A DNA stretch of 64,000 bases from Streptomyces physcomitrii (GTDB lineage: Bacteria > Actinomycetota > Actinomycetes > Streptomycetales > Streptomycetaceae), in NCBI RefSeq assembly GCF_012273655.1, contig NZ_JAAWWP010000012.1:1-64000 (forward strand), written 5' to 3'. Both the position numbers and the translations under genes were made by a program. This document shows, piece after piece, positions 1-64,000 of the stretch (position 1 is its first letter; each line of letters begins with the position of its first letter). The notes under the pieces were generated by a model. It saw only the letters and a program-made list of their open reading frames with translations. It was not told where the DNA came from and ran no database searches.

Positions 1-243
1 CAGGACATCGGCATGCTCGGCGCCCTCGCCCTCGCCATCCAGAACTCCGAGACCCTCCGCGACGCCCTGGAGTGCACCACCCGCTACCTCTTCGTGCACG
101 CCCCCTCGACCGCCGGCTCCGCACACCTCCGCCGAATTGACACGCCTCCGCCGACTCCCCGTACGGCAGCGCCTCTTGGGCCCGCGTCCCGCCCGGTCAC
201 CCCACCGGAAACCCCTTGCGCCCCCACCTCCCCCTCTTTATAG
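1..243 (+). pseudogene. Truncated AraC-family regulator fragment
   Basis: The reading frame enters from the left edge. Its first 35 or so residues (GALALAIQNSETLRDALE followed by RYLFVH) resemble the arabinose-binding-type N-terminal domain of AraC-family regulators of the OruR/ArgR-like group. After about position 110 the similarity stops and the frame continues as proline- and threonine-rich sequence to a TAG at 241-243. No helix-turn-helix follows, so the C-terminal DNA-binding half is missing. The stop lies inside the inverted repeat upstream of pnuC. I infer a decayed or truncated regulator. The family call rests on a short stretch, and the upstream part is not visible. Confidence 0.5.
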
Positions 244-259
244 TCGTACTGACCATTAA
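232..259. promoter_or_regulatory. Putative NrtR operator / pnuC promoter region
   Basis: An imperfect inverted repeat, TTTATAGTC-N5-GACCATTAA (7 of 9 positions symmetrical), ends 10 nt before the GTG of pnuC and abuts its AAGGAGG ribosome binding site (257-263). It is strikingly AT-rich for this genome. The operon encodes an NrtR-type repressor, and those regulators bind AT-rich palindromes in front of NAD-salvage genes, so autoregulation is the natural reading. The assignment is inferred, not shown. Confidence 0.55.
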
Positions 260-269
260 GGAGGCGGGA

Positions 270-923
270 GTGAGTCTCGCGGACCTGCTCGATCCCCTGC
301 GGACGACCCTGTTCACCGTGCTCGACACCCCGGTCAGCTGGACCGAGGTGCTCGGCTTCGGCAGCGGGGCGCTGTGCGTCTGGCTCGTCGCACGCCAGCG
401 GATGGCGAACTGGCCGATCGGCATCGCCAACAACCTGCTGTTCATCCTGCTGTTCACCGACTCGGGCCTGTACGCGGACGCCGCCCTCCAACTGGTCTTC
501 ATCACCCTTGCCGTGTACGGCTGGTGGACCTGGGCCCACGGGGGTGGTCCCGGTCCCGGCGGCCTCGCGGTCAGCCGTACCCGCCGCGGGGAATGGCTGT
601 GGCTGTGCGCGGCAGGGGTGGTGGGCACCCTCGGTCTGATGGTGCTGCTCGACCGGCAGACGGACTCGACGGTCCCCTTCTGGGACGCGCTGACCACGGC
701 GCTCTCCCTGATGGCGACCTACGGGCAGTGCCGCAAGCGGCTGGAGTCCTGGTGGCTGTGGATCGCCGCGGACCTGGTGTACATCCCGCTGTACGCGTAC
801 AAGGAGCTGTACCTCACCTCCCTGCTCTACGCCGGTTTCCTCGCCCTGTGCCTGCTCGGACTGCGCAACTGGCGCGCCGAGCTGGAGACGGGGCGCCCGC
901 TCGCGGCGGGGGCGGCGGCGTGA
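270..923 (+). CDS. pnuC: PnuC-type nicotinamide riboside transporter
   Basis: A 217-residue, strongly hydrophobic protein with about seven membrane spans. PnuC-family marks are visible: NWPIGIANN at residues 47-55 and the aromatic run YGWWTW at 83-88. PnuC proteins carry nicotinamide riboside into the cell by facilitated diffusion, driven by phosphorylation inside. GTG at 270 was chosen because AAGGAGG sits 6 nt upstream; an ATG at 216 would put the operator inside the gene. The stop overlaps the GTG of nadR (GTGA), so the transporter is translationally coupled to the kinase that would trap its substrate. Confidence 0.9.
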   Translation: MSLADLLDPLRTTLFTVLDTPVSWTEVLGFGSGALCVWLVARQRMANWPIGIANNLLFILLFTDSGLYADAALQLVFITLAVYGWWTWAHGGGPGPGGLAVSRTRRGEWLWLCAAGVVGTLGLMVLLDRQTDSTVPFWDALTTALSLMATYGQCRKRLESWWLWIAADLVYIPLYAYKELYLTSLLYAGFLALCLLGLRNWRAELETGRPLAAGAAA

Positions 924-2026
924 GCCGCCCTCGGCACGGCCTGGTCCTCGGCAAGTTCTATCCGCCGCACGCCGGGCACCACCATCTGGTCCGCACCGCC
1001 CGCGCCCGCTGCGAGCGGCTGACCGTGCTGGTCTGCGCCGCCTCGGTGGAGACGCTGCCGCTGGCCGACCGGGTCCGGTGGATGCGGGAGACGCACCCGG
1101 ACTGCCGGGTCATCGGGATCGTCGACGACATCCCGATGAACCTCGCCGACCCCGAGATCTGGGACGCGCACCTGGCCGTCTTCCGCCGGGGTGTGCCGGA
1201 GCGGGTGGACGCGGTGTTCACCTCCGAGGAGTACGGGGCGGAGCTGGCCCGGCGGTTCGGGGCGGTCCACGAGTGCGTCGACCCGGCCCGGGCGGCCTTC
1301 CCGGTCTCCGGCACCGCGGTGCGCGCCGACCCGGTCGCCCAGTGGCACCACCTCGCCCCGCCGGTACGGGCCGCGCTGACCCGGCGGGTGGTCGTACTCG
1401 GCGCCGAGTCGACCGGGACGACCACCCTGGCCCGCGCGCTCGCCGCCCACTACCGGGCGCGCGGCGGGGTCTGGGCCGCGACGCGCTGGGTGCCCGAGTA
1501 CGGGCGCCGGTACAGCGAGCGCAAGCTCGCCGCGCTGCACGTCCGGCGGCCCGAAGCGCGGTGGGAGGACGCGGAGTTCACCGCGGCGGAGTTCCCGCTC
1601 ATCGCCGAGCGGCAGAACGCCCTGGAGGAGGAGGCCGCCCGCGCGGGCGGACCGGTGCTCTTCTGCGACACCGACTCCTTCGCCACCACCCTCTGGCACG
1701 AGCGCTACCTCGGCGGACGCAGCCCCCGTACCGAGGAGATCGCCGACCGCGTACGGCACCACCTGTGGCTGCTCACCGACCACGCGTCGGTGCCCTTCGA
1801 GGACGACGGGCTGCGCGACGGCGAGGAGCTGCGCCCCTGGATGACCGGGCGCTTCCAGGCCGAACTCGCGCGCACCGGGCGGCCGTTCGTGCACCTGCGC
1901 GGCTCCCGCGAGGAGCGGCTGCGGACGGCCGTCGGCGCGGTGGACGCCCTGCTCGCGGCGGGCTGGGAGTTCGGCGATCCGCTGCCCGATCTGACGGGCG
2001 CCGGTGCCGCCGGGGAGGGCCGGTGA
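920..2026 (+). CDS. nadR: NadR-like NMN adenylyltransferase / ribosylnicotinamide kinase
   Basis: A 368-residue bifunctional enzyme. The N-terminal nucleotidyltransferase domain has GKFYPPHAGH at 11-20 (the HxGH ATP-binding motif) and SGTAVR near 130-135 (the ISGTxxR-type motif). The C-terminal half is the ribosylnicotinamide kinase domain, with its phosphate-binding loop GAESTGTTT at 161-169. It would convert imported nicotinamide riboside to NMN and then NAD in the cytoplasm. There is no N-terminal helix-turn-helix, unlike the enterobacterial three-domain NadR. The loop lacks the usual Walker lysine (GxxxxGKS/T has become GxxxxGTT). GTG overlaps the pnuC stop and the 3' end overlaps nrtR. 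Confidence 0.88.
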   Translation: MSRPRHGLVLGKFYPPHAGHHHLVRTARARCERLTVLVCAASVETLPLADRVRWMRETHPDCRVIGIVDDIPMNLADPEIWDAHLAVFRRGVPERVDAVFTSEEYGAELARRFGAVHECVDPARAAFPVSGTAVRADPVAQWHHLAPPVRAALTRRVVVLGAESTGTTTLARALAAHYRARGGVWAATRWVPEYGRRYSERKLAALHVRRPEARWEDAEFTAAEFPLIAERQNALEEEAARAGGPVLFCDTDSFATTLWHERYLGGRSPRTEEIADRVRHHLWLLTDHASVPFEDDGLRDGEELRPWMTGRFQAELARTGRPFVHLRGSREERLRTAVGAVDALLAAGWEFGDPLPDLTGAGAAGEGR

Positions 2027-2934
2027 GCCCCGCGGACACCGGCCGCGTACGGGCCGCGCGCCGCGAGAGGCACGACAACAGACCGGAGAAGCACGACGGC
2101 AAGCCGGAGGAGTACGACGGCAAACCGGAGGTGCACGCCGAGCCGGAGGCGCACGACGCCAGGCCGGAGGCGCACGACAAGCCCGAGGAGCACGAGACGC
2201 CGGACGAGCACGAGATGCCCGAGGGCTACGACAAGTACGCCTTCGAACCCTTCGCGGTGGCGGTCGATCTGGCGGTGTTCACCGTCCGGGAGGGCCTGCT
2301 GCAGGTGCTGCTCGTCGAACGCGGGCAGGCACCCTGGGCCGGCCACCGCGCCCTGCCCGGCGGCTTCGTCCGGCCCGCGGAGTCCGCGGAGTCCGCCGCC
2401 CGCCGCGAACTCGCCGAGGAGACGGGGCTCGCCGGGGCACTGGCCGAGGCGGTGCACCTGGAGCAGCTGGCCACCTACAGCGCACCCGACCGCGATCCGC
2501 GGATGCGGGTGGTCTCGGTCGCCTACACCGCGCTCGTACCGGACCTGCCCGAGCCGCGCGGCGGGGGAGACGCGGCCCGCGCCGACTGGGTGGCCCCCGC
2601 CGCCGCCGGACCGCTCGCCTTCGACCACGCGCAGATCCTCGCCGACGCCCGGCTGCGCATCGGCGCCAAGCTCGAATACACCTGCCTGGCAACGGAGTTC
2701 TGCCCGCCGCGGTTCACCCTCGGGGAGCTCCAGCAGGTCTACGAGACGGTCTGGGACACCCGCCTGGACCGCCCCAACTTCCGCCGCAAGGTGCTCGCCA
2801 CCCCCGGCTTCGTCGAGCCGGTCCCGGGCGCCGCCCGCCTCACCGGGGGCCGCGGCAAACCCGCCGCCCTCTACCGCGCGGGCCCGGCCACCGCCCTGCA
2901 CCCGCCGCTCCTGCGACCCGAAGGACGCCCCTGA
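2023..2934 (+). CDS. nrtR: NrtR-type Nudix transcriptional regulator
   Basis: A 303-residue protein: a low-complexity leader (about residues 18-65), a Nudix domain (about 75-205) and a C-terminal winged-helix domain with the NrtR-like FTLGELQQVYE segment. NrtR proteins repress NAD-biosynthesis genes and are released by ADP-ribose. The Nudix box is complete here (G114, E120, R128-E129, E132-E133, G135), whereas many NrtR regulators have degenerate boxes, so residual ADP-ribose pyrophosphatase activity is possible. GTG at 2023 overlaps the nadR stop. An ATG at 2215 (residue 65) would remove the His/Glu-rich leader and start at the conserved part. The stop overlaps the next ATG. Confidence 0.85.
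   Translation: MSPADTGRVRAARRERHDNRPEKHDGKPEEYDGKPEVHAEPEAHDARPEAHDKPEEHETPDEHEMPEGYDKYAFEPFAVAVDLAVFTVREGLLQVLLVERGQAPWAGHRALPGGFVRPAESAESAARRELAEETGLAGALAEAVHLEQLATYSAPDRDPRMRVVSVAYTALVPDLPEPRGGGDAARADWVAPAAAGPLAFDHAQILADARLRIGAKLEYTCLATEFCPPRFTLGELQQVYETVWDTRLDRPNFRRKVLATPGFVEPVPGAARLTGGRGKPAALYRAGPATALHPPLLRPEGRP
2053..2220 (+). repeat. Degenerate His/Asp/Glu/Pro-rich coding repeats in nrtR leader
   Basis: Inside the 5' part of nrtR a 15-18 nt motif recurs about eight times, encoding variants of HDxxPEE (for example HDGKPEE, YDGKPEV, HDARPEA, HDKPEEH). The stretch is highly charged and predicted disordered. It ends at an in-frame ATG, so it may be a repeat-expanded extension or partly untranslated leader. 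Confidence 0.7.
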
Positions 2935-3953
2935 TGACCCAGCCTCCCGTGCTCGCCGCCGCCACCGGTTCCCTGCTCGGCCTCGCCCTCGGGGACGCGC
3001 TCGGCGCACCCACCGAGTTCCAGGACCTGCCCGCGATCCTCGCCGCGCACGGCCCCTGGCGGGAGCTGGAGCTGCCGGACCCCGCCAAGGTCACCGACGA
3101 CACCCAGATGACCCTGGCCCTCGGCGACGCGCTGCGCGAGACGATGGACCGCGGCCCGCTGGACGCCCCGCAGATGACCGAGGCGGTACGGGCGGCCTTC
3201 GTCGACTGGTCCGTCTCGCCGGAGAACGACCGCGCCCCGGGCGCCACCTGCCTGCGCGCCTGCGAGCTCCTCGCCGACGCCGGGCGCCCCTGGCAGGACG
3301 CCAGCCGCGTCGACTCCAAGGGCTGCGGTGCCAATATGCGGGTCGCCCCGCTCGGCCTCGTACCCCGCCTCGGTGACGAACAGCGGGCGGGCGGCGCCCA
3401 GTTGCAGGCCGCCCTCACCCACGGCCACCCGACCGCGCTGGCCGCCTCCGACCTGACCGCCCACGCGATACGCCTGCTCGCCGAGGGCACCGAACCCGCC
3501 GCACTGCTCGACCAGTTGCGCGCGTACGCCGGGGACAACCGGGAGACCTACCACGAGCACTGGCTCGGCGACCTGTGGACCCGGAGCCACGCGGCCTCGG
3601 CCGAGGAGTTCATCCGGCGCGGCTGGGACGAGTGCCTGGACTCCCTGGAGCGGCTGCGCTCGGCGCTCGGGTCCGCCTCCCCGGAGGCCGACCCCTGCGA
3701 GGCCACCGGCGCGGGCTGGATCGCCGAGGAGGCGCTCGCCACCTCGCTGCTCTGCTTCCTGCAGTTCGCCGACGAGCCGGTCACCGCCCTGCGCCGGGCC
3801 GCCTGCACCTCCGGCGACTCCGACTCGCTCGCCGCCCTGACCGGAGCCTTCGCCGGGGCCCACCACGGCACCGGCACCTGGCCCAGCGAATGGGCCGACC
3901 GCATCGAGTACGAAAGCCGCCTGGTGACGCTCGGGGCGCTCTGGGACGCCTGA
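2934..3953 (+). CDS. ADP-ribosylglycohydrolase (DraG/ARH family)
   Basis: A 339-residue all-helical hydrolase. Metal-binding motifs of the ADP-ribosyl(glyco)hydrolase family are in place: GDALG at 20-24, TDDTQM at 54-59 and GDSDS at 294-298. Members use two Mg ions to remove ADP-ribose from proteins or small molecules. The ATG overlaps the nrtR stop (TGATG), so the gene is coupled to the NAD-salvage operon. In that setting it could release ADP-ribose, which is also the ligand class of NrtR. Its substrate cannot be read from sequence. Confidence 0.88.
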   Translation: MTQPPVLAAATGSLLGLALGDALGAPTEFQDLPAILAAHGPWRELELPDPAKVTDDTQMTLALGDALRETMDRGPLDAPQMTEAVRAAFVDWSVSPENDRAPGATCLRACELLADAGRPWQDASRVDSKGCGANMRVAPLGLVPRLGDEQRAGGAQLQAALTHGHPTALAASDLTAHAIRLLAEGTEPAALLDQLRAYAGDNRETYHEHWLGDLWTRSHAASAEEFIRRGWDECLDSLERLRSALGSASPEADPCEATGAGWIAEEALATSLLCFLQFADEPVTALRRAACTSGDSDSLAALTGAFAGAHHGTGTWPSEWADRIEYESRLVTLGALWDA

Positions 3954-4013
3954 GCGACGGACGACGATTTCTGAGCGGCGGACGACGATTTCTGAGCGGC
4001 GGACGACGGCTCC
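3951..4013 (+). repeat. 21-bp tandem repeat spanning the stop codon (3 units)
   Basis: Three 21-bp units begin exactly at the TGA of the ADP-ribosylglycohydrolase gene: 3951-3971, 3972-3992 and 3993-4013, each starting TGAGCG and containing GGACGACG. Units 1 and 2 differ at one base; the third diverges at its end. Because 21 is a multiple of three, three in-frame stop codons result. Confidence 0.9.
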
Positions 4014-4049
4014 GGGGGCGGTGCCGAAGGGTGCCGGGCCGCCCGCCGC

Positions 4050-4069
4050 CGACCACCGGGCGGTGGTCG
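4050..4069. terminator. Hairpin between converging genes
   Basis: A perfect 8-bp stem (CGACCACC / GGTGGTCG) with a GGGC loop lies between the ADP-ribosylglycohydrolase gene and the converging minus-strand gene. There is no U-tract. It probably serves both directions. Confidence 0.5.
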
Positions 4070-4087
4070 CCGAGCGGGCCCCCGGCG

Positions 4088-5596
4088 TCAGGCGGGGATC
4101 TGCCGCAGCAGCAGGGCGGCCACCGCGGGGTGGAGCACGTCGTGGTGGGCGCCACCGGTGGCGGGGTCTCCGCGCCGCACCAGCGAGGAGGCGTCGACGT
4201 TGACGATGCCGGGGTCCGGGAGCCCCGCCTCGACGACCGCCTCGATCCCCTGCGCCGCGGTGCCGTTCAGCCCGTGCAGTCCGTCGAAGCCCGCCGCCCC
4301 CCACTTCCGGGCGACCGAGGAGAGTTCCGCGGAGTCGCCGGCCATCTGGGCGGCCAGGGGGTGCATCAGCCCGAGGGCGAGGTCGTGCCGCGAGAAGCAG
4401 CAGACCACGGACCCCTCGACGAACCGCTCGTGCTCCCACAGGGCCCCGTGCCCCGAGACGTGCTGCGGGATGCTGCCGGAGAAGGCGAAGTGGGACATGG
4501 CGGCCTGCAGGAGGGTGAGGCTGTGCACGCGGCCCGCGCTCCGGCCGGGGCCGCTCCTGCCGAGGCCGCGCAGGGCGAATCCGGCCAGCCGCCCGCCCAG
4601 CCCGTGGCCGACGAGATGGATCCGCACCCGGTCCGGATCGACCAGCTCGCGCAAGCAGGCGCCGAGACCGAGCTGCCCGACAAGACCCGCCCTCCGCCGC
4701 AGCACGTGGTGGACGACCTGCCTGAGCAACTCGTGTGCCCCGTACCAGAGTTCATCCGGGTCCAGCTCCCGTTGGTCCCCACCCACCGGGCCAGGGCCGA
4801 CCACGGTCCCGATCCGGCCCACCCGGGCGCTGGGCGGCTCCACGGGCCGGGGCCCGGCGGTCTGCACCTCCTGGAGGGTGCCCTCCTCGGAGGGGTCCTC
4901 GGTGAGTTCGGGCTCCGCGCGCTCCTCCCGTTCCCCGTCCCGCTCCTCCTCGCCGCGCTCCCAGTTCTCGCGGGCGTCCCGCAGCGCGCCGGTGAACTCC
5001 GCGCAGATCGCCTGCGTGTCCTCCACCAGCATCAACGGGTCCGCCTGGGGCAGCAGTTCCCCCTCGGTGTCGCTGGTGTAGTCGGCGCGCGGGTCGTGCA
5101 GCGGGACCTCCGCGAGCCGGCGCAGCGCGGAGCCGAAGTCGTCGAAGGCGGCGGCGCGCCGGGGGCGGTCGGCGAGCAGCTCCGCCAGGGTGTCGAGGGC
5201 GACGGCGCTGTCCGGCAGGATCCGGAGGAGGTCCTCCCGCATCAGCCGGGTGAGCGCCGGTCTCGCCGCGCGCTCCGCCCGCAGTGTGTCCTCCTCGACT
5301 CCCGGCGCGCCCTCGTCCCGGAAGACCAGCGACGGCCACCGCACGCCCACCGCACCGGGGGCCGGTGCCCCGGGTGGCAGCTGCTCCGCCAGGAGGCGCA
5401 GCATCCCGCGGTCGAAGCCCGCACCGAGGGCCGGGTCGTTGTGCGCGCCGTGCACGAACACGTACAGGTCCTCGACGCCGCTGTCCCCGACCGCGGCCAG
5501 GGTCCGCGCCGCCCGCTCCCGGTCGAAGCCGCCGTCCGCGCCGAACTCCAGCCACCCCAGGTGCCGTACGCCCTCGTCCGTGCCCAGCTGTTCCAT
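4088..5596 (-). CDS. Alpha/beta-hydrolase-like protein with a substituted nucleophile
   Basis: A 502-residue protein. An early hydrophobic segment (LYVFVHGAHND) and a later HLVGHGLGGRLAGFAL segment resemble the oxyanion strand and nucleophile elbow of alpha/beta hydrolases. The expected GHSxG reads GHGLG: residue 332 is glycine (codon GGG) instead of the catalytic serine. The region between them is rich in Asp and Glu (about residues 205-235). ATG at 5596 follows GAGGAGG at suitable spacing. The protein is probably cytoplasmic, since no signal peptide is seen. It resembles large actinobacterial conserved proteins with serine-hydrolase folds. It is either a pseudoenzyme or uses different chemistry. 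Confidence 0.6.
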   Translation of the reverse strand: MEQLGTDEGVRHLGWLEFGADGGFDRERAARTLAAVGDSGVEDLYVFVHGAHNDPALGAGFDRGMLRLLAEQLPPGAPAPGAVGVRWPSLVFRDEGAPGVEEDTLRAERAARPALTRLMREDLLRILPDSAVALDTLAELLADRPRRAAAFDDFGSALRRLAEVPLHDPRADYTSDTEGELLPQADPLMLVEDTQAICAEFTGALRDARENWERGEEERDGEREERAEPELTEDPSEEGTLQEVQTAGPRPVEPPSARVGRIGTVVGPGPVGGDQRELDPDELWYGAHELLRQVVHHVLRRRAGLVGQLGLGACLRELVDPDRVRIHLVGHGLGGRLAGFALRGLGRSGPGRSAGRVHSLTLLQAAMSHFAFSGSIPQHVSGHGALWEHERFVEGSVVCCFSRHDLALGLMHPLAAQMAGDSAELSSVARKWGAAGFDGLHGLNGTAAQGIEAVVEAGLPDPGIVNVDASSLVRRGDPATGGAHHDVLHPAVAALLLRQIPA

Positions 5597-5797
5597 GGCC
5601 CGCCTCCTCGTACCGCCCCGCTCCACCCGGAGGAGGCGAGGCCGCGCACCGCCCGTCCGCGGCTGCCCGGCACCCGGCGTCTTCCGGGGATGCCCGCATT
5701 CCCCGGGAACGGGGCGGCACACACGCCGTCGAGGGGGCGCTCGCGGTGAAGTCCCGGGCGCCGCCGCGAGGTTGCGGGATCTGCGCGGTGCTCGCCG

Positions 5798-6553
5798 TCA
5801 GGCGGTCCGAGCCGTCCCGTCTTCCGCCGGGTCCCCGGCCACCGACCGCCGCCGCACCCGTACGAGGAAGTCCTCCACCCGGCGGGCATCGGGCTCCGCG
5901 GGCAGCGGGGTGCGGGTCGCCGCCCGCTCGGCCTCCGCAGCGAGGCGGTGCATCCACTTCTCGGCCTCGGTCCAGGAGACCTCGCCCCGCCTCACCGCGA
6001 GCAGCGGCTCACGCTGCTCGCCCACCTCGACGGCCAGCCGCCCGGTGCGCAGCAGATCGCGGCAGCTCATCAGGAGCCGCAGCAGATGCATGGCGTGCTT
6101 CCAGCGCGGTGCCCCGTGGCGGCGGACATCGGCTTCGAGCTTCCTGCGCTGGCCGTGGGCGTAGCCGACGAAGGTCTCGTGCACCCGGCGGGACAGGAAG
6201 GCCCCCCGCAGGGCGAGGAGTTCACGGCCGGTGTCGTCGAGGCGGGTGACCAGCGGGGAGTGCAGGCACTCCAGGATGTTCGGGTTGGCGCGCAGGGCGA
6301 GCGAGCAGAACCGCTCGATCTCCCAGGAGAACTGCTCCGGCGCGGGGCCCTCCACATGCTCCGGCGGCTTCTCGAACCGCCAGAACAGCGGGGCGGGCGC
6401 CGCGAAGACGCCCCGCAGATCGGTGTCGCTGCCCTCGGTCGCCAGGCCGAAGGCGCGCGAGCCCATGACACAGGCGTACACGGTGTGGCGCTCCACCAGG
6501 GCGGCGGGGCCGGGCGGATCGGGCAGGACAGCGCCCGCCGGGGCTTCGGACAT
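5798..6553 (-). CDS. RlaP-type nucleotidyltransferase (polymerase-beta fold)
   Basis: A 251-residue protein. GSRAFG followed by GSDTDLRG at residues 31-48 is the active-site signature of polymerase-beta-like nucleotidyltransferases of the RlaP family, which has been linked bioinformatically to RNA repair. A helical C-terminal region follows, with a conserved-looking YAHGQRRKLE and KHAMHLLRLL. The start is an ATG at 6553. A TAGTCT hexamer 6 nt upstream suggests leaderless transcription, and no Shine-Dalgarno sequence is seen. No RNA ligase or kinase gene is nearby, so the link to RNA repair is only by family. The substrate is unknown. Confidence 0.75.
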   Translation of the reverse strand: MSEAPAGAVLPDPPGPAALVERHTVYACVMGSRAFGLATEGSDTDLRGVFAAPAPLFWRFEKPPEHVEGPAPEQFSWEIERFCSLALRANPNILECLHSPLVTRLDDTGRELLALRGAFLSRRVHETFVGYAHGQRRKLEADVRRHGAPRWKHAMHLLRLLMSCRDLLRTGRLAVEVGEQREPLLAVRRGEVSWTEAEKWMHRLAAEAERAATRTPLPAEPDARRVEDFLVRVRRRSVAGDPAEDGTARTA

Positions 6554-6559
6554 GCGCCG

Positions 6560-6565
6560 AGACTA
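6560..6565 (-). promoter_or_regulatory. Leaderless -10 element of the RlaP-type gene
   Basis: TAGTCT on the minus strand lies 6 nt before the ATG at 6553, the usual spacing of a -10 hexamer for a transcript beginning at the start codon. The assignment is inferred from position. Confidence 0.4.
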
Positions 6566-6785
6566 CGAGCGGGCGCCCCGGCCCACCACGGCTTTTCGGC
6601 CCCCGGCCGGGGCCCGCCGCACGGCCCGGCCCGGGCTTTGGCCGCGGTCTCGAAGGGCGGGCTCGGTACGCCGCCCCCGCCCGGGCTGACTACCCTGGGC
6701 GGGTACGCCGGAAGCGGCGTCGGCCGCCCGGAGGACGCCCGCGGCGGGCACGGCGGCACGAGTCGAGCAGGCGAGGAGCGACAGG

Positions 6786-7148
6786 GTGGCGGTACGAGCG
6801 GTCAGGGGCGCCGTCCAGCTGGAGCGGGACACCGCCGAGCACATGGACGAGCAGGTCAGCGAACTCCTCACCGCGGTCCTGGCCCGCAACGGCCTCGGCA
6901 CCGAGGACCTGATCAGCATCTGGTTCACCGCCACCCCCGATCTGCACAGCGACTTCCCGGCCGCCGCCGCCCGCAAGCTCGGCATCACCGACGTCCCGCT
7001 GATCTGCGCCCAGGAACTCGACATCGACGGCGCCATGCCCCGGGTCGTCCGCCTGCTCGCGCACATCGAGTCCGACCGCCCGCGCGCCGAGATCACGCAC
7101 GTCTACCTCGGGGCCGCCGCCTCCCTCCGCAAGGACATCGCCCAGTGA
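6786..7148 (+). CDS. aroH: Chorismate mutase, AroH class
   Basis: A 120-residue protein covering the whole AroH (monofunctional, trimeric pseudo-alpha/beta-barrel) fold. It begins MAVRAVRGAVQLERDT, with the conserved N-terminal Arg-Gly, and ends with the family pattern HVYLGAAASLRKDI. It converts chorismate to prephenate in tyrosine and phenylalanine biosynthesis. GTG at 6786 follows GAGGAG with 6-nt spacing. The stop overlaps the GTG of the prephenate dehydrogenase gene (GTGA), so consecutive pathway enzymes are translationally coupled. Confidence 0.93.
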   Translation: MAVRAVRGAVQLERDTAEHMDEQVSELLTAVLARNGLGTEDLISIWFTATPDLHSDFPAAAARKLGITDVPLICAQELDIDGAMPRVVRLLAHIESDRPRAEITHVYLGAAASLRKDIAQ

Positions 7149-8230
7149 GAAGCGCGCTCGTCATCGGCACCGGACTCATCGGCACCTCGGCCGCCCTGGT
7201 CCTCGCCTCCCGCGGGGTGCGGGTGCACCTGGCCGACCACGACCCCGAGGCGGTACGGACCGCCGCCTCGCTCGGCGCCGGGACCGACACACCCCCCGAG
7301 GCTCCGGTCGACCTCGCCCTGGTGGCGGTGCCGCCCGCCCGGGTCGCGGGCACCCTCGCGGACGCCATGGAGCGCGGACTCGCCCGCGGCTACCTCGACG
7401 TGGCCAGCGTCAAGGGCGGGCCGCTGCGCGAACTGCGGGCCCGCGGGCTCGACCTCTCGGCGTACCTCGGCACCCACCCGATGTCCGGCCGGGAGCGGTC
7501 GGGACCGCTCGCCGCCGTCCCCGACCTCTTCGAGGGGCGGCCCTGGGTGCTCACGCCCACCCCGGAGACCGGCACCGAGGTCCTCAACCTCGCCCTCGAA
7601 CTCGTCGCCCTGTGCCGTGCCGTCCCGGTGGTCATGGACGCGGAGGCGCACGACCGCGCCGTCGCCCTGGTCTCGCACATGCCGCACCTGATGTCGAGCC
7701 TGGTCGCCGCCCGCCTGGCGGAGGCCGAGGAGGCCGCGGTCCGGCTGTGCGGCCAGGGCATCCGCGATGTGACCCGGATCGCCGCCTCCGAGCCCCGGAT
7801 GTGGATCGACATCCTCTCCGCCAACCCCGGCCCGGTCGCGGACGTGCTCGCCGAGGTCGCCGAGGACCTCGGCGAGACGGTGGCCGCGCTGCGCGCCCTG
7901 CAGTCCTGTGACGAGGACAAGCGCACCCGGGGCGGCTCGGGCGTCGAGGCGGTCCTGCGCCGCGGGAACGCCGGGCAGGTCCGGGTCCCCGGCAAGCACG
8001 GCGCGGCCCCGCGTACGTACGAGAGCGTCTCGGTGCTCATCGACGACCAGCCGGGGCAGCTCGCCCGGATCTTCGCGGACGCGGGCCGCGCCGGGGTCAA
8101 CGTCGAGGACGTCCGCATCGAGCACGCCACCGGGCAGCAGGCCGGTTTCGTCCAGCTGATGGTGGAGCCGGGCGCGGTGCCGGTGCTCACCCGGGCGCTC
8201 GGCGAGCAGGGCTGGGCGCTGCGCACCTGA
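7145..8230 (+). CDS. tyrA: Prephenate dehydrogenase with C-terminal ACT domain
   Basis: A 361-residue enzyme. GTGLIG at residues 8-13 is the Rossmann NAD(P) loop. GTHPMSGRERSG and DAEAHDRAVALVSHMPH are prephenate dehydrogenase signatures. An ACT domain follows from about residue 290 (SVLIDDQPGQLARIF), as expected for allosteric control by an aromatic amino acid. It oxidatively decarboxylates prephenate to 4-hydroxyphenylpyruvate. GTG at 7145 overlaps the aroH stop. A gap of about 200 bp with a likely promoter separates it from cmk. Confidence 0.94.
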   Translation: MRSALVIGTGLIGTSAALVLASRGVRVHLADHDPEAVRTAASLGAGTDTPPEAPVDLALVAVPPARVAGTLADAMERGLARGYLDVASVKGGPLRELRARGLDLSAYLGTHPMSGRERSGPLAAVPDLFEGRPWVLTPTPETGTEVLNLALELVALCRAVPVVMDAEAHDRAVALVSHMPHLMSSLVAARLAEAEEAAVRLCGQGIRDVTRIAASEPRMWIDILSANPGPVADVLAEVAEDLGETVAALRALQSCDEDKRTRGGSGVEAVLRRGNAGQVRVPGKHGAAPRTYESVSVLIDDQPGQLARIFADAGRAGVNVEDVRIEHATGQQAGFVQLMVEPGAVPVLTRALGEQGWALRT

Positions 8231-8438
8231 GGGGGCACCGGGCCGCCCGGTACCCGGCCGGTCCCGGCGGAACCCGCGTACCGGAAGGTGCCGACAGCCC
8301 CCTCGCCCCCGGAAGGTACGGTGTGGGGTCCGCGTCCGACGGCCGTGAACCGGGCCTTCGCGGAGCCAGTAACCTTGTGCGGGGCGCCGTCGCGCCCCGC
8401 TCGCGCCCTCACCCCGTACCAGGAAGGTGTCCTTCGCC

Positions 8439-9131
8439 GTGGAAACCGCCGCCGAGACCACCCCGGCCGTCATCGTCGCCATCGACGGCCCCTCCGGCAC
8501 CGGCAAGTCGAGCACCTCGAAGGCCGTCGCCGCCCAGCTCGGCCTCAGCTACCTGGACACCGGCGCCCAGTACCGGGCGATCACCTGCTGGATGGTGGAG
8601 AACGGCATCGACGTCGCGGACCCGGCCGCCGTCGCCGCCGCCGCGGCCAAGCCCGAGATCGTCTCCGGCACCGACCCGGCCGCCCCCGCCATCACGGTGG
8701 ACGGCAGGGACGTGGCGCAGGCCATCCGGACCCCCGAGGTGACCTCCAAGGTCAGCGCCGTCAGCGCGGTGCCCGAGGTGCGCAGCCTGATCACCGGGCT
8801 GCAGCGCTCCATCGCCGCCTCCGCCGCCGGGGGCATCGTGGTCGAGGGCCGCGACATCGGCACCACGGTGCTGCCGGGCGCCGACCTCAAGATCTTCCTG
8901 ACCGCCTCGCCGGAGGCGCGCGCCGCCCGCCGCAGCGGTGAGCTGAAGGGCTCGGACGTGCAGGCCACCCGCGAGGCGCTGATCAAGCGGGACACCGCCG
9001 ACTCCAGCCGCAAGACCTCGCCGCTCGCCAAGGCCGACGACGCCGTCGAGGTGGACACCACCGAGCTCACCCTCCAGCAGGTCATCGAGTGCGTCGTCAC
9101 CCTCGTCGAGGAGAAGCGGGCCGCGAAGTGA
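8439..9131 (+). CDS. cmk: Cytidylate kinase
   Basis: A 230-residue protein with P-loop GPSGTGKSS at residues 17-25, YLDTGAQYRA, and VVEGRDIGTTVLPGA. These are diagnostic for bacterial CMP/dCMP kinase, which phosphorylates (d)CMP with ATP. GTG at 8439 is preferred because the AGGAAGG at 8421-8427 would directly abut the alternative GTG at 8427. The gene is coupled to the following acyltransferase by a GTGA overlap. Cmk-PlsC-Der is a conserved order in actinobacteria. Confidence 0.94.
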   Translation: METAAETTPAVIVAIDGPSGTGKSSTSKAVAAQLGLSYLDTGAQYRAITCWMVENGIDVADPAAVAAAAAKPEIVSGTDPAAPAITVDGRDVAQAIRTPEVTSKVSAVSAVPEVRSLITGLQRSIAASAAGGIVVEGRDIGTTVLPGADLKIFLTASPEARAARRSGELKGSDVQATREALIKRDTADSSRKTSPLAKADDAVEVDTTELTLQQVIECVVTLVEEKRAAK

Positions 9132-9805
9132 GCGCTCCCGCACCGGCGCCCACCGAGCGGAGCGCCGAACTCGGCAGACGCATCGGCGTCCCGCTCGTGC
9201 ACGGCTTCTACCGTCCGCGGGTGCTCGGCGCCTGGCGGGTCCCGGCCCGCGGTCCGCTGATCTTCGCCGTCAACCACTCGCACTTCGTGGACGGGCCGAT
9301 GCTGCTCGGCGCCTCCCCGCGCCCCGTGCACTTCCTGATCAAGAAGGAGATGTTCGGCGGCCCGCTCGGCAGCTTCCTCGACGCCATCGGGCAGCTCTCC
9401 GTCGACCGCGACTCGGTGGACCGCGCCGCGATCATGCGCGCCCTGGGCGTCCTGGACAACGGCGGCGTGCTCGGCATCTTCCCCGAAGGCACCCGGGGCG
9501 AGGGCGACTTCAGCTCGCTGCGGGCCGGACTCGCCTACTTCGCGGTGCGCAGCGGGGCGCCCATCGTGCCGGTGGCGGTGCTCGGCAGCGCCGAGGGGCG
9601 CAGCCGCCTGATACCGGCCTGGCCGCCGCTGCGCAGCAGGATCGACCTGGTCTTCGGTGAACCCTTCGAGGCGCAGGAGGCCTCGGGGGGTCCCGGTGAG
9701 ACCCGCGGGCGGCGCACCCGCAAGGCGCTCGACGAGGCCACCGTGCGGATCCAGGAGCGGCTCGCCGCCCACCTGGAGAACGCCAGGCGGCTGACCGGGC
9801 GCTGA
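9128..9805 (+). CDS. 1-acyl-glycerol-3-phosphate acyltransferase-like (PlsC family)
   Basis: A 225-residue protein with the PlsC-family motifs NHSHFVD (H50 and D55 of HX4D) and FPEGTR at 118-123, used for acyl transfer to lysophosphatidate at the membrane. There is no clear N-terminal membrane span, so it is probably membrane-associated. The start overlaps the cmk stop. A gap of about 70 bp follows before der. The exact acyl acceptor cannot be told from sequence. Confidence 0.88.
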   Translation: MSAPAPAPTERSAELGRRIGVPLVHGFYRPRVLGAWRVPARGPLIFAVNHSHFVDGPMLLGASPRPVHFLIKKEMFGGPLGSFLDAIGQLSVDRDSVDRAAIMRALGVLDNGGVLGIFPEGTRGEGDFSSLRAGLAYFAVRSGAPIVPVAVLGSAEGRSRLIPAWPPLRSRIDLVFGEPFEAQEASGGPGETRGRRTRKALDEATVRIQERLAAHLENARRLTGR

Positions 9806-9855
9806 GTGACACTTGAGCAGTGGGCCGCCCGCGCCGGTGGGCCACGATCACCACG

Positions 9856-9879
9856 ATGAACGAGGTACGCACTTCATGA
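9856..9879 (+). CDS. Possible 7-residue leader ORF coupled to der
   Basis: ATG at 9856 opens a seven-codon frame (MNEVRTS) whose TGA overlaps the ATG of der in an ATGA arrangement. It has no strong ribosome binding site. It may be chance, or it may deliver ribosomes to der. Confidence 0.2.
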
Positions 9880-11372
9880 ACGACCCCATCCAGCCCGGGG
9901 ACGCCGAGCCTTCGGCGGCCTCCGAGGCCGCGGAGCACGACCACGGCGAACTCGGCGAGAGCGAGTACGCGGCGTTCATGGAGCTGGCCGCCGAGGAGGG
10001 CTTCGACGCCGAGGACGTCGAGGGCGCCATCGAGGAGGCCGGGCACGGCCCGCTGCCGGTGCTCGCCGTCGTCGGCCGCCCCAATGTCGGCAAGTCGACC
10101 CTGGTGAACCGCTTCATCGGCCGCCGGGAGGCCGTCGTCGAGGACAAGCCCGGCGTCACCCGCGACCGGGTGACCTACGAGGCCGAGTGGGCGGGCCGCC
10201 GCTTCAAGGTCGTCGACACCGGCGGCTGGGAGCAGGACGTCCTCGGCATCGACGCCTCCGTCGCCGCCCAGGCCGAGTACGCCATCGAGGCCGCCGACGC
10301 GGTGGTCTTCGTGGTCGACTCCACGGTGGGCGCCACCGACACCGACACCGCCGTGGTCCGGCTCCTGCGCAAGGCGGGCAAGCCCGTGGTGCTCGCGGCC
10401 AACAAGGTGGACGGCCCGAGCGGCGAGGCCGACGCCACCGCCCTCTGGTCGCTCGGCCTGGGCGAGCCCCACCCGGTCTCGGCCCTGCACGGCCGCGGCA
10501 CCGGCGACATGCTCGACGCCGTACTGGAGGCGCTGCCCGAGGCGCCCGCGCAGCGCTTCGGCACCGCGGTCGGCGGCCCCCGCCGGGTGGCCCTCATCGG
10601 CCGCCCCAACGTCGGCAAGTCCTCCCTGCTGAACAAGGTGGCCGACGAGGAGCGCGTCGTCGTCAACGAACTCGCCGGCACCACCCGCGACCCGGTCGAC
10701 GAGATGATCGAACTCGGCGGCAGGACCTGGAAGTTCGTGGACACCGCCGGTATCCGCAAGCGGGTCCATCTGCAGCAGGGCGCCGACTACTACGCCTCGC
10801 TGCGCACCGCCGCCGCGGTGGAGAAGGCGGAGGTGGCCGTCGTCCTGATCGACGCCGCCGACAGCATCAGCATCCAGGACCAGCGCATCGTGACGATGGC
10901 GGTGGAGGCCGGGCGGGCCCTGGTCCTCGCGTACAACAAGTGGGACACCCTCGACGAGGAGCGCCGCTACTACCTGGAGCGCGAGATCGAGACCGAGCTG
11001 GCCCAGGTGGCCTGGGCGCCCCGGGTCAACATCTCGGCGCGCACCGGCCGCCACATGGAAAAGCTGGTCCCGGCGATCGAGACCGCGCTCGCGGGCTGGG
11101 AGACCCGGGTGCCCACCGGCCGTCTCAACGCCTTCCTCGGCGAACTCGTCGCCTCCCACCCGCACCCGGTGCGCGGCGGCAAGCAGCCCCGGATCCTCTT
11201 CGGCACCCAGGCCGGCACCAAGCCGCCCCGCTTCGTGCTCTTCGCCTCCGGCTTCATCGAGCACGGCTACCGGCGCTATGTGGAGCGCAGGCTCCGCGAG
11301 GAGTTCGGCTTCGAGGGCACCCCGATCCACATCTCGGTACGGGTACGCGAGAAGCGCGGCCGCAAGAAGTAG
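9876..11372 (+). CDS. der: Ribosome assembly GTPase Der (EngA)
   Basis: A 498-residue protein with two GTPase domains in tandem: G1 loops GRPNVGKST at 67-75 and GRPNVGKSS at 242-250, with matching VDTGGW / VDTAGI (G3) and NKVD / NKWD (G4) motifs, then the C-terminal KH-like domain ending in a basic KKRGRKK-like tail. It acts in 50S subunit maturation. The N-terminus carries an acidic, Streptomyces-type extension of about 60 residues. ATG at 9876 was chosen as the start nearest the conserved part; TTG at 9813 is an upstream alternative. A strong terminator follows. Confidence 0.95.
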
Positions 11373-11399
11373 CCGCCGCCCAGGGCGGGATGAGACGGC

Positions 11400-11450
11400 G
11401 GCACGAGGAGGGCCGCCCCGGATCAGCCGGGGCGGCCCTCCTCCTGTGCC
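11400..11450. terminator. Strong GC hairpin after der
   Basis: A 17-bp perfect stem (11405-11421 with 11427-11443) and a 5-nt loop, extended past a 2-nt bulge by GGCAC/GTGCC. It ends the aroH-der operon and may also stop the converging hypothetical gene. Confidence 0.85.
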
Positions 11451-11487
11451 GGGACGTGCCGGGCGTCCTCGCGCGGCGGGCGCCGGT

Positions 11488-11883
11488 TCAGCGTTCCCGG
11501 CGCGGAGCGGGCGGGAGCGCGGCGGGCACCCGGTCCCCGGCGCCCGGCAGCCGTCCGACCGGCTGCCAGGCGGGCGGCGGGGTGCGGTGGCGGCCCTTGC
11601 GGCGGCCCGGTTCCGGCAGTTGGTAGGTGCCCGAGTGGTGGGTGACCCCCGGCAGCGGATCGTGCCGCCCCGCCCACAGGTCCGTGAGGTCCGCGCCGAA
11701 ACCGCGGAAGGTCAGGTGTTCCTCGCCCGTCCGGTCACCCGGAAGCGCCTTGAAGGCCCTTCGGTACTCCGCGTAGAGCGCGTCGTAGATCGGGGTGGGG
11801 GAGACGGGTGCCCCGAGGTCGTGCGCGGGGCGCATCGAGGGGATCGGGCTCAGCGGGCGGCGGTTGGGGTCGTAGGCGTGCAC
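11488..11883 (-). CDS. Conserved hypothetical protein downstream of der
   Basis: A 131-residue protein with no domain I can name. The central part (YDALYAEYRRAFKALPGDRTGEEHLTFRGFG) has good codon bias and reads as folded. The C-terminus is Pro/Arg-rich and probably disordered. It starts at GTG 11883 with no clear ribosome binding site. It has no signal peptide or membrane span and converges on der. Confidence 0.6.
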   Translation of the reverse strand: MHAYDPNRRPLSPIPSMRPAHDLGAPVSPTPIYDALYAEYRRAFKALPGDRTGEEHLTFRGFGADLTDLWAGRHDPLPGVTHHSGTYQLPEPGRRKGRHRTPPPAWQPVGRLPGAGDRVPAALPPAPRRER

Positions 11884-11983
11884 GTATGAGCCAACGACCC
11901 ACCGGGCTCTCGGATGCGGGCGGCGCGCCCAATTCGCCCCGACGGTCCGGGAATCGGGTGCGCCCGGGAGCCCGCCGCCGCGC

Positions 11984-12757
11984 TCAGGTGCCGGAGAGCG
12001 GCATCGCGGCGCCCGCGAGGAGGCCGCCCGCCGCCGCCCGGTCCAGGGCGTTCCGCAGCAGGTCCTCGCGGGGCTGGCGGCCGATGGAACCGGCCGGGGC
12101 GGCGAAGACCAGCACCTGCTGGAGCTTGGCGGCGGCGGTGCGCCAGCTGTCGGTCACCTGCAGCGGGCGGTGCGCCTGCCACCAGGCGACCGGCGCCCCG
12201 CCGGAGGCGCCCGGCTGCAGGATCGCGTGCAGCTGACCGGTGGCGACCAGCACCGACCAGCCGTGCAGCACCCGCGGTACGGCGTCCAGGCGGGGCAGCG
12301 GCTGGAAGCCGTGATCGAGCAGCAGGGAGAGGAACTCGTCCACCCCGGCGGTGCTGCCGGGCCGGGCCACCGCGCCGGTCGGCTCGACCACGAGCGCCGG
12401 GTGCAACTCGTCCTCCAGGAGCACGAGTCCGCTGGTCACGCCGAGCACGGCGGGCCCCGGGGCGTCCGCGGCGGGGGCCTCGTCCTCGGTCAGCGAGCGC
12501 ACCGCGCCCTGGAGTTGGTCCTCGGTCACCCGCACCACCTGGGAGGGCAGGCAGGTGGCGTGGGCGAAGGCGAGGACCGCGGTCTCCTCGCCGACGAACA
12601 GGACCGTGCTGGTGTGCTCCTGCTCCGAGTCGCCGGGGGTGCGGCAGGAGGTGCAGTCGTAGCCCCCGGGGGTGTTGTCGCCGACGAGCAGCCTGTCGGC
12701 TTCCTCGTCGCCGATCTCGGCACGTACGTCGTCGCTGAGGTCGAGCATGCGCGGCAC
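11984..12757 (-). CDS. Conserved hypothetical protein, 257 aa
   Basis: A soluble protein of 257 residues that I cannot assign to a named family. It has a CTSC pair near the N-terminus (DCTSCRTPGDSEQEHTS), which could bind metal, and alternating beta-like segments (VLFVGEETAVLAFAHATCL, SVLVATGQLHAIL). GTG at 12757 is chosen because GGAG lies about 6 nt upstream; ATG at 12748 is an internal alternative. It lies head-to-head with the glycosyltransferase operon across a 394-bp spacer. Confidence 0.6.
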   Translation of the reverse strand: MPRMLDLSDDVRAEIGDEEADRLLVGDNTPGGYDCTSCRTPGDSEQEHTSTVLFVGEETAVLAFAHATCLPSQVVRVTEDQLQGAVRSLTEDEAPAADAPGPAVLGVTSGLVLLEDELHPALVVEPTGAVARPGSTAGVDEFLSLLLDHGFQPLPRLDAVPRVLHGWSVLVATGQLHAILQPGASGGAPVAWWQAHRPLQVTDSWRTAAAKLQQVLVFAAPAGSIGRQPREDLLRNALDRAAAGGLLAGAAMPLSGT

Positions 12758-13036
12758 GGGGGGCTCCTCGGTATCGGTTCGTGCGGCCGCCGGGCAACTC
12801 CCGGCTCAATCCAGGACAACGGGGAATCCGCCGTCCGGGTCACGGCCCCCGGCCCGCCGGGTCCCTCGGGGCACACATGTGCGACAAAGCGCCCCGGCAA
12901 GTCCTGGCCTGCGGTGCTCCGGGCCCGCGTCAACACGCGTATGCACCGTTCGGCGGATTCCCCGGCGAGGCCGTATCCCGCTCCCCACCTGCACGGATAC
13001 AGATGAGTTCCCGAAACCGCCTCTCAATCGGGAAAC

Positions 13037-13053
13037 GGTCTTGGAACAAGACC
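13037..13053. promoter_or_regulatory. 17-bp perfect palindrome (operator candidate)
   Basis: GGTCTTG-GAA-CAAGACC is a perfect 7-3-7 inverted repeat in the spacer before the glycosyltransferase operon. It looks like a dimeric regulator site. No regulator gene is adjacent. Confidence 0.45.
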
Positions 13054-13103
13054 ATGATGATGCCCAACCATCGGGCGAACACCCGGGTCTAACCTTCCGG
13101 TAG

Positions 13104-13125
13104 GCGGATGAGCTGGGTCATCCGC
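13104..13125. promoter_or_regulatory. 8-bp inverted repeat before glycosyltransferase
   Basis: GCGGATGA-N6-TCATCCGC is perfect and lies 26 nt before the ATG at 13152, downstream of a possible -10. It would form a hairpin in the leader or act as an operator. Confidence 0.4.
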
Positions 13126-13151
13126 AGGCAAACAATGCGATACGGGGCCGT

Positions 13152-14408
13152 ATGCACATCTCCTTTCTCCTCCACAACGCGTACGGAATCGGCGGGACCA
13201 TCCGGACCACCTACAACCTCGCCGACGCGCTTGCCGAGCACCACGAGGTCGAGATCGTCTCGGTCTTCCGGCACCGCGAGCAGCCGACCTTCAGCCATGA
13301 CCCGCGCGTGAAGGTCCGTCATCTCGTCGACATCCGCAAGGACAGCCCGACCTACGAGGGGGACGCACCCGACTACCTGCGCCCCGCCTCGGTCTTCCCG
13401 AACGCCGAGGGGAGGTACGCGCAGTACAGCCGGCTGACCGACCGGCGTATCGCCGCGTACCTCAAGGGCGTCGAGGCCGATGTCGTCATCGGCACCCGCC
13501 CCGGACTCAATGTGCACCTGGCCCGCGAGACCCGGCCGGGACCGGTGCGCATCGGCCAGGAGCACCTGACCCTCGACAGCCACACGCCCTCCCTGCGCAG
13601 GCAACTGCGCGCCGTGTACCCCCGCCTGGACGCGCTGACCACGACGACCGAGGCGGACGCGCGGGCCTACCGGCACAAGATGCGGCTGCCCGGGGTGCGG
13701 ATCGAGGCGGTGCCCAACTCGGTGCCCGCGCCGAGCGTGCAGCCCGCCGACGGCTCCGGCAAGTGGGTCGTCGCGGCGGGCAGGCTCGCGCCGGTCAAGC
13801 GCTACGACCTGCTGATCAAGGCCTTCGACATCGTGCGCGCCTCGCGGCCCGACTGGCGGCTGCGGATCTACGGCTCGGGCAGGCAGCAGGACAAGCTGCG
13901 CGGGCTGATCGACCGGCTCGGCCTCTACAACCACGTCTATCTGATGGGCCGGGCCAACCCGATCGAGCCCGAGTGGGCCAAGGGCTCCATCGCGGCGGTC
14001 ACCTCCAGCCTGGAGTCCTTCGGGATGACCATCGTCGAGGCCATGCGCTGCGGGCTGCCGGTGGTCGCCACCGACTGCCCGCACGGGCCCGGCGAGATCA
14101 TCGACGACGGGGTCGACGGGCGCCTGGTGAAGACCGGCAGCGCCAGGTCCATCGCCTCCGGCCTGCTCGAACTCATCAACGACGACGAGCTGCGCAAGGG
14201 GATGGCCGCGGCCGCCCTGCGGGACTCCGAGCGCTTCGACCCCTCGCAGGTCGGCGAGCGCTTCGAGTCCCTGCTGACCGACCTGACCCGCCGCGGCGGC
14301 GGCCGGATGCGGGGCTCCCTGCACCGCACCAGGGGAGCGCTGCTCGGCAGCGTCTACGCCCTCGGCGACGCCGGCCGTACCGCCATCCTGAAGGGGCGCA
14401 CCGCATGA
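13152..14408 (+). CDS. Glycosyltransferase family 4 protein
   Basis: A 418-residue GT-B protein. The N-terminal acceptor domain begins HISFLLHNAYGIGGTIRTTYNLA-like. The C-terminal donor domain has VAAGRLAPVKRYDLLIKAF, GSGRQQDKL and the ESFGMTIVEAMRCGLPVVA segment with the GT4 E-x7-E motif. It would transfer a sugar from a nucleotide-sugar donor to an unknown acceptor. Its stop overlaps the next gene (ATGA), so the two work together, probably on a cell-surface polymer. No polymerase or flippase lies nearby. Confidence 0.85.
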   Translation: MHISFLLHNAYGIGGTIRTTYNLADALAEHHEVEIVSVFRHREQPTFSHDPRVKVRHLVDIRKDSPTYEGDAPDYLRPASVFPNAEGRYAQYSRLTDRRIAAYLKGVEADVVIGTRPGLNVHLARETRPGPVRIGQEHLTLDSHTPSLRRQLRAVYPRLDALTTTTEADARAYRHKMRLPGVRIEAVPNSVPAPSVQPADGSGKWVVAAGRLAPVKRYDLLIKAFDIVRASRPDWRLRIYGSGRQQDKLRGLIDRLGLYNHVYLMGRANPIEPEWAKGSIAAVTSSLESFGMTIVEAMRCGLPVVATDCPHGPGEIIDDGVDGRLVKTGSARSIASGLLELINDDELRKGMAAAALRDSERFDPSQVGERFESLLTDLTRRGGGRMRGSLHRTRGALLGSVYALGDAGRTAILKGRTA

Positions 14409-15262
14409 CCACCCTGCTTCCGGCCTCCCCGGACGACCGGCGCGAGGACGCGGCGCCGCAGCTGCTGCACGCCGACTGCGTGGCCGACTCGGCGGGCGGA
14501 CTCACCTTCGACGTCGAGGACCCGGGCACGCCCGGCACCGCGCACCTGCTGCTCAGGCGGCGCGCCGGCGAGGACACCGCCGAGACCGCCGAGGAGGTGC
14601 GGCTGCCGCTCTCCCCGTCCGCGGGCGGCCGGCTGCGGGCGGCGCTGCCGAGCGGGGTCTCCCTCGCCGAGGGCCGCTGGGACGCCTTCGCCCAGGTGAC
14701 CGGCGAGGAGCCGCTGCGGCTCACGCCCCGCCTGCTCGACCTGCGCTCGCTGGTCGACCGGGTCCCCGGCGGCGCCCTCGGCCATGTCGCGGTACGCATC
14801 CCGTACGCGACCAAGCACGGCAACCTGACGGTGCGCAGCTGGTGGCGGGCCCCGCACGCCGAGGCCGGGGAGGTCCTGCCGACCGAGGACCGACTGACCG
14901 TGCACGGGCGGCTGATCGGCGCCCGGCTGACCCCCGGCGGGCACGCCGAACTCCGCGGCCGCCACCGCGACAAGCCGGTGGTACGCGCCCGACTCACCGG
15001 CACCGCGGGCGCCTTCACCCTCTCCGTGGACTACGCGCGGCTCACCGAGGCGGCCGGGCCCGGCGTCTGGGACCTGTGGCTGCTGCCCGAGGGCGAACCG
15101 GGGCCGCGGGCCCGCCTCGCCCGGCTGCTCGACGACATCGCCGACCGCAAGGCGGTGTTCACCTATCCGCCCACCACGGTCCGTACCGCGGGCGGCGAGC
15201 TGACGGCCCGGCCGTACTACACCGTCGACAACAACCTCTCGCTGGCGGTGGACCGGGTCTGA
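14405..15262 (+). CDS. Hypothetical partner protein of the GT4 glycosyltransferase
   Basis: A 285-residue soluble, beta-rich-looking protein translationally coupled to the upstream glycosyltransferase (ATGA overlap). It has repeated segments of the kind LTVHGRLIGARLTPGGHAELRGRH and VRIPYATKHGNLTVRSWW, and ends YYTVDNNLSLAVDRV. I recognise no catalytic motif. Proteins paired with GT4 enzymes in this way in streptomycetes are often annotated as transferases. A role in recognising or modifying the acceptor is inference from coupling. Confidence 0.6.
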   Translation: MTTLLPASPDDRREDAAPQLLHADCVADSAGGLTFDVEDPGTPGTAHLLLRRRAGEDTAETAEEVRLPLSPSAGGRLRAALPSGVSLAEGRWDAFAQVTGEEPLRLTPRLLDLRSLVDRVPGGALGHVAVRIPYATKHGNLTVRSWWRAPHAEAGEVLPTEDRLTVHGRLIGARLTPGGHAELRGRHRDKPVVRARLTGTAGAFTLSVDYARLTEAAGPGVWDLWLLPEGEPGPRARLARLLDDIADRKAVFTYPPTTVRTAGGELTARPYYTVDNNLSLAVDRV

Positions 15263-15381
15263 GGGGGCGCGTTCCCGGGGGACCGGGCTCAAGCGTTCCC
15301 GGTGGGGGACCGGTCCCGAGCGGGCTGAGCGCCCGGCCCGACCGGGACCGCGTACGGCGCGACCGCGAGTGCCCCGCCCGC

Positions 15382-15445
15382 GCTCGACCGGAACCGCGCT
15401 CGACCGGAACCGCACCCGACCGGAACCGCACCCGACCGATGCCGC
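15382..15445 (+). repeat. Four 16-bp tandem repeats upstream of WYL regulator
   Basis: Units at 15382-15397 and 15398-15413 are identical (GCTCGACCGGAACCGC). Those at 15414-15429 and 15430-15445 are ACCCGACCGGAACCGC and ACCCGACCGATGCCGC. A degenerate copy lies near 15335-15351. The array is intergenic. Confidence 0.9.
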
Positions 15446-15454
15446 CGTACGGCC

Positions 15455-15485
15455 GGCCTTGCGGACGCGGCCTGTCCGCAAGGCC
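15455..15485. promoter_or_regulatory. 12-bp perfect inverted repeat overlapping the WYL regulator promoter
   Basis: GGCCTTGCGGAC-N7-GTCCGCAAGGCC. It covers the expected -35 region of a leaderless promoter whose -10 (CAGACT, 15489-15494) lies 7 nt before the ATG at 15502. It is a good candidate for an autoregulatory operator. Confidence 0.6.
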
Positions 15486-15501
15486 TGGCAGACTCGGCGC
15501 C

Positions 15502-16548
15502 ATGCTGGAGACCTCGGCCCGACTGCTGCGTCTGCTGTCCCTGCTGCAAGCCCACCGCGAGTGGTCCGGCACGGCGCTGGCGGACCGGCTCGGGGTGAGC
15601 GCGCGCACCGTGCGCCGGGACGTGGACCGGCTGCGCGAACTCGGCTACCCGGTCAACGCCAGCCCCGGTACCGGCGGCGGCTACCAGCTCGGGGCCGGCG
15701 CCGAACTGCCCCCGCTGCTGCTCGACGACGAGGAGGCGGTGGCCGTCGCGGTGGGGCTGCGGACGGCCGCCGGGCACGGCGTCGAGGGCATCGGCGAGAC
15801 CTCGGTACGCGCCCTCGCCAAGCTGGAGCAGGTGCTCCCGGACCGGCTGCGCCGCCGGGTCGGCGCGCTCACCGCGTACACCGTCCCCCTGCTCCGCGGC
15901 CCGGGAGCGGTCGCCGCCGACCCGGGCCTGCTCACCGAACTCGCCCACGCCTGCCGGGACTTCGTGACGCTGCGCTTCGGCTACCGCGACCACGGCGGCA
16001 CCGAGACCCGGCGCCGGGCCGAGCCGCACCGGCTGGTCTGCACCGAACGGCTCTGGTACCTGGTCGCCTGGGACCTGGACCGCGAGGACTGGCGCACCTT
16101 CCGGGTGGACCGGCTCACCCTCCGCCCGCCGCACGGCCCGCGCTTCGTGCCCCGCCCGCCGCCGGCCGAGGACCTGGCGGCCTATGTCTCCCGCGGCGTC
16201 TCCACCGGGGTGTACGCGGTCCGGGCGGTGGTGCGGCTCTTCGTACCGCTGGCGGAGGCGGCCGCCCGGGTCTCGCCCTCGGCCGGGGTCCTGGAGGCGG
16301 AGAGCGCGGGCAGCTGCCTGCTGCGCACCGGGGCCCACCGGACGGACGTGCTGCTCCTCCATGTGCTGCTGCTCGGCTTCGACTTCGAGGTGCTGGAACC
16401 CACCGCGCTCATCGAGGAGTGCCGGGTGCTCCGGGACCGTCTGTCTGACTCACTGGCGCGTGGGGGCGGTCCTTCACGGCCGGATACGCGTAGCGGGGAT
16501 GGTGCAGGTCGAAGGCCGGGGACTCCGAGCGGATCCGCGGCAGGGTGA
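15502..16548 (+). CDS. HTH/WYL-domain transcriptional regulator (YafY type)
   Basis: A 348-residue regulator. The N-terminal HTH_11 helix-turn-helix ([27 protein letters not shown]) is followed by a WYL domain (W185-Y186-L187 in [24 protein letters not shown]). WYL proteins sense ligands, in some cases nucleic acid or nucleotides. ATG at 15502 has no ribosome binding site but sits 7 nt after a -10-like hexamer, so it is probably leaderless. The last 140 bp overlap the 3' end of ctaD on the other strand, and the tail ([16 protein letters not shown]) is a low-complexity extension read through ctaD antisense. Confidence 0.85.
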
Positions 16549-18136
16549 CGAAGTTGTGCCGGGGCGGCGGGCAGGAGGTGGCCCACTCCAGCGAACGCCC
16601 GTATCCCCAGGGGTCGTCGACGGTGACCTTCTCGCCGTACTTCGCCGTGCGCCAGACGTTGTAGAGGAAGGGCAGCGTGGACAGGCCGAGCAGGAAGGCG
16701 CCGATGGTGGAGAGGGTGTTGAGCGCGGTGAAGCCGTCGGCGGCCAGATAGTCGGCGTACCGGCGGGGCATGCCCTCGGCGCCCAGCCAGTGCTGCACCA
16801 GGAAGGTGGTGTGGAAGCCGGTGAAGAGCGTCCAGAAGTGGATCTTCCCGAGCCGCTCGTCGAGCAGCTTGCCGGTGAACTTGGGCCACCAGAAGTGGAA
16901 TCCGCCGAAGGTCGCGAAGACGACGGTGCCGAAGACCACGTAGTGGAAGTGGGCGACGACGAAGTACGTGTCGGTGACGTGGAAGTCGAGCGGCGGCGAG
17001 GCGAGGATCACGCCGGTCAGCCCGCCGAAGAGGAAGGAGACGAGGAAGCCGGTCGCCCAGAGCATCGGGGTCTCGAAGGAGAGCGAGCCGCGCAGCATGG
17101 TGCCGGACCAGTTGAAGAACTTCACCCCGGTCGGCACCGCGATCAGGAAGGACAGCAGCGAGAAGTACGGCAGCAGCACCGCGCCGGTGGCGAACATGTG
17201 GTGCGCCCAGACCACCACGGACAGCCCGGTGATGGTCATGGTGGCGGCCACCAGGGTCGCGTAGCCGAAGATCGGCTTGCGGGCGAAGACCGGGATGATC
17301 TCCGTGATGATGCCGAAGAACGGCAGCGCGATGATGTAGACCTCCGGGTGCCCGAAGAACCAGAACAGGTGCTGCCACAGGAGCGCGCCGCCGTTCGCCG
17401 GGGCGAAGACCTGGGCGCCGAACCGGCGATCGGCCTCCAGGGCGAGCAGCGCGGCGGCGAGCACCGGGAAGGCCATCAGCACCAGGATCGAGGTGAAGAG
17501 CACGTTCCAGGTGAAGATCGGCATCCGGAACATGGTCATCCCCGGGGCGCGCATCCCGATGACGGTGGTCAGGAAGTTCACCGCGCCGAGGATCGTGCCG
17601 AAGCCCGAGAGCGCCAGCCCCATGATCCACAGGTCGGCGCCCACGCCCGGGGTGTGCACGCCGCTGTTGAGCGGGGCGTAGGCGAACCAGCCGAAGTCCG
17701 CGGCCCCGTCCGGGGTGAGCAGGGAGCCGATCACCATCAGGCCGCCGAAGAGGAAGAGCCAGTACGAGAGCATGTTCAGGCGGGGGAAGGCCACATCGGG
17801 GGCGCCGATCTGCAGGGGCATGATCTCGTTGGCGAACCCGGCGAAGGTGGGGGTCGCGAACAGCAGCAGCATGATCGTCCCGTGCAGGGTGAAGAGCTGG
17901 TTGTACTGCTCGCCGGAGAGCGCCTGGAGGCCCGGGCGGGCCAGCTCCGCGCGCATCAGCAGGGCCATCAGCCCGGCGGCCAGGAAGAAGCAGAAGGAGG
18001 TGATCAGGTACAGGTGCCCGATCTTCTTGTGGTCCGTGGTGGTCAGCCAGTCGACGAGGACCCGGCCGCGGCCCCGCGCCGGGGCGGGCGGGAGTGCGGG
18101 CGGTGCCTCGCTACGGGTGTCCGTGGGGGAGACCAT
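16409..18136 (-). CDS. ctaD: Cytochrome c oxidase subunit I (aa3 type), stand-alone copy
   Basis: A 575-residue, 12-span membrane protein. Heme and copper ligand segments are intact: [10 protein letters not shown] (low-spin heme His), [11 protein letters not shown] (CuB His and cross-linked Tyr), [11 protein letters not shown] (CuB His pair) and [11 protein letters not shown] (heme a and a3 His). It is the catalytic subunit reducing oxygen and pumping protons. No ctaC, ctaE or ctaF lies nearby, so this is an isolated paralogue that must borrow other subunits. ATG at 18136 gives the usual cytoplasmic leader before [10 protein letters not shown]. Its end overlaps the WYL gene by 140 bp. Confidence 0.92.
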
Positions 18137-18504
18137 GGGTTTCGCTCGCCGCCTGTCGGTGTCCGCCCGCACCGGACCGGGCGCGGATCCTGTGGGAAAG
18201 ACGTGAAGGTTCCATGACAGCGCGCCCGTGGTCCGTAATTCTCCGGGGGAAAACAAGTGACGCGTTTTCAAGAGTGCACGCAATTCCCGGGGGTTATTTT
18301 TGCGACCGGGCTGAGCGTCCCCGAATTGACCCGGACGGGTGTCGTCCAAACGGGTAACCGCTCGGCAGTACGAAGCGGCAATCGCCGATCCCCGTGTTGA
18401 TCAGCTGTGACACAAGTGTGACGGGAGGGCGACGGTGACGCTGGGTGTCCGTGCTGGGCGCACCCCGCGCCCGGCCGGGACTACCGCCTCCCGCGCCCGC
18501 CGCC
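18137..18504. other. Divergent spacer between ctaD and the I78 inhibitor gene
   Basis: There is no credible gene. The centre is less GC-rich than its surroundings. It contains an 11-bp-spaced direct repeat of TGTGAC (18406-18411 and 18417-18422), which resembles a tandem response-regulator site. Promoters for both flanking genes must lie here or at its edges. Confidence 0.5.
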
Positions 18505-18510
18505 TACGGT
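18505..18510 (+). promoter_or_regulatory. Leaderless -10 element of the I78 gene
   Basis: TACGGT lies 7 nt before the ATG at 18518 and no Shine-Dalgarno sequence is present, as in many Streptomyces leaderless genes. Confidence 0.45.
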
Positions 18511-18517
18511 GGGCCGC

Positions 18518-18733
18518 ATGGCACGCATTCCGACCCCGCCCCAAGAGCCGCAGGACGAGCCCGAGACCTACGTGGGACTCGGCGCGGAGGCCGCCGAGGA
18601 CCAGGCACGGGCCCGCGGCTGGTCCACCGTCCGCGCGGTACCGCCCGGCGCGATGATCACCATGGAGTACCTCGCGGGACGGCTGAACTTCGAGGTCGCG
18701 GACGGCGTCGTACGCCGCTCCTGGAAGGGCTGA
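18518..18733 (+). CDS. I78-family peptidase-inhibitor-like protein
   Basis: A 71-residue protein. The core GWSTVRAVPPGAMITMEY followed by GRLNFEVADG matches the potato-inhibitor-I-like I78 family (Trp-x-Val-Arg..Pro-Pro-Gly-x-x-Ile-Thr). There is no signal peptide, so it would be cytoplasmic unless exported another way. ATG at 18518 is favoured by the -10 hexamer 7 nt upstream; GTG at 18509 would put that hexamer at the start codon. A strong terminator follows. Confidence 0.7.
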   Translation: MARIPTPPQEPQDEPETYVGLGAEAAEDQARARGWSTVRAVPPGAMITMEYLAGRLNFEVADGVVRRSWKG

Positions 18734-18802
18734 GCCCCCGCGGCGGACAGCAGGCAGGCAGGACGACGGTCCGACCGGAGAGGAACCGGCCGGTACGACA
18801 GC

Positions 18803-18841
18803 GCGAAGGCCCCGGCTCGCAGGAGGAGCCGGGGCCTTCGC
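18803..18841. terminator. 16-bp perfect hairpin
   Basis: 18803-18818 pairs with 18826-18841 around a 7-nt loop. It separates the I78 gene from the converging PAP2 gene and probably works in both directions. Confidence 0.8.
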
Positions 18842-18924
18842 CGTGCTCGCGTACGGCCGGGCCGCGCCGGGTGACCCGCGCGCGTCCGGAGCGTGGCGAC
18901 CTGTGCGGCGCCCGTCCGGAGCGC

Positions 18925-20007
18925 TCAGCCGCCCGCGACGGGGCGGGCCGAGGGGTTGGTGCGCGGCAGGCGGTCCGGTTGCGGGGGGCGTCTGCTGCCC
19001 GCCGGGGCGCCCGGCGACCGCTCCGAACGGCTCGTGTGGAGGGTGCCGGGGGCGTGGCCGGTGGGGCGCGGCGCCCGGGCGGCCTCCCGGGCCGCCATGT
19101 CGCTGTCCTTCGCCTCGGCGGGGACCAGGGCGGGCACCGGGGCGACCGGCACCGGGGCGGCGGTCCCGCGGTCCCGCAGGCGGTCCCGGAGCCGGAACAG
19201 CCAGGCCTCGACCGAGGCGATCAGCGGTTCGCACCAGGGCAGCGCGAGGAGGATCAGCAGCCCCGCGGCCCAGCCGAGGACGACATCGCTCAGCCAGTGC
19301 GTACCGAGGTAGACGGTGGTCAGTCCGACGCCGAGGGCCACCACCGCCGAGAGCGCCGACAGCCAGCGCCTGGCCCGCGGGGTGGAGGCGAGATAGGCGA
19401 GGATGCCCCAGGTCACGACCGCGTTCGCGGTGTGCCCCGAGGGGAATATGTCGCCGTCCCGCCACATCTCGTTGGAGCCGATCACCGTGGCGTAGTGCGG
19501 GCCGAGCCGGCCCATGCCGAGCTTGGCGGCGCCGACGGTGATGTTGAGCAGCAGCAGCGAGGCGCCGAGCGCGAGCATCGGCCGCAGCGTGTGCTGCCGC
19601 CAGGAGCGCCAGCCCAGCCAGGCCGCCACCATCACCGCGGTCGGGCCGCGCTGGCCGAGGACGACGTAGTAGTCCAGGAAGGCGTGGATCTCGGGCCACT
19701 GCTGGTACGGACGGAAGAACATGACCTGCCAGTCCAGGCGGACCAGCCAGGTCGTCGTCACCACCGCGGCGACGATGGCCGCGTAGAACGCCAGCGTCGC
19801 GGCGAAGAACACGACCCTGTGGCGGCTCATCGACGGCACGTCGATGTGGGCCGGCCGTTCCGGCTCACGGTCTAGGCGGGCGAAGACCCGGCCGAGACGG
19901 GTGAGGTTTCGTTCGGTGCGCACCCAATCGAAGCTACAGGGAGTGAGCTGATCTTCTCCTCGAACCGAGGGGTTTGTGATGACCATGTGATGTGGCATTG
20001 CTCTCAC
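18925..20007 (-). CDS. PAP2-superfamily membrane phosphatase-like protein
   Basis: Up to 360 residues with about six membrane spans and a long Pro/Ala/Arg-rich cytoplasmic tail (last 90 residues). The active-site PSGH is present (FPSGHTANAV). The first motif reads KLGMGRLGP rather than K-x6-RP, and the third reads TTVYLGTHWLSD, where SR of SRxxxxxHxxxD is TT, so one phosphate-binding Arg is missing while His and Asp remain. It probably handles a lipid phosphate or pyrophosphate at the membrane, perhaps with altered activity. Starts at 20007 and 19986 are both possible; neither has a good ribosome binding site. Confidence 0.75.
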   Translation of the reverse strand: MRAMPHHMVITNPSVRGEDQLTPCSFDWVRTERNLTRLGRVFARLDREPERPAHIDVPSMSRHRVVFFAATLAFYAAIVAAVVTTTWLVRLDWQVMFFRPYQQWPEIHAFLDYYVVLGQRGPTAVMVAAWLGWRSWRQHTLRPMLALGASLLLLNITVGAAKLGMGRLGPHYATVIGSNEMWRDGDIFPSGHTANAVVTWGILAYLASTPRARRWLSALSAVVALGVGLTTVYLGTHWLSDVVLGWAAGLLILLALPWCEPLIASVEAWLFRLRDRLRDRGTAAPVPVAPVPALVPAEAKDSDMAAREAARAPRPTGHAPGTLHTSRSERSPGAPAGSRRPPQPDRLPRTNPSARPVAGG

Positions 20008-20435
20008 GGGCGAGGTAATTCGGCAGGGTTTCCCCGATTTCCCGGGCTGCCGCCCACGATTTTCCCGCGAATTTACGGAACAACCTTTCGGGGCCCGTAC
20101 TCCCGGCGTTCACCAGTGTATTTGCGTGAGTTTTCCCCGCGGCCACCGGCCGGGCGGGCGAGCGGGCCGGGCGGGTTCCGGCCGGTGCCCCGAGGCCCGC
20201 CCCGCCCGGCGCCGGGGGCCCGAGAGCGGGCTGGGCCGGGTGGTCCGCGCCACCGGGAGCCCCGCGGCCGGTGAGAGGTCCGCCACTCGGCTGTCCGGAT
20301 CCCTCGCGTACTCTGTCGACTCACTCGCTTTCGCCGAGGCCAGCCGCGGGAAGGCAGTACCGCCCGGGCGCCCGTGCCGCGGAGGTGCGGCTCCCCGGCA
20401 CCCCGCCCCGTCGAGGACCCTCTGGGAGGTAGTAC
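20008..20435. other. 428-bp divergent spacer
   Basis: No credible gene. The left part (20008-20140) is the AT-richest stretch of the neighbourhood and probably holds the PAP2 promoter. A TACTCT hexamer near 20310 may be a -10 for the transporter gene. The right part is GC-rich and featureless apart from the GGGAGGT ribosome binding site. Confidence 0.4.
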
Positions 20436-22112
20436 ATGTCCGGGACGACCACGGCCGCGTCCCGCCTCGCGGCCGCCGCCCGGCACCGCCCGGTGGGCGG
20501 GGCCAACCGCTGGCTCGTCCTCGTGGTGCTCTGCGTGAGCCTGCTCCTGGTCGCCGTGGACGCCACCGTGCTGCACGTGGCCGTCCCCGCGGTGAGCGAG
20601 GACCTCAAGCCCGGCTCGGTCGAACTCCTGTGGATCGTCGACGTCTACCCGCTGGTCTGCGCCTCGCTGCTGATCCTCTTCGGCACCCTCGGCGACCGCA
20701 TCGGACGGCGCCGGGTGCTGCTCCTCGGCTACGCCCTCTTCGGGCTCGCCTCCGCGCTCGCTGCCCTCGCCCGCACCCCGGAGGTGCTGATACTGGCCCG
20801 GGCCCTGCTCGGCGTCGGCGGCGCGATGATCATGCCGGCGACCCTCTCGCTGCTCCGCGAGGTCTTCCCCGACCGGCGGGAGCGGGCGCTGGCGATCGGC
20901 ATCTGGAGCGCGGTCGCCGCGGTGGGCGCCGCGGTCGGCCCGCTGCTCGGCGGCTTCCTGATCGAGCACTTCTGGTGGGGCTCGGTCTTCCTCATCAACA
21001 TCCCGCTGATGCTGGTGAGCATCCCGGTCGGCCGGATGCTGCTCCCCGAGTCCAAGGGCGACCCCTCGGGACCCTGGGACGTCCTCGGGGCGCTGATGGC
21101 CGCCGCCGGACTCTTCGGCATGGTGCTCGGGGTCAAACGCGCGGGCGGCGGCGAGGACCCGCTCGGCCCGCTGACCCTGCTGCCGCTGCTCGCCGGGGCG
21201 GGCCTGCTGGTGGCCTTCGTACGGCGCCAGCGCAGGCGGGCCCATCCGCTCGTGGACCTCAGGATGTTCGCCCGGCCCGCCTTCTCCACCGCGGTCGGCT
21301 GCATCGTGCTCGCGATGCTGGCCCTGGTCGGCCTCGAACTCATCGCCGCCCAGTACCTGCAGCTCGTCCTCGGCCTCACCCCGCTGGAGACCGGCCTTCG
21401 GCTGCTCCCGCTCACCGTCGCCGCGATGGCCGCCGGTCTCGCCGGGTCCCGTCTGCTGCACCGCTTCGGGCCCCGCCGGATGGTCTGCGCCGGCTTCTGC
21501 CTCACCGCCGCGGCGGTGGTGGTCCTCACCGCGATGGGCGGCGAGGACGACCCCGGCCTCATGCTCCTCGGCTTCGTCCTGCTCGGCTTCGGCCTGGAGG
21601 TCACCCTCTTCGGCGCCTACGAGTCCATGCTGAGCGAGGCCCCGAGGGCGCAGGCGGGCGCCGCCGCGGCGATCGGCGAGACCTCCTACCAGCTCGGCGC
21701 GGGCATCGGCATCGCCCTGCTCGGCAGCGTGATGAACGCCGCGTACTCGCCCGGCCTCGACCGGGTGGAGGGCGTGCCCTCCGGCGCCTCCGCCAAGGCG
21801 AGCCACTCCCTGGGCGAGGCCTACGAGGTCGCCGACCGGCTCGGCGGCCCGGCCGGAGCCGCCCTGCGCGCCGCGGCCCGCGACTCCTTCCTCACCGGAC
21901 TGCATGTCTCGCTCCTGGTCAGCGCCGCCCTGCTGCTGCTCGGCGCGGTGGCCGCGCTGCGCCTGCCGAAGCTGATGGACTGCTCGCCGGAGCACCTCGC
22001 GGAGTGCGCGGAGCCGCAGCCCGCCGCCCCGGCCGGGCAGCAGCCCGCGCTCTCGCTGCCCGCGCAGTCCGCCCGCGAGCGCGCGCCGGTGGCCGCCGAG
22101 CCGCTGCGCTGA
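20436..22112 (+). CDS. MFS drug:H+ antiporter, DHA2 family (14 spans)
   Basis: A 558-residue transporter. The signature DATVLHVAVPAV at the end of span 1, GDRIGRRRVLLLG (motif A) and the span-5 antiporter motif GPLLGGFL identify a DHA2-family proton-coupled exporter such as those for quaternary ammonium compounds or antibiotics. ATG at 20436 follows GGGAGGT. It has an Ala/Glu/Pro-rich cytoplasmic tail of about 50 residues. There is no regulator beside it, so the substrate cannot be inferred. Confidence 0.88.
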   Translation: MSGTTTAASRLAAAARHRPVGGANRWLVLVVLCVSLLLVAVDATVLHVAVPAVSEDLKPGSVELLWIVDVYPLVCASLLILFGTLGDRIGRRRVLLLGYALFGLASALAALARTPEVLILARALLGVGGAMIMPATLSLLREVFPDRRERALAIGIWSAVAAVGAAVGPLLGGFLIEHFWWGSVFLINIPLMLVSIPVGRMLLPESKGDPSGPWDVLGALMAAAGLFGMVLGVKRAGGGEDPLGPLTLLPLLAGAGLLVAFVRRQRRRAHPLVDLRMFARPAFSTAVGCIVLAMLALVGLELIAAQYLQLVLGLTPLETGLRLLPLTVAAMAAGLAGSRLLHRFGPRRMVCAGFCLTAAAVVVLTAMGGEDDPGLMLLGFVLLGFGLEVTLFGAYESMLSEAPRAQAGAAAAIGETSYQLGAGIGIALLGSVMNAAYSPGLDRVEGVPSGASAKASHSLGEAYEVADRLGGPAGAALRAAARDSFLTGLHVSLLVSAALLLLGAVAALRLPKLMDCSPEHLAECAEPQPAAPAGQQPALSLPAQSARERAPVAAEPLR

Positions 22113-22241
22113 GCGCCCGGCACCCCTGTTCGGACCGGCCGCCCCGGGCGCCCTGTCCTGGACGCGCCGCCCGGTGCGCCGTAACGTCGGCCCCGCACGC
22201 TGACTACCACTGCTAGTTTTCCGCGCCGGAGGCCGACCGCC

Positions 22242-23432
22242 ATGCCCGCACCCTCGAAGCTGCCGCCCTTCGACCCCGCCGACCCGCTCGGCATCGACGA
22301 CCTGCTGAGCCCGGAGGACCTCGCGATCCGCGACGCGGTCCGCTCCTGGGCCGCCGACCGGGTCCTGCCGCACATCGCCGAGTGGTACGAGCGCGGCGAG
22401 CTGCCCGGCATCCGCGAGCTGGCCAAGGAGCTCGGCTCGCTCGGCGCCCTCGGCATGTCCCTGGAGGGCTACGGCTGCGCGGGCGCCAGCGCGGTGCAGT
22501 ACGGACTCGCCTGCCTGGAGCTGGAGGCGGCCGACTCGGGCCTGCGCTCACTGGTCTCCGTACAGGGCTCGCTCGCCATGTACGCGATCCACCGCTTCGG
22601 TTCCGAGGAGCAGAAGCAGCGGTGGCTGCCCGGGATGGCCGCGGGCGAGATCATCGGCTGCTTCGGCCTGACCGAGCCCGACCACGGCTCGGACCCCGCC
22701 TCGATGCGTACCCACGCCAAGCGCGAGGGCGGCGACTGGGTGCTGAGCGGCCGCAAGATGTGGATCACCAACGGCTCGGTCGCGCAGGTGGCCGTCGTCT
22801 GGGCGCAGACCGACGAGGGCATCCGCGGCTTCGTCGTGCCGACCGACGCGCCGGGGTTCTCCGCCCCCGAGATCAAGCACAAGTGGTCGCTGCGCGCCTC
22901 GGTCACCAGTGAACTGGTCCTGGACGAGGTGCGGTTGCCCGAGGAGGCGGTGCTGCCCGAGGGCACCGGGCTGCGCGGACCGCTCAGCTGCCTGAGCCAC
23001 GCGCGCTACGGAATCGTCTGGGGCGCGATGGGCGCCGCCCGTTCCTCGTTCGAGTCCGCGGTCGCCTACTCCAAGACCCGGGAGCAGTTCGACCGGCCGA
23101 TCGGCGGATTCCAGCTGACCCAGGCGAAGCTCGCCGACATGGCGGTCGAACTGCACAAGGGAATTCTGCTCGCCCACCATCTGGGCCGCCGGATGGACGC
23201 CGGGCGGCTGCGTCCGGAGCAGGTCAGCTTCGGCAAGCTCAACAATGTCCGCGAAGCCATCGAAATCTGCCGGACCTCCCGCACGATCCTCGGCGCCAAC
23301 GGCATCTCACTGGAATATCCGGTGATGCGGCACGCCACGAACCTGGAATCGGTGCTCACCTACGAGGGGACCGTCGAGATGCACCAGCTCGTGCTCGGCA
23401 AGGCCCTCACCGGGCTCGACGCCTTCCGGTGA
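22242..23432 (+). CDS. Acyl-CoA dehydrogenase, glutaryl-CoA dehydrogenase-like
   Basis: A 396-residue flavoenzyme covering the full acyl-CoA dehydrogenase fold. FGLTEPDHGSDP and WITNGSVAQV are FAD-binding segments, and the catalytic base is E375 in TYEGTVEMHQL. The pattern ARYGIVWGAMGAA and the C-terminal GTxxxHxLxLGxAxTG arrangement are typical of the glutaryl-CoA dehydrogenase subgroup, which would act in lysine or tryptophan degradation. ATG at 22242 follows GGAGG. No electron-transfer flavoprotein gene is adjacent. Confidence 0.82.
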   Translation: MPAPSKLPPFDPADPLGIDDLLSPEDLAIRDAVRSWAADRVLPHIAEWYERGELPGIRELAKELGSLGALGMSLEGYGCAGASAVQYGLACLELEAADSGLRSLVSVQGSLAMYAIHRFGSEEQKQRWLPGMAAGEIIGCFGLTEPDHGSDPASMRTHAKREGGDWVLSGRKMWITNGSVAQVAVVWAQTDEGIRGFVVPTDAPGFSAPEIKHKWSLRASVTSELVLDEVRLPEEAVLPEGTGLRGPLSCLSHARYGIVWGAMGAARSSFESAVAYSKTREQFDRPIGGFQLTQAKLADMAVELHKGILLAHHLGRRMDAGRLRPEQVSFGKLNNVREAIEICRTSRTILGANGISLEYPVMRHATNLESVLTYEGTVEMHQLVLGKALTGLDAFR

Positions 23433-23472
23433 CCGGAGGACGGTGACCGCGGCGCCGGGGCGAGGGCCTTGC

Positions 23473-23919
23473 TCAGCTCTGGTTGAAGAAGCCGTCCGAG
23501 GAGCGGCCGGAGGCCTGGCCGCTGACGATCTGGGTGTGGGCGGGCGTCAGCAGGAAGACCCGGTTGGCGACCCGCTCGATCGAACCGTGCAGGCCGAAGG
23601 TGAGGCCCGCGGCGAAGTCGACCACGCGCTTGGCGTCGGCGGGCTCCATGGCCGTGAGGTTCATGATGACCGGGACACCGTCGCGGAAGAGCTCGCCGAT
23701 CCGGCGCGCGTCACGGAAGCCGTCCGGGGTGACCGTGCCGATCCGGTGGCCCCGGTCCTCGGCCGAGTCCGCCGCCACCCGCACCCGCGGGTCGGTCACC
23801 CAGGCATCGCCGCGCTCGGGCCCCTCGGCCGAGTCGTCTTCGTATCCGTCGTAGTAACGCTCGTCGGCGTTGTCGTCGACGAGGCCCAGCCAGGCACTCG
23901 CCTTGCGCACCGATCCCAT
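23473..23919 (-). CDS. SepF-like cell-division protein (SflA-like paralogue)
   Basis: A 148-residue protein. The N-terminus [16 protein letters not shown] is a short membrane-binding helix type, followed by an acidic linker and a SepF core ([23 protein letters not shown] through IVSGQASG). SepF anchors FtsZ to the membrane. There is no ftsZ or division cluster nearby, so this is one of the extra SepF-like proteins of streptomycetes. The position near der and cmk suggests SflA, which in Streptomyces coelicolor restrains misplaced division; that placement is from memory. It converges on the acyl-CoA dehydrogenase gene across 40 bp. Confidence 0.82.
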
Positions 23920-24115
23920 GGACGCCTCCTCTCACAGCGGTCTTCTGTGTTCTTTTCCCCATCGTGGTCCATGATGCGGATCTCATGCCAAGGAGATAAC
24001 AGCCGTGCGGGCATTTCGTGACGTGACTGGTGCACACGCGCCCCTCGGGCGCGCGGAATCCCAAGGCCCTTGCATCGTACGGATGCTGACGGTGAGTGAA
24101 ATATGATTCTTCACG

Positions 24116-24147
24116 GCGTACGGGTGATGGGCGGCGCGTACGGGTGA
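24116..24147 (+). repeat. Two 12-bp direct repeats, 20 bp apart, before the DUF5685 gene
   Basis: GCGTACGGGTGA occurs at 24116-24127 and 24136-24147. A -10-like TACGAT (24160-24165) follows. The two-helical-turn spacing suggests a tandem regulator site on one face of the DNA. Confidence 0.5.
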
Positions 24148-24202
24148 ATGCCTGCTCGATACGATGCTCGCCGCCAAGATCGTACGACCGTGGGGGACCG
24201 TC

Positions 24203-25516
24203 GTGTTCGGAATAGTCAGGCCCTGTGCACACCGCCTGACCGGGGGACTCAAAAGCCAGTGGACGGCGCACCTGTGCGGACTGTGCCTGGCGCTGCGCGG
24301 GGACCACGGGCAGTTCGCGCGGGTGGTCACCAACTACGACGGACTGCTGATCTCCGTACTGACGGAGGCCCAGTCGCCCCGGGCCGCGGACGGCAGGCGC
24401 ACCGCGGGTCCCTGCCCGCTGCGCGGGATGCGCACCGCCTCGGTCGCCACCGGTGAGGGCGCCCGGCTGGCCGCCGCGGTCTCCCTGGTGCTCGCCTCCG
24501 CCAAGATGCAGGACCATCTCACCGACGGGGACGGCCTGTTGGCGCGCCGCCCCCTCGCGGTGGCCGCCCGCCGGGTCGCCGCGGGCTGGAACCGCGCCGG
24601 GCACCGCGGTGGCTCCGCCGTGGGCTTCGACACCGCCGTACTGCTCGACGCGGTGGACCGGCAGCCCGGCATCGAGGCCCTGGCCGGGCCCGGGACGCCG
24701 CTGCTCACCGTCACCGAGCCCACCGAGACGGCGACCGCGGCGGCCTTCGCGCACACCGCCGTGCTCGCGGGACGGCCGGGGAACGCGGCGCCGCTCGCCG
24801 AGGCGGGCCGCCTCTTCGGCCGCCTCGCGCACCTGCTCGACGCGGTGGAGGACCAGTCGGCCGACGCCGCCGCCGGGGCCTGGAACCCGCTGACCGCCAC
24901 CGGCACCCCGCGCTCCGAGGCCCGCCGCCTCGCCGACGACGCCCTGCACGGGATCCGCCTCGCCCTGCGCGAGGCCGAGTTCACCGACGCCAAGCTGGCC
25001 CATCAGCTGCTCGTGCACGAACTGGCCAGATCGGTGGACCGGGCCTTCGGCACCGCGAGTTGCGGCCACGCGCCCGCCCAGGGCGCCTTCGGCCCTCCGC
25101 AGGGCGCGCCGTACCCGGGGGCGCCCGTGCCCGGGAACCCGTACGCCCAGCCCGGCCCGCAGGGGGGCACTCCCTACCCCCAGCCCGGCCCGGGGACCGG
25201 CAACCCCTATGCCCAGCCCGGCCCGTACACCACCCCCGCGCCCGGCGGCCCCGGCGGCCCGGCCGGTCCCGGTGGGCCCGAGGACGGCGGGGGCGGCGGA
25301 GGCGGGCGTCCGCCGCGTCGGCCGCGGGGGCTGCTCGCCGGCTGTGCCGTGGCGCTCGGCCTCTTCTGCACCTGCCAGGTCTGCTGCGCCGATCAGTACG
25401 AGGGCCCCTGGTCCCGGCAGCAGCGCGACGGCTGGTGCGGGAACTGCGACTGCGGGGGCTGCGACGGCTGTTGTGACTGCTGCGAATGCTGTGAGTGCTG
25501 CGACTGCAGCTGCTGA
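24203..25516 (+). CDS. DUF5685-family protein with cysteine-dense C-terminal tail
   Basis: A 437-residue protein beginning MFGIVRPCAHRLTGGL...HLCGLCLALR, the conserved N-terminus of actinobacterial DUF5685 proteins, with a CxLC-like pair near residue 28. A helical domain runs to about residue 290. Then comes a Pro/Gly/Gln-rich linker with NPYAQPGP repeats, a short hydrophobic segment (LLAGCAVALGLFCTC) and a tail with 18 cysteines in the last 49 residues (389-437), mostly CC or CxC spaced by Asp, Glu or Gly. GTG at 24203 has GGGGGA upstream. The function is unknown. The tail could bind metal or become a modified extracellular segment. Confidence 0.75.
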   Translation: MFGIVRPCAHRLTGGLKSQWTAHLCGLCLALRGDHGQFARVVTNYDGLLISVLTEAQSPRAADGRRTAGPCPLRGMRTASVATGEGARLAAAVSLVLASAKMQDHLTDGDGLLARRPLAVAARRVAAGWNRAGHRGGSAVGFDTAVLLDAVDRQPGIEALAGPGTPLLTVTEPTETATAAAFAHTAVLAGRPGNAAPLAEAGRLFGRLAHLLDAVEDQSADAAAGAWNPLTATGTPRSEARRLADDALHGIRLALREAEFTDAKLAHQLLVHELARSVDRAFGTASCGHAPAQGAFGPPQGAPYPGAPVPGNPYAQPGPQGGTPYPQPGPGTGNPYAQPGPYTTPAPGGPGGPAGPGGPEDGGGGGGGRPPRRPRGLLAGCAVALGLFCTCQVCCADQYEGPWSRQQRDGWCGNCDCGGCDGCCDCCECCECCDCSC

Positions 25517-25565
25517 GCCCCGCGGGCCCGCGGCGGGCGGCCCGCGTACCGGAGCGGGGAACGGC

Positions 25566-25608
25566 CCGGCCGCCGGAGCCGTCGCCGAGGGCGGGCTCCG
25601 GCGGCCGG
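25566..25608. terminator. 15-bp hairpin between converging genes
   Basis: 25566-25580 pairs perfectly with 25594-25608 around a 13-nt loop. It lies between the DUF5685 gene and the converging solute-binding lipoprotein gene. Confidence 0.8.
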
Positions 25609-25635
25609 TTCCGCGCCGGGTTCAGTCCTCGATGT

Positions 25636-26583
25636 TCAGTCCTTGATCTCGGGCGGGGAGATCTTCGAGGCGGGCAGGGCGGACTTCTCGGTGCCCCACT
25701 TCTTCAGGATGCGGGCGTAGGTGCCGTCCTCGATCAGCCGGTTGACCGCGGCCTGGAAGGCGGGGGCGAGCGGGGTGCCCTTCTTGAAGGCGAAGCCGAC
25801 GTCCAGCCGGTGGAACTCGCCGAGGAACTTCAGGCCCTCCTGCTGGGCGACCCCGTAGCGCAGCCCGTTGATGGTGCTCATCAGCACATCGGTCCTGCCC
25901 TGCTGGAGCGCGGGCCACAGGGCGCCCTGCTCCGCGTACGTCTTGACCTCGTAGGGCTTCTTCCCGGACTCGGCGCAGATGTGCTTGTTCTCCTCCAGGG
26001 TGGCCTCGAAGGTGGTGCCCGCGCTGGTGCCGACGTCCAGTCCGCACAGCTGCTTCAGGTCGGTGACCTTCTTGAGGTCGCTGTCCTCGCGGACCGCGAA
26101 GCCCTGGCCGTCGTTGATGTACGTCACGAAGTCGATGGTCTTGCGGCGGGCCTCGGTCACCCCGAAGTTGCCCGTGCCCACGTCGTACTTGCCGCTGCTG
26201 AGGGCGGGCAGGATCGCCTCGAAGCCCGCCGCCTCCGTCCTGAGCCGCAGGCCGAGCACCTTGGCGGTGGCCGTGGCGATGTCGGCGTCCAGGCCGGTGA
26301 TGGTCTTGCCGTCCTCCAGGTAGGAGTTGCCGGGCGGGCTGCCGCCGACGTTGGTGGCCAGGCGCAGCGAACCCCGCTCGCGCACCTCCGCGGGCAGCAG
26401 CCGGGCCGCCGCCGCGTCCTTCTCGACGCCGGAGACCACGTCCTCGGTCGGCACCGCGCCCTTGCCCTCGCCGCCGGGGCCCGCGTCGTCGGAACCGCCG
26501 CAGGCCGTCAGGGCGAGCGCGCTCGCGGTGATCAGGGCGAACACGGTGGTGTGGCGCCGGGTGCGGCGCGGGGAGGCGTTCAT
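25636..26583 (-). CDS. Amino-acid-type ABC transporter solute-binding lipoprotein
   Basis: A 315-residue exported lipoprotein. The N-terminus has a twin-Arg-like basic region, a hydrophobic stretch and lipobox LTAC at 25-28. The mature part is a family-3 (polar amino acid) periplasmic binding fold (GLDADIATATAKVLGL, YDVGTGNFGVTEARRKTIDFVTY). It would capture a small polar solute and hand it to the permease encoded divergently. A 9-bp-stem hairpin lies about 30 nt upstream of the ATG. The substrate is uncertain; linkage to two flavin monooxygenases suggests an organosulfur or similar compound. Confidence 0.88.
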   Translation of the reverse strand: MNASPRRTRRHTTVFALITASALALTACGGSDDAGPGGEGKGAVPTEDVVSGVEKDAAAARLLPAEVRERGSLRLATNVGGSPPGNSYLEDGKTITGLDADIATATAKVLGLRLRTEAAGFEAILPALSSGKYDVGTGNFGVTEARRKTIDFVTYINDGQGFAVREDSDLKKVTDLKQLCGLDVGTSAGTTFEATLEENKHICAESGKKPYEVKTYAEQGALWPALQQGRTDVLMSTINGLRYGVAQQEGLKFLGEFHRLDVGFAFKKGTPLAPAFQAAVNRLIEDGTYARILKKWGTEKSALPASKISPPEIKD

Positions 26584-26612
26584 TTCTCAGGGTCTCCAGA
26601 TACGGCGAAGTG

Positions 26613-26640
26613 CCGCGGCGGTCTTCAGGGGCCGCCGCGG
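26613..26640 (-). promoter_or_regulatory. Hairpin in the solute-binding protein leader
   Basis: CCGCGGCGG-N10-CCGCCGCGG, a perfect 9-bp stem ending 30 nt before the ATG of the lipoprotein gene. It may act as an attenuator or stabilise the mRNA. Confidence 0.4.
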
Positions 26641-26952
26641 TGTGCCGCCAGGGCAGGCGGGATCGACAAACCAAGGACAGGTGGAAGCAGCGGAGGAAGG
26701 ACGGATCAGGGAGGAGAACTGCCGCAGGGCAGAAGGGGAGAGCGAGGGGAGGGGTGCTCGGTGCCGTGTGAAGGCGGGGTGGGGCGGTCGGGCCCCGGGT
26801 GCCGGGGCCGGCGTACCGGCAGGCCGCGCACCGCGGGGCGTACCGGGATCAGAAGAGGGAGACCGGCCCGGGCACCGAAGAAGATGCGGGCAGCGCAGGG
26901 GGTCGGCTCAGCGGAGCCTCAACACGACGCGGACCACACGCGACCGAAGTCG

Positions 26953-27111
26953 ATGTGGGAGCGCGTGACCAGCCACTGCTGCGGATGCATGGCACAAGTG
27001 GAGCAGGCATCCCCGGGTGCGTCAACTGCCCCTCGGGGCCCTGCTCACAGTATGGACAGCCTTGACAGCGGCGCGTCGCGGCGCCGTACTCTCATCACTC
27101 GGCCCTGCTGA
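26953..27111 (+). CDS. Possible Cys-containing leader peptide (uORF)
   Basis: A 52-codon frame from ATG 26953. An internal GTG at 26965 is preceded by GGGAG. The beginning reads MWERVTSHCCGCMAQVEQ, with TGC TGC GGA TGC at 26977-26988, and the frame ends in ...TRPC before TGA at 27109. It lies 80 bp before the permease gene of a probable sulfur-compound operon. Clustered Cys codons near the start recall cysteine-responsive attenuation leaders known in actinobacteria. No conservation can be tested here. Confidence 0.25.
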   Translation: MWERVTSHCCGCMAQVEQASPGASTAPRGPAHSMDSLDSGASRRRTLITRPC

Positions 27112-27193
27112 GGGGCTCGGCCGTAAGGCGCGCCCACGGGCCGCCCGTGTGAAGGCACCACCGTGTTCGAGACGAGCATCACGGAGCCTTCGC

Positions 27194-28060
27194 ATGTCCT
27201 CCGACACCCTCGCCCATCCCAAGGTCCCCGCGGCGGGAGGCCCCACCGCCTCCCCGGGCGGACCGCCCCGGATCGTCCCCCAGCGCCGCTACGGACAGTG
27301 GGCCGCCGCCCTGGTGGTCCTGGCCCTCCTCGGGCTCGCCCTCAACTCGGTGGTCCGCAACGACGCCTTCCAGTGGGACGTCGTCGGCGACTACTTCACC
27401 TCGGCCTCGGTGCTGCGCGGGCTCTGGCTCTCGCTGTGGCTCACCGCCGTGGTGATGGCGCTCGGCTTCGCCCTCGGCACCCTGCTCGCCGCGATGCGGC
27501 TCTCCACCAACCCGGTGCTGCGGGCGGTGAGCTGGGGGTACGTCTGGCTGTTCCGCTCGATGCCGATCCTGGTCCAGCTGCTGTTCTGGTTCAACATCGG
27601 CGCGCTCTACCCGCAGCTCTTCGGGGTCAAGACGGTCGACCTGCTCGGCCCGGTCACCATCGCGATCATCGGACTCACCCTGCACGAGGCCGCGTACGCC
27701 GCGGAGGTGGTCCGCGGCGGGATCCTCTCCGTCGACGCCGGCCAGATCGAGGCCGCGCAGGCGCTCGGGCTCGGGCGGCTGCGGCGCTGGCGGCGCATCG
27801 TGCTGCCGCAGGCGATGCGCGCGATCGTGCCCCCGGCCGGGAACATGCTGATCGGCACCCTCAAGGGCACCTCCATCGTCAGCGTCATCGCCGTACAGGA
27901 CCTGCTCTACTCGGTCCAGCTCGTCTACCACCGCACCTACCAGGTCATCCCGCTGCTCCTGGTCGCGACCCTCTGGTACGTGGTGGTCACCTCGGTGCTC
28001 GGCGCGGGCCAGTTCTACGTGGAGCGGCACTACGCGCGCGGCTCGGGGCGTGCGCGATGA
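27194..28060 (+). CDS. Polar amino-acid-type ABC transporter permease
   Basis: A 288-residue inner-membrane protein with five to six spans. The HEAAYAAEVVRGGILSVDAGQIEAAQALGLG segment is the EAA loop that contacts the ATPase, of the HisM/GlnP type. ATG at 27194 follows ACGGAG at 7 nt. The stop overlaps the next ATG (ATGA). It forms one importer with the divergently encoded lipoprotein and the ATPase two genes downstream. Confidence 0.9.
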   Translation: MSSDTLAHPKVPAAGGPTASPGGPPRIVPQRRYGQWAAALVVLALLGLALNSVVRNDAFQWDVVGDYFTSASVLRGLWLSLWLTAVVMALGFALGTLLAAMRLSTNPVLRAVSWGYVWLFRSMPILVQLLFWFNIGALYPQLFGVKTVDLLGPVTIAIIGLTLHEAAYAAEVVRGGILSVDAGQIEAAQALGLGRLRRWRRIVLPQAMRAIVPPAGNMLIGTLKGTSIVSVIAVQDLLYSVQLVYHRTYQVIPLLLVATLWYVVVTSVLGAGQFYVERHYARGSGRAR

Positions 28061-29874
28061 GGCCCCGACTGGTGATCGTCGGCGCCGGTCCGCGCGGGAC
28101 CGGCGTACTGGAGCGGATCGCCGCCAACGCCCCGTCGCTGTACGCGGGGGACGGGCTCGACATCCACCTCGTCGACCCCTATCCGCCGGGCGGCGGGCGG
28201 ATCTGGCGCGAGGCGCAGTCGCCGCTGCTGTGGATGAACTCGATGGCCGAGGACGTCACCATGTTCACCGACGAGACGGTGGAGACCGAGGGCCCGGTAC
28301 GCCCGGGCCCCGCCCTCGACGCCTGGTCGGGGCTGCCCGGCCAGGCCTTCCCCGGGCGGCAGATCCAGGGCGGCTATCTGCGCTGGGTCTACGAGCACAC
28401 CCTCGCCGCACTGCCCGGCGACTTCACCGTCCGGCACCACCCGGCCCGGGCCGTCCGGCTGACCGAGGGCCCCGGCGGGGTGCAGCGGGTCCATCTGGAG
28501 GGCCGCGCCGAGCCCCTGGAGGCCGAGGCGGTGGTGCTCACCCTCGGCCACCTCGACGCCGAACCCGACGCGGAGCAGCGGGAGTCGACCGCCTACGCCG
28601 AGCGGCACGGGCTGCTGTACCTGCCGCCGGACTTCACCGCGGACAGCGACCTCTCCGCGCTCGCACCCGGCGAACCGGTCCTGGTCCGCGGCTTCGGCCT
28701 CGCCTTCGTCGACCTGATGGTCCTGCTGACCGAGGGCCGCGGCGGCCGGTACGAGGAGGAGCCCGGGGCGCCGGGCGGCCTGCGCTACCTACCCTCCGGC
28801 CGCGAACCGGTGCTACACGTCGGCTCCCGGCGCGGGGTGCCCTACCACTCCAAGATCGGCTACCCCTGGACGGGCGCGAACCCGCCGCTGCCCCGCTTCC
28901 TCGGCCCCGAGCAGGTCGAGGAGCTGCGGGCGCGGCCCGGCGGCTTCGACTTCCGCCGCGACGTCTGGCCGCTGATCGCCAAGGAACTCGGCTTCGCCCA
29001 CTACCACCGGCTGTTCACCGCCCACCCGGAGCGCACCGGCCTGGACTGGGCCGCGTTCGAGAAGGGGTACGCGGCCCTCGCCCCCGAGGACTTCCCGACG
29101 CCCGCCGACCCCGGCCGCCCGCCGGGACGCGAGCTGCGCGATCTCCTCGACCGGGCGGGCGTCGACCCCGCCGACCGGCTCGACCTCGCCGCCCGCGACC
29201 GGCCGCTGCGCGGGGTGCGCCACGGCTCCTTCGAGGGACTGCAGTCCGCGCTGCGCGCGTACGTCGCCGCCGACCTGGACCGCAGCCACGACCCCGCGCA
29301 CAGCCCCGACCTCGCGGTCTTCCTCGGACTGCTCTCCGTCTACGGGCAGTTGGCCCGGCTCGGCGACACCGGCACCGACTGGCACGGCTTCTTCAGCTAC
29401 CTCGCCTCCGGCCCGCCCGGACCCCGGCTGCGCCAGCTGCTCGCCCTCTCGCGCGCCGGGATCGTACGGTTCCTCGGCGCCGGGCTCACCGTGGCCCGCG
29501 AGGACGGCGTCTTCCGGGCGCGCAGCAGCTCGGTGCCCGGCGCCCGGCTGGACGCCCGCGCCCTGGTCGAGGCCCGGCTGCCGGAACCGCACCTCGGGCG
29601 CACCCGCGACCTGCTGCTGCGGGCCCTGTACGCCGAGGACGCGGTGGCGGGCCCCGAGGGACTGCTCGCCGTCGACCCCGCCGACGGGCGGCTGCGCCGG
29701 ACCGGCGGCGGCACCCATCCGCGCCGCTTCGCGCTCGGCCCGCACACCGACGCCCGCAGCTCGGGGGCGTTCACCCGGCCCCGTACCAACAGTCCCGCCT
29801 TCCGGCAGAACGACGCCGCGGCCCGCGCGCTGCTGTGTCTGCTGCGCGAGCCCGCCGCCCGCGCCGCGGCCTGA
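28057..29874 (+). CDS. FAD/NAD(P)-binding protein
   Basis: A 605-residue flavoprotein-like protein. GAGPRG at 9-14 is a dinucleotide-binding loop. The following RIAANAP, WMNSMAEDVTMF and FPGRQIQGGYLRWVYEHT segments match the FAD/NAD(P)-binding domain family seen in large actinobacterial oxidoreductases (NAD_binding_9 type). Its exact reaction is unknown. Inserted between the permease and ATPase genes of one importer and coupled by ATGA, it is likely to act on the imported compound or to supply electrons to the two flavin monooxygenases downstream. Confidence 0.75.
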   Translation: MRPRLVIVGAGPRGTGVLERIAANAPSLYAGDGLDIHLVDPYPPGGGRIWREAQSPLLWMNSMAEDVTMFTDETVETEGPVRPGPALDAWSGLPGQAFPGRQIQGGYLRWVYEHTLAALPGDFTVRHHPARAVRLTEGPGGVQRVHLEGRAEPLEAEAVVLTLGHLDAEPDAEQRESTAYAERHGLLYLPPDFTADSDLSALAPGEPVLVRGFGLAFVDLMVLLTEGRGGRYEEEPGAPGGLRYLPSGREPVLHVGSRRGVPYHSKIGYPWTGANPPLPRFLGPEQVEELRARPGGFDFRRDVWPLIAKELGFAHYHRLFTAHPERTGLDWAAFEKGYAALAPEDFPTPADPGRPPGRELRDLLDRAGVDPADRLDLAARDRPLRGVRHGSFEGLQSALRAYVAADLDRSHDPAHSPDLAVFLGLLSVYGQLARLGDTGTDWHGFFSYLASGPPGPRLRQLLALSRAGIVRFLGAGLTVAREDGVFRARSSSVPGARLDARALVEARLPEPHLGRTRDLLLRALYAEDAVAGPEGLLAVDPADGRLRRTGGGTHPRRFALGPHTDARSSGAFTRPRTNSPAFRQNDAAARALLCLLREPAARAAA

Positions 29875-29934
29875 ACGGGCCCGCCCCCGGGGCGACTTCC
29901 GCCCCCGCCGCCTTCCCGAACCGCAGAGGATCCG

Positions 29935-30774
29935 ATGACCGAGACCACCGGCACACCCGCCCTGACAAAGACCACCGGCGCCGGGACCGCCGCGCCCCCC
30001 GAGGACCCGGGCCAGGCGCCCATGGTCGAGGTCCGGGGTGTGCACAAGCGCTTCGGCAGCCATGAGGTGCTGCGCGGAATCGACCTCGACGTGTACCCGG
30101 GGGAGGTGACCGTGGTGCTCGGGCCCTCCGGCTCCGGCAAGTCCACGCTGCTGCGCACCCTCAACCACCTGGAGAAGGTGGACCGCGGGCAGATCAGCGT
30201 CGACGGCGGCCTGATCGGCTACCGGCGGGTCGGCGACAGGCTCTACGAGCTGCGCGAGCGCGAGATCCTGCGGCAGCGCACCCGGATCGGCTTCGTCTTC
30301 CAGAACTTCCACCTCTTCCCGCACCTGACCGTCCTGGACAACCTCACCGAGGCCCCGGTCTCGGCGCTCGGCCTGTCCCGGGCCGAGGCCGTCGCCCGCG
30401 CCGACCGGCTCCTGGAGCGGGTGGGCCTCGCGGACAAGCGGCGGGCCTATCCGCGGCAGCTGTCCGGCGGCCAGCAGCAGCGGGTGGCCATCGCCCGCGC
30501 GCTCGCCCTCGAACCCAGGCTGCTGCTCTTCGACGAGCCCACCTCCGCCCTCGACCCCGAACTCGTCGGCGAGGTCCTCGACGTCATCCGGGACCTGGCC
30601 GAACAGGGCACCACGATGATCGTGGTCACCCATGAGATCGGCTTCGCCCGCGAGGTCGCCGACACGGTGGTCTTCATGGACGAGGGCCGCATCGTCGAAC
30701 GCGGCACCCCCGCCGAGGTCCTCGACCGCCCGCGGCACGAGCGCACCCGTGCCTTCCTCTCCAAAGTCCTGTGA
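29935..30774 (+). CDS. Polar amino-acid-type ABC transporter ATPase
   Basis: A 279-residue ATPase: Walker [10 protein letters not shown] at 63-71, Q-loop [10 protein letters not shown], signature LSGGQQQR from 176, Walker [14 protein letters not shown], and switch His in [10 protein letters not shown]. It energises import with the permease encoded at 27194. A Thr/Pro-rich leader of about 30 residues precedes the domain. The end of the gene, including its stop, is tandemly duplicated in the DNA. Confidence 0.92.
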
Positions 30775-30811
30775 ACCGCGGTCCGCGAAGTCCTGTGAAC
30801 CGCGCTCCGCG
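30764..30811 (+). repeat. 24-bp tandem duplication spanning the ATPase stop codon
   Basis: AAGTCCTGTGAACCGCG plus GTCCGCG at 30764-30787 is repeated with one mismatch at 30788-30811. Each copy carries the TGA in the same frame. It parallels the 21-bp repeat at 3951-4013. Confidence 0.9.
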
Positions 30812-30841
30812 CCGGGCCCCGTCCGTGAAAGGCGACTCCTC

Positions 30842-31921
30842 ATGACCGCATCCACCGGCCGCGGCCGGCTCCACCTCGCCGCCGCCCTCGACCAGCCGGA
30901 CGTCCACCGCCCCGCCCGGTACACCGAGGCGGCCCGGCTGGCCGAGTCCGGCGGCCTCGACTTCGTCACCCTGGACGACTCCTTCCTGCGGCCCGGCCTC
31001 GACGCGCTCGGCGTCCTCGCCTCCCTCGCCCCCGCCACCAGCCGGATCGGCCTGGTCCCCACCCTCACCACCACCCACACCGAGCCCTTCCACGTACAGG
31101 CCGAGGTGGCGACCCTGGACTGGGTCAGCCGCGGCCGGGCCGGCTGGCGGGCCGAGGTGTCCACCACCGAGGGCGAGGCCCGCCTCTTCGGACGGCGGCA
31201 CTCGGCGCCCGAGGAGCGGCTCTGGCACGAGGCGGGCCAAGTGGTGGAGGCCGCCCGGCGGTTGTGGGACAGCTGGGAGGACGACGCGGAGATCCGGGAC
31301 ACGGCCACCGGCCGCTTCATCGACCGCGAGAAGCTGCACTACGCCGACTACCAGGGGGACACCTTCTCGGTGAAGGGCCCCTCGATCGTGCCGCGCCCGC
31401 CGCAGGGCCACCCGGTCACCGTCGTCGAGGCGGCCTCGGCACACGCCCGCCGGACGGCGGCCCGGTACGCGGACGTCGCCCTCGTCGCCGCCACCTCGCC
31501 CGAGCAGGCCGCCGAGGCGCGCGCCGCGCTGCACGAACAGGCCCGGGCGGCGGGCCGCGACCCGGACGAGCTGCGGGTGCTCGCCTCGCTCACCGTCGAC
31601 CTCGCGGGCGGCGAGGGCGCCGCGTCCCCGGGGCACGGCGGCGGCGGTCCGCGGGGGACCGCCGAGGGCCCGCTGTACCGGGGCGGCCCGGTCGGCCTCG
31701 CCGGACTCCTCGCCGCCTGGCACGAGTCGGGCGCGGTGGACGGCTTCCACCTGCGGCCCGCCGACCCGCGCGGCGACCTGGAACGGCTGGTCAACGGCAC
31801 CGTCGCCCTGCTCCAGCACCGCGGCCTGTTCCGCACCTTCTACCCGGGCAGCACGCTCAGGGAGCACCTGCGGCTGCCCCGCCCGGCCAACCAGTACGCC
31901 CTCACCGGGGAGCAGTCATGA
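30842..31921 (+). CDS. LLM-class flavin-dependent monooxygenase
   Basis: A 359-residue luciferase-like monooxygenase (TIM barrel). Typical segments are GGLDFVTLDDSFLRPGLDALGVLASLAPATSRIGLVPT-like near residues 35-75, LDWVSRGRAGWRAEVS, and GTPEERLW-like dimer helix sequence. It uses reduced FMN and O2 to oxidise a substrate. Its stop overlaps the ATG of the second LLM gene, so the two are coupled. An insertion of Gly/Ala-rich sequence near residue 265 is unusual. The substrate is unknown. Confidence 0.85.
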   Translation: MTASTGRGRLHLAAALDQPDVHRPARYTEAARLAESGGLDFVTLDDSFLRPGLDALGVLASLAPATSRIGLVPTLTTTHTEPFHVQAEVATLDWVSRGRAGWRAEVSTTEGEARLFGRRHSAPEERLWHEAGQVVEAARRLWDSWEDDAEIRDTATGRFIDREKLHYADYQGDTFSVKGPSIVPRPPQGHPVTVVEAASAHARRTAARYADVALVAATSPEQAAEARAALHEQARAAGRDPDELRVLASLTVDLAGGEGAASPGHGGGGPRGTAEGPLYRGGPVGLAGLLAAWHESGAVDGFHLRPADPRGDLERLVNGTVALLQHRGLFRTFYPGSTLREHLRLPRPANQYALTGEQS

Positions 31922-33336
31922 GCACAGCCGCCGACCGGGGCAGGCCGCCCCGGCAGATCCATCTGGCCGCCCACTTCCCGGGCGTCAACAACACCACCGT
32001 ATGGAGCGCCGATCCCTTCGGCCGCCCCGAGGACGTCCTCGCCGCCGAGAACGGCACGGCGAAGCCGGGGGCCCGGCGCCCCGGCGGCGGCCCGGCCCGG
32101 CACCCCTTCCTCGGCTCGCAGATCGACTTCTCCTCCTTCGAGCACCTCGCACGGACCGCGGAGCGCGGCCTCTTCGACTTCTTCTTCCTCGCCGAGGGGC
32201 TGCGGCTGCGCGAGCACAAGGGCCGTATCCACGACCTCGACGTGGTCGGCAGGCCCGAGGCGCTGACCGTGCTCAGCGCCCTCGCGGGCGTCACCGAGCA
32301 CCTCGGCCTCGCCGGCACCGTCAACGCCACCTTCAACGAGCCCTACGAACTCGCCCGCAGGCTCGCCACTTTGGACCACCTCAGCGGGGGCCGCGCCGCC
32401 TGGAACGTGGTCACCTCCTCCGACGCCTTCACCGGGGCGAACTTCCGGCGCGGCGGCTACCTCGACCACGCCGACCGCTACACCCGCGCCGCCGAGTTCC
32501 TCGCCACGGCACGCGAACTCTGGGACTCCTGGACCCCCGAGGGGGAGCAGCGGCCCTTCGCGCACCGGGGCAGGCAGTTCGACATCGCGGGGCGGTTCAC
32601 GGTGCCCCGGGCGCCGCAGGGGCACCCGGTGGTGATCCAGGCCGGTGACTCCGCCGAGGGGCGGGACTTCGCGGCGGCCTCGGCCGACATCGTCTTCACC
32701 CGGCACGGCACCCTGGAGGCGGGCCGCGCCTTCTACGCCGAGGTGAAGGGACGGCTCGCCGCGCACGGCCGCCGCCCCGAGGACCTGAAGATCATGCCCG
32801 GGGTCACCGTCGTCCTCGGCGACACCGACGCCGAGGCCGAGGAGCGGGCCGCGGTGATCCGCAGGCTCCAGGTCTCCCCGCAGAACGCGATCCTCGCCCT
32901 GGAACAGGTCTGGGGCGTGGACCTGTCCGCCCTCGACCCGGACGGCCCGCTGCCCGACTTCGACCCCGAGCCGGACAGCTCGCTCGCGCAGGGCCGGGTG
33001 CGGCTCGCGGATCCGCTCGCGACGGCGGCCAAGTGGCGGGCGCTCGCCGAGGAGAAGGGGCTCTCGGCCCGGCAGACGGTGATCGAGACGACCGCGCGGC
33101 AGTCCTTCGTCGGGACTCCGGCGGCGGTGGCCGCGGAGATGGCGGAGTTCGTCGCCGCCGAGGCCGCGGACGGCTTCATCCTCGTCCCGCATGTCACCCC
33201 CGGCGGCCTGGACGAGTTCGTGGACAAGGTGGTGCCGCTCCTCCAGGAACGCGGCGTCTTCCGCACCCGGTACGAGGGCAGCACCCTGCGCGCCCACCTC
33301 GGCCTGGGCGAACCGGCACCGCCGCGGGGGACGTGA
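31918..33336 (+). CDS. NtaA/SnaA/DmoA-family flavin monooxygenase
   Basis: A 472-residue LLM monooxygenase of the long NtaA/SnaA/DmoA group (nitrilotriacetate, pristinamycin and dimethylsulfide monooxygenases). Diagnostic parts are HLAAHFPGVNNTTVW, GLFDFFFLAEGLRLRE, HLSGGRAAWNVVTS, and GHPVVIQAGDSAEGRDFAA. It requires FMNH2 from a partner reductase; none is adjacent except possibly the FAD/NAD(P) protein. It overlaps the first LLM gene (ATGA). With the importer, the pair suggests uptake and oxidative cleavage of one compound. Confidence 0.87.
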   Translation: MSTAADRGRPPRQIHLAAHFPGVNNTTVWSADPFGRPEDVLAAENGTAKPGARRPGGGPARHPFLGSQIDFSSFEHLARTAERGLFDFFFLAEGLRLREHKGRIHDLDVVGRPEALTVLSALAGVTEHLGLAGTVNATFNEPYELARRLATLDHLSGGRAAWNVVTSSDAFTGANFRRGGYLDHADRYTRAAEFLATARELWDSWTPEGEQRPFAHRGRQFDIAGRFTVPRAPQGHPVVIQAGDSAEGRDFAAASADIVFTRHGTLEAGRAFYAEVKGRLAAHGRRPEDLKIMPGVTVVLGDTDAEAEERAAVIRRLQVSPQNAILALEQVWGVDLSALDPDGPLPDFDPEPDSSLAQGRVRLADPLATAAKWRALAEEKGLSARQTVIETTARQSFVGTPAAVAAEMAEFVAAEAADGFILVPHVTPGGLDEFVDKVVPLLQERGVFRTRYEGSTLRAHLGLGEPAPPRGT

Positions 33337-34067
33337 GCGGGCCGCCGAGGTCCCGGCGCCCTGGGCGCTGACGGCGCCATGTAGCACACATTGGCTCTCC
33401 GGCTATCCGGACGGTCGACTTCCGGCCATCCCGGGCGAGTTGGATCCTCCCGCCGGAGCGCGGGGTGCCGGTGCTCAGGGCGGCCGCCGGGGACGGGCTG
33501 ATCGTCGACGAAGCGCCCTTCGCCCCAGAGCTGCCGACTCGGCCCCGACAGTGGTCCGCCGGCCGCGGCCCGGGTCGCCCCCGGGCGCCGCCGGCTGGTC
33601 CTCCCGGAGCGTCAAGGCGCCTGGGCGGTACGCGACTTCGACCCGCCGAGCCCGGCCAGGGCCGCCTTCCGGGGATCGCCACCGGCGTCTTCGCACCGGG
33701 CCTCGCGGTGCCGGGGCGATTCATCCCGTACGGTACCGGCCGTACCTCGGCATGCCCGTCGAGGCGGGCGGGTTGCGGCTGCTGTCCTCCGGCTGGGTGC
33801 GCGACGGGAGTTCACCCGGGGGAAACACCCGGCGCGAGGGCCGTCGCGCCGGGTGCCCGCGTGCGCCTCCGCCGGATTCCGCTTCGCCGGGCGCCGGGCG
33901 AGGGGGACGGCTGAAAGCCACCCTTGTGCCGCTCAATTCCCGACCGAATACTCCGAGCAGCGCTTGTCAGGTGCACGGCGGCCCGGGGTCCGGGAGGCCG
34001 GGCGCCGACCGCGTCTCACGGGCCCCGGCCCCACGCGGGCCCCCGAGTTCCCTGGGAGGAACCAGCA
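33337..34067. other. 731-bp stretch without a supportable gene
   Basis: Three plus-strand frames stay open for part of the way, but none has convincing codon bias or a recognisable motif from end to end. Short stretches read plausibly in different frames (for example LVLPERQGAWAVRDFD near 33598), so a frameshifted gene remnant is possible. At 33809-33830, GTTCACCCGGG followed by an 11-nt degenerate copy resembles a PhoP box. The right end holds the protease ribosome binding site. Confidence 0.45.
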
Positions 34068-34973
34068 GTGAGGTTGATGCGCACCACCCCCCGCAGCAGC
34101 GGCGTGGCGAGACGTACGCGCCTGATCGCCCTCTCGTCCGGCCTGGTGGCCGCGGCGGCCCTCGCCGTGCCCGCGGCACACGCCGGCGAGACGACCACGT
34201 ACAGCGCCACCCAGCTCAGCCAGGCGGCCGACTCGGTCCTCGAGTCCGATGTCGCGGGCACCTCCTGGGCCGTCGACGCCAAGACGAACAAGCTGGTCGT
34301 CACCGTCGACAGCACCGTCTCCAAGGCGGAGATCGCCCAGCTCAAGAAGGACGCCGGAGCCGAGGCCGGCGCCCTGCAGATCAAGCACACCCCCGGTACG
34401 TTCAACAAGCTGATCGCGGGCGGCGACGCCATCTACGCGAGCAGCTGGCGCTGCTCCCTGGGCTTCAACGTCCGGGACAGCTCCGGGGCCTCCTTCTTCG
34501 TGACCGCCGGCCACTGCACCGACGGCGCGGGCACCTGGTGGTCCAACTCCGGGCACAGCACGGTGCTCGGCTCCACCGCCGGCTCCAGCTTCCCGGGCAA
34601 CGACTACGGCCTGGTCCGGTACACCAACACCTCGATCGCCAAGCCCGGTACGGCCGGCGGCGTGGACATCACGCGTGCCGCCACCCCCTCCGTGGGCACC
34701 ACCGTCACCCGGACCGGCTCCACCACCGGCACCCACAGCGGACGGGTCACCGCCCTGAACGCCACCGTCAACTACGGCGGCGGCGACATCGTCTCGGGCC
34801 TCATCCAGACCACGGTCTGCGCCGAGCCCGGCGACTCCGGCGGCCCGCTCTACGGCGGCAGCACCGCCTACGGCCTGACCTCCGGCGGCAGCGGCAACTG
34901 CTCCTCCGGCGGAACGACCTTCTTCCAGCCGGTCACCGAGGCGCTGAGCGCCTACGGGGTCAGCGTCTACTGA
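34068..34973 (+). CDS. Secreted chymotrypsin-like serine protease (streptogrisin type)
   Basis: A 301-residue preproprotein: a signal peptide (about 1-40, hydrophobic [21 protein letters not shown]), a propeptide foldase segment to about residue 115, and the S1E/alpha-lytic-type protease. The catalytic triad is H149 (TAGHC), D179 (GNDYG) and S257 (GDSGGP), with cysteines positioned for two or three disulfides. It should be secreted and self-processed. GTG at 34068 follows GGGAGGA at 7 nt. A paralogue follows 540 bp downstream. Confidence 0.93.
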
Positions 34974-35514
34974 GTCGCGCCGGCGTCCGCCGCCGGATCG
35001 CGCGCGGCACGGTCCCTCCTGTGAGGCGGGCTCCCGTCGTCCTCGGACGCGGGGGCCCGCCGCCCGTCCACAGGTGCCGTTCCGGCTGACGCCGTACGGC
35101 GGGGGACCGGGGCGGGAGCCGAGGGCGGCGCGCATTGTGCCGCATCGGTTTTTTCGCGCGTCCCCGGGGTCGGAGTCCGACGTCGTCAGGGGGTCCATCA
35201 GCCTCAACAAAGGGCGAGAACAAGACAGGTCTACACCTGGAGAGGAAGCGGCCGGAACTTCGCAATCCGCCTTTGCGAATGGGACGGTCCCGCCCTGACC
35301 AGGTGTCTTCGTCTGCCCGGAGAGCGGTGGCCGCGCTCCTCGACGCGACGTGAAGTCGACCTTGTCCGGTTCGCTTCTCCGTGGGGATAGTGGGGCCAAC
35401 CGTTGGCATGGACGCGACGCATTACTGGCTTTCCGTCGGGTCCCCGCCATCAGCCTTCCGGCTCCGGGCAAACCCCACGTGCCCCCGGAGTCGTCCCCCC
35501 ACAGGAGGACGTAC
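34974..35514. other. 541-bp spacer between the two protease genes
   Basis: There is no credible gene. It contains a perfect 7-bp inverted repeat at 35259-35279 (listed separately) and a candidate promoter near 35362-35393 (TTGTCC ... TAGTGG, with loose 20-nt spacing). Both lie upstream of the second protease, which suggests separate control from the first. Confidence 0.5.
35259..35279. promoter_or_regulatory. Inverted repeat upstream of second protease
   Basis: TTCGCAA-N7-TTGCGAA, perfect 7-bp arms, 235 bp before the start codon. It is operator-like; the regulator is unknown. Confidence 0.4.
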
Positions 35515-36588
35515 GTGAAGCACCGACGCATTTCCACCCGGCGTATCGCCGTGACCGGCGCGAGTGTCGCCGCCCTGGTCGTCGCGGGAATCTCCTTGCA
35601 GTCCGCGAACGCCAGCACGGATGTCTCCGCCGAATCGCTCTCCGCGACGGCGGCCGGAAAGCTCGCTTCCTCCCTCACCAAGGACCTCGGCAGCGAGGCC
35701 GCGGGTTCGTACTACGACGCCCAGAGCAAGCACCTGGTCGTCAACGTCCTGAACCAGGACGCGGCCTCCGCGGTCGAGTCGGCCGGAGCCAAGGCCAAGG
35801 TCGTCGACCACTCCCTCGCCGAGCTGAAGGGCGCCCGCGCCACGCTCAAGGACAAGGCGAGCATCCCGGGCACCGCCTGGTCCGTCGACAACTCCGCCAA
35901 CAAGGTCGTCGTCACCGTCGACCGCACGGTCAAGGGCGCCGAACTCGCCAAGCTGAACAAGGTCGTCGACCAGCTCGGCAGCAAGGTCCAGCTCAAGCAC
36001 AGCAAGGGCGAGTTCAAGTCGCTGATCGCCGGTGGCGACGCGATCTGGGGCGGCGGCGGCCGCTGCTCGCTCGGCTTCAACGTCACCGTCGGCGGCGAGC
36101 CGCACTTCCTCACCGCGGGCCACTGCACCGAGGCCATCACCAGCTGGTCCGAGTCGCAGGGCGGCCCGGTCATCGGTGAGAACGCCGGCTCCAGCTTCCC
36201 GGGCAACGACTTCGGCCTGGTGAAGTACACGGGCGACACCGCGCACCCCAGCGAGGTGGACCTCTACAACGGCAGCACCCAGGCCATCGCGGGCGCCTCC
36301 GAGGCGACCGAGGGCCAGCAGGTGACCCGCAGCGGCTCGACCACCCAGGTCCACGACGGCACCGTCACCGGCCTGAACGCCACGGTGAACTACGCCGAGG
36401 GCACCGTCGAGGGCCTCATCCAGACCGACGTCTGCGCCGAGCCCGGCGACTCCGGCGGCTCGCTCTTCGCCGGTGACCAGGCGCTCGGCCTCACCTCCGG
36501 CGGCAGCGGCGACTGCTCCGCCGGTGGCGAGACCTTCTTCCAGCCGGTGCCCGAGGCGCTCTCCGAGTTCGGCGCCGAGATCGGCTGA
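35515..36588 (+). CDS. Secreted chymotrypsin-like serine protease, long-propeptide type
   Basis: A 357-residue preproprotein, paralogous to the one before it but with a longer propeptide (about residues 35-170). The triad is H203 (TAGHC), D232 (GNDFG) and S313 in GDSGGS, where the usual final proline is serine. The mature domain is acidic, unlike the upstream paralogue. GTG at 35515 follows AGGAGG. A double terminator follows the gene. Streptogrisin D-like proteases have this layout. Confidence 0.92.
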   Translation: MKHRRISTRRIAVTGASVAALVVAGISLQSANASTDVSAESLSATAAGKLASSLTKDLGSEAAGSYYDAQSKHLVVNVLNQDAASAVESAGAKAKVVDHSLAELKGARATLKDKASIPGTAWSVDNSANKVVVTVDRTVKGAELAKLNKVVDQLGSKVQLKHSKGEFKSLIAGGDAIWGGGGRCSLGFNVTVGGEPHFLTAGHCTEAITSWSESQGGPVIGENAGSSFPGNDFGLVKYTGDTAHPSEVDLYNGSTQAIAGASEATEGQQVTRSGSTTQVHDGTVTGLNATVNYAEGTVEGLIQTDVCAEPGDSGGSLFAGDQALGLTSGGSGDCSAGGETFFQPVPEALSEFGAEIG

Positions 36589-36628
36589 CCCACCGCACCA
36601 CACGCATCACCGCACCACACGCGCCACT

Positions 36629-36662
36629 CTCCGGCCCGCCCGCTCACCCGGGCGGGCCGGAG
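36629..36662 (+). terminator. 14-bp hairpin after the protease gene
   Basis: 36629-36642 pairs perfectly with 36649-36662 around a 6-nt loop (CTCACC), 40 nt after the stop codon. Confidence 0.8.
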
Positions 36663-36679
36663 CCCTTTCACGACCGGCC

Positions 36680-36712
36680 GAGGCCGGCCCGGTGCTCCGC
36701 CGGGCCGGCCTC
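36680..36712 (+). terminator. Second hairpin, 13-bp stem
   Basis: 36680-36692 pairs perfectly with 36700-36712 around a 7-nt loop. It is a tandem back-up to the hairpin at 36629. Confidence 0.7.
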
Positions 36713-36921
36713 CGTCGTGCCCGCCCGGGCGGGTCCCGCGGCGACCGGGGGGCCGGGGGACCGGGATTTCGCGCCTCCGGAACCGGGGTCCCGCGGTGTC
36801 CGGAGCCGGACCCCGAAGCGACGGGGCCCCCGTCCCGCCGTGGCCGGAAAGGGCCGGAGCCCCGTGATTCCGGGGCCGGTGCCGCCTGGCCGGTTCCCGA
36901 AGGTCCGGGCCGCCCCGCCTC

Positions 36922-36937
36922 TCGTACGTACGTTCGA
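36922..36937. promoter_or_regulatory. LexA (SOS) box of dnaE2
   Basis: TCGTACGTACGTTCGA differs at one base from the actinobacterial SOS consensus TCGAAC-N4-GTTCGA. It lies 57 nt before the GTG of dnaE2, just upstream of a TATGGT hexamer (36947-36952) that may be the -10. DnaE2 is damage-inducible in other actinobacteria. Confidence 0.75.
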
Positions 36938-36994
36938 AGAGTGGTCTATGGTGGAGACCGGGGAGGCAGGAAACCGGACGGTTGGGAGGTGCGT

Positions 36995-39900
36995 GTGCCG
37001 GGCTTCACGCATCTGCATGCCGCCTCCGGATACTCCCTGCGGTACGGGGCCTCGCATCCGGAACGGCTGGCCGCCCGCGCCGCCGAGCGGGGCATGGACG
37101 CCCTCGCGCTGACCGACCGGAACACCCTCGCCGGAGCGGTCCGCTTCGCCAAGGCCTGTGCGCGGGAGGGGATCCGCCCGCTCTTCGGGGTGGAGCTCGC
37201 GGTGGCCGAAACCCGGCGCCCCGGACGGGACGTCTCGGGTGTCCGGCGGGCACCGGTACGCGGCGGCGCCTTCGTCGACGAGTCCTCGCCCCGGGTCACC
37301 TTCCTCGCCCGGGAGGGAGCCCTCGGCTGGGCCTCGCTCTGCCGGCTGGTCTCCGCCGCGCACACCGCCGAGGGCGAGCCGCTGCTCAACCGCGCCGCGC
37401 TGCCCGCCGAGGGCCTCACGGTGCTGCTCGGCCCCGCCTCCGACGTCGGCCGGGCGCTGGCCGCGGGCCGCCCGGACCGCGCGGCCCGGCTGCTCGCGCC
37501 CTGGCGGGAACTCTTCGGCGAGGACCTGCGCCTCGAAGCGGTCTGGCACGGCCGCGAGGGCACCGGACCCGGTTCGCTGCGCCTGGCCGCCCGTACCGTC
37601 GGCTTCGCGGCCGAGCAGCGGGTGCGCCCGGTGCTGAGCAACGACGTGCGCTACGCCGACCCCGGGGCGGGACCGGTGGCCGACGTGCTGGACGCCGCGC
37701 GCCGCCTGGTGCCCGTCGACGCCCGCGGCGAACTGGACAGCGGGGAGCGCTGGCTCAAGGACGCCGGGGCGATGCGGCAGGCCGCCGAGCGGATCGTGGA
37801 GGCCGCGGGCTACCGCCGCGACACCGCCCACCGCCTGCTCGAACAGACCCGGGACACCGCGGCCGCCTGCCGGGTCGACCCCGAGGACGACCTCGGCATG
37901 GGCTCCGTACGCTTCCCCGAACCCCATCTGGTGGGCGCCGCGGGCCGCACCGCCCAGCGCGTCCTCGCCTCCCGGGCCGCCGCCGGGATGCTGCTGCGCG
38001 GCTACGACCGGGGGCCCGGCGCCCGCGGCTACTGGGAGCGGATGCACCACGAGCTGGACATCATCGCCCACCACGGCTTCGCCTCCTACTTCTTGACCGT
38101 CGCCCAGGTCGTGGACGACATCCGGGGCCTCGGCATCCGGGTCGCCGCCCGCGGCTCGGGCGCCGGCTCCCTGATCAACCACCTGCTGGGGATCGCACAC
38201 GCCGACCCGCTCGCCCACGACCTCCTGATGGAACGTTTTCTCTCCACCCGCCGCTTCGTCCTGCCCGATATCGACATCGACGTGGAGTCCGCCCGCCGCC
38301 TGGAGGCCTACCGCGCGATCCTCGCCCGCTTCGGCGCCGAACGGGTCGCCACCGTCGCGATGCCCGAGACCTACCGGGTCCGCCACGCGATCCGCGACGT
38401 GGGCGCCGCCCTCTCCCTGGACCCCGCCGACATCGACCGCATCGCCAAGGCCTTCCCGCACATCCGCGCCCGCGACGCCCGCAGCGCGATGCGGGAGCTG
38501 CCCGAACTGCGCCCGCTCGCCGAGGAGATGAGGCAGCAGGGCGGCAGGCGGCGGCTGTGGGAACTGGTCGAGGCGCTGGACGCGCTGCCCCGCGGCGTCG
38601 CCATGCACCCCTGCGGGGTCCTGCTCTCGGACGCCTCGCTGCACGCCCGCACCCCCGTGGTGCCGACCAGCGGGGAGCAGTTGCCGATGTCGCAGTTCGA
38701 CAAGGAGGACGTGGAGGACCTCGGCCTGCTCAAGCTCGATGTGCTCGGCGTACGCATGCAGTCGGCGATGGCGCACGCGGTCGCCGAGGTGGAGCGGGCG
38801 AGCGGGGAGCGCGTCGACCTGGACGCGGTGCCCGAGGGCGACCCGCCGACGTACCGGCTCATCCGGTCCACCGAGACGCTCGGCTGCTTCCAGATCGAGT
38901 CGCCGGGCCAGCGCGACCTGGTCGGCAGGCTGCAGCCCGCGGACTTCCAGGACCTGGTCGTCGACATCTCGCTCTTCCGGCCTGGCCCGGTCGCCGCCGA
39001 CATGGTGCGCCCCTTCATCGAGGCCAGGCACGGCCGCGCGCCCGTCCGCTACCCGCACCCCGACCTGGAGGAACCGTTGCGCGAGACCTACGGGGTGGTG
39101 GTCTTCCACGAGCAGATCATCCGGATCGTCGACATCATGACCGGCTGCGGCCGGGGCGAGGCGGACCGGGTCCGGCGCGGGCTCTCCGACCCGGAGTCGC
39201 AGGGCCGGATCCGCTTCTGGTTCGCGCAGCACGCGGCCGGGCGCGGATACGACGCCGCGACCGTCGCCCGTACCTGGGAGATCATCGAGGCCTTCGGCAG
39301 CTACGGATTCTGCAAGGCCCACGCGGTCGCCTTCGCGGTGCCGACCTACCAGTCCGCCTGGCTGAAGGCCCACCACCCGGCCGCCTTCTACGCCGGACTG
39401 CTCACCCACGACCCGGGGATGTACCCGAAGCGGCTGCTGCTCGCGGACGCGCGGCGGCGCGGGGTGCCGGTGCTGCCGCTGGACGTGAACCGCTCGGCGG
39501 TCGCCCACCGTATCGAACTGGTGTCCGAGGAAGGGCGATCCGGGGAGCGGGCGGCGGGGCGGCGGGCGGCCCCGCGCTGGGGGATCCGGCTCGCGCTCGG
39601 CGATGTGCACGGCATCGGCGAGGCCGAGGCCGCCCGTATCGAGCGGGCCCAGCCCTACTCCTCGCTCCTCGACTTCTGGGAGCGCGGCCGGCCCGGGAAA
39701 CCGGTCGCCCAGCGGCTCGCCCAGGTCGGCGCCCTCGACGCCTTCGGCGCCAACCGCCGCGACCTGCAACTGCATCTGAGCGAACTCCACCGCGGCGCCC
39801 GCGGCTCCTACGGGGAGCAGCTCCCGCTCGCCGGAGGCCGGGGCACCGCGCCCGCGGGCCTGCCCGACCTCGGGGACGCCGAGCGCCTCAGCGCCGAACT

Positions 39901-40714
39901 CGGCGTCCTCGGCATGGACGCCTCCCGCCATCTGATGGGCGACCACACGGAGTTCCTCACCGAACTCGGGGTGCGTTCCGCGCGCAGGCTGCGGGCGGCC
40001 AGGCACGGGGAGACGGTCCTGGTCGCGGGCGCCAAGGCGGCGACCCAGACCCCGCCGATCCGCTCCGGGAAGCGGGTCATCTTCACCACCCTCGACGACG
40101 GCACCGGCCTGGTCGACCTCGCCTTCTTCGACGACGCCCACGCCGCCTGCGCCCATACGGTCTTCCACTCCTGGCTGCTCCTGGTGCGCGGGGTGGTGCA
40201 GCGGCGCGGACCGCGCAGCCTCAGCGTGGTCGGCGAGGCCGCCTGGAACCTCGCCGACCTGTCCGAACTCCGCGCCACCGGCGGCCTGGACGCGGTGGCC
40301 CGCCACCTCGCCGCGGAACCCCCGGGGCCGGGCACGGCCGGGTCGAGCCCGGCCGGGCCGGGCGCGGACCGCACGGCCACCGGCGAGGGCACGGCCACCG
40401 CCGGATCCGGAGACTCCGATGCCGGAATCTCCGATGCCGGAGACGGCGAGGCTGGAGACGGCATGACCGGAGACCGTGAGGCCAGCGACAGCGAGACCGG
40501 AGGCGGCGAGACCGAAGGCAGCGAGACCGGAGGCCGCGAGACCGGAAGCAGCGAGGCCAGAGGCGGCCAAGTCGGCGCGGACGGTACGGGAGGCCGCCGC
40601 ATCCGGATGCCCACCGGCTACGAGATGCACCCCTGGGCCGACCTGCGCCCCGCGGGTGAGGGGAACGGGCCCCCGCGCAAGCTCTGGCACCAGAGCCCCG
40701 GGAGCGCGGGATGA
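36995..40714 (+). CDS. dnaE2: Error-prone DNA polymerase DnaE2
   Basis: A 1239-residue C-family polymerase. The PHP domain starts at FTHLHAASGYSLRYGASHPERL. The catalytic centre includes the aspartates in LPDIDIDVE. A helix-hairpin-helix and an OB domain follow (VIFTTLDDGTGLVDLAFFDD). It lacks the extra domains of replicative DnaE1, as expected for DnaE2, which carries out mutagenic lesion bypass. GTG at 36995 follows GGGAGG. A low-complexity insert of Gly/Asp/Glu/Ser/Thr repeats lies near residues 1130-1205. The gene ends in an ATGA overlap with a Y-family polymerase-like gene. Confidence 0.94.
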   Translation: MPGFTHLHAASGYSLRYGASHPERLAARAAERGMDALALTDRNTLAGAVRFAKACAREGIRPLFGVELAVAETRRPGRDVSGVRRAPVRGGAFVDESSPRVTFLAREGALGWASLCRLVSAAHTAEGEPLLNRAALPAEGLTVLLGPASDVGRALAAGRPDRAARLLAPWRELFGEDLRLEAVWHGREGTGPGSLRLAARTVGFAAEQRVRPVLSNDVRYADPGAGPVADVLDAARRLVPVDARGELDSGERWLKDAGAMRQAAERIVEAAGYRRDTAHRLLEQTRDTAAACRVDPEDDLGMGSVRFPEPHLVGAAGRTAQRVLASRAAAGMLLRGYDRGPGARGYWERMHHELDIIAHHGFASYFLTVAQVVDDIRGLGIRVAARGSGAGSLINHLLGIAHADPLAHDLLMERFLSTRRFVLPDIDIDVESARRLEAYRAILARFGAERVATVAMPETYRVRHAIRDVGAALSLDPADIDRIAKAFPHIRARDARSAMRELPELRPLAEEMRQQGGRRRLWELVEALDALPRGVAMHPCGVLLSDASLHARTPVVPTSGEQLPMSQFDKEDVEDLGLLKLDVLGVRMQSAMAHAVAEVERASGERVDLDAVPEGDPPTYRLIRSTETLGCFQIESPGQRDLVGRLQPADFQDLVVDISLFRPGPVAADMVRPFIEARHGRAPVRYPHPDLEEPLRETYGVVVFHEQIIRIVDIMTGCGRGEADRVRRGLSDPESQGRIRFWFAQHAAGRGYDAATVARTWEIIEAFGSYGFCKAHAVAFAVPTYQSAWLKAHHPAAFYAGLLTHDPGMYPKRLLLADARRRGVPVLPLDVNRSAVAHRIELVSEEGRSGERAAGRRAAPRWGIRLALGDVHGIGEAEAARIERAQPYSSLLDFWERGRPGKPVAQRLAQVGALDAFGANRRDLQLHLSELHRGARGSYGEQLPLAGGRGTAPAGLPDLGDAERLSAELGVLGMDASRHLMGDHTEFLTELGVRSARRLRAARHGETVLVAGAKAATQTPPIRSGKRVIFTTLDDGTGLVDLAFFDDAHAACAHTVFHSWLLLVRGVVQRRGPRSLSVVGEAAWNLADLSELRATGGLDAVARHLAAEPPGPGTAGSSPAGPGADRTATGEGTATAGSGDSDAGISDAGDGEAGDGMTGDREASDSETGGGETEGSETGGRETGSSEARGGQVGADGTGGRRIRMPTGYEMHPWADLRPAGEGNGPPRKLWHQSPGSAG
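40396..40600 (+). repeat. Low-complexity coding repeats in the dnaE2 tail
   Basis: Degenerate 12-18 nt units such as GAGACCGGAGGC recur, encoding SETGG, RETGS and SEARGG-type repeats. They are probably disordered and variable in copy number between strains. Confidence 0.75.
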
Positions 40715-41772
40715 CCGTGCTCTGCGTACGCTTCGGACTCGCCCCGGGGCAGGACGGGGTGATGTCCCAACTGCTCGCGCTGCTCGGTGAGTTCACCCCG
40801 CTGGTGCAGGCGCTGCCGCCGGACGGGGCGCTCGCGGACCTGCGCGGGGCCGAGCGGTACTTCGGCCGGGACGCCGTCCAGCTCGCCGAGGTGATCCGGG
40901 TCCGCGCGCTCGCCCGGCACGGGGTGGACTGCGTGGTCGGGGCCGGGCCCACCCCGGTACCGGCCCGGATGGCCGCGGCCGAGGCGGAGCCCGGCAGGCC
41001 CCGGGTGGTGCCCGAGGAGGCGGACGGGGTGGGGGAGTTCCTCTCCGGCAGGCCGGTGGCCGCGCTGCCCGGGGTGGGCCGGGCGACCGTCCGTACGCTC
41101 GACTCCTACGGGCTCGACACCCTCGGCCGGGTCGCCGCCGCCCCGCTGCCCGCCCTCCAGCGGCTGCTCGGCGCCCGGGCCGGCCGGGAGCTGCGCGAGC
41201 GGGCCCGGGGCACCGACCGCAGCCGGGTGGTGCCGGATGCCGCCGCCCGCTCGCTGACCGCCGAACGCCGCTTCGACCGCGACGAGTTGGACCCCTTCCT
41301 GCACCGGCGCGCCCTGCTCGCCGCGGCCGGTGAACTCGGCGCGGGGCTGCGCGCCGAGCACCAGGTGTGCCGCACCCTGAGCCTGACCGTGCGCTGCGTC
41401 GGACGCACCGGCCACGCCGGGCTGACCCGCAGCAGACGGCTGCCCGAGGCCGGGGCGCACTCGGCGGTGCTGAGCGCCGCCGCGTACCGGATGTACGAGT
41501 CGCTCGGCCTCCAGCGGGCCAGGGTGCGCGGGATCCTGCTGCGCGCCGAGGGACTCGGCCCCGCCGAGAGCGCCTCCCGCCAGCTCAGCTTCGACCCGGT
41601 GGACGACAAGCTCCGCCGGATCGAGGAGGTCGCCGACCGGGCCCGCGCGAAGTTCGGCCCCCGGGCGGTCATGCCGGGCACCCTGGCGGAACCGGATCCG
41701 AAGCCGCACGCGAAGCCCGAGTCGAAGCGGCGCCGGGGCACCCCCGACCCACCGGCCAAGAAGGCCGGTTGA
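40711..41772 (+). CDS. Y-family DNA polymerase-like protein, ImuB-like (non-catalytic)
   Basis: A 353-residue protein coupled to dnaE2. It keeps the helix-hairpin-helix (ALPGVGRATVRTLDSYGLDTLGRVA) and little-finger regions. The catalytic acidic motifs are missing: the N-terminus reads MTVLCVRFGLAPG where DxDxFFA is expected, and DLRGAERYFG replaces SxDEAYLD. A QLSFD motif near residue 291 fits a beta-clamp-binding site. This matches the role of mycobacterial ImuB, a non-catalytic hub that brings DnaE2 to the clamp. No imuA-prime gene is visible next to it. The C-terminal 30 residues are basic and Pro-rich. Confidence 0.8.
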   Translation: MTVLCVRFGLAPGQDGVMSQLLALLGEFTPLVQALPPDGALADLRGAERYFGRDAVQLAEVIRVRALARHGVDCVVGAGPTPVPARMAAAEAEPGRPRVVPEEADGVGEFLSGRPVAALPGVGRATVRTLDSYGLDTLGRVAAAPLPALQRLLGARAGRELRERARGTDRSRVVPDAAARSLTAERRFDRDELDPFLHRRALLAAAGELGAGLRAEHQVCRTLSLTVRCVGRTGHAGLTRSRRLPEAGAHSAVLSAAAYRMYESLGLQRARVRGILLRAEGLGPAESASRQLSFDPVDDKLRRIEEVADRARAKFGPRAVMPGTLAEPDPKPHAKPESKRRRGTPDPPAKKAG

Positions 41773-41826
41773 CCAGGCGGACCGCCCGTTCGACCGGCCG
41801 CTCGGCGCGGGGAAGCGCACACCGTC

Positions 41827-41877
41827 CCGCCCGGGTGCGGTGCCGCCGGAGGACCGGTGGGCACCGCACCCGGGCGG
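41827..41877. terminator. 18-bp perfect hairpin between converging genes
   Basis: 41827-41844 pairs with 41860-41877 around a 15-nt loop. It is the longest perfect stem in the window and probably terminates both dnaE2-polY and the large minus-strand gene. Confidence 0.88.
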
Positions 41878-41881
41878 CGGT

Positions 41882-44800
41882 TCAGTCCACCGTGAAGGAG
41901 GCCTCCTCGGCGGTGCCGTTGACCGTGACCCGTACGGTGGCCTTGCCGGGGCGCAGGCCGGTGAGCTTGCCGGTCGCGGGGTCGTACGCCGCGACGTCGG
42001 CGGGGCCCGCATCGTCCGGGGCGCCGACGTACAGGTTCGAGGAGCCCGACCAGTCGGCGCTCAGCGGGAAGCCGACCGGCACCTCGCGCGCCTCCTCGCC
42101 CTCGCCCTCGCCCTGGGTCACCGTGGCGGTCACCGACTCGGCCTTGTCCACGGGGAGTCGGTCCGGGGCGCTCAGGCCGAGCCCGTCCACATGGGCGCAG
42201 GTCTGCACGGACAGCCAGTCGGGGCCGCCCGCCCACGGCCGGTTCCGGGTGTCCTCCTGCTGCCCGGCCGGCACCGGGTCGACGCCGACCATCGACCAGC
42301 CGGTGAAGCCGCCCTGGTCGGGCGCGGTGGCGGGGGCCTTGCCGGAGTTGCCGTTGACCAGGTAGGGCACCCCGTCGACGTGCGAGGCGTGGAAGGTGCC
42401 GACATGGGAGCCGATGAAGCCCGCGCCCTTGCCGGTGGTGCGGCGGAAGTCGGTGAGCCAGTTCTCCAGCATCGCGGCCTCCTTGCGGCTGTTCAGCTGG
42501 CTGCCCTGCTGCGGGGTGGGATCGCGCGGCGGCACGTGCTCGATCACCGCCACCGAGCCGATGTCCGGGTCCTTCGCCGCCTTGTCCAACTGGCCGCGCA
42601 GCTCCTTGATCTGCTCGTAGCCGCCGCCGCGCAGGGTCAGGCTGGAGGTGTCGAGGGTGAGGAAGCGGGTGCCCTTGTGGTCGAAGGTCCGCTGCGCGGC
42701 GCCGAACTCCTCGGTGAAGTTGTCGATCTTGCCGCCCATGACCTCGTGGTTGCCCGGTACGTAGTACCAGGGCAGGTCCTCGCCCAGTTCCTCGTCGAGG
42801 ACCTTGTGGGCGAAGGCGAGGTCCTCCGGTGAACCCTCGTCCACCAGGTCGCCGTTGACCACCAGGAAGTCGGGCCGGGCGGCCTTGATCTCCTTCAGGG
42901 TGCGGCGGGCCTGGGCGACCACCGGGCTGTCCGGGTCCGCGGCCACGAACTGCGCGTCGGACATCACGGCGAACCGCCAGTCGCGGCCGTCCGCGTCCGC
43001 CGCCGTGGAGATGAGCGGGTCCTTCGCGACCGGCTGCGCGGGCAGGTCCACGTCCGGCGGGACCTCGGCGGTCAGGTCGTCGAAGGTGACCTTGCCCGCG
43101 TACTGCCGGGAGGCGATGGTCTCGGCGACATAGAAGCGGTGCACGCTGACCGGGTAGTTCGTCCCGGCCGGGACCTTGAACTCGATCTTCTTCCAGCCGG
43201 TCCAGTCGACGAAGGGGCCGCGCAGCAACTGGTCGGCGCCCGCCGCGTCCTTGAGGTGCAGGGTCGGCCAGGTGCCCTTGCCGTCGCCCTTGATCCACAG
43301 GCCGAAGGACTGCGGCTGGCCCGCCACCGGGATCGTCTCGGGCGGGGTGGCGTACGCGGCGCGGGTGGCGTTCGACTTGGTGAAGTCGTAGGTCATCTCC
43401 AGGCCGGTGCCGTCGTGGCCCTCCGGGGTCGGTTCGAGCGAGCCGTCGGCGCGGGCCTGGCTGAACTTCCAGGACTCGGCGTCGTCGAAGTCGGCCTCCT
43501 GCTGCTCGGTGAGGCCGACGGTGACCGCGAGGACGGTGCTCTTGCCGCCGACCTCGGCGGTGACCTGCCCGGAGAGCTGCTCCCCGGAGCCGTCCTCGGC
43601 CTTGACGGTGAAGCCGCCCCGGTCGTCCGGGGTGATCGAGAAGAGGTCGTGGTCGTAGTCGAGGGTGGCGTCCGCGGGTTCGATCGGGGCGCTGCCGCCG
43701 TGGGCGTCCAGGCCGACGAGTCCGAAGTGGCCGCTCTCCTCGGCGCTGCCGATGCCGACCCGGCGGGTGCTCGGCTGGATCCGGTCGAGCTTGTCGAGGA
43801 CGGTCAGTTCGACGTCGCCGGAGGCGCCGCCGCCGGCCGCGGTGACCTTCGCGGTGCCGCCGTGCCCGGCGGTGAACACGCCCTTCGCGTCGACCTCGCC
43901 GACCGCCGGGTCCGAACTGGTCCACTGCGGGGTGGCGTCCGCGGGTCCGTAGGTCTCGTCGTAGGCGCTGGCGGTGAGTTCGCGGGTCAGGCCGGGGAAG
44001 ACGCGCTCGGGGTGGCCGCCCTTGACCTGGTCGACGGTGGCCGCGTCGGCGGCCTTCATGGCGGTCTCGACCCAGTAGTCCTGGACCTTGCCGCTGCCCT
44101 CGGGGGCGGTGAAGGCGAGGCCGTTGGGGACATCGCGCTCCCGGCCGTCCGAGGGGCTGTTCTGCAGCGGGATCTCGTCGCTGCCCGGGGTGCGGGCGAG
44201 GAGCGCGGTGGAGCCGCCGCCGTCGAGGTTGAGCGCGTTGTGGGCACCGGCGCGCTTCATCATCAGGCCCAGCTCGGTGAGGGTGACGCCCACGCTGTCG
44301 GTCTGCCAGCCGTCGACGGTCAGCACCGTCATTTTGCTGCCGTCCTCGGAGAAGCCGACGGCGGTGCGCGCGGCGTTGGCGTTGTTGCCGCCGCCCTCGT
44401 GGTCGACCGGCTCGCCGTCCACCACGAGCAGCTCCCGGCCGCCGATCGCGGTGCCGGGGACCTCGCCCTTGTCGGTACGGGGGCTGTACTCCAGGGAGAC
44501 CTTGTCGCCCGCCTTCAGGCCCGCCAGGGTGTCCGCCCCGGCGTCGCTGCCGAGCAGCACCGTGGTGCCCTCGGGTATCGCGCCCTTGCCGGGCTTGTCG
44601 CCGACCGCGGTGACCTTGCCGTCCACGACGCTGACCTCGGTGGCGCGCTCGCCGCCGTCCACGGTCAGCTTCCGGTCGGCCTCGCCCCACTGGGAGTTGT
44701 AGGCGCCGATGCCGCCCGCGGGCACATCGGCGGTGTTGAGCGCGCCGAGCGCGTGCTTCCCGTCGGGGAGGGTGAGGGTGCCGTCGAAGTACAGCTCCAG

Positions 44801-45415
44801 GATCCGGCCCGCGTCGGCGGGGCCCACCCCCACGACCCGGTTGTTCTTCTCCGCGGGCGATTTGACGAACTCTCCGCCGCGCAGACCCGAACCGGCCGGT
44901 GCCTGGGTGCCGTTGAGATCGAAGAAGTCACCGTTGATCGCGGCGACGGTACGGCGGCCCTTGCCGGGGTCGTGCCCGGCGGCCAGCTCGGAGAGGGTCT
45001 TGCGCCCGGCGACCTTGCCGGAGTCCAGGTAGTCCACCTTGGTGCCGCCGTCGAGGTCCACCGAGAGCGAGTGCACCCGCAGCCACTTGTCGGACTCCAG
45101 GCGGTCGTACGCGTCCATGGTGACGCCCGGGGCGATGGGACGGCTGCGGTGCCCGAGTTCCAGGCCGTCGCCGTCGGAGATGGAGGTGGCCCCGGGGCCC
45201 GCGGCGCCCGCCCCGGTGTCCAGGGTGCTGGCCGGGGGCGGTGCGACGGGCCGCAGCATCTCGTCCGCGGTGCGCGGCACCGGCTCCGGGGCGCGGCCGG
45301 TGGCGGTCGGCGCGGCCGCCTCCTGCTGGGCCGCGGCCGAGCCGCCGGGCAGGACCGCCAGGGCGCCGAGGGCGGTCAGCGCGAGGGCTGCTCTGGGCAG
45401 AGCGTGGTTGAGCAA
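41882..45415 (-). CDS. Secreted phosphodiester glycosidase / metallophosphatase multidomain protein
   Basis: A 1177-residue exported protein. A signal peptide (LALTALGALAVLPGGSAAA) is followed by a phosphodiester glycosidase (NAGPA-type) domain to about residue 440, with NALNLDGGGST around 394-404. Next come Ig-like or bacterial-adhesion segments (about 480-800) and a calcineurin-type metallophosphatase (about 810-1060) with NGDLVDEG and PGNHE, then a C-terminal Ig-like domain. The first phosphatase motif reads SDAQF (D820, Q822) instead of DxH, as in some family members. TTG at 45415 is chosen because CAGGAG lies 5 nt upstream. It probably degrades cell-wall or extracellular phosphodiesters. 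Confidence 0.85.
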   Translation of the reverse strand: MLNHALPRAALALTALGALAVLPGGSAAAQQEAAAPTATGRAPEPVPRTADEMLRPVAPPPASTLDTGAGAAGPGATSISDGDGLELGHRSRPIAPGVTMDAYDRLESDKWLRVHSLSVDLDGGTKVDYLDSGKVAGRKTLSELAAGHDPGKGRRTVAAINGDFFDLNGTQAPAGSGLRGGEFVKSPAEKNNRVVGVGPADAGRILELYFDGTLTLPDGKHALGALNTADVPAGGIGAYNSQWGEADRKLTVDGGERATEVSVVDGKVTAVGDKPGKGAIPEGTTVLLGSDAGADTLAGLKAGDKVSLEYSPRTDKGEVPGTAIGGRELLVVDGEPVDHEGGGNNANAARTAVGFSEDGSKMTVLTVDGWQTDSVGVTLTELGLMMKRAGAHNALNLDGGGSTALLARTPGSDEIPLQNSPSDGRERDVPNGLAFTAPEGSGKVQDYWVETAMKAADAATVDQVKGGHPERVFPGLTRELTASAYDETYGPADATPQWTSSDPAVGEVDAKGVFTAGHGGTAKVTAAGGGASGDVELTVLDKLDRIQPSTRRVGIGSAEESGHFGLVGLDAHGGSAPIEPADATLDYDHDLFSITPDDRGGFTVKAEDGSGEQLSGQVTAEVGGKSTVLAVTVGLTEQQEADFDDAESWKFSQARADGSLEPTPEGHDGTGLEMTYDFTKSNATRAAYATPPETIPVAGQPQSFGLWIKGDGKGTWPTLHLKDAAGADQLLRGPFVDWTGWKKIEFKVPAGTNYPVSVHRFYVAETIASRQYAGKVTFDDLTAEVPPDVDLPAQPVAKDPLISTAADADGRDWRFAVMSDAQFVAADPDSPVVAQARRTLKEIKAARPDFLVVNGDLVDEGSPEDLAFAHKVLDEELGEDLPWYYVPGNHEVMGGKIDNFTEEFGAAQRTFDHKGTRFLTLDTSSLTLRGGGYEQIKELRGQLDKAAKDPDIGSVAVIEHVPPRDPTPQQGSQLNSRKEAAMLENWLTDFRRTTGKGAGFIGSHVGTFHASHVDGVPYLVNGNSGKAPATAPDQGGFTGWSMVGVDPVPAGQQEDTRNRPWAGGPDWLSVQTCAHVDGLGLSAPDRLPVDKAESVTATVTQGEGEGEEAREVPVGFPLSADWSGSSNLYVGAPDDAGPADVAAYDPATGKLTGLRPGKATVRVTVNGTAEEASFTVD

Positions 45416-45649
45416 GGTGACTCCTGTGGTGGGGGATGCACGTGAGCACACTCGGCTGATCAGCATTGTCTTGTGCACGACACGCGCGCCAGGGAGTACC
45501 GGAAAAACCCCGGAAAACCACGGGGCTTTCACACCGCGACCACCGCGTGAACGCCCCGCGTCCGCCGGAAGGCCGGCGAGGGCGCCGCCGCGTGGCTCAT
45601 CGCCCGGGCGGCGCCCCCGCGGTGCGGCTCACCGCCCGGACGGAGCCCC

Positions 45650-45994
45650 TCAGAGCTGGGCGGGCGCGCCGACCCGTACCTCCACCTCCTCGCCGTCCGG
45701 CAGCAACTTCCGTACCGGCCACAGGCGTTCGGAGATGGGGGTGCCCGCTCCGGTGGTGTACGCGGGGACCGTGAGGACGGTGTCCCCGTCCTCGGCGACC
45801 AGCAGCTCCGCGTCCGCGACGACGACCCCGTCGGAGAAGCGCAGGGCCAGGCCGAGGGGCCGGGGAGCGGCGGCGAAGCCCTCGGGGTCGGGGAGTTCCC
45901 GCAAGCGGCAGCTGCCCCCGGGGAAGAGGTGGGTGTGGGCGCAGACGGCGGGATGGACGCGGTCGGCGGGCGAGCCGGGGGAGGGGTGGTCCAT
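45650..45994 (-). CDS. Small conserved hypothetical protein, 114 aa
   Basis: The start ATG at 45994 has AGGAG 7 nt upstream. The N-terminus contains HPAVCAHTHLFPGGSCRL, with two Cys and two His that could bind metal, followed by a beta-rich region (VVVADAELLVAEDGDTVLTVPAYT). It has no signal peptide. I do not recognise a family. It sits between the large secreted phosphodiesterase and a divergent lipase gene. Confidence 0.55.
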   Translation of the reverse strand: MDHPSPGSPADRVHPAVCAHTHLFPGGSCRLRELPDPEGFAAAPRPLGLALRFSDGVVVADAELLVAEDGDTVLTVPAYTTGAGTPISERLWPVRKLLPDGEEVEVRVGAPAQL

Positions 45995-46283
45995 GGCGGG
46001 CTCCTGAGGTGGGTGAAGGCCGGGCCCGCGCAGTCTGGCGCCTCCGGCGGCCGGTCCGGTGCCGTGTCGCGGGCGGTGGGCTTTGCCGCCACCTGATCGG
46101 AGGCGCCGGGTCCCCACCCCGGCCCGGGTGCGCGGGGTGGGCGTACCGGCCCGGCAATTTTCTGCTGACGCGGAGCTTCAATCCGGGGCTACTGGCGCGT
46201 AATTTGGCATGAGCACGGCACCTCGTGATCCGGATCACAGGCGGAATCCCCCTCTCCCTTTCACCGAGCCGCAAGGAGATCAC

Positions 46284-47150
46284 GTGACGCTGCCCTGGAA
46301 GCGCCTGCGCCGCTCACTCGCCGCGGGCCTCCTGCTAGCCGCCGCCTTCACCGCCGCCCCCGCGGCCGCCGCGACCGCACCCGAGCGGACCGCGGCCGTC
46401 AGCTCCGGCTGGAACGACTACTCCTGCAAGCCCTCCGCCGCGCATCCGCGCCCGGTGGTCCTGGTGCACGGGACCTTCGCCAACTCCGTCGACAACTGGC
46501 TGGTCCTCGCCCCGTATCTGGTCGACCGGGGCTACTGCGTCTTCTCCCTGAACTACGGGGAACTGCCCGGGGTCCCGGTCTTCAAGGGGCTCGGCCCCGT
46601 CGACAAGTCGGCCGCGCAACTCGGCACCTTCGTCGACAAGGTCCGCTCCGCCACCGGGGCGGGCAAGGTCGACCTGGTGGGGCACTCGCAGGGCGGCATG
46701 ATGCCCCGCTACTACCTGAAGTTCCTCGGCGGCGCGGACAAGGTCAACGCGCTGGTCGGCATCGCGCCGAGCAACCACGGCACCACCCTCAGCGGCTTCA
46801 CCAAGCTGCTGCCCTACTTCCCGGGCATCGAGAACCTGCTCAACGAGCACACCCCGGCCCTCACCGACCAGGTCGTCGGCTCGCCCCTGATGCAGAAGCT
46901 CAACGCGGGCGGGGACACCGTGCCCGGCGTGCAGTACACGGTGATCGCGACGCAGTACGACGAGGTGGTCACGCCCTGGCGGACCCAGTTCCTGGACGGC
47001 CCCGGCGTACGCAACATCAGGCTGCAGGACCTCTGCGCCGTGGACCTCTCCGAGCATGTGCTCGCGGGCACCACGGACAAGGTCGTCTTCCACGAGGTGG
47101 CCAACGCCCTGGACCCGGCGCACGCCACACCCACCACCTGCTTCTCCTGA
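46284..47150 (+). CDS. Secreted lipase/esterase (alpha/beta hydrolase)
   Basis: A 288-residue secreted protein. The signal peptide (about 1-36) is followed by a lipase class 2/EstA-type hydrolase: VVLVHGTFANSVDNW (oxyanion loop) and GHSQGG with nucleophile S135, with a likely acid D and final His in SEHVLAG. Cysteines at the ends suggest disulfides. GTG at 46284 follows AAGGAG at 5 nt. A strong terminator lies 38 nt after the stop. Confidence 0.9.
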   Translation: MTLPWKRLRRSLAAGLLLAAAFTAAPAAAATAPERTAAVSSGWNDYSCKPSAAHPRPVVLVHGTFANSVDNWLVLAPYLVDRGYCVFSLNYGELPGVPVFKGLGPVDKSAAQLGTFVDKVRSATGAGKVDLVGHSQGGMMPRYYLKFLGGADKVNALVGIAPSNHGTTLSGFTKLLPYFPGIENLLNEHTPALTDQVVGSPLMQKLNAGGDTVPGVQYTVIATQYDEVVTPWRTQFLDGPGVRNIRLQDLCAVDLSEHVLAGTTDKVVFHEVANALDPAHATPTTCFS

Positions 47151-47158
47151 GCGGGCGT

Positions 47159-47192
47159 CCCGCCTGAACGGAAGTCCCGGCTGAACAGATGT
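47159..47192 (+). repeat. 17-bp imperfect tandem repeats after the lipase gene
   Basis: CCCGCCTGAACGGAAGT and CCCGGCTGAACAGATGT are adjacent. Related GGAAGGTGCC repeats occur again at 47226-47265 on the far side of the terminator. Confidence 0.6.
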
Positions 47193-47219
47193 CCCGCCCG
47201 GTCCGCCGGGCGGGACATC
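47188..47219 (+). terminator. 14-bp perfect hairpin after the lipase gene
   Basis: 47188-47201 pairs with 47206-47219 around a TCCG tetraloop. Confidence 0.85.
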
Positions 47220-47277
47220 CCTTGTCCCGGAAGGTGCCCTGTCCGGAAGGTGCCGGGTCCCGGAAGGGCCCGGGTGC

Positions 47278-47412
47278 TCAGTCCTCGGGCCACCACGTCC
47301 GGCGGATGTCCTTGCGGACCTCCGTCCGGCGCGCGGTCTTCTCCTCGGCCTCCTCGCGTACGCGGCGGGAGGGCTGCTTGACGACGGGGCGCTGTACGGT
47401 CACACGGCGCAT
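47278..47412 (-). CDS. Small highly charged protein, 44 aa
   Basis: A 44-residue frame from ATG 47412 to TGA 47278. An excellent AAGGAGG ribosome binding site lies 5 nt before the start. The protein begins MRRVTVQRPVVKQPSRRVRE, continues with an alternating Glu/Arg helix and ends RRTWWPED. It is soluble, probably helical and of unknown function. The strong ribosome binding site and the codon bias make it more than a chance frame. Confidence 0.6.
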   Translation of the reverse strand: MRRVTVQRPVVKQPSRRVREEAEEKTARRTEVRKDIRRTWWPED

Positions 47413-47641
47413 GACTGCCTCCTTGGTGCCCACCGGGTCCCGTACCTGAGTACCGAGGTGAACCCGTGCCGGGAGCGTTCCTCATCAACGGCGCGCTGTC
47501 AGTGGCGACTGTCACGCTGTGGTGAGGCATACCCATCCGAAGCACGTGATGACCATGAGAAGGCCCCCCGATGACAAAACTGCAATCACAAAGCGGGAGA
47601 AACGGCGCATCACGACCGGTTCGAGTGGCCTGAATGCGGTC

Positions 47642-48145
47642 TCAGTCCGCGATCAGGGCCTCGAAGTCGCCCCGCCGGGCGAGGAGTTCGAGGGCGTCCA
47701 GGGCGGCCAGGGCCTGAGCCGCCGCCTGTGGATCGCGCGCCGCGAGACCGCTCTCGGCGAACTCGTCCTCGTCCAGGCGCAGCACCTGCCGCCCGTCCGC
47801 CGAGCGCCACAGATCGAGGTCCAGGTCCTCCACCGTGAGCTCGCCGCCGCCGAGCACCGCGGGCCGGGTGATGTCGCAGTACCAGCCCTTGAGGGTGCCG
47901 TCGGCGGCGCGCACCTCCTTGACGGCGTACCACCGGTGCCGCCAGTAGTGCTCGGTGAAGACGTCCCCCGGCTCGAAGCGGACGAAGCCGAAGTCCCGGG
48001 TGCCCTCGCCCGCCCAGGGGGCGCGGACCGTCAGCCGCTCCCCGTCGTCGCTCAGCAGCCGCGCCGGGTAGCGGATCTTCGTGCGGCCCGCCTTGACGAG
48101 GACCACCCGTACCGTCCCGGGGAGTTCAGCCGAGTGCCCGGACAT
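47642..48145 (-). CDS. DUF402-family protein
   Basis: A 167-residue protein with the DUF402 core: EHYWRHRWYAVKEVRAADGTLKGWYCDITRP and VEDLDLDLWRSADGR, followed by the conserved-looking LDEDEFAESGL. DUF402 proteins include nucleoside di- and triphosphate phosphatases and FomD. ATG at 48145 overlaps the end of the upstream acetyltransferase gene by 20 bp, so the two are co-translated. Activity on nucleotides is inferred from the family only. Confidence 0.8.
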   Translation of the reverse strand: MSGHSAELPGTVRVVLVKAGRTKIRYPARLLSDDGERLTVRAPWAGEGTRDFGFVRFEPGDVFTEHYWRHRWYAVKEVRAADGTLKGWYCDITRPAVLGGGELTVEDLDLDLWRSADGRQVLRLDEDEFAESGLAARDPQAAAQALAALDALELLARRGDFEALIAD

Positions 48146-49055
48146 GGCGCACCTCCGTCCCGCACACCCGGTAGCCGAACCAGGTGTTGACGGCGAGCAT
48201 CGGGCCGTTGTCCGTGTCGTTGCCGGTGAAGGCCTCCCGGATCCCGGCCGCCCGGGCGCGGTGCAGCGAGTCGTTCTTCACCAGCTTGGCCAGGCCCCGG
48301 CCGCGATGGGCGCGCGCGGTGCCGGTCATGCCGGAGGAGTAGCGCGTCTCGCGGTCGGTCTGGGCCAGGCTGAAGGCGACCGGGCGCCCGTCCACCACGG
48401 CGACGGTGGTCAGCTCCAGATCGGTCAGCGGGTGGTGCCAGGTGTCGGCGAGCCACCCCTCGTAGTCCGCGAGGACCGCCCCGACATCGCTCGGCTCGTC
48501 GGCCGTGGTCTCCGCGTCCAGGGCGAAGACCGGCCGCGGATCGGCCGCGAAGGAGGAGGCGGGCCGCAACTCCACCCCGGCCGGGGGTTCGAGGCGCGGC
48601 GGCAGCGCGTCCCGTACCAGGTCCAGGCGGAGGAAGTGCGCGGAGCGCTTGGCGGTGTAGCCGTGCCGGACCGCGAACTCCCGGTTGCGGGGCTCGTCGT
48701 AGACCCAGGACCAGACCTCGCGCGCCCCGGAGCGCGCCAGATGCTCCTCCGCGGCGGCAAGCAGCAGCGAGCCCGCGCCGCGCCCCTCCCGGTCCGGCCG
48801 TACGTAGAGATTGGCGAAGCCCTGCCCCGGTTCCGCGCTCTCGTGCGCGATGCCGACCTGCGCGGTGCCGATGACCTCGCCGTCCTCCTCGGCGACCAGC
48901 GGCCGGAACCGCTTCCGCGCGGGGGCGTGCGCCAGGTCGAAGGCGAGGGAGCCGGCGGTCATCACCATGAAGGGCAGGGCGCGGCGGCGCACCCGGACGA
49001 AGGCCTCGGCGTCCGCGGGGTCCCCGGGGCGCAGCGGGCGAACGATCACATCCAT
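48126..49055 (-). CDS. Double-domain GNAT acetyltransferase
   Basis: A 309-residue protein with two GNAT folds. The first contains ANLYVRPDREGRGAGSLLLAAAEEH (acetyl-CoA loop R-x-x-G-x-G/A) and the second MTGTARAHRGRGLAKLVKNDSLH. Such tandem GNATs in actinobacteria acetylate small molecules or, like MshD, intermediates of mycothiol. This one cannot be assigned. ATG at 49055; the 3' end overlaps the DUF402 gene. It is divergent from the GntR gene. Confidence 0.8.
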   Translation of the reverse strand: MDVIVRPLRPGDPADAEAFVRVRRRALPFMVMTAGSLAFDLAHAPARKRFRPLVAEEDGEVIGTAQVGIAHESAEPGQGFANLYVRPDREGRGAGSLLLAAAEEHLARSGAREVWSWVYDEPRNREFAVRHGYTAKRSAHFLRLDLVRDALPPRLEPPAGVELRPASSFAADPRPVFALDAETTADEPSDVGAVLADYEGWLADTWHHPLTDLELTTVAVVDGRPVAFSLAQTDRETRYSSGMTGTARAHRGRGLAKLVKNDSLHRARAAGIREAFTGNDTDNGPMLAVNTWFGYRVCGTEVRHVRALG

Positions 49056-49170
49056 GCGGCGCACGCTACGCGCGGCACCGCCCGGGGCGCCTCCTGATAT
49101 TCGGCGCCCGATTCCCCGCCCGATTCCCGCCCGTCCGCCGGTCCCGGGGCGCCCGCGCGCCTCGGTGCGG

Positions 49171-49176
49171 GACAAT
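49171..49176 (+). promoter_or_regulatory. Leaderless -10 element of the GntR-type gene
   Basis: GACAAT lies 6 nt before the GTG at 49183 and no Shine-Dalgarno sequence is visible. Confidence 0.4.
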
Positions 49177-49182
49177 CGCCCG

Positions 49183-49569
49183 GTGACCTCGAAGACCGGT
49201 TTGAGCATCGACGACGACGCGGGCACCGCCCCGTACGAGCAGCTGCGCGCGCAGATCTCCAAGCAGGCCAGGACCGGGCGGCTGCCGGTGGGCCACCGGC
49301 TGCCCACCGTGCGCGGCCTCGCCCAGGAACTCGGCCTCGCCGCCAATACGGTGGCCAAGGCCTACCGCGCCCTGGAGAGCGACGGGGTGATCGAGACCCG
49401 CGGCCGCAACGGCACCTTCATCGCCGCCGCGGGCGAGGCCGCGGACCGCAGGGCGGCCGAGGCCGCGCAGTCCTTCGCGGCCCAGGCCAGACGGCTCGGC
49501 CTGACCGAGGACGAGGCCCTGCGCGCCGCCCACCAGGCCCTGCGCGCGGCCTATGGCACGGCGGACTGA
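49183..49569 (+). CDS. Short GntR-family (YtrA-type) transcriptional regulator
   Basis: A 128-residue regulator: a winged helix with PYEQLRAQISKQARTGRLPVGHRLPTVRGLAQELGLAANTVAKAYRALE and GVIETRGRNGTFI, then a short helical dimerisation tail of about 50 residues. That size is typical of the YtrA subfamily, which usually controls ABC transporters. None is adjacent here, so the target is unknown. GTG at 49183 is supported by the -10 element just upstream. Confidence 0.87.
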   Translation: MTSKTGLSIDDDAGTAPYEQLRAQISKQARTGRLPVGHRLPTVRGLAQELGLAANTVAKAYRALESDGVIETRGRNGTFIAAAGEAADRRAAEAAQSFAAQARRLGLTEDEALRAAHQALRAAYGTAD

Positions 49570-49611
49570 ACCCCTCCCGCCGACCGAACTCCTCCCGGGG
49601 GAGCGCACGGC

Positions 49612-50721
49612 TCAGAGGTACAGCCCCGCGTCCGCCCCCGGCCGCTGGTCCGGCACCGAGGCGGGGGAGGTGCCCCGGCGCAGCGCGTACAGCTCGGCGA
49701 GGGTGGTGCCCTCGCGGCCGAGGGCACTCTCGTGGCCGGCGGCCTCCTCGCCCAGCCAGCCCAGCGACTCGGCGCGGGTGAGCGGCCCGACCTCGATCCG
49801 GGCGAGGCAGCGGCCCGGGCGCACCACGGCGGGGTGCAACCGCTCCAGGTCCTCGTTGGTGGTGACGCCCACCAGGACGTTGCGGCCCTGGCCGAGCAGC
49901 CCGTCGGTGAGGTTGAGCAGCCGGGAGAGCGCCTGGCCCGCGGTGTGCTTGGCCTCGCCGCGGATCAGCTCGTCGCAGTCCTCCAGGAGCAGCAGCCGCC
50001 AGCGGCTCTTCGCGGCGCCCTCGTCCTCGCCGATCGCGATGTCCATCAGGTAGCCGACGTCGCTGAACAGCCGCTCCGGGTCGAGTACGCAGTCGACCTG
50101 GCACCAGTCGCGCCAGGAGCGGGCGAGGGTGCGCAGCGCGGAGGTCTTGCCGGTGCCGGGCGGTCCGTGCAGCAGGAGCAGCCGCCCGGTGATGTCCTCC
50201 GGGGTGGTCTTCATCAGCCCGTCCATGGCGTCGGCCACCGGCGCAGTGTAGTTCTGCCGGACCTCGGGCCAGGTCCCCGCGGAGATCTGACGGGTCGTCC
50301 GGTGCGGTCCGCGGCGCGGGGAGACGTACCAGAAGCCCATGGTGACGTCCTCGGGCTGCGGCTCCGGTTCGTCCTGGGCGCCCTCGGTGGCCGCGGAGAC
50401 GGTCTGCTCGGCGAGTTCGGCGCTGGTGGCGGTGACGGTGACATCGGCGCCCCGGCTCCAGCGCGAGACGAGCATGGTCCAGCCCTGGCCCTCGGCGAGC
50501 ACGGCGCTGCGGTCGTCGTCGCGGGCCGCGCGCAGCACCCGTGCCCCCGGCGGCAGCAGGGTGGCGCCGGTGCGTACGCGTTCGATGTTCACGCTGTGCG
50601 AGTACGGCTGCTCGCCGGTGGCGAAGCGGCCGAGGAACAGGGCGTCTACGACATCCGAAGGGGAGTCGCTGTCATCGACGTTGAGCCGGATCGGCAGGGC
50701 TTCCTCTGGGTTCGCGGGCAT
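49612..50721 (-). CDS. AAA ATPase with N-terminal DUF5925-type region
   Basis: A 369-residue protein. The N-terminal 110 residues (PIRLNVDDSDSPSDVVDALFLGRFATGEQPYSHS) match the actinobacterial DUF5925 region. The AAA core has Walker A GPPGTGKT at 186-193, Walker B LLLLEDCDEL and sensor VGVTTNEDL. It is likely a hexameric remodelling ATPase of unknown substrate. ATG at 50721 begins the conserved part; GTG at 50739 is a six-codon longer alternative. It is divergent from the lipase gene. Confidence 0.78.
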   Translation of the reverse strand: MPANPEEALPIRLNVDDSDSPSDVVDALFLGRFATGEQPYSHSVNIERVRTGATLLPPGARVLRAARDDDRSAVLAEGQGWTMLVSRWSRGADVTVTATSAELAEQTVSAATEGAQDEPEPQPEDVTMGFWYVSPRRGPHRTTRQISAGTWPEVRQNYTAPVADAMDGLMKTTPEDITGRLLLLHGPPGTGKTSALRTLARSWRDWCQVDCVLDPERLFSDVGYLMDIAIGEDEGAAKSRWRLLLLEDCDELIRGEAKHTAGQALSRLLNLTDGLLGQGRNVLVGVTTNEDLERLHPAVVRPGRCLARIEVGPLTRAESLGWLGEEAAGHESALGREGTTLAELYALRRGTSPASVPDQRPGADAGLYL

Positions 50722-51129
50722 GCCGCCATGATCCGTCACCGCTCTGTCCGGTGCACCCGGTTTCCGTGCCCCCGCCCGCTGCCCCTTGTGGGCGGGAAAG
50801 CTCCGCTGTGCCCCGGCAAGGGCGTCAACTCCCCGCACACAAACACGGGTTCGAGGCGGTCGACGCGCGTGGACCGCCTGCCGGCGGGGCATGAGACAGG
50901 CACCCGACCGACCTCTTCCCGGGCACCCCCGGGAAGGCGCGCGGCACCCGGTCTACGCGAGTAGTCCGCGGCGCGGCCGAGGGTCGGTCAGGTCCTGTCT
51001 GTACGGGTGTGTGCGGAACCGGAGAAGGGCGCGGGTGGCGTGTCGAGGAAAAGATTGACATGGACACTTCCAGTCAACTTCCCCGCGTGCTAACACAGTT
51101 GCGCAGAGATCCCCCCACGGAGGTAGCAG
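50722..51129. other. 408-bp divergent spacer
   Basis: There is no credible gene. It contains AGGCGGTC-N10-GACCGCCT (50854-50879) and the AT-rich inverted repeat at 51055-51077 (listed separately), then the CGGAGGT ribosome binding site of the lipase gene. Confidence 0.5.
51055..51077. promoter_or_regulatory. AT-rich inverted repeat with TTGACA before lipase gene
   Basis: TTGACaTGGA-N4-TCCAGTCAA is a 9-bp inverted repeat with a one-base bulge, and its left arm is a consensus -35 (TTGACA). No -10 at 16-19 nt fits well, so operator function is as likely as promoter function. Confidence 0.35.
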
Positions 51130-51930
51130 ATGAAACTGAAGAGACTTGCGGCCTATGTCTCGGCCCTCACCCTGGCCGGGGCCGCCGCGCTCACCGGGGC
51201 GAGCGCGGCGAGCGCGGACCAGGCCGCCGCCGACGGCTATGTGGCCCTCGGCGACTCCTACTCCTCCGGAGTGGGCGCGGGTGACTACGACAGCAGCGGC
51301 TGCAAGCGCAGCGCGAACGCCTACCCGCAGCTGTGGGCCAACGCCCACTCGCCCTCCTCCTTCGACTTCGTGGCCTGCTCCGGCGCGGTCACCGGCGATG
51401 TGCTCGCCAACCAGCTCGGCCCGCTGAGCACCAGCACCGGCACCGTCACCATCTCCATCGGCGGCAACGACGCCGGCTTCTCGGACGTGATGATCAACTG
51501 CGTCCTGCCGGGCGAGGACAACTGCATCAGCCGGATCAACACGGCCCGCTCCTTCGTCGAGAACGAGCTGCCCGCCAAGCTCGACCAGGTCTACGACGAG
51601 ATCAGCTCGCGCGCCCCCAACGCGCATGTGGTCGTGCTCGGTTACCCGCGCTTCTACAAGATCGACGGAAGCTGCGTGGCGGGTCTGACGGACGAGGAGC
51701 GCTCCGCCGTCAACGGCGCCTCCGACCTCCTGAACCAGGTCACCTCGGCTCGCGCCGCCGCCCACGGCTTCAGCTTCGCGAGCGTCGTCGGCAACTTCAC
51801 CGGTCACGAGATCTGCTCCGGTGACGCCTGGCTGCACAGCGTCAGCCTCCCGGACGTCACCAACTCGTACCACCCGACGGCCGCCGGTCAGTCGGGCGGC
51901 TACCTCCCCGCGCTGGAGAGCGCTTCCTGA
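51130..51930 (+). CDS. Secreted SGNH/GDSL lipase-esterase
   Basis: A 266-residue secreted hydrolase. The signal peptide (about 1-33) is followed by block I GDSYSSG with nucleophile S43, block III GGND, and block V YHPTAAG with H248. Paired cysteines (about three disulfides) match Streptomyces extracellular SGNH lipases of the SCO1725/rimosus type. It hydrolyses esters or triglycerides outside the cell. ATG at 51130 follows GGAGGT. A terminator follows. Confidence 0.92.
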   Translation: MKLKRLAAYVSALTLAGAAALTGASAASADQAAADGYVALGDSYSSGVGAGDYDSSGCKRSANAYPQLWANAHSPSSFDFVACSGAVTGDVLANQLGPLSTSTGTVTISIGGNDAGFSDVMINCVLPGEDNCISRINTARSFVENELPAKLDQVYDEISSRAPNAHVVVLGYPRFYKIDGSCVAGLTDEERSAVNGASDLLNQVTSARAAAHGFSFASVVGNFTGHEICSGDAWLHSVSLPDVTNSYHPTAAGQSGGYLPALESAS

Positions 51931-51950
51931 CGGGGAGTGCCGCAGCGTTC

Positions 51951-51988
51951 GGCGGGTCCGGGCCTCCTTCGGGGTGCCCGGACCTGCC
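51951..51988 (+). terminator. Hairpin after the SGNH lipase gene
   Basis: A 9-bp perfect stem, 51955-51963 with 51976-51984, extended to 13 bp with one G-T pair; 12-nt loop. Confidence 0.7.
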
Positions 51989-52184
51989 GCGTACCGGGGC
52001 CGGGTCCGCCCCTCGACACGCCGGGCCCCGCCTCCCCGGCCCGCAACCCCCGCCCTCACGCCCCGTCACCGGGTCCGTTCGCTGCCGGGAGTCATGGCTG
52101 ACCCGGAGGGTTTCGGGCATGCTCAAGGGGAGGGCTGGATTCGGAGAGTGATCGTCAACACCCTTGTGGGAAAGGTGAATACGG

Positions 52185-52221
52185 GTATCGGGATACACGT
52201 GCGTCCCGTGGGGACGATAGT
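52185..52221. promoter_or_regulatory. Promoter with two palindromes before the 91-aa gene
   Basis: GTATC-GG-GATAC at 52185-52196 and CGTCCC-GTG-GGGACG at 52202-52216. The second abuts a -10-like GATAGT (52216-52221), and the first sits near the -35 position. Together they look like a regulated promoter. Confidence 0.4.
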
Positions 52222-52266
52222 GTTGAGCTGCCCGGGCCGGGTGCCGTCGTACGGGTGGGGAGTGAC

Positions 52267-52542
52267 ATGGAACAGATAACTGTACGAAACAGGGCGCGAG
52301 TGCCCGCCATCAACTGCGGGAGCAGCGCGACCAAGTCGCGGCTCGACCGGCATTTCGCCGTGATGGGCGGACCCGTGGTCCCGCAGCGCGAGGCCGCGGA
52401 GGCCACGCTGCTGATGCGCGAGCTGACCAGCCGCGAGAGGCCGCAGGAGCACACCCCCACGGGCCGCCGTGCCCGGGTGCGGAAGGTCTCCCTCTTCGCT
52501 CCGCTGCGGCGGCTGCGCCGCACGCTGCTCGGGGGGCGCTGA
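52267..52542 (+). CDS. Small basic hypothetical protein, 91 aa
   Basis: A soluble protein of 91 residues beginning MEQITVRNRARVPAINCGSS, with a strongly basic C-terminus (RRARVRKVSLFAPLRRLRR). ATG at 52267 has GGGGAG upstream. It has no domain I recognise. The basic amphipathic end could bind membrane or nucleic acid. It ends 24 bp from a converging CoA-transferase gene. Confidence 0.6.
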   Translation: MEQITVRNRARVPAINCGSSATKSRLDRHFAVMGGPVVPQREAAEATLLMRELTSRERPQEHTPTGRRARVRKVSLFAPLRRLRRTLLGGR

Positions 52543-52566
52543 CCCCTACCGCACTCCGGTCACCGC

Positions 52567-53790
52567 TCAGGCGATCACACCGTCCTGGCGCAGCTGCGTG
52601 ATCTCCGCCTCCGTCACCCCCACGGAGCGCAGCAGCGCCTCGGTGTGCTCGCCGAGCCCGGGCACCGCCCCCATCCGCGCCTCTTCCCCGCCGGGCAGCG
52701 TGAGGGGTGGCAGCAGGGCCCGCAGCGGACCGGCCGGGGAGCCGATCTCCCGCCAGCGGTCCCGCGCGGCCAGTTGCGGATGCGCGGCCAGACCGGTCAT
52801 CCCGCGCAGCCGCGCACAGGCGATCCCCGCCGCGTCCAGCCGCCGCAGCGCCTCCTCGGCGGTGAGTTCCCCGAGGGCCCGCGCGACGGCGGCGTCGGTG
52901 CGTCCCCGGTGGGCCACCCGGGCCGCGTTGGTGGCGAAATCGGGGTCCTCGGCGAGTTCCGGACTGCCGAGCACCTGGGCGGCGAGCCTGCGCCACTCCC
53001 GGTCGTTCTGCACCGAGAGCAGCACCCGGCCGCCGTCCGCGGTGGGATAGGCGTCGTACGGGGCGATCACCGTGTGGGCGAGGCCGGTCCGTACCGGCGC
53101 CGTGCCGCCGTGGATCGTGTGGTGCAGCGGATGGCCCATCCACTCCGCGAGCGCCTCCAGCATCGACACCTCCACCGGGCCGCCGCGCCCGGTGGTCCCG
53201 CGCCGCACCAGCGCCGCCAGCACCCCGGAGAAGGCGTACATCCCGGCCGCGATGTCGGCCGCCGGGATGCCGGACTTCACCGGCTGCTCGGGGGTGCCGG
53301 TCACCGAGACCAGGCCCGCCTCGCACTGGACGAGCATGTCGTAGGCCCGCCGGTCCGCGTACGGGCCGCCCTTGCCGTAGCCCGAGATGTCCACCGCGAT
53401 CAGCCGGGGGTCGGCGGCGCACAGGGTGGCCGCGTCCAGGCCGAGGCGGGCGGCCGCGCCCTGGGCGAGGTTCTGCACGAAGACGTCCGCGGTGGCGAGC
53501 AGGCGGCCGAGCACGTCCAGCCCGCGCGGGTCCTTGAGGTCCAGGGCGATCGACTCCTTGCCGCGGTTGCACCAGACGAAGTGCGAGGCAAGGCCCGCGG
53601 CGGCGGTGTCGTAGTGGCGGGCGAAGTCGCCGCCGCCGGGGCGCTCCACCTTGATGACCCGGGCGCCGAGGTCGGCGAGCTGCCGGGTGGCGAAGGGGGC
53701 GGCGACGGCCTGCTCCACGGCGACGACGGTGAGGCCGTCCAGCGGCAGCGGCTGCACAGCAGGGGAGGGCGAGGTGGTGTGGGGCTCCAT
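52567..53790 (-). CDS. CaiB/BaiF-family (class III) CoA-transferase
   Basis: A 407-residue enzyme: the N-terminal PLPLDGLTVVAVEQAVAAPFATRQLADLGARVIKVERP and the AYDMLVQCEAGL segment with catalytic D151 identify a class III CoA-transferase, which moves CoA between carboxylic acids through an aspartyl-CoA intermediate. The acid specificity is unknown. ATG at 53790 is supported by a CATGAT hexamer 7 nt upstream (possible leaderless start); ATG at 53802 is an alternative. No partner dehydrogenase is adjacent. Confidence 0.88.
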   Translation of the reverse strand: MEPHTTSPSPAVQPLPLDGLTVVAVEQAVAAPFATRQLADLGARVIKVERPGGGDFARHYDTAAAGLASHFVWCNRGKESIALDLKDPRGLDVLGRLLATADVFVQNLAQGAAARLGLDAATLCAADPRLIAVDISGYGKGGPYADRRAYDMLVQCEAGLVSVTGTPEQPVKSGIPAADIAAGMYAFSGVLAALVRRGTTGRGGPVEVSMLEALAEWMGHPLHHTIHGGTAPVRTGLAHTVIAPYDAYPTADGGRVLLSVQNDREWRRLAAQVLGSPELAEDPDFATNAARVAHRGRTDAAVARALGELTAEEALRRLDAAGIACARLRGMTGLAAHPQLAARDRWREIGSPAGPLRALLPPLTLPGGEEARMGAVPGLGEHTEALLRSVGVTEAEITQLRQDGVIA

Positions 53791-53894
53791 GCGAGGGATC
53801 ATGTCCCCGGCGGGCGGCCTTGTCACCGAGGCCTCCGTCACGCGCCGCCGGACCGCCCCGGCCGCCGCTCGGCGAGCGCCCCGGCCGCCCCGCC

Positions 53895-55103
53895 TCACAG
53901 CAGCGCGAACTGCCCGCCCGGGCCCTCCTCCTGGTGGTCGAGTACGGAGGCGGGGCGCCGCGCGGCGGGCGGCGGCGGCAGTACGCCCGCCGCGGTCAGC
54001 TCCGCCCGGCCGGGAGCACCGGCCAGTTCGGCGGCCAACTCCTCCTGCCGGGGGCGCAGTTCGGCGAGGAGGGCGAGCACGGTGAGGAGTTCGAGCAGCT
54101 CGGAGGTGCGGGACTGCGGCCAGGCGGCGGGAGCGAGCGCGGCGAGGCTCCCGGGCTCCCCGGCCGTCGCGCGGCGGGCGAACCAGGCCTCCAGGACCCG
54201 GACCTGGCCGACCCGGAACTCCCAGGCCCCGGCGGGTACGGGGGAGACGCGGCCGGTGCCGACCAGCAGGGTCTCCTCCTCGGGGTCGTACTCCGGGGCC
54301 GGGGGCCGGGCGGGCAGCGGGGCGCGCACATAGGGCCGCCTGCCGCCCGGCATCCGGGGCCGTTCGCCGGGGCCGCGCCGCATCAGCCAGAGCAGGCGCC
54401 GGCCCAGTTCCACGCCGCGGGTCCAGACCTCCGGTCCGGTCGGCAGCGGTACCAGGGGGCCCTTCGGCCCGCCCCGGGCGACGGCGAGGATCCAGGCGAG
54501 GAGGTCCTCGGGGGTGGTGGACAGACCGAGACGGGCGTCCAGGAAGGCGCTCAACCCCGGTGCCAGATTGGGCTCTTGACCGCCCGGGCGCCGGAAGAGC
54601 GGCCTGATCCTGCCCGGCCGTACGGTGTGCGGCTGCCCGTCCGGCGGGAGGACCGCGCCCGGCAGCAGCGAGGTGGCGAGGAGCGGGGGGCTCTCGGCGC
54701 CGGGGGTGAAGGCCTGCTCCACCAGGAAGATCTGCCGGGCGTCGGCGACCCGCCACAGCTCGGGGCGGGCCGCGTCGATCAGCCGGTGGTCGGGTATCAG
54801 CCACTGCTCGTCGAAGGGGGCGTGCAGGACGCGCACCGGCTCGGGGCAGGGCCCGAGCGCACCGGCAAGCCGGCCGGTGCCGGTGCGGCGGCCGGGGAGC
54901 TGGGCCACCGCGGTGTGCAGGGTGCGGGAGCGGGTGGGGCCGAGCAGCCGCTCGCGCTCGGTGCCCTCCGCCTTGCCGAAGGCCTCCCAACGGGCCTTCA
55001 GCGAGGCCGCGTCGGGTGCCAGCGGCCAGGCCCGGCCGAGGCGCGGGGCGGCGACGGACCACGGCAGGAGGTCCGCGAGCAGCGGCGCGTCGTCGTCGGT
55101 CAC
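53895..55103 (-). CDS. Orphan type ISP restriction-modification specificity-domain protein
   Basis: A 402-residue protein resembling the C-terminal region of type ISP restriction-modification enzymes. Features include EQWLIPDHRLIDAARPELWRV and, later, RIRPLFRRPGGQEPNLAPGL and TGPEVWTRGVELGRRLLWL. The nuclease, helicase and methyltransferase parts of such enzymes are absent, and no such gene is nearby. GTG at 55103 is 7 nt after a TACGAT hexamer (leaderless); ATG at 55112 is an alternative. The role is unknown. Family assignment is from memory of similar streptomycete proteins. Confidence 0.6.
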   Translation of the reverse strand: MTDDDAPLLADLLPWSVAAPRLGRAWPLAPDAASLKARWEAFGKAEGTERERLLGPTRSRTLHTAVAQLPGRRTGTGRLAGALGPCPEPVRVLHAPFDEQWLIPDHRLIDAARPELWRVADARQIFLVEQAFTPGAESPPLLATSLLPGAVLPPDGQPHTVRPGRIRPLFRRPGGQEPNLAPGLSAFLDARLGLSTTPEDLLAWILAVARGGPKGPLVPLPTGPEVWTRGVELGRRLLWLMRRGPGERPRMPGGRRPYVRAPLPARPPAPEYDPEEETLLVGTGRVSPVPAGAWEFRVGQVRVLEAWFARRATAGEPGSLAALAPAAWPQSRTSELLELLTVLALLAELRPRQEELAAELAGAPGRAELTAAGVLPPPPAARRPASVLDHQEEGPGGQFALL

Positions 55104-55110
55104 GCCCGGC

Positions 55111-55116
55111 ATCGTA
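55111..55116 (-). promoter_or_regulatory. Leaderless -10 element of the ISP-like gene
   Basis: TACGAT on the minus strand, 7 nt before the GTG at 55103. Confidence 0.4.
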
Positions 55117-55166
55117 CGACGGCGGCGTCCTTCGGGGGACGGGACCGGGGGCGGATCACCCGCCCC

Positions 55167-56678
55167 TCAGGCGTCCTTGTGCTGGCGGGCGGCGAGGACA
55201 TGGGCGGCTTCCCGGGTGGCCGGATACAGCTCGCGGTAGAGGCCGTACAGCTCCTCGTAGACCTCCCCGGTGGCCGGATCGGGCTCCACCACGGAGGCCA
55301 CCGGATTCCAGCCGCCGAGGTCCGCGGCCGAGACCAGACCGGTGCCGAGCGCCGCGAACAGGGCGTCCCCGTGGGCGGCGCCGATGGTGTGCCGGGGCAC
55401 CTGCTGGGGGCGCCCGGTGACATCGGAGACGATCCGGGTCCACAGCCCGCGGGCGCCGCCGCCGACCGCGACCAGGCGCTCCGGTGAGCCGCCCGCCTCC
55501 ACCATGGTCTCCAGGTTGTGCCGGACCCCGAAGGCGGTGGCCTCCAGGGCGGCCCGGTAGAGGTGGCCCCGGCCGTGCCGCAGGGTCAGCCCGTGGATCA
55601 GGCCCCGGGCGTCCGGGTCGAAGAGCGGGGTGCGCTCCCCGGCGAAGTACGGCAGCATCAGCAGGCCCTCGGCGCCGGGCGGCAGCCGGTCGGCCTCCTC
55701 GGTCAGCTCCGGGTAGGAGGCGCCGGTCAGTTCGCGCAGCCAGCCGGTGACCGCCCCGGAGGTGGCCATGCCCGCGGCCAGGCAGTGGGTGCCGGGGAAG
55801 GCCCCGGCGGTGCCCCACAGGCGGGCGTCGCCCACCGGTTCGCCGACCACGTTGACCAGGAACATCGTGGTGCCGTACATCAGCATCACGTCCCCCGGGT
55901 CCCGTACGCCCGCCGCCGTGGCCTCCGCCCAGGCGTCCACGATGCCCGCCACCACGGGCGTCCCGGCGGGGATGCCGGTCGCCGCCTCGGCCTCGGGGGT
56001 GACCTCGCCGACGGTCTCGGCGGGCCACACCAGCCGGGGCCACTCCAGGCCCGGCGCGATCTCCTCGCACCACTCGGGGATCCAGGCGCCCGCCCGCGGG
56101 TCGTACAGCGGCACCGACTGGCTGGCCGAGTGGTGGTCGAGGACATAGGCGCCGGTGAGCCGGTGCGTGAGGTACGAACTGGCCATGAACCAGCGGCGGG
56201 TACGGGCCCAGGCCGCCGGCTCCCGCTCGCGCAGCCAGGCGAACTTGGGGCCCACCGCCTGGCTGGTCAGCGGGGCGCCGCAGCGGCGGATGATCTCCTC
56301 GGCGCCGTAGTGCGCGTTCTGCGCGGCGATCTGGGCGCCGGCCCGGGTGTCCACCCCGTACAGGATCGCGGGCCGGACCGGGGCGCCCGCCGCGTCCGCC
56401 GGGAGCAGGCAGGGGCCGATGCCGCTGACACCGACCCCGGCGAGCCGCTCGCCCGCGGGCAGTTGGGCCAGCAACTCCCGGGCCAGGGCGCGCAGATCGG
56501 CCCACCAGATGTCCTCGGCGTCGTGCTCGAACCAGCCGGGGCGCGGCGAGGAGGTGGTGTGCTCGCGCTGGGCCGAGGCGAGCAGGGTGCCGTCGGGGCG
56601 GGCGAGGACGCCCTTGGCGGAGGAGGTGCCGATGTCGATGCCGAGGAGCAGCCCGCTCGGGGCGGCGGAGGAGGTCAT
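55167..56678 (-). CDS. FGGY-family carbohydrate kinase (xylulokinase-like)
   Basis: A 503-residue sugar kinase. The ATPase-core phosphate loop is GIDIGTSSAKG at 13-23. Later segments are GVSGIGPCLLP, GIVDAWAEA, GGGARGLWTRI and the C-terminal ATP-site region. It would phosphorylate a ketopentose or similar sugar made by the isomerase encoded upstream. It is the last gene of the minus-strand sugar cluster, separated from the importer by 167 bp holding the poly-G/poly-C tract. Specificity (xylulose, ribulose or fuculose) is not readable. Confidence 0.85.
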   Translation of the reverse strand: MTSSAAPSGLLLGIDIGTSSAKGVLARPDGTLLASAQREHTTSSPRPGWFEHDAEDIWWADLRALARELLAQLPAGERLAGVGVSGIGPCLLPADAAGAPVRPAILYGVDTRAGAQIAAQNAHYGAEEIIRRCGAPLTSQAVGPKFAWLREREPAAWARTRRWFMASSYLTHRLTGAYVLDHHSASQSVPLYDPRAGAWIPEWCEEIAPGLEWPRLVWPAETVGEVTPEAEAATGIPAGTPVVAGIVDAWAEATAAGVRDPGDVMLMYGTTMFLVNVVGEPVGDARLWGTAGAFPGTHCLAAGMATSGAVTGWLRELTGASYPELTEEADRLPPGAEGLLMLPYFAGERTPLFDPDARGLIHGLTLRHGRGHLYRAALEATAFGVRHNLETMVEAGGSPERLVAVGGGARGLWTRIVSDVTGRPQQVPRHTIGAAHGDALFAALGTGLVSAADLGGWNPVASVVEPDPATGEVYEELYGLYRELYPATREAAHVLAARQHKDA

Positions 56679-56703
56679 GGCGGTCCTGGGGTCCGGGGCG
56701 TGG

Positions 56704-56789
56704 CCCCCCCCGGGGGGGGGGGCCCCCCGGGGGGGGGGGGGGGGGGGTGGGGGGGGGGGGGGGGGCCCGCCGCCCCCCCCCCCCCGGGG
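56704..56789. repeat. Poly-G/poly-C homopolymer tract
   Basis: Consecutive runs: C8, G11, C6, G19, T, G17, C3, then C13 and G4. The tract lies between the kinase gene and the importer lipoprotein gene. Blocks of G and C can pair with one another and the G runs could form quadruplexes. A sequencing or assembly artefact cannot be excluded. Confidence 0.9.
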
Positions 56790-56845
56790 CCGGGGCACGC
56801 CGTGACGGGCGGGTGCGGGCGTACGGGTACGGCGGCGGGCGGTGG

Positions 56846-57829
56846 TCAGCCGCCGCTGACGTCGTACTCCTCGTAGATCTTCGCCGCGTTGGCCTTGGTG
56901 ACCTCCACGGTCGGCAGGGTCTGCTTCTTCTTCGGCTTCTTGCCCTGGGAGAGGGCGTAGGCGGCCTCGGCGGCCTCCTCGGCGCCGGTCGGGTAGACGA
57001 AGGTGGACAGCAGGCGGCCCTGCTGGACGGCGCGGATGCCGCCGTCCGGGATGGCGAGGCCGTCGATGCCGAGGAACTTGATGCTCTTCGCCTTGCCCGC
57101 GCCGGAGGCCGCGCCGTGCGCGCCGATCGCCATGTCGTCGTTGTGCGCGTAGACCAGGTCGATCTCGGTGCCGCGGGCCAGCCACTGGTTCATCACCTTG
57201 ATGGCGTTGGGCCGGGTCCACTTGGCCTCGCGGGCCTCGACGATCTTGATGCCGTGGCCCTTCACCGCGTCCCGGAAGCCCTTGTCGCGGTCGATCTGCG
57301 GCTGCGCGGAGAGCACCCCGCGCAGCTCGGCGACGTTGCCGCCGTCCGGCAGCGCCTTGACGGCGGCCTCGCCCGCCTTCTGGCCGATCGCGTAGTTGTC
57401 GCCGCCGATGAAGGAGGTGTAGCAGTCGGTGTTGACCGTACGGTCCAGGATCAGCACGTCGATGCCCGCCTTGCAGGCCTGCTCCACCGGCGGGGTCAGC
57501 GGGGCGGGCTCGTTCGGCGAGACGATGAGCAGGTCCACCTTCTGCTGGATGAAGCTCTGCACCTGGCTGACCTGGGTGGCGTTGTCCTGCCGCGCGTCCG
57601 TGATGGGAAGCAGCTTGAGGTTCTCGTGCCGGGCCACGAAATGCTTGAGCTGCTTGTTGAGCTGCTGGCGGTAGGGCTCGGCGTTGTTGGACTGCGAGTA
57701 GCCGATGACGAACTGCCCGCCGTCCTTGCCGGAGTCGCCGCCGTCGGCGGAGTCCGTCTTGGAGGCGCAGCCGCCGGCGAGGGCCGCGGCGCACAGGGCG
57801 GCCAGTACGGAGGTAGCGGTGCGTTTCAT
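56846..57829 (-). CDS. Sugar ABC transporter solute-binding lipoprotein (CUT2 type)
   Basis: A 327-residue lipoprotein: signal sequence with lipobox LAGGC (C21), then a family-B periplasmic binding fold similar to ribose/xylose/arabinose binders (VDLLIVSPNEPAPLTPPVEQACKAGIDVLILDR; YAHNDDMAIGAHGA; GIDGLAIPDGGI). It captures a monosaccharide outside the membrane. The start overlaps the permease stop (ATGA). A Gly/Asp-rich linker tethers it to the lipid. Confidence 0.9.
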   Translation of the reverse strand: MKRTATSVLAALCAAALAGGCASKTDSADGGDSGKDGGQFVIGYSQSNNAEPYRQQLNKQLKHFVARHENLKLLPITDARQDNATQVSQVQSFIQQKVDLLIVSPNEPAPLTPPVEQACKAGIDVLILDRTVNTDCYTSFIGGDNYAIGQKAGEAAVKALPDGGNVAELRGVLSAQPQIDRDKGFRDAVKGHGIKIVEAREAKWTRPNAIKVMNQWLARGTEIDLVYAHNDDMAIGAHGAASGAGKAKSIKFLGIDGLAIPDGGIRAVQQGRLLSTFVYPTGAEEAAEAAYALSQGKKPKKKQTLPTVEVTKANAAKIYEEYDVSGG

Positions 57830-58941
57830 GCGGTTTTCTCCTCGCTGGGTGGCGTCTTGCCGAAGCGGCGGCCGAGACGGCGGCCCGCGCCGCGCAGCAG
57901 GTCCGGGCGTTGCAGGACCACGGCGAACACGACGATCGAGCCCTTGATGACCAGTTGCCAGTTGTCGCTGACGGCGTTGAGGCCGAGGACGTTGTCGAGC
58001 AGGGTGAGGATGAGCGCGCCGACGAAGGTGCCGGCGATGGTGCCCTTGCCGCCGGCGAGGCTCGCCCCGCCGATCACGGCCGCGGCGATCGCGTCGAGTT
58101 CGTAGCCGTTTCCCGCCATCGGGTCCGCCGAGGCGCTGTACGCCGCGTCGATGGGCCCGGCGAAACCGGCGAGCATGCCGGAGAGGGTGAACACGGCGAT
58201 CACCACGAAGGTGACGTTGATGCCGGAGAGCCGGGCCGCGGTCGGGTTGCCGCCGACCGCGTACACATGCCGTCCGAAGCGGGTGCGGGAGAGCAGCAGA
58301 TGGAAGACGACGCAGACCAGGACGAAGGCGAGGACGGGGAAGTAGATCCCGTCCGGGCCGAGGACGCCGACCAGGACGTTGTGCCCGGGGGTGCCGAGGC
58401 CCTGGAAGGAGGCGGAGTTCTCGGTGAGCTTGCCGTCCGGGCCCGCGACGGTGGTGCCGACCGAGGCGTTGTCGGACATCTGCCGGTCCAGGCCGCGGGC
58501 GATGGAGAGCATGGCCAGCGTCATCACGAAGGACTGGATGCGCAGCCAGGAGGTGCCCGCGCCGTTGACGAAGCCGAAGGCGGCGCCGATCAGCATGCAC
58601 AGCGGCACGATCTGCCAGACCGGCATGTCGTGGTGGAAGAGCATCATCGCCGCGGCCATCGAGGCGAAGCCCATCAGGGAGCCCACCGAGAGGTCGATGC
58701 CCGCGGTGATGATGACCAGGGTGACGCCGACCGCCAGGATGCCGCGGGAGGAGAAGTTGCCCACCGCGTTGGTGAGGTTGGTCTGGTTGAGGAAGACATC
58801 GCCCTTGGTGGCGACCCCGGCCGCGAAGATCAGCACCAGGCCGATATAGCTCTGCAGGGAGCCGAAGAGCGGCAGCAGCCGCCGCAGCCTCCCGGGTGCC
58901 TTCGCCTCGGCCGCCTCGGCGGTGTCGAGGGTGCTCGTCAT
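57826..58941 (-). CDS. Sugar ABC transporter permease (CUT2, RbsC-like)
   Basis: A 371-residue membrane protein with eight to ten spans. The segment GIDLSVGSLMGFASMAAAM and the cytoplasmic loop VYAVGGNPTAARLSGINV (the EAA-like region of RbsC/XylH) define the family. It pairs as a homodimer with the double ATPase encoded just upstream. Both ends overlap neighbours by ATGA, giving a tightly coupled ATPase-permease-lipoprotein unit. Confidence 0.91.
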   Translation of the reverse strand: MTSTLDTAEAAEAKAPGRLRRLLPLFGSLQSYIGLVLIFAAGVATKGDVFLNQTNLTNAVGNFSSRGILAVGVTLVIITAGIDLSVGSLMGFASMAAAMMLFHHDMPVWQIVPLCMLIGAAFGFVNGAGTSWLRIQSFVMTLAMLSIARGLDRQMSDNASVGTTVAGPDGKLTENSASFQGLGTPGHNVLVGVLGPDGIYFPVLAFVLVCVVFHLLLSRTRFGRHVYAVGGNPTAARLSGINVTFVVIAVFTLSGMLAGFAGPIDAAYSASADPMAGNGYELDAIAAAVIGGASLAGGKGTIAGTFVGALILTLLDNVLGLNAVSDNWQLVIKGSIVVFAVVLQRPDLLRGAGRRLGRRFGKTPPSEEKTA

Positions 58942-60635
58942 GCGCCGCTCTCCTCGTCCTCGTTCGCTTCCTCGGGGCCGCCCCGGGAGCTGTCGGCCCC
59001 GCCGCCCCGGGCGGCCGGTCCCCCGGCGCGGGGCGCGGGCACGGCCGGTCCCGCACCGGGGTCCACCACCGCCGTCTTCGGGGCCTCGGCCACCGTCCGG
59101 CGGGCCATCGCCGCGGTGAGCAGGGACTCCTCGTCGGCCACCGGGCCCCGGGCGGGGTCGCGGTGGAACTCGCCGGTCAGCCGTCCCTCGCAGAGCACCA
59201 GGATCCGGTCGCACATGCCGATCAGCTCCGGCAGTTCGGAGGAGACCGCGAGGATCGCCGTGCCCTGCTGGGCGAGCCTGTCCATCAGGGTGTGGATCTG
59301 CGCCTTGGCACCGATGTCGATGCCCCGGGTCGGCTCGTCCATCAGGAGCAGCCCGGGCTCGGTGAGCAGGCACTTGGCGAGCACGACCTTCTGCTGGTTG
59401 CCCCCGGAGAGCTGCCCGGCCGGGACCTCCATGCCCGGGGTGCGCACCGCGAGCGCGTCCAGCTGCCCGCGCACCGCCGCCGCCTCGCGCCGCCGCCGCA
59501 CCGTCCGCCAGGGGGTGCCGAATCTGCCGAGCGCGGCGAGCGAGGCGTTGAAGCGGACCGTGTTGCCGAGGACCAGGCTCTGCGCCTTGCGGTCCTCCGC
59601 GACCAGGGCGAGGCCCCGGCGGATGGCCTGGCCGGGGCTGCGCGGCCGGTAGGCACGGCCGTCCAGGGTGAACTCGCCGCTCGCCCGGGCCCCGTAGTGC
59701 CCGAAGAGGGACTGGAGCACCTCGGTGCGCCCGGCGCCCATCAGCCCCGCGAGCCCGACGATCTCGCCGGGCGCGACGGTCAGGTCGATGCCGTGCAGGG
59801 CGGGGCCGCCGCCCACCGAGGGCAGCCGCAGGCCCCGTACGCTCAGGCGCGGGGGAGCGGCCGGGGCCTGCGCGGGGCGGCGCGGGTACAGCTCGTCCAG
59901 GGGGCGGCCGACCATCAGGCGGACCAGTTCGGCGCGGCTGGTCTCGGCCATCGCGCGGCGCCCGGTGCACACCCCGTCGCGGAGCACGGTCACCGAGTCG
60001 GCGATCTCCTCGAGTTCCTCCAGGCGGTGCGAGATGTAGACGACGCCGACGCCGCGCGCGGTCAGCCCGCGGATCACGGCGTGCAGTCTGCGCACCTCGG
60101 CGTCGGCGAGGGCCGAGGTCGGCTCGTCCATCACCAGGATCCGCACGTCCAGGCTCAGCGCCTTGGCCACCTCGATCAGCTGGCGCTCGGCGATCTGGCA
60201 GTGCTTGAGGGCCCGGCGGGGCGGCAGGTCGAGGCCGAGTCCGGCGAGCAGCCGGGTGGTGCGCTCCTCCATCTCGCGGCGCCGGACGGTGCCGCGGGCG
60301 GTGGTGGGCTCCCGGCCGAGGAAGACGTTCTCCGCGACGGAGAGTTCGGGCACCAGGTTGAGCTCCTGGTGGATCATCGCGATGCCGTGCCGGGCGGCGT
60401 CCCGCGGGGAGTGCAGCGGGACCGGCTCGCCGTCGCGCAGGATGCTGCCCTCGTAGTCCGCGTGGACCCCGGCCAGGATGTTCATCAGCGTCGACTTGCC
60501 GGCGCCGTTCTCGCCGAGCAGGGCGACGACCTCACCGGCGTGCACGGTGAGGTCGACGCCGCTGAGCGCGCGGACGCCGGGGAACGACTTGGCGATGCCC
60601 CGCATGGCGAGCAGGGGCGGTGCCGATGAGGTCAT
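58938..60635 (-). CDS. Sugar ABC transporter ATPase, double domain (CUT2, RbsA-like)
   Basis: A 565-residue protein with two ATPase domains. The N-domain has a canonical Walker A GENGAGKST (41-49). The C-domain has the degenerate loop GLMGAGRTEV normal for RbsA/XylG-type proteins, and the signature LSGGNQQK. A Pro/Ala/Gly-rich tail of about 50 residues is extra. It powers import of a pentose or related sugar. The stop overlaps the permease ATG, and a 34-bp gap separates it from the isomerase gene. Confidence 0.92.
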   Translation of the reverse strand: MTSSAPPLLAMRGIAKSFPGVRALSGVDLTVHAGEVVALLGENGAGKSTLMNILAGVHADYEGSILRDGEPVPLHSPRDAARHGIAMIHQELNLVPELSVAENVFLGREPTTARGTVRRREMEERTTRLLAGLGLDLPPRRALKHCQIAERQLIEVAKALSLDVRILVMDEPTSALADAEVRRLHAVIRGLTARGVGVVYISHRLEELEEIADSVTVLRDGVCTGRRAMAETSRAELVRLMVGRPLDELYPRRPAQAPAAPPRLSVRGLRLPSVGGGPALHGIDLTVAPGEIVGLAGLMGAGRTEVLQSLFGHYGARASGEFTLDGRAYRPRSPGQAIRRGLALVAEDRKAQSLVLGNTVRFNASLAALGRFGTPWRTVRRRREAAAVRGQLDALAVRTPGMEVPAGQLSGGNQQKVVLAKCLLTEPGLLLMDEPTRGIDIGAKAQIHTLMDRLAQQGTAILAVSSELPELIGMCDRILVLCEGRLTGEFHRDPARGPVADEESLLTAAMARRTVAEAPKTAVVDPGAGPAVPAPRAGGPAARGGGADSSRGGPEEANEDEESGA

Positions 60636-60669
60636 GTCCTTCCTCCGTGGTTCCTGCCCTTCGCCCGGC

Positions 60670-62088
60670 TCAGGCCGCCGAGCCGAAGCCGTCGAAGCGG
60701 ATCCCCAACTGGCGGCATACGGAACGCAGTTCGGCCACGTAGTCACCGGGCACCGCGTGGATGTGGTTGGAGCCGAAGCGGCCGAGGAAGTCGTCGGCGG
60801 GGGCGTCCAGGCGGGCGAAGGCGTGCGGCCACTCGAAGGTGGAGGCGCGCATCATCCGGTCGTTGGTGGCCTCGTCGTAGGTCTCGAAGGAGCCCCGCAT
60901 GACGTGCATCCGGTACTCGCCGCTGTCGCGGGTGAGCCGGGCGAAGGTCAGGTCGCCGGGCGCGGCCAGGTGCTGGACGCTGGCGCCGCCCGCGGGGAAG
61001 TAGAAGACCTCGGGGTGGAAGTGGACCTTGGAGAGGTTCTCGGCGGGGTCCTCGGAGCGGGCGGCGTACCAGGTGGCGTGCTGGCCCGAGTTGCACAGGT
61101 CCCAGACGTCCCGGTCGGCGTGGTAGTGCCTCACGTCCGCGAAGAGCACCGGGTCGCCGGAGAGCAGCTTGAGCAGCTGCATGCTCAGCGCGCCGTCCAT
61201 GTCGGCCTCGGTGGCCGTCACATGGGTCTCCTTGGGGCCCTCCCAGTCGTAGGGGTCGTTGAGGAAGGCCTCGGCGACGTCCATGGTGCAGAAGTGGGTG
61301 GTCAGCTCCGGCTGGCCCTTGATGCCGGAGAAGTCGAGGTTCCACTCCTCGATCAGCTCCCGCATCGCGTAGTACGAGCGGATCTGGCGCTCCAGGAGCT
61401 CGGGGGTGAGCTGCTTGCCGTCGTAGTGCACGCCCGCGGCGCGCTTCTCCAGCCACTCGCGGGCGGCGGTGACCCGGGTCTGCGAGGCGTTCTCACTGCG
61501 CCGGACGATCTCCCACTGGTCGATCTCCTCGACGTCCACCCCGAACTGCCGCATCCACTGGTCGGTGTTGGCGACCGCGGTGTACATGCCCATCGGGCGC
61601 CCGCCGATCCGCCCGAAGGTGGAGCCGCGCAGTCGCTGGACCGCGGTGGCCGCCCGGACCTCGGCGAGGATCCGCTCGCGTACGGCCGGTTCGCCGAGGT
61701 CGCCCCAGGCGCGGCTGTGCACCCGGCCTATCTGGTCCAGGCCGCCGCCGCCCGCGAGCAGTCCGACCATGCCGGGGAACTGCGGGTCGATGTTGGCGAC
61801 CATCAGGAGCGGGCCCCGGGTGGCCTCGGCGGCGAGCATGGTGAAGTGCGGGAAGGTCCACACCGAGTGGTGGAAGATCGTGAGGTCGAGGTGCTGGTCG
61901 CTGAGCCAGCGGGCCTGGCTGGTGGCGAGGGTGTTGCTGCTGACCTGCTCGGGGGCGAGGACCACCTCGTGCCCGGCCTCGGTGAGCATGGCGGCGAGTT
62001 CGCGGGCGGCGCGGGCGATGTGCTCGGTGACGTCGCGGTGGACGAAGTCGCGCCCGTCCGAGAGCGAGAGCAGACCGATGCGTGCCAT
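60670..62088 (-). CDS. L-arabinose/L-fucose isomerase-family protein
   Basis: A 472-residue protein of the FucI/AraA structural family. Segments include TIFHHSVWTFPHFTMLAAEATRGPLLMV, GRIGGRPMGMYTAV and HFHPEVFYFPAGGASVQHL, with conserved His and Glu residues expected to bind Mn. It would interconvert an aldose and ketose in the cytoplasm. GGAGG lies 7 nt before ATG 62088. It sits between two different sugar importers and upstream of a sugar kinase, so it probably begins catabolism of the imported sugar. The actual sugar is undetermined; the actinobacterial subgroup differs from classic AraA. Confidence 0.8.
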   Translation of the reverse strand: MARIGLLSLSDGRDFVHRDVTEHIARAARELAAMLTEAGHEVVLAPEQVSSNTLATSQARWLSDQHLDLTIFHHSVWTFPHFTMLAAEATRGPLLMVANIDPQFPGMVGLLAGGGGLDQIGRVHSRAWGDLGEPAVRERILAEVRAATAVQRLRGSTFGRIGGRPMGMYTAVANTDQWMRQFGVDVEEIDQWEIVRRSENASQTRVTAAREWLEKRAAGVHYDGKQLTPELLERQIRSYYAMRELIEEWNLDFSGIKGQPELTTHFCTMDVAEAFLNDPYDWEGPKETHVTATEADMDGALSMQLLKLLSGDPVLFADVRHYHADRDVWDLCNSGQHATWYAARSEDPAENLSKVHFHPEVFYFPAGGASVQHLAAPGDLTFARLTRDSGEYRMHVMRGSFETYDEATNDRMMRASTFEWPHAFARLDAPADDFLGRFGSNHIHAVPGDYVAELRSVCRQLGIRFDGFGSAA

Positions 62089-62195
62089 GAAGGTGCCTCC
62101 GTGGGGTGGGGTGCGGCGGATGTGCGGGGTGGTCGGGTGCGGCGGACGCGGGGGCGGGGCGCGGCTGCCGGGGCCGGGCGCCCGCCGCCGGAGGG

Positions 62196-63086
62196 TCATT
62201 TGATGCCGGACGTCTTGATGGACTCCACGATCTGCCGCTGGAAGGCGAAGAAGAGCGCGAGCATCGGCAGGGCCGCGACGGTGGCCGCCGCGAGGATGTA
62301 GTTCCAGTTCGAGGTGTACTGGTTCTGCAGGGTGGAGATGCCGAGCTGGACCACGGTCAGATCCGGGTCGTTGGTGGCCACCAGCGGCCAGACGAAGGCG
62401 TTCCAGTTGGCCAGGAAGAAGAAGACCGCGAGCGCCGAGAGGATCGGCCGGGACATCGGCAGCACGATCGACCAGTACACGCGCCAGTGCCCGCAGCCGT
62501 CGACGATCGCCGCCTCCTCCAGCTCGCGCGGCAGCCCCAGGTAGAACTGCCGCAGCAGGAAGATGCCGAAGGCGTTGAAGATCGCCGGGATGATCAGGCC
62601 CGCGTAGCTGTCGAGCAGGTTCAGCTCCCTGGCCACCAGGAAGAGCGGGATCAGTACCACCGGGGCGGTCACCAGCAGGGTGGAGAAGATCAGCGCGAAC
62701 AGCTTCTCCCGGCCCGGGAAGCGCAGCCGGGCCAGCGCGTAGGCGGCCATCGAGTGGAAGAGCAGCGCCACCACGGTGATCACCGCGGAGATCAGGAAGC
62801 TGTTGAGCAGGTACCGGGTGAAGGGCACCTCGGTGAAGACATAGCGGTAGTTGTCGAAGGTGAACTCGCTCGGGAACAGCTTCCCGTCGGTGACCGTGTC
62901 CCGGCTCTTGAAGGAGGCCGAGACCATGTAGAGCACCGGCAGCACGGAGGCCACGGCGAGGACCAGCGCGAGCAGGGTCAGACCGGCCCGGGCGGAGCGC
63001 GCGCGGCCGATGCCGCGCCGGGCGCGCACGGCGGGCGGGGAGTCGCCCCGGCTCCCGGACGAGCCGGTCAGGGTCTCATTCGCCAT
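62196..63086 (-). CDS. Carbohydrate ABC transporter permease (CUT1, MalG-like)
   Basis: A 296-residue membrane protein with six spans. The EAA loop is EEAAIVDGCGHWRVYWSIVLPMSRP. The C-terminus ends in the CUT1-type QRQIVESIKTSGIK. It overlaps the upstream permease gene by 11 bp, so the two form a heterodimer. No matching ATPase is visible; such importers in streptomycetes often use the shared ATPase MsiK. Confidence 0.92.
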   Translation of the reverse strand: MANETLTGSSGSRGDSPPAVRARRGIGRARSARAGLTLLALVLAVASVLPVLYMVSASFKSRDTVTDGKLFPSEFTFDNYRYVFTEVPFTRYLLNSFLISAVITVVALLFHSMAAYALARLRFPGREKLFALIFSTLLVTAPVVLIPLFLVARELNLLDSYAGLIIPAIFNAFGIFLLRQFYLGLPRELEEAAIVDGCGHWRVYWSIVLPMSRPILSALAVFFFLANWNAFVWPLVATNDPDLTVVQLGISTLQNQYTSNWNYILAAATVAALPMLALFFAFQRQIVESIKTSGIK

Positions 63087-64000
63087 CGTCGAACCTCCCG
63101 CCGCGGGTGACCCGGAAGACCACGGCCGAGACCAGCACCATGATCAGCACCAGGAAGGAGCCGAGCGCCGAGGCGTAGCCGTACTCGCCGAAGATGAAGG
63201 CCTGCTGGTAGATGTAGAAGATCGCCAGCGAGGTGCCGTTGGCGGGTCCGCCCGAGGTCAGGACGAAGATCAGGTCGAGCCCGCCGGTCAGCGCGGCCAC
63301 CGTGGACATCAGCAGGACGAAGAAGCTGGTGGGGCGCAGCAGCGGCCAGGTGATGCTGCGGAAGGTCCGCCAGGGCCCGGCACCGTCGATCTTCGCGGCC
63401 TCGTAGAACTCCTGCGGGATCTCCTGGAGGCCGGCCAGGAAGATGACCATGTAGTAGCCCATCATCACCCAGACGGTCACCGCGATCAGCGAGGCGAGCG
63501 CGAGGGAGGGCTCGCCGAGCCAGGAGTGATGGCCGAGCCCGGCGTCCTCGATGGCCCCGCTGACGGCGCCCACCTGGTCGTCCAGGAGGAACTTCCACAG
63601 CAGCCCGACCACCACGAGGCTGATCACGTACGGCAGGAAGAGCGCGGTACGGAAGGCGCCGACGGCGGGCAGCTTCTGCTTGACCAGGAGGCCGAGGCCG
63701 AGGCTGACCGCGAAGAGCACCGGCACCAGGACGACGACGTAGATCGCGGTGATCCGCATCGCGTCCCAGAACAGCGGATCGGACATCATCCGCTCGTAGT
63801 TGCCGAGGCCGACCCAGCGGTAGCTGCCGAAGCCGCTGACCTGGAAGAAGCCGAGGAAGATCGAGAGCAGCATGGGGATGCCGACGAAGAGCAGCAGCCC
63901 GATGCAGTCCGGGGCGAGGAAGAGCGCGGCGGCGAGCCACTCGCGGTGCTTGCGGCTGAGCCGCCGGCGCTCGCGCGCGGCGCGGGCCGGGCGCCGGGCG
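63076..64000 (-). CDS. Carbohydrate ABC transporter permease (CUT1, MalF-like), 5' end outside window
   Basis: At least 308 residues. The frame stays open to the right edge, with a basic cytoplasmic leader (RRRLSRKHREWL) and first span before the internal Met at 63873, so the true start lies beyond 64000. The EAA loop is YEAAKIDGAGPWRTFRSITWPLLRP. It partners the MalG-like permease next to it. A solute-binding protein gene is expected just outside the window. Confidence 0.9.
   Translation of the reverse strand, partial: ARRPARAARERRRLSRKHREWLAAALFLAPDCIGLLLFVGIPMLLSIFLGFFQVSGFGSYRWVGLGNYERMMSDPLFWDAMRITAIYVVVLVPVLFAVSLGLGLLVKQKLPAVGAFRTALFLPYVISLVVVGLLWKFLLDDQVGAVSGAIEDAGLGHHSWLGEPSLALASLIAVTVWVMMGYYMVIFLAGLQEIPQEFYEAAKIDGAGPWRTFRSITWPLLRPTSFFVLLMSTVAALTGGLDLIFVLTSGGPANGTSLAIFYIYQQAFIFGEYGYASALGSFLVLIMVLVSAVVFRVTRGGRFDDGE

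Follow-up and report, generated by a model that had tools for sequence, protein, structure and literature searches.

Results

Four genes, pnuC, nadR-like, nrtR and ARG, were found in this order and in the same direction in the window, the 64,000-nucleotide stretch of Streptomyces physcomitrii DNA that was analysed, as confirmed by the open reading frame coordinates. Position 1 of the window is the first base of the contig and the sequence was covered from base 1 on. The following features were assigned:

216..221 (+), -35-like hexamer TTGCGC, found by eye, 17 nt upstream of the -10-like hexamer
237..259 (strand.), predicted NrtR-A operator TTTATAGTC-N4-TGACCATTAA, 23 bp, covering the -10 box
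239..244 (+), -10-like hexamer TATAGT, within the left arm of the operator
258..264 (+), Shine-Dalgarno-like AAGGAGG of pnuC, found by eye, overlapping the last operator bases
270..923 (+), pnuC, nicotinamide riboside transporter family, PF04973 (NMN_transporter), E=1.9e-57
920..2026 (+), nadR-like, NMN adenylyltransferase domain and ribosylnicotinamide-kinase-like domain, AAA_28, E=3.8e-31
1400..1429 (+), P-loop GAESTGTTTL of the nadR-like gene, with Thr in place of the Walker A lysine
2023..2934 (+), nrtR (paralogue A), Nudix domain and winged-helix DNA-binding domain
2070..2213 (+), imperfect tandem repeats (TRF), encoding charged, HDxKPE-like residues at the N-terminus of NrtR
2362..2430 (+), canonical Nudix box GX5EX7REUXEEXGU
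2695..2877 (+), winged-helix domain of NrtR with the recognition-helix-like segment NFRRKV (R254)
2934..3953 (+), ARG, ADP-ribosylglycohydrolase (ARH/DraG superfamily), PF03747 (ADP_ribosyl_GH), E=5.5e-64
3093..3104 (+), ARG metal motif TDDT
3813..3827 (+), ARG metal motif GDSDS

The reading frames overlap by 4 nt (pnuC/nadR-like), 4 nt (nadR-like/nrtR) and 1 nt (nrtR/ARG), and downstream of ARG the nearest long frame is on the opposite strand. The initial annotation had described four coupled genes in one operon; common direction, order and overlaps bear this out, and the sequence looks like one autoregulated transcription unit. The gene identities proposed there agree with the Pfam matches (NMN_transporter; AAA_28; NUDIX and NrtR_WHD; ADP_ribosyl_GH), and the component genes are of known kinds. 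Newly recognized were the operator at 237-259, a second NrtR paralogue, and the absence or breakage of pnuC-nadR in 42 of 74 related loci. No phosphatase, chaperone, nuclease or transferase gene is among the four genes of the operon.

A TTG spaced 16-18 nt from the -10 was found in 54 of the 74 related promoters; spacing of exactly 17 nt was counted in 19 of the 71 promoters having the operator at up to three mismatches. The best match to the predicted operator showed 0-4 mismatches in all 74 loci and the reversed pattern 6-10. Its end lies at most 33 bp from the aligned pnuC start in each of the 32 loci with complete pnuC-nadR, and in the other 42 loci it precedes nrtR (or nadR). The 7.6-Mb source genome contains one match at up to two mismatches (reversed control: 0). 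The circuit had been called self-contained, and in this one sense, a single operator genome-wide at that threshold, the term fits. At least one site with up to three mismatches was present in all 40 genomes scanned, and the reversed controls gave none in 37 of them. In one genome (G095) an unlinked pnuC-nadR has an A-type operator, with nrtR-ARG on a separate contig.

PnuC was matched by TIGR01528 (E=4.1e-30) with 105.1 bits against a cut-off of 42.45, that is, at equivalog level, and by structure 4qtn (E=1e-8). For the nadR-like protein the CTP_transf_like match in Pfam was just below the threshold, the NCBIfam NadR model matched far under its cut-off, and no DNA-binding domain was found with Pfam, NCBIfam or structure matches. 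The nucleotidyltransferase motifs are present as GKFYPPHAGH and SGTAVR, which we take to be of the HxGH and SxTxxR type. The Walker A lysine of the kinase domain of bifunctional NadR is absent: at this position Thr occurs in 55 of 57 rows, Ala in one and Lys in one. Three solved NadR relatives with displayed alignments carry Lys there, and this residue is described as essentially conserved (PMC7221760). As it is absent here, the protein was named NadR-like and its kinase step is regarded as putative.

NrtR-A was recognized by NUDIX (PF00293, E=1.8e-20) and NrtR_WHD (PF21906, E=2.2e-15), both over the cut-off, and aligns to the SoNrtR structure 3gz5 over residues 62-293 (E=1.6e-24); the NCBIfam NrtR model matched far under its cut-off. 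The Nudix plus winged-helix architecture and the predicted palindromic operator upstream in 74/74 loci point to the NrtR family. For nrtR the start is ambiguous between the GTG at 2023, which has a Shine-Dalgarno-like stretch, and an internal one near 2215; in most relatives the alignment begins only at about residue 53-69. The Nudix domain had been called intact, and indeed the box at 2362-2430 is canonical in 73 of the 74 aligned rows, source included, the sole exception (L041) having Ala for the last Gly; its three Glu are invariant (74/74). NrtR-A thus carries the motif of active Nudix hydrolases, and a hydrolase activity is putative. Of the six ADP-ribose contacts listed for SoNrtR (PMC4666351), the equivalents of Tyr10 (73/74 rows), Arg41 (74/74) and Arg98 (74/74) are kept and that of Phe15 is retained in 49/74. 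The other two are changed: Asn43 is replaced by Gln in 55/74 rows and mixed otherwise, and Lys76 by Glu in 74/74.

ARG matches the DraG structure 2woc (E=1.2e-16). The DD and the last T of TDDT are found in 74/74 rows and the first T in 53, with Ser in the remaining 21; GDSDS is present in 74/74. PF03747 together with the TDD and D-x-D metal residues assigns the protein to the ARH superfamily. Its fold family and metal motifs are those of the ARH enzymes, Rhodospirillum rubrum DraG included (PMC7050489). It differs from DraG at the Asp97 position, which is Asp (D99) in the source ARG and Asn in 71/74 rows, and in the pairwise alignment the ExxA adenine motif, with its Glu (Glu121), was not seen. 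Membership of the DraG subclass was rejected on these two positions; the NCBIfam dinitro_DRAG model also matched, far under its cut-off. In the related loci ARG has 63-73% identity to the window copy. Sirtuin and DarT, the two families searched for in the source genome as partners, gave one sirtuin and no DarT match.

The four genes were found in identical order in 31 of the 74 related loci, and nrtR adjoins ARG in 73, ARG being missing in one. This recurrence is more than chance would give, and a chance neighbourhood was rejected. Complete pnuC-nadR was present in 32 loci; in the 42 loci where it is gone or broken, ARG adjoins nrtR throughout (42/42), and five loci have remnants of pnuC or nadR. 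A sample taken across the class held 25 genomes of the genus with ARG, source included, and in 17 of them no NadR match was obtained at E<=1e-20. Conversely, pnuC-nadR-nrtR is without ARG at L103 and, in other families, at L158 and L163. Among 24 loci sampled by ARG, five lacked an adjacent NrtR-A, two of these also the operator, and in four other-family genomes ARG was found with neither NrtR within 1.5 kb nor the operator. By sequence, repressor and eraser form the conserved core, and NAD salvage, the variable part, is an optional arm; salvage as the conserved core was rejected.

A second NrtR (NrtR-B) is widespread in the genus, and the operator of its class differs from the A-type by one base per half-site. 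B-type operators with up to three mismatches precede nrtR-B in 10/10 cases. They also precede nadA and pncB in the source genome and in 8/8 other loci each and nadE in the source genome and in 2/2 other loci, the nadA, pncB and nadE sites matching at three mismatches only and the other loci having been chosen for similar-looking sites. In the recognition-helix-like segment, NrtR-A has R254 in 74/74 rows and NrtR-B has His in 10/10. A B-type operator was also detected at three of five ARG promoters in genomes without NrtR-A, and at pnuC-nadR in G276 and, in other families, at 4 of 14 nadR loci. An intact Nudix box was rejected as a mark of ARG-linked NrtR, since that of NrtR-B is canonical too. 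NrtR-A as regulator of all NAD genes is not supported: the source genome has one site and its NAD genes have B-type operators.

Discussion

We read the locus as an autoregulated ADP-ribose-response operon under a dedicated NrtR paralogue, with a probability of about 0.6. In the resting state NrtR-A would sit on the operator at 237-259, cover the -10 box and keep all four genes off. NAD-consuming reactions would raise ADP-ribose or a close derivative, which would be bound by the Nudix domain and free the promoter. ARG would then strip ADP-ribose from some acceptor, and if this product reaches NrtR-A, a positive loop would result. Where present, PnuC and NadR would import nicotinamide riboside and rebuild NAD. 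The Nudix site of NrtR-A may hydrolyze ADP-ribose and so reset the switch. In favour of this reading are the overlapping frames, the recurrent operator, the B-type sites at NAD genes, the Arg/His difference and the nearly or fully invariant contacts and box Glu. Against it speak the response of NdnR to NAD, the 50 mM ADP-ribose given for MsNrtR, the two changed contacts, the ARG loci lacking NrtR-A or the operator, the canonical box of NrtR-B and the missing P-loop lysine.

NrtR-B is likely the general repressor of NAD synthesis (nadA, pncB, nadE), and NrtR-A seems to have diverged from it as a dedicated paralogue, judged from operators and downstream genes. One base change per operator half-site would keep the two apart; the shared palindrome fits A or B, and we infer both the assignment of each paralogue to its operator class and the insulation between them. 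It is doubtful that all parts act together as a self-timed switch split from the NAD regulon, opened by ADP-ribose from ARG, closed by NrtR-A hydrolysis and insulated by the Arg/His difference and the half-site base.

The circuit proposed in the initial annotation was kept in part. The transcription unit, most ligand contacts, the Nudix box and the ARG metal motifs agree with it. It is not basically NAD salvage, since pnuC-nadR is incomplete in 42/74 loci while ARG is missing in one. The claim that ADP-ribose is the ligand is favoured by the contacts kept and by the precedent of SsNrtR, and weakened by NdnR and BtAraR, which respond to NAD and arabinose, respectively.

Possible, with less than an even chance, is an ARG-centred repair or defence function. 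ARG would remove ADP-ribose that transferases, either the cell's own or foreign ones such as those of phages, attach to cell components. NrtR would act as damage sensor, and pnuC-nadR, where present, would only refill NAD. The prevalence of nrtR-ARG (73/74) over complete pnuC-nadR (32/74), the five loci with remnants, an operon without transferase gene and a genome without DarT match are in line with this. The same logic was published for systems of ARG with a Nudix or WYL repressor in actinobacteria and others (PMC9503650). In a defence library, however, three of the four proteins had no match and NrtR had one weak match (E=1.5e-4). ARG is also fairly conserved (63-73%) compared with the rapid evolution described for such systems, and salvage genes are under NrtR-type control as well (A-type in G095; B-type in G276 and 4/14 nadR loci).

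Rather unlikely is a regulator whose ligand, instead of ADP-ribose, is NAD acting as co-repressor or some other molecule derived from NAD; the operon would then answer falling NAD without ARG feeding the sensor. NAD is the effector of Corynebacterium glutamicum NdnR (PMC4666351), the family includes the arabinose-sensing BtAraR (PMC4666351), and the changes of Asn43 to Gln (55/74) and Lys76 to Glu (74/74) fit such a sensor. On the other hand, the equivalents of Tyr10, Arg41 and Arg98 are nearly invariant, BtAraR has lost Arg98, Lys76 and Asn43 (PMC4666351), and Glu at position 76 is the usual Nudix-box residue.

A plain Streptococcus-type salvage operon of pnuC, nadR and nrtR with ARG as passenger outside the circuit is very improbable: pnuC-nadR-nrtR without ARG exists (L103, L158, L163) and pnuC-nadR of S. 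sobrinus is known to be controlled by NrtR (PMC12735969), but ARG stays beside nrtR in 42/42 loci with pnuC-nadR gone or broken, has B-type operators in 3/5 genomes without NrtR-A, and overlaps the nrtR frame.

The idea of the ADP-ribose-response operon is largely in print (PMC9503650; PMC12735969). In S. sobrinus, ADP-ribose lifts SsNrtR off the pnuC and pncB promoters (PMC12735969). As in the Streptomyces operon, transporter, NadR and NrtR are encoded together with the operator upstream of pnuC, and the same response to ADP-ribose is predicted for NrtR-A. In contrast to NrtR-A, SsNrtR has an inverted domain order and a degenerate Nudix motif, and no hydrolase activity was detected. It also controls pncB, which in Streptomyces appears to be a target of the second paralogue; the passages of that paper on PnuC-NadR make no mention of ARG, unlike what is found in the Streptomyces operon.

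For ARG-Nudix-repressor systems, induction by released ADP-ribose was already proposed (PMC9503650). The present operon resembles the ARG-centric systems described there in having ARG beside a Nudix-HTH repressor without adjacent transferase. It differs by an NAD import and synthesis arm instead of a phosphatase, chaperone or nuclease. A coupled phosphatase or chaperone, as in ARG-centric systems, is not among its four genes; a phosphatase is given for little over 55% of these systems and is not demanded of each (PMC9503650). PnuC does not occur in the main text of that paper. Our literature search, with early NrtR regulon papers outside its scope, gave no paper joining an ADP-ribosylglycohydrolase and PnuC and one joining it with NrtR; RegPrecise 3.0 (PMC3840689) cites NrtR work only.

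MsNrtR of Mycobacterium smegmatis controls nadA-nadB-nadC (PMC6800001) and is, as predicted for NrtR-A, an actinobacterial Nudix-HTH autorepressor of NAD genes. Its palindrome GTTTTCGA-N7-TCGAAAAC is unlike the A-type operator, and NrtR-B is likelier than NrtR-A to be its functional counterpart. The Nudix box of MsNrtR is degenerate and the protein inactive; reverting three box residues did not restore hydrolase activity, and 50 mM ADP-ribose is given for its release (PMC6800001). The prototypic NrtR is, according to the same paper, both hydrolase and repressor.

For Streptomyces, many predicted ADP-ribose erasers and one known writer are described, and S. coelicolor has seven DraG-like genes, which were termed uncharacterised (PMC5087735). 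For one eraser class, candidates now exist for the regulator, the operator and the inducing signal. In the reading as an ADP-ribose-response operon, NAD consumption could trigger its own repair; in the doubtful case of the self-timed switch, a repressor dedicated to the removal of ADP-ribosylation would double as the enzyme clearing its own inducer. Two sister repressors may share a ligand and have their targets separated by one base per half-site. A NadR variant in which the P-loop lysine is missing also proved widespread. Relatives of these proteins occur on mobile elements: 21 phage records have an ARG relative (<60% identity), two plasmid matches to NrtR were obtained (51-54% identity), and all four proteins match phage families in PHROGs, with best E-values of 1.9e-29, 5.9e-58, 2.9e-20 and 4.4e-52.

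Operon layout and distribution

The initial annotation had described a four-gene operon and read it as a possible ADP-ribose-sensing NAD salvage circuit. The layout was borne out: it is real and conserved among related loci. The genes form a plus-strand run in which the ends of neighbouring genes overlap throughout, and were identified by Pfam, in part by NCBIfam and by solved relatives.

Features of the operon and its promoter region (positions in the window)
216-221, -35-like TTGCGC, by eye
239-244, -10-like TATAGT, by eye, 17 nt after TTGCGC
237-259, predicted operator TTTATAGTC-N4-TGACCATTAA, a palindrome over the -10 box, extending to the ribosome-binding stretch
270-923, plus strand, pnuC (solved relative 4qtn, PnuC)
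920-2026, plus strand, nadR-like gene (1lw7 and 9x6f, NadR)
2023-2934, plus strand, nrtR (3gz5, SoNrtR)
2934-3953, plus strand, ARG, ADP-ribosylglycohydrolase gene (2woc, DraG)

ARG is probably the last gene of the operon, because the nearest long frame past it (4088-5722) lies on the opposite strand. From the end of ARG onward, 3950-4008 hold a tandem repeat with a 21-bp unit, present in 2.8 copies at 97% match. Positions 1-243 hold a frame truncated by the contig start, which by eye begins like an AraC-type regulator and then drifts; it is possibly a gene remnant. The putative 5' part of nrtR (2070-2213) contains a variable charged stretch of HDxKPE-like repeats without counterpart in most relatives. 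The own genome comprises 7.64 Mb in 51 contigs, the window being the opening 64 kb of contig C4.

An NrtR match was found in 120 of 121 genomes of the genus, the own one included. By identity to the window copy the matches were split into NrtR-A, the predicted repressor of this operon (at least 65%), and its paralogue NrtR-B (about 51-63%). NrtR-A occurs in 79 of the 121 genomes, with 79 loci outside the own genome (G024 carries two). For 38 of the 42 genomes without NrtR-A the best match was B-like, and at least 50 of the 79 NrtR-A genomes also contain NrtR-B. Five A loci on short contigs were left out and 74 compared. The four-gene arrangement was present in 31 and nrtR-ARG only in 37; five (L042, L043, L069, L073, L101) showed remnants or just one of pnuC and nadR, and one (L103, the second copy in G024) was pnuC-nadR-nrtR without ARG. 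The circuit is plausible in outline, but its core is repressor plus eraser, not salvage. Both halves of the proposed mechanism are already in print, in passages of PMC9503650 and PMC12735969. What the sequence comparisons would add is the paralogue split, an operator code and an optional salvage arm.

Two further samples were inspected. The best 80 of 324 named loci from the NrtR search, a biased set consisting of Streptomyces throughout (the basis for taking Streptomyces as the genus of the own genome), all carried nrtR-ARG: 18 were complete, three had one of pnuC and nadR, and 59 had nrtR-ARG only, including two (L189, L218) with upstream DNA too short to tell. A sample drawn by ARG was less tidy; at E<=1e-40 it took in 29 of the 296 class genomes, and 25 of these, counting the own one, belong to the genus. 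Here NrtR-A was located beside ARG in 19 of the 24 other genomes of the genus; the remaining five had B-like NrtR only, plus one weak additional match in G365. A NadR match (E<=1e-20) was detected in at least 8 of the 25 ARG-bearing genus genomes, the best few first-look candidates being scored.

In a tree built from 74 NrtR+ARG rows (73 relatives and the own one) absence of pnuC-nadR required three changes, and all three layout labels eight, versus a shuffled mean of 28.2. Gain and loss are not distinguishable from this tree, and the placement of the own row is uncertain owing to its long branch. In the loci with remnants, the pnuC or nadR remnants themselves point to a loss of pnuC-nadR.

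Predicted operators of the two paralogues

The best match to the A-type operator, the predicted palindrome of NrtR-A, had 0, 1, 2, 3 or 4 mismatches in 46, 14, 7, 4 and 3 of the 74 related loci, versus 6-10 for the reversed control pattern. Whole loci were scanned for its position. Where pnuC-nadR is complete (32 loci), the end of the operator ranged from 6 bp within aligned pnuC to 33 bp ahead of it. In 39 of the other 42 it lay 12-301 bp before aligned nrtR, and in the other three in front of a surviving nadR. TATAGTC-N4-TGACYATWA matched one place in the own genome at up to two mismatches (reversed control 0). With up to three mismatches at least one A-type site was found in each of 40 genomes scanned; the reversed control was non-zero in three. 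In G095 an unlinked pnuC-nadR (contig C29) has an A-type operator with one mismatch and nrtR-ARG (C20) one with four, an example of salvage genes under predicted NrtR-type wiring even if unlinked. Several loci that lack pnuC-nadR (L036, L040, L041, L045, L051, L054 and L061) have two operators upstream of nrtR that overlap, with a spacing of about 16 bp.

NrtR-B is widespread (own genome C51:125706-126452, L108) and has its own operator: the palindrome TTATCGTCAGGCAGACGACTA, or one close to it, was found in 10/10 B loci examined. In ten genomes TTATCGTC-N4-TGACGATWA matched 2-9 places per strand at up to three mismatches, versus 0-2 for the reversed pattern. Seven places match in the own genome: the operon, nrtR-B and five at three mismatches. 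Three of the five precede nadA, pncB (divergent from clpS) and nadE; one is within a response-regulator-like frame (by eye) and one on C11. Another 20 sites were retrieved from further genomes; nadA followed in 8/8, pncB-clpS in 8/8 and nadE in 2/2 cases where expected; these 18 were picked for likeness to the own-genome sites and therefore demonstrate conservation, not an unbiased rate. The recognition-helix-like segment reads NFRRKV in NrtR-A (R254, 74/74) and NFHRKV in NrtR-B (10/10), the R254/His column being one of 16 with a fixed A-versus-B difference. Because of the sites before nadA, pncB and nadE and these fixed differences, NrtR-B appears to be the general NAD repressor, with NrtR-A as a dedicated sister. 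The predicted NrtR-B regulon comprises nadA, pncB, nadE and nrtR-B itself.

Among five genomes without NrtR-A, a B-type operator was detected at ARG in G365, G276 and G398 (one mismatch each); none was found at ARG of G390 and G088. The separate pnuC-nadR of G276 also has one. A TATCGTC-N4-TGACGAT-type site occurred in 4 of 14 nadR loci of other families (L152, L153, L155, L157), and no such operator was found at the ARGs of four other-family genomes.

Of the two remaining retrieved sites, one (B-type-like palindrome, G276 C2:226706, L329) precedes a stand-alone Nudix-hydrolase-like frame and the other (L330) a frame resembling SPFH proteins, both frames being judged by eye. At G109 C1:2813821-2813876 (L275), G084 C40:2243 (L254), G007 C1:7469124-7469178 (L308) and G005 C1:6820459 (L330), palindromes of NrtR type, whether A, B or both, were seen either between arcA (arginine deiminase) and such an SPFH-like frame or ahead of that frame without arcA; the arcA identity is NCBIfam-confirmed in L308 only. 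These sites raise a possible link of NAD control with arginine use.

Conserved residues of NrtR-A, NadR and ARG

The ADP-ribose contacts of SoNrtR given in part of PMC4666351 were mapped by the 3gz5 alignment, with an offset of 3 inferred from residue letters and spacing.

SoNrtR contacts and their NrtR-A counterparts (74 rows)
Tyr10, Y69, Tyr in 73
Phe15, F74, Phe in 49, Tyr in 14, His in 11
Arg41, R100, in 74
Asn43, Q102, Gln in 55, others mixed
Lys76, E133, Glu in 74
Arg98, R160, in 74

The Lys76 position is a Nudix box Glu in the NrtR-A clade, and the other two box Glu are also present in 74/74. The box is fully canonical in 73 of 74 NrtR-A rows and is also present in NrtR-B. Hydrolysis by the NrtR-A clade is plausible. 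The Mycobacterium smegmatis repressor MsNrtR is described as inactive with a broken box, and a three-residue reversion restored no activity (section of PMC6800001); the Streptococcus sobrinus SsNrtR is likewise inactive with a broken box (portion of PMC12735969).

The P-loop Lys of NadR is described as essentially conserved (extract of PMC7221760). In 57 aligned NadR rows from genus and class, with at least one genome represented twice, this Walker A position is Thr in 55, Ala in one and Lys in one; the window P-loop GAESTGTTTL (1400-1429) has Thr. The Walker-B-like Asp (D250) is retained in 56/56 rows. R181 (RGG stretch) and R262 are nearly fixed in Thr-type NadR and missing from the sole Lys-type row. 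Either the kinase would be functional without the P-loop Lys, or nicotinamide riboside would not be phosphorylated by this NadR.

The metal motifs of ARG are intact in 74/74 rows, Thr/Ser exchange aside. Assignment to the DraG subclass was ruled out by Asp97 and ExxA. The own genome contains three PF03747 genes and one sirtuin; DarT was looked for there and none was found. Another ARG gene (C51:115634-116413; L108 4879-6483) immediately follows a frame that by eye is histidine-phosphatase-like, an arrangement that resembles the ARG-phosphatase pairing described in part of PMC9503650.
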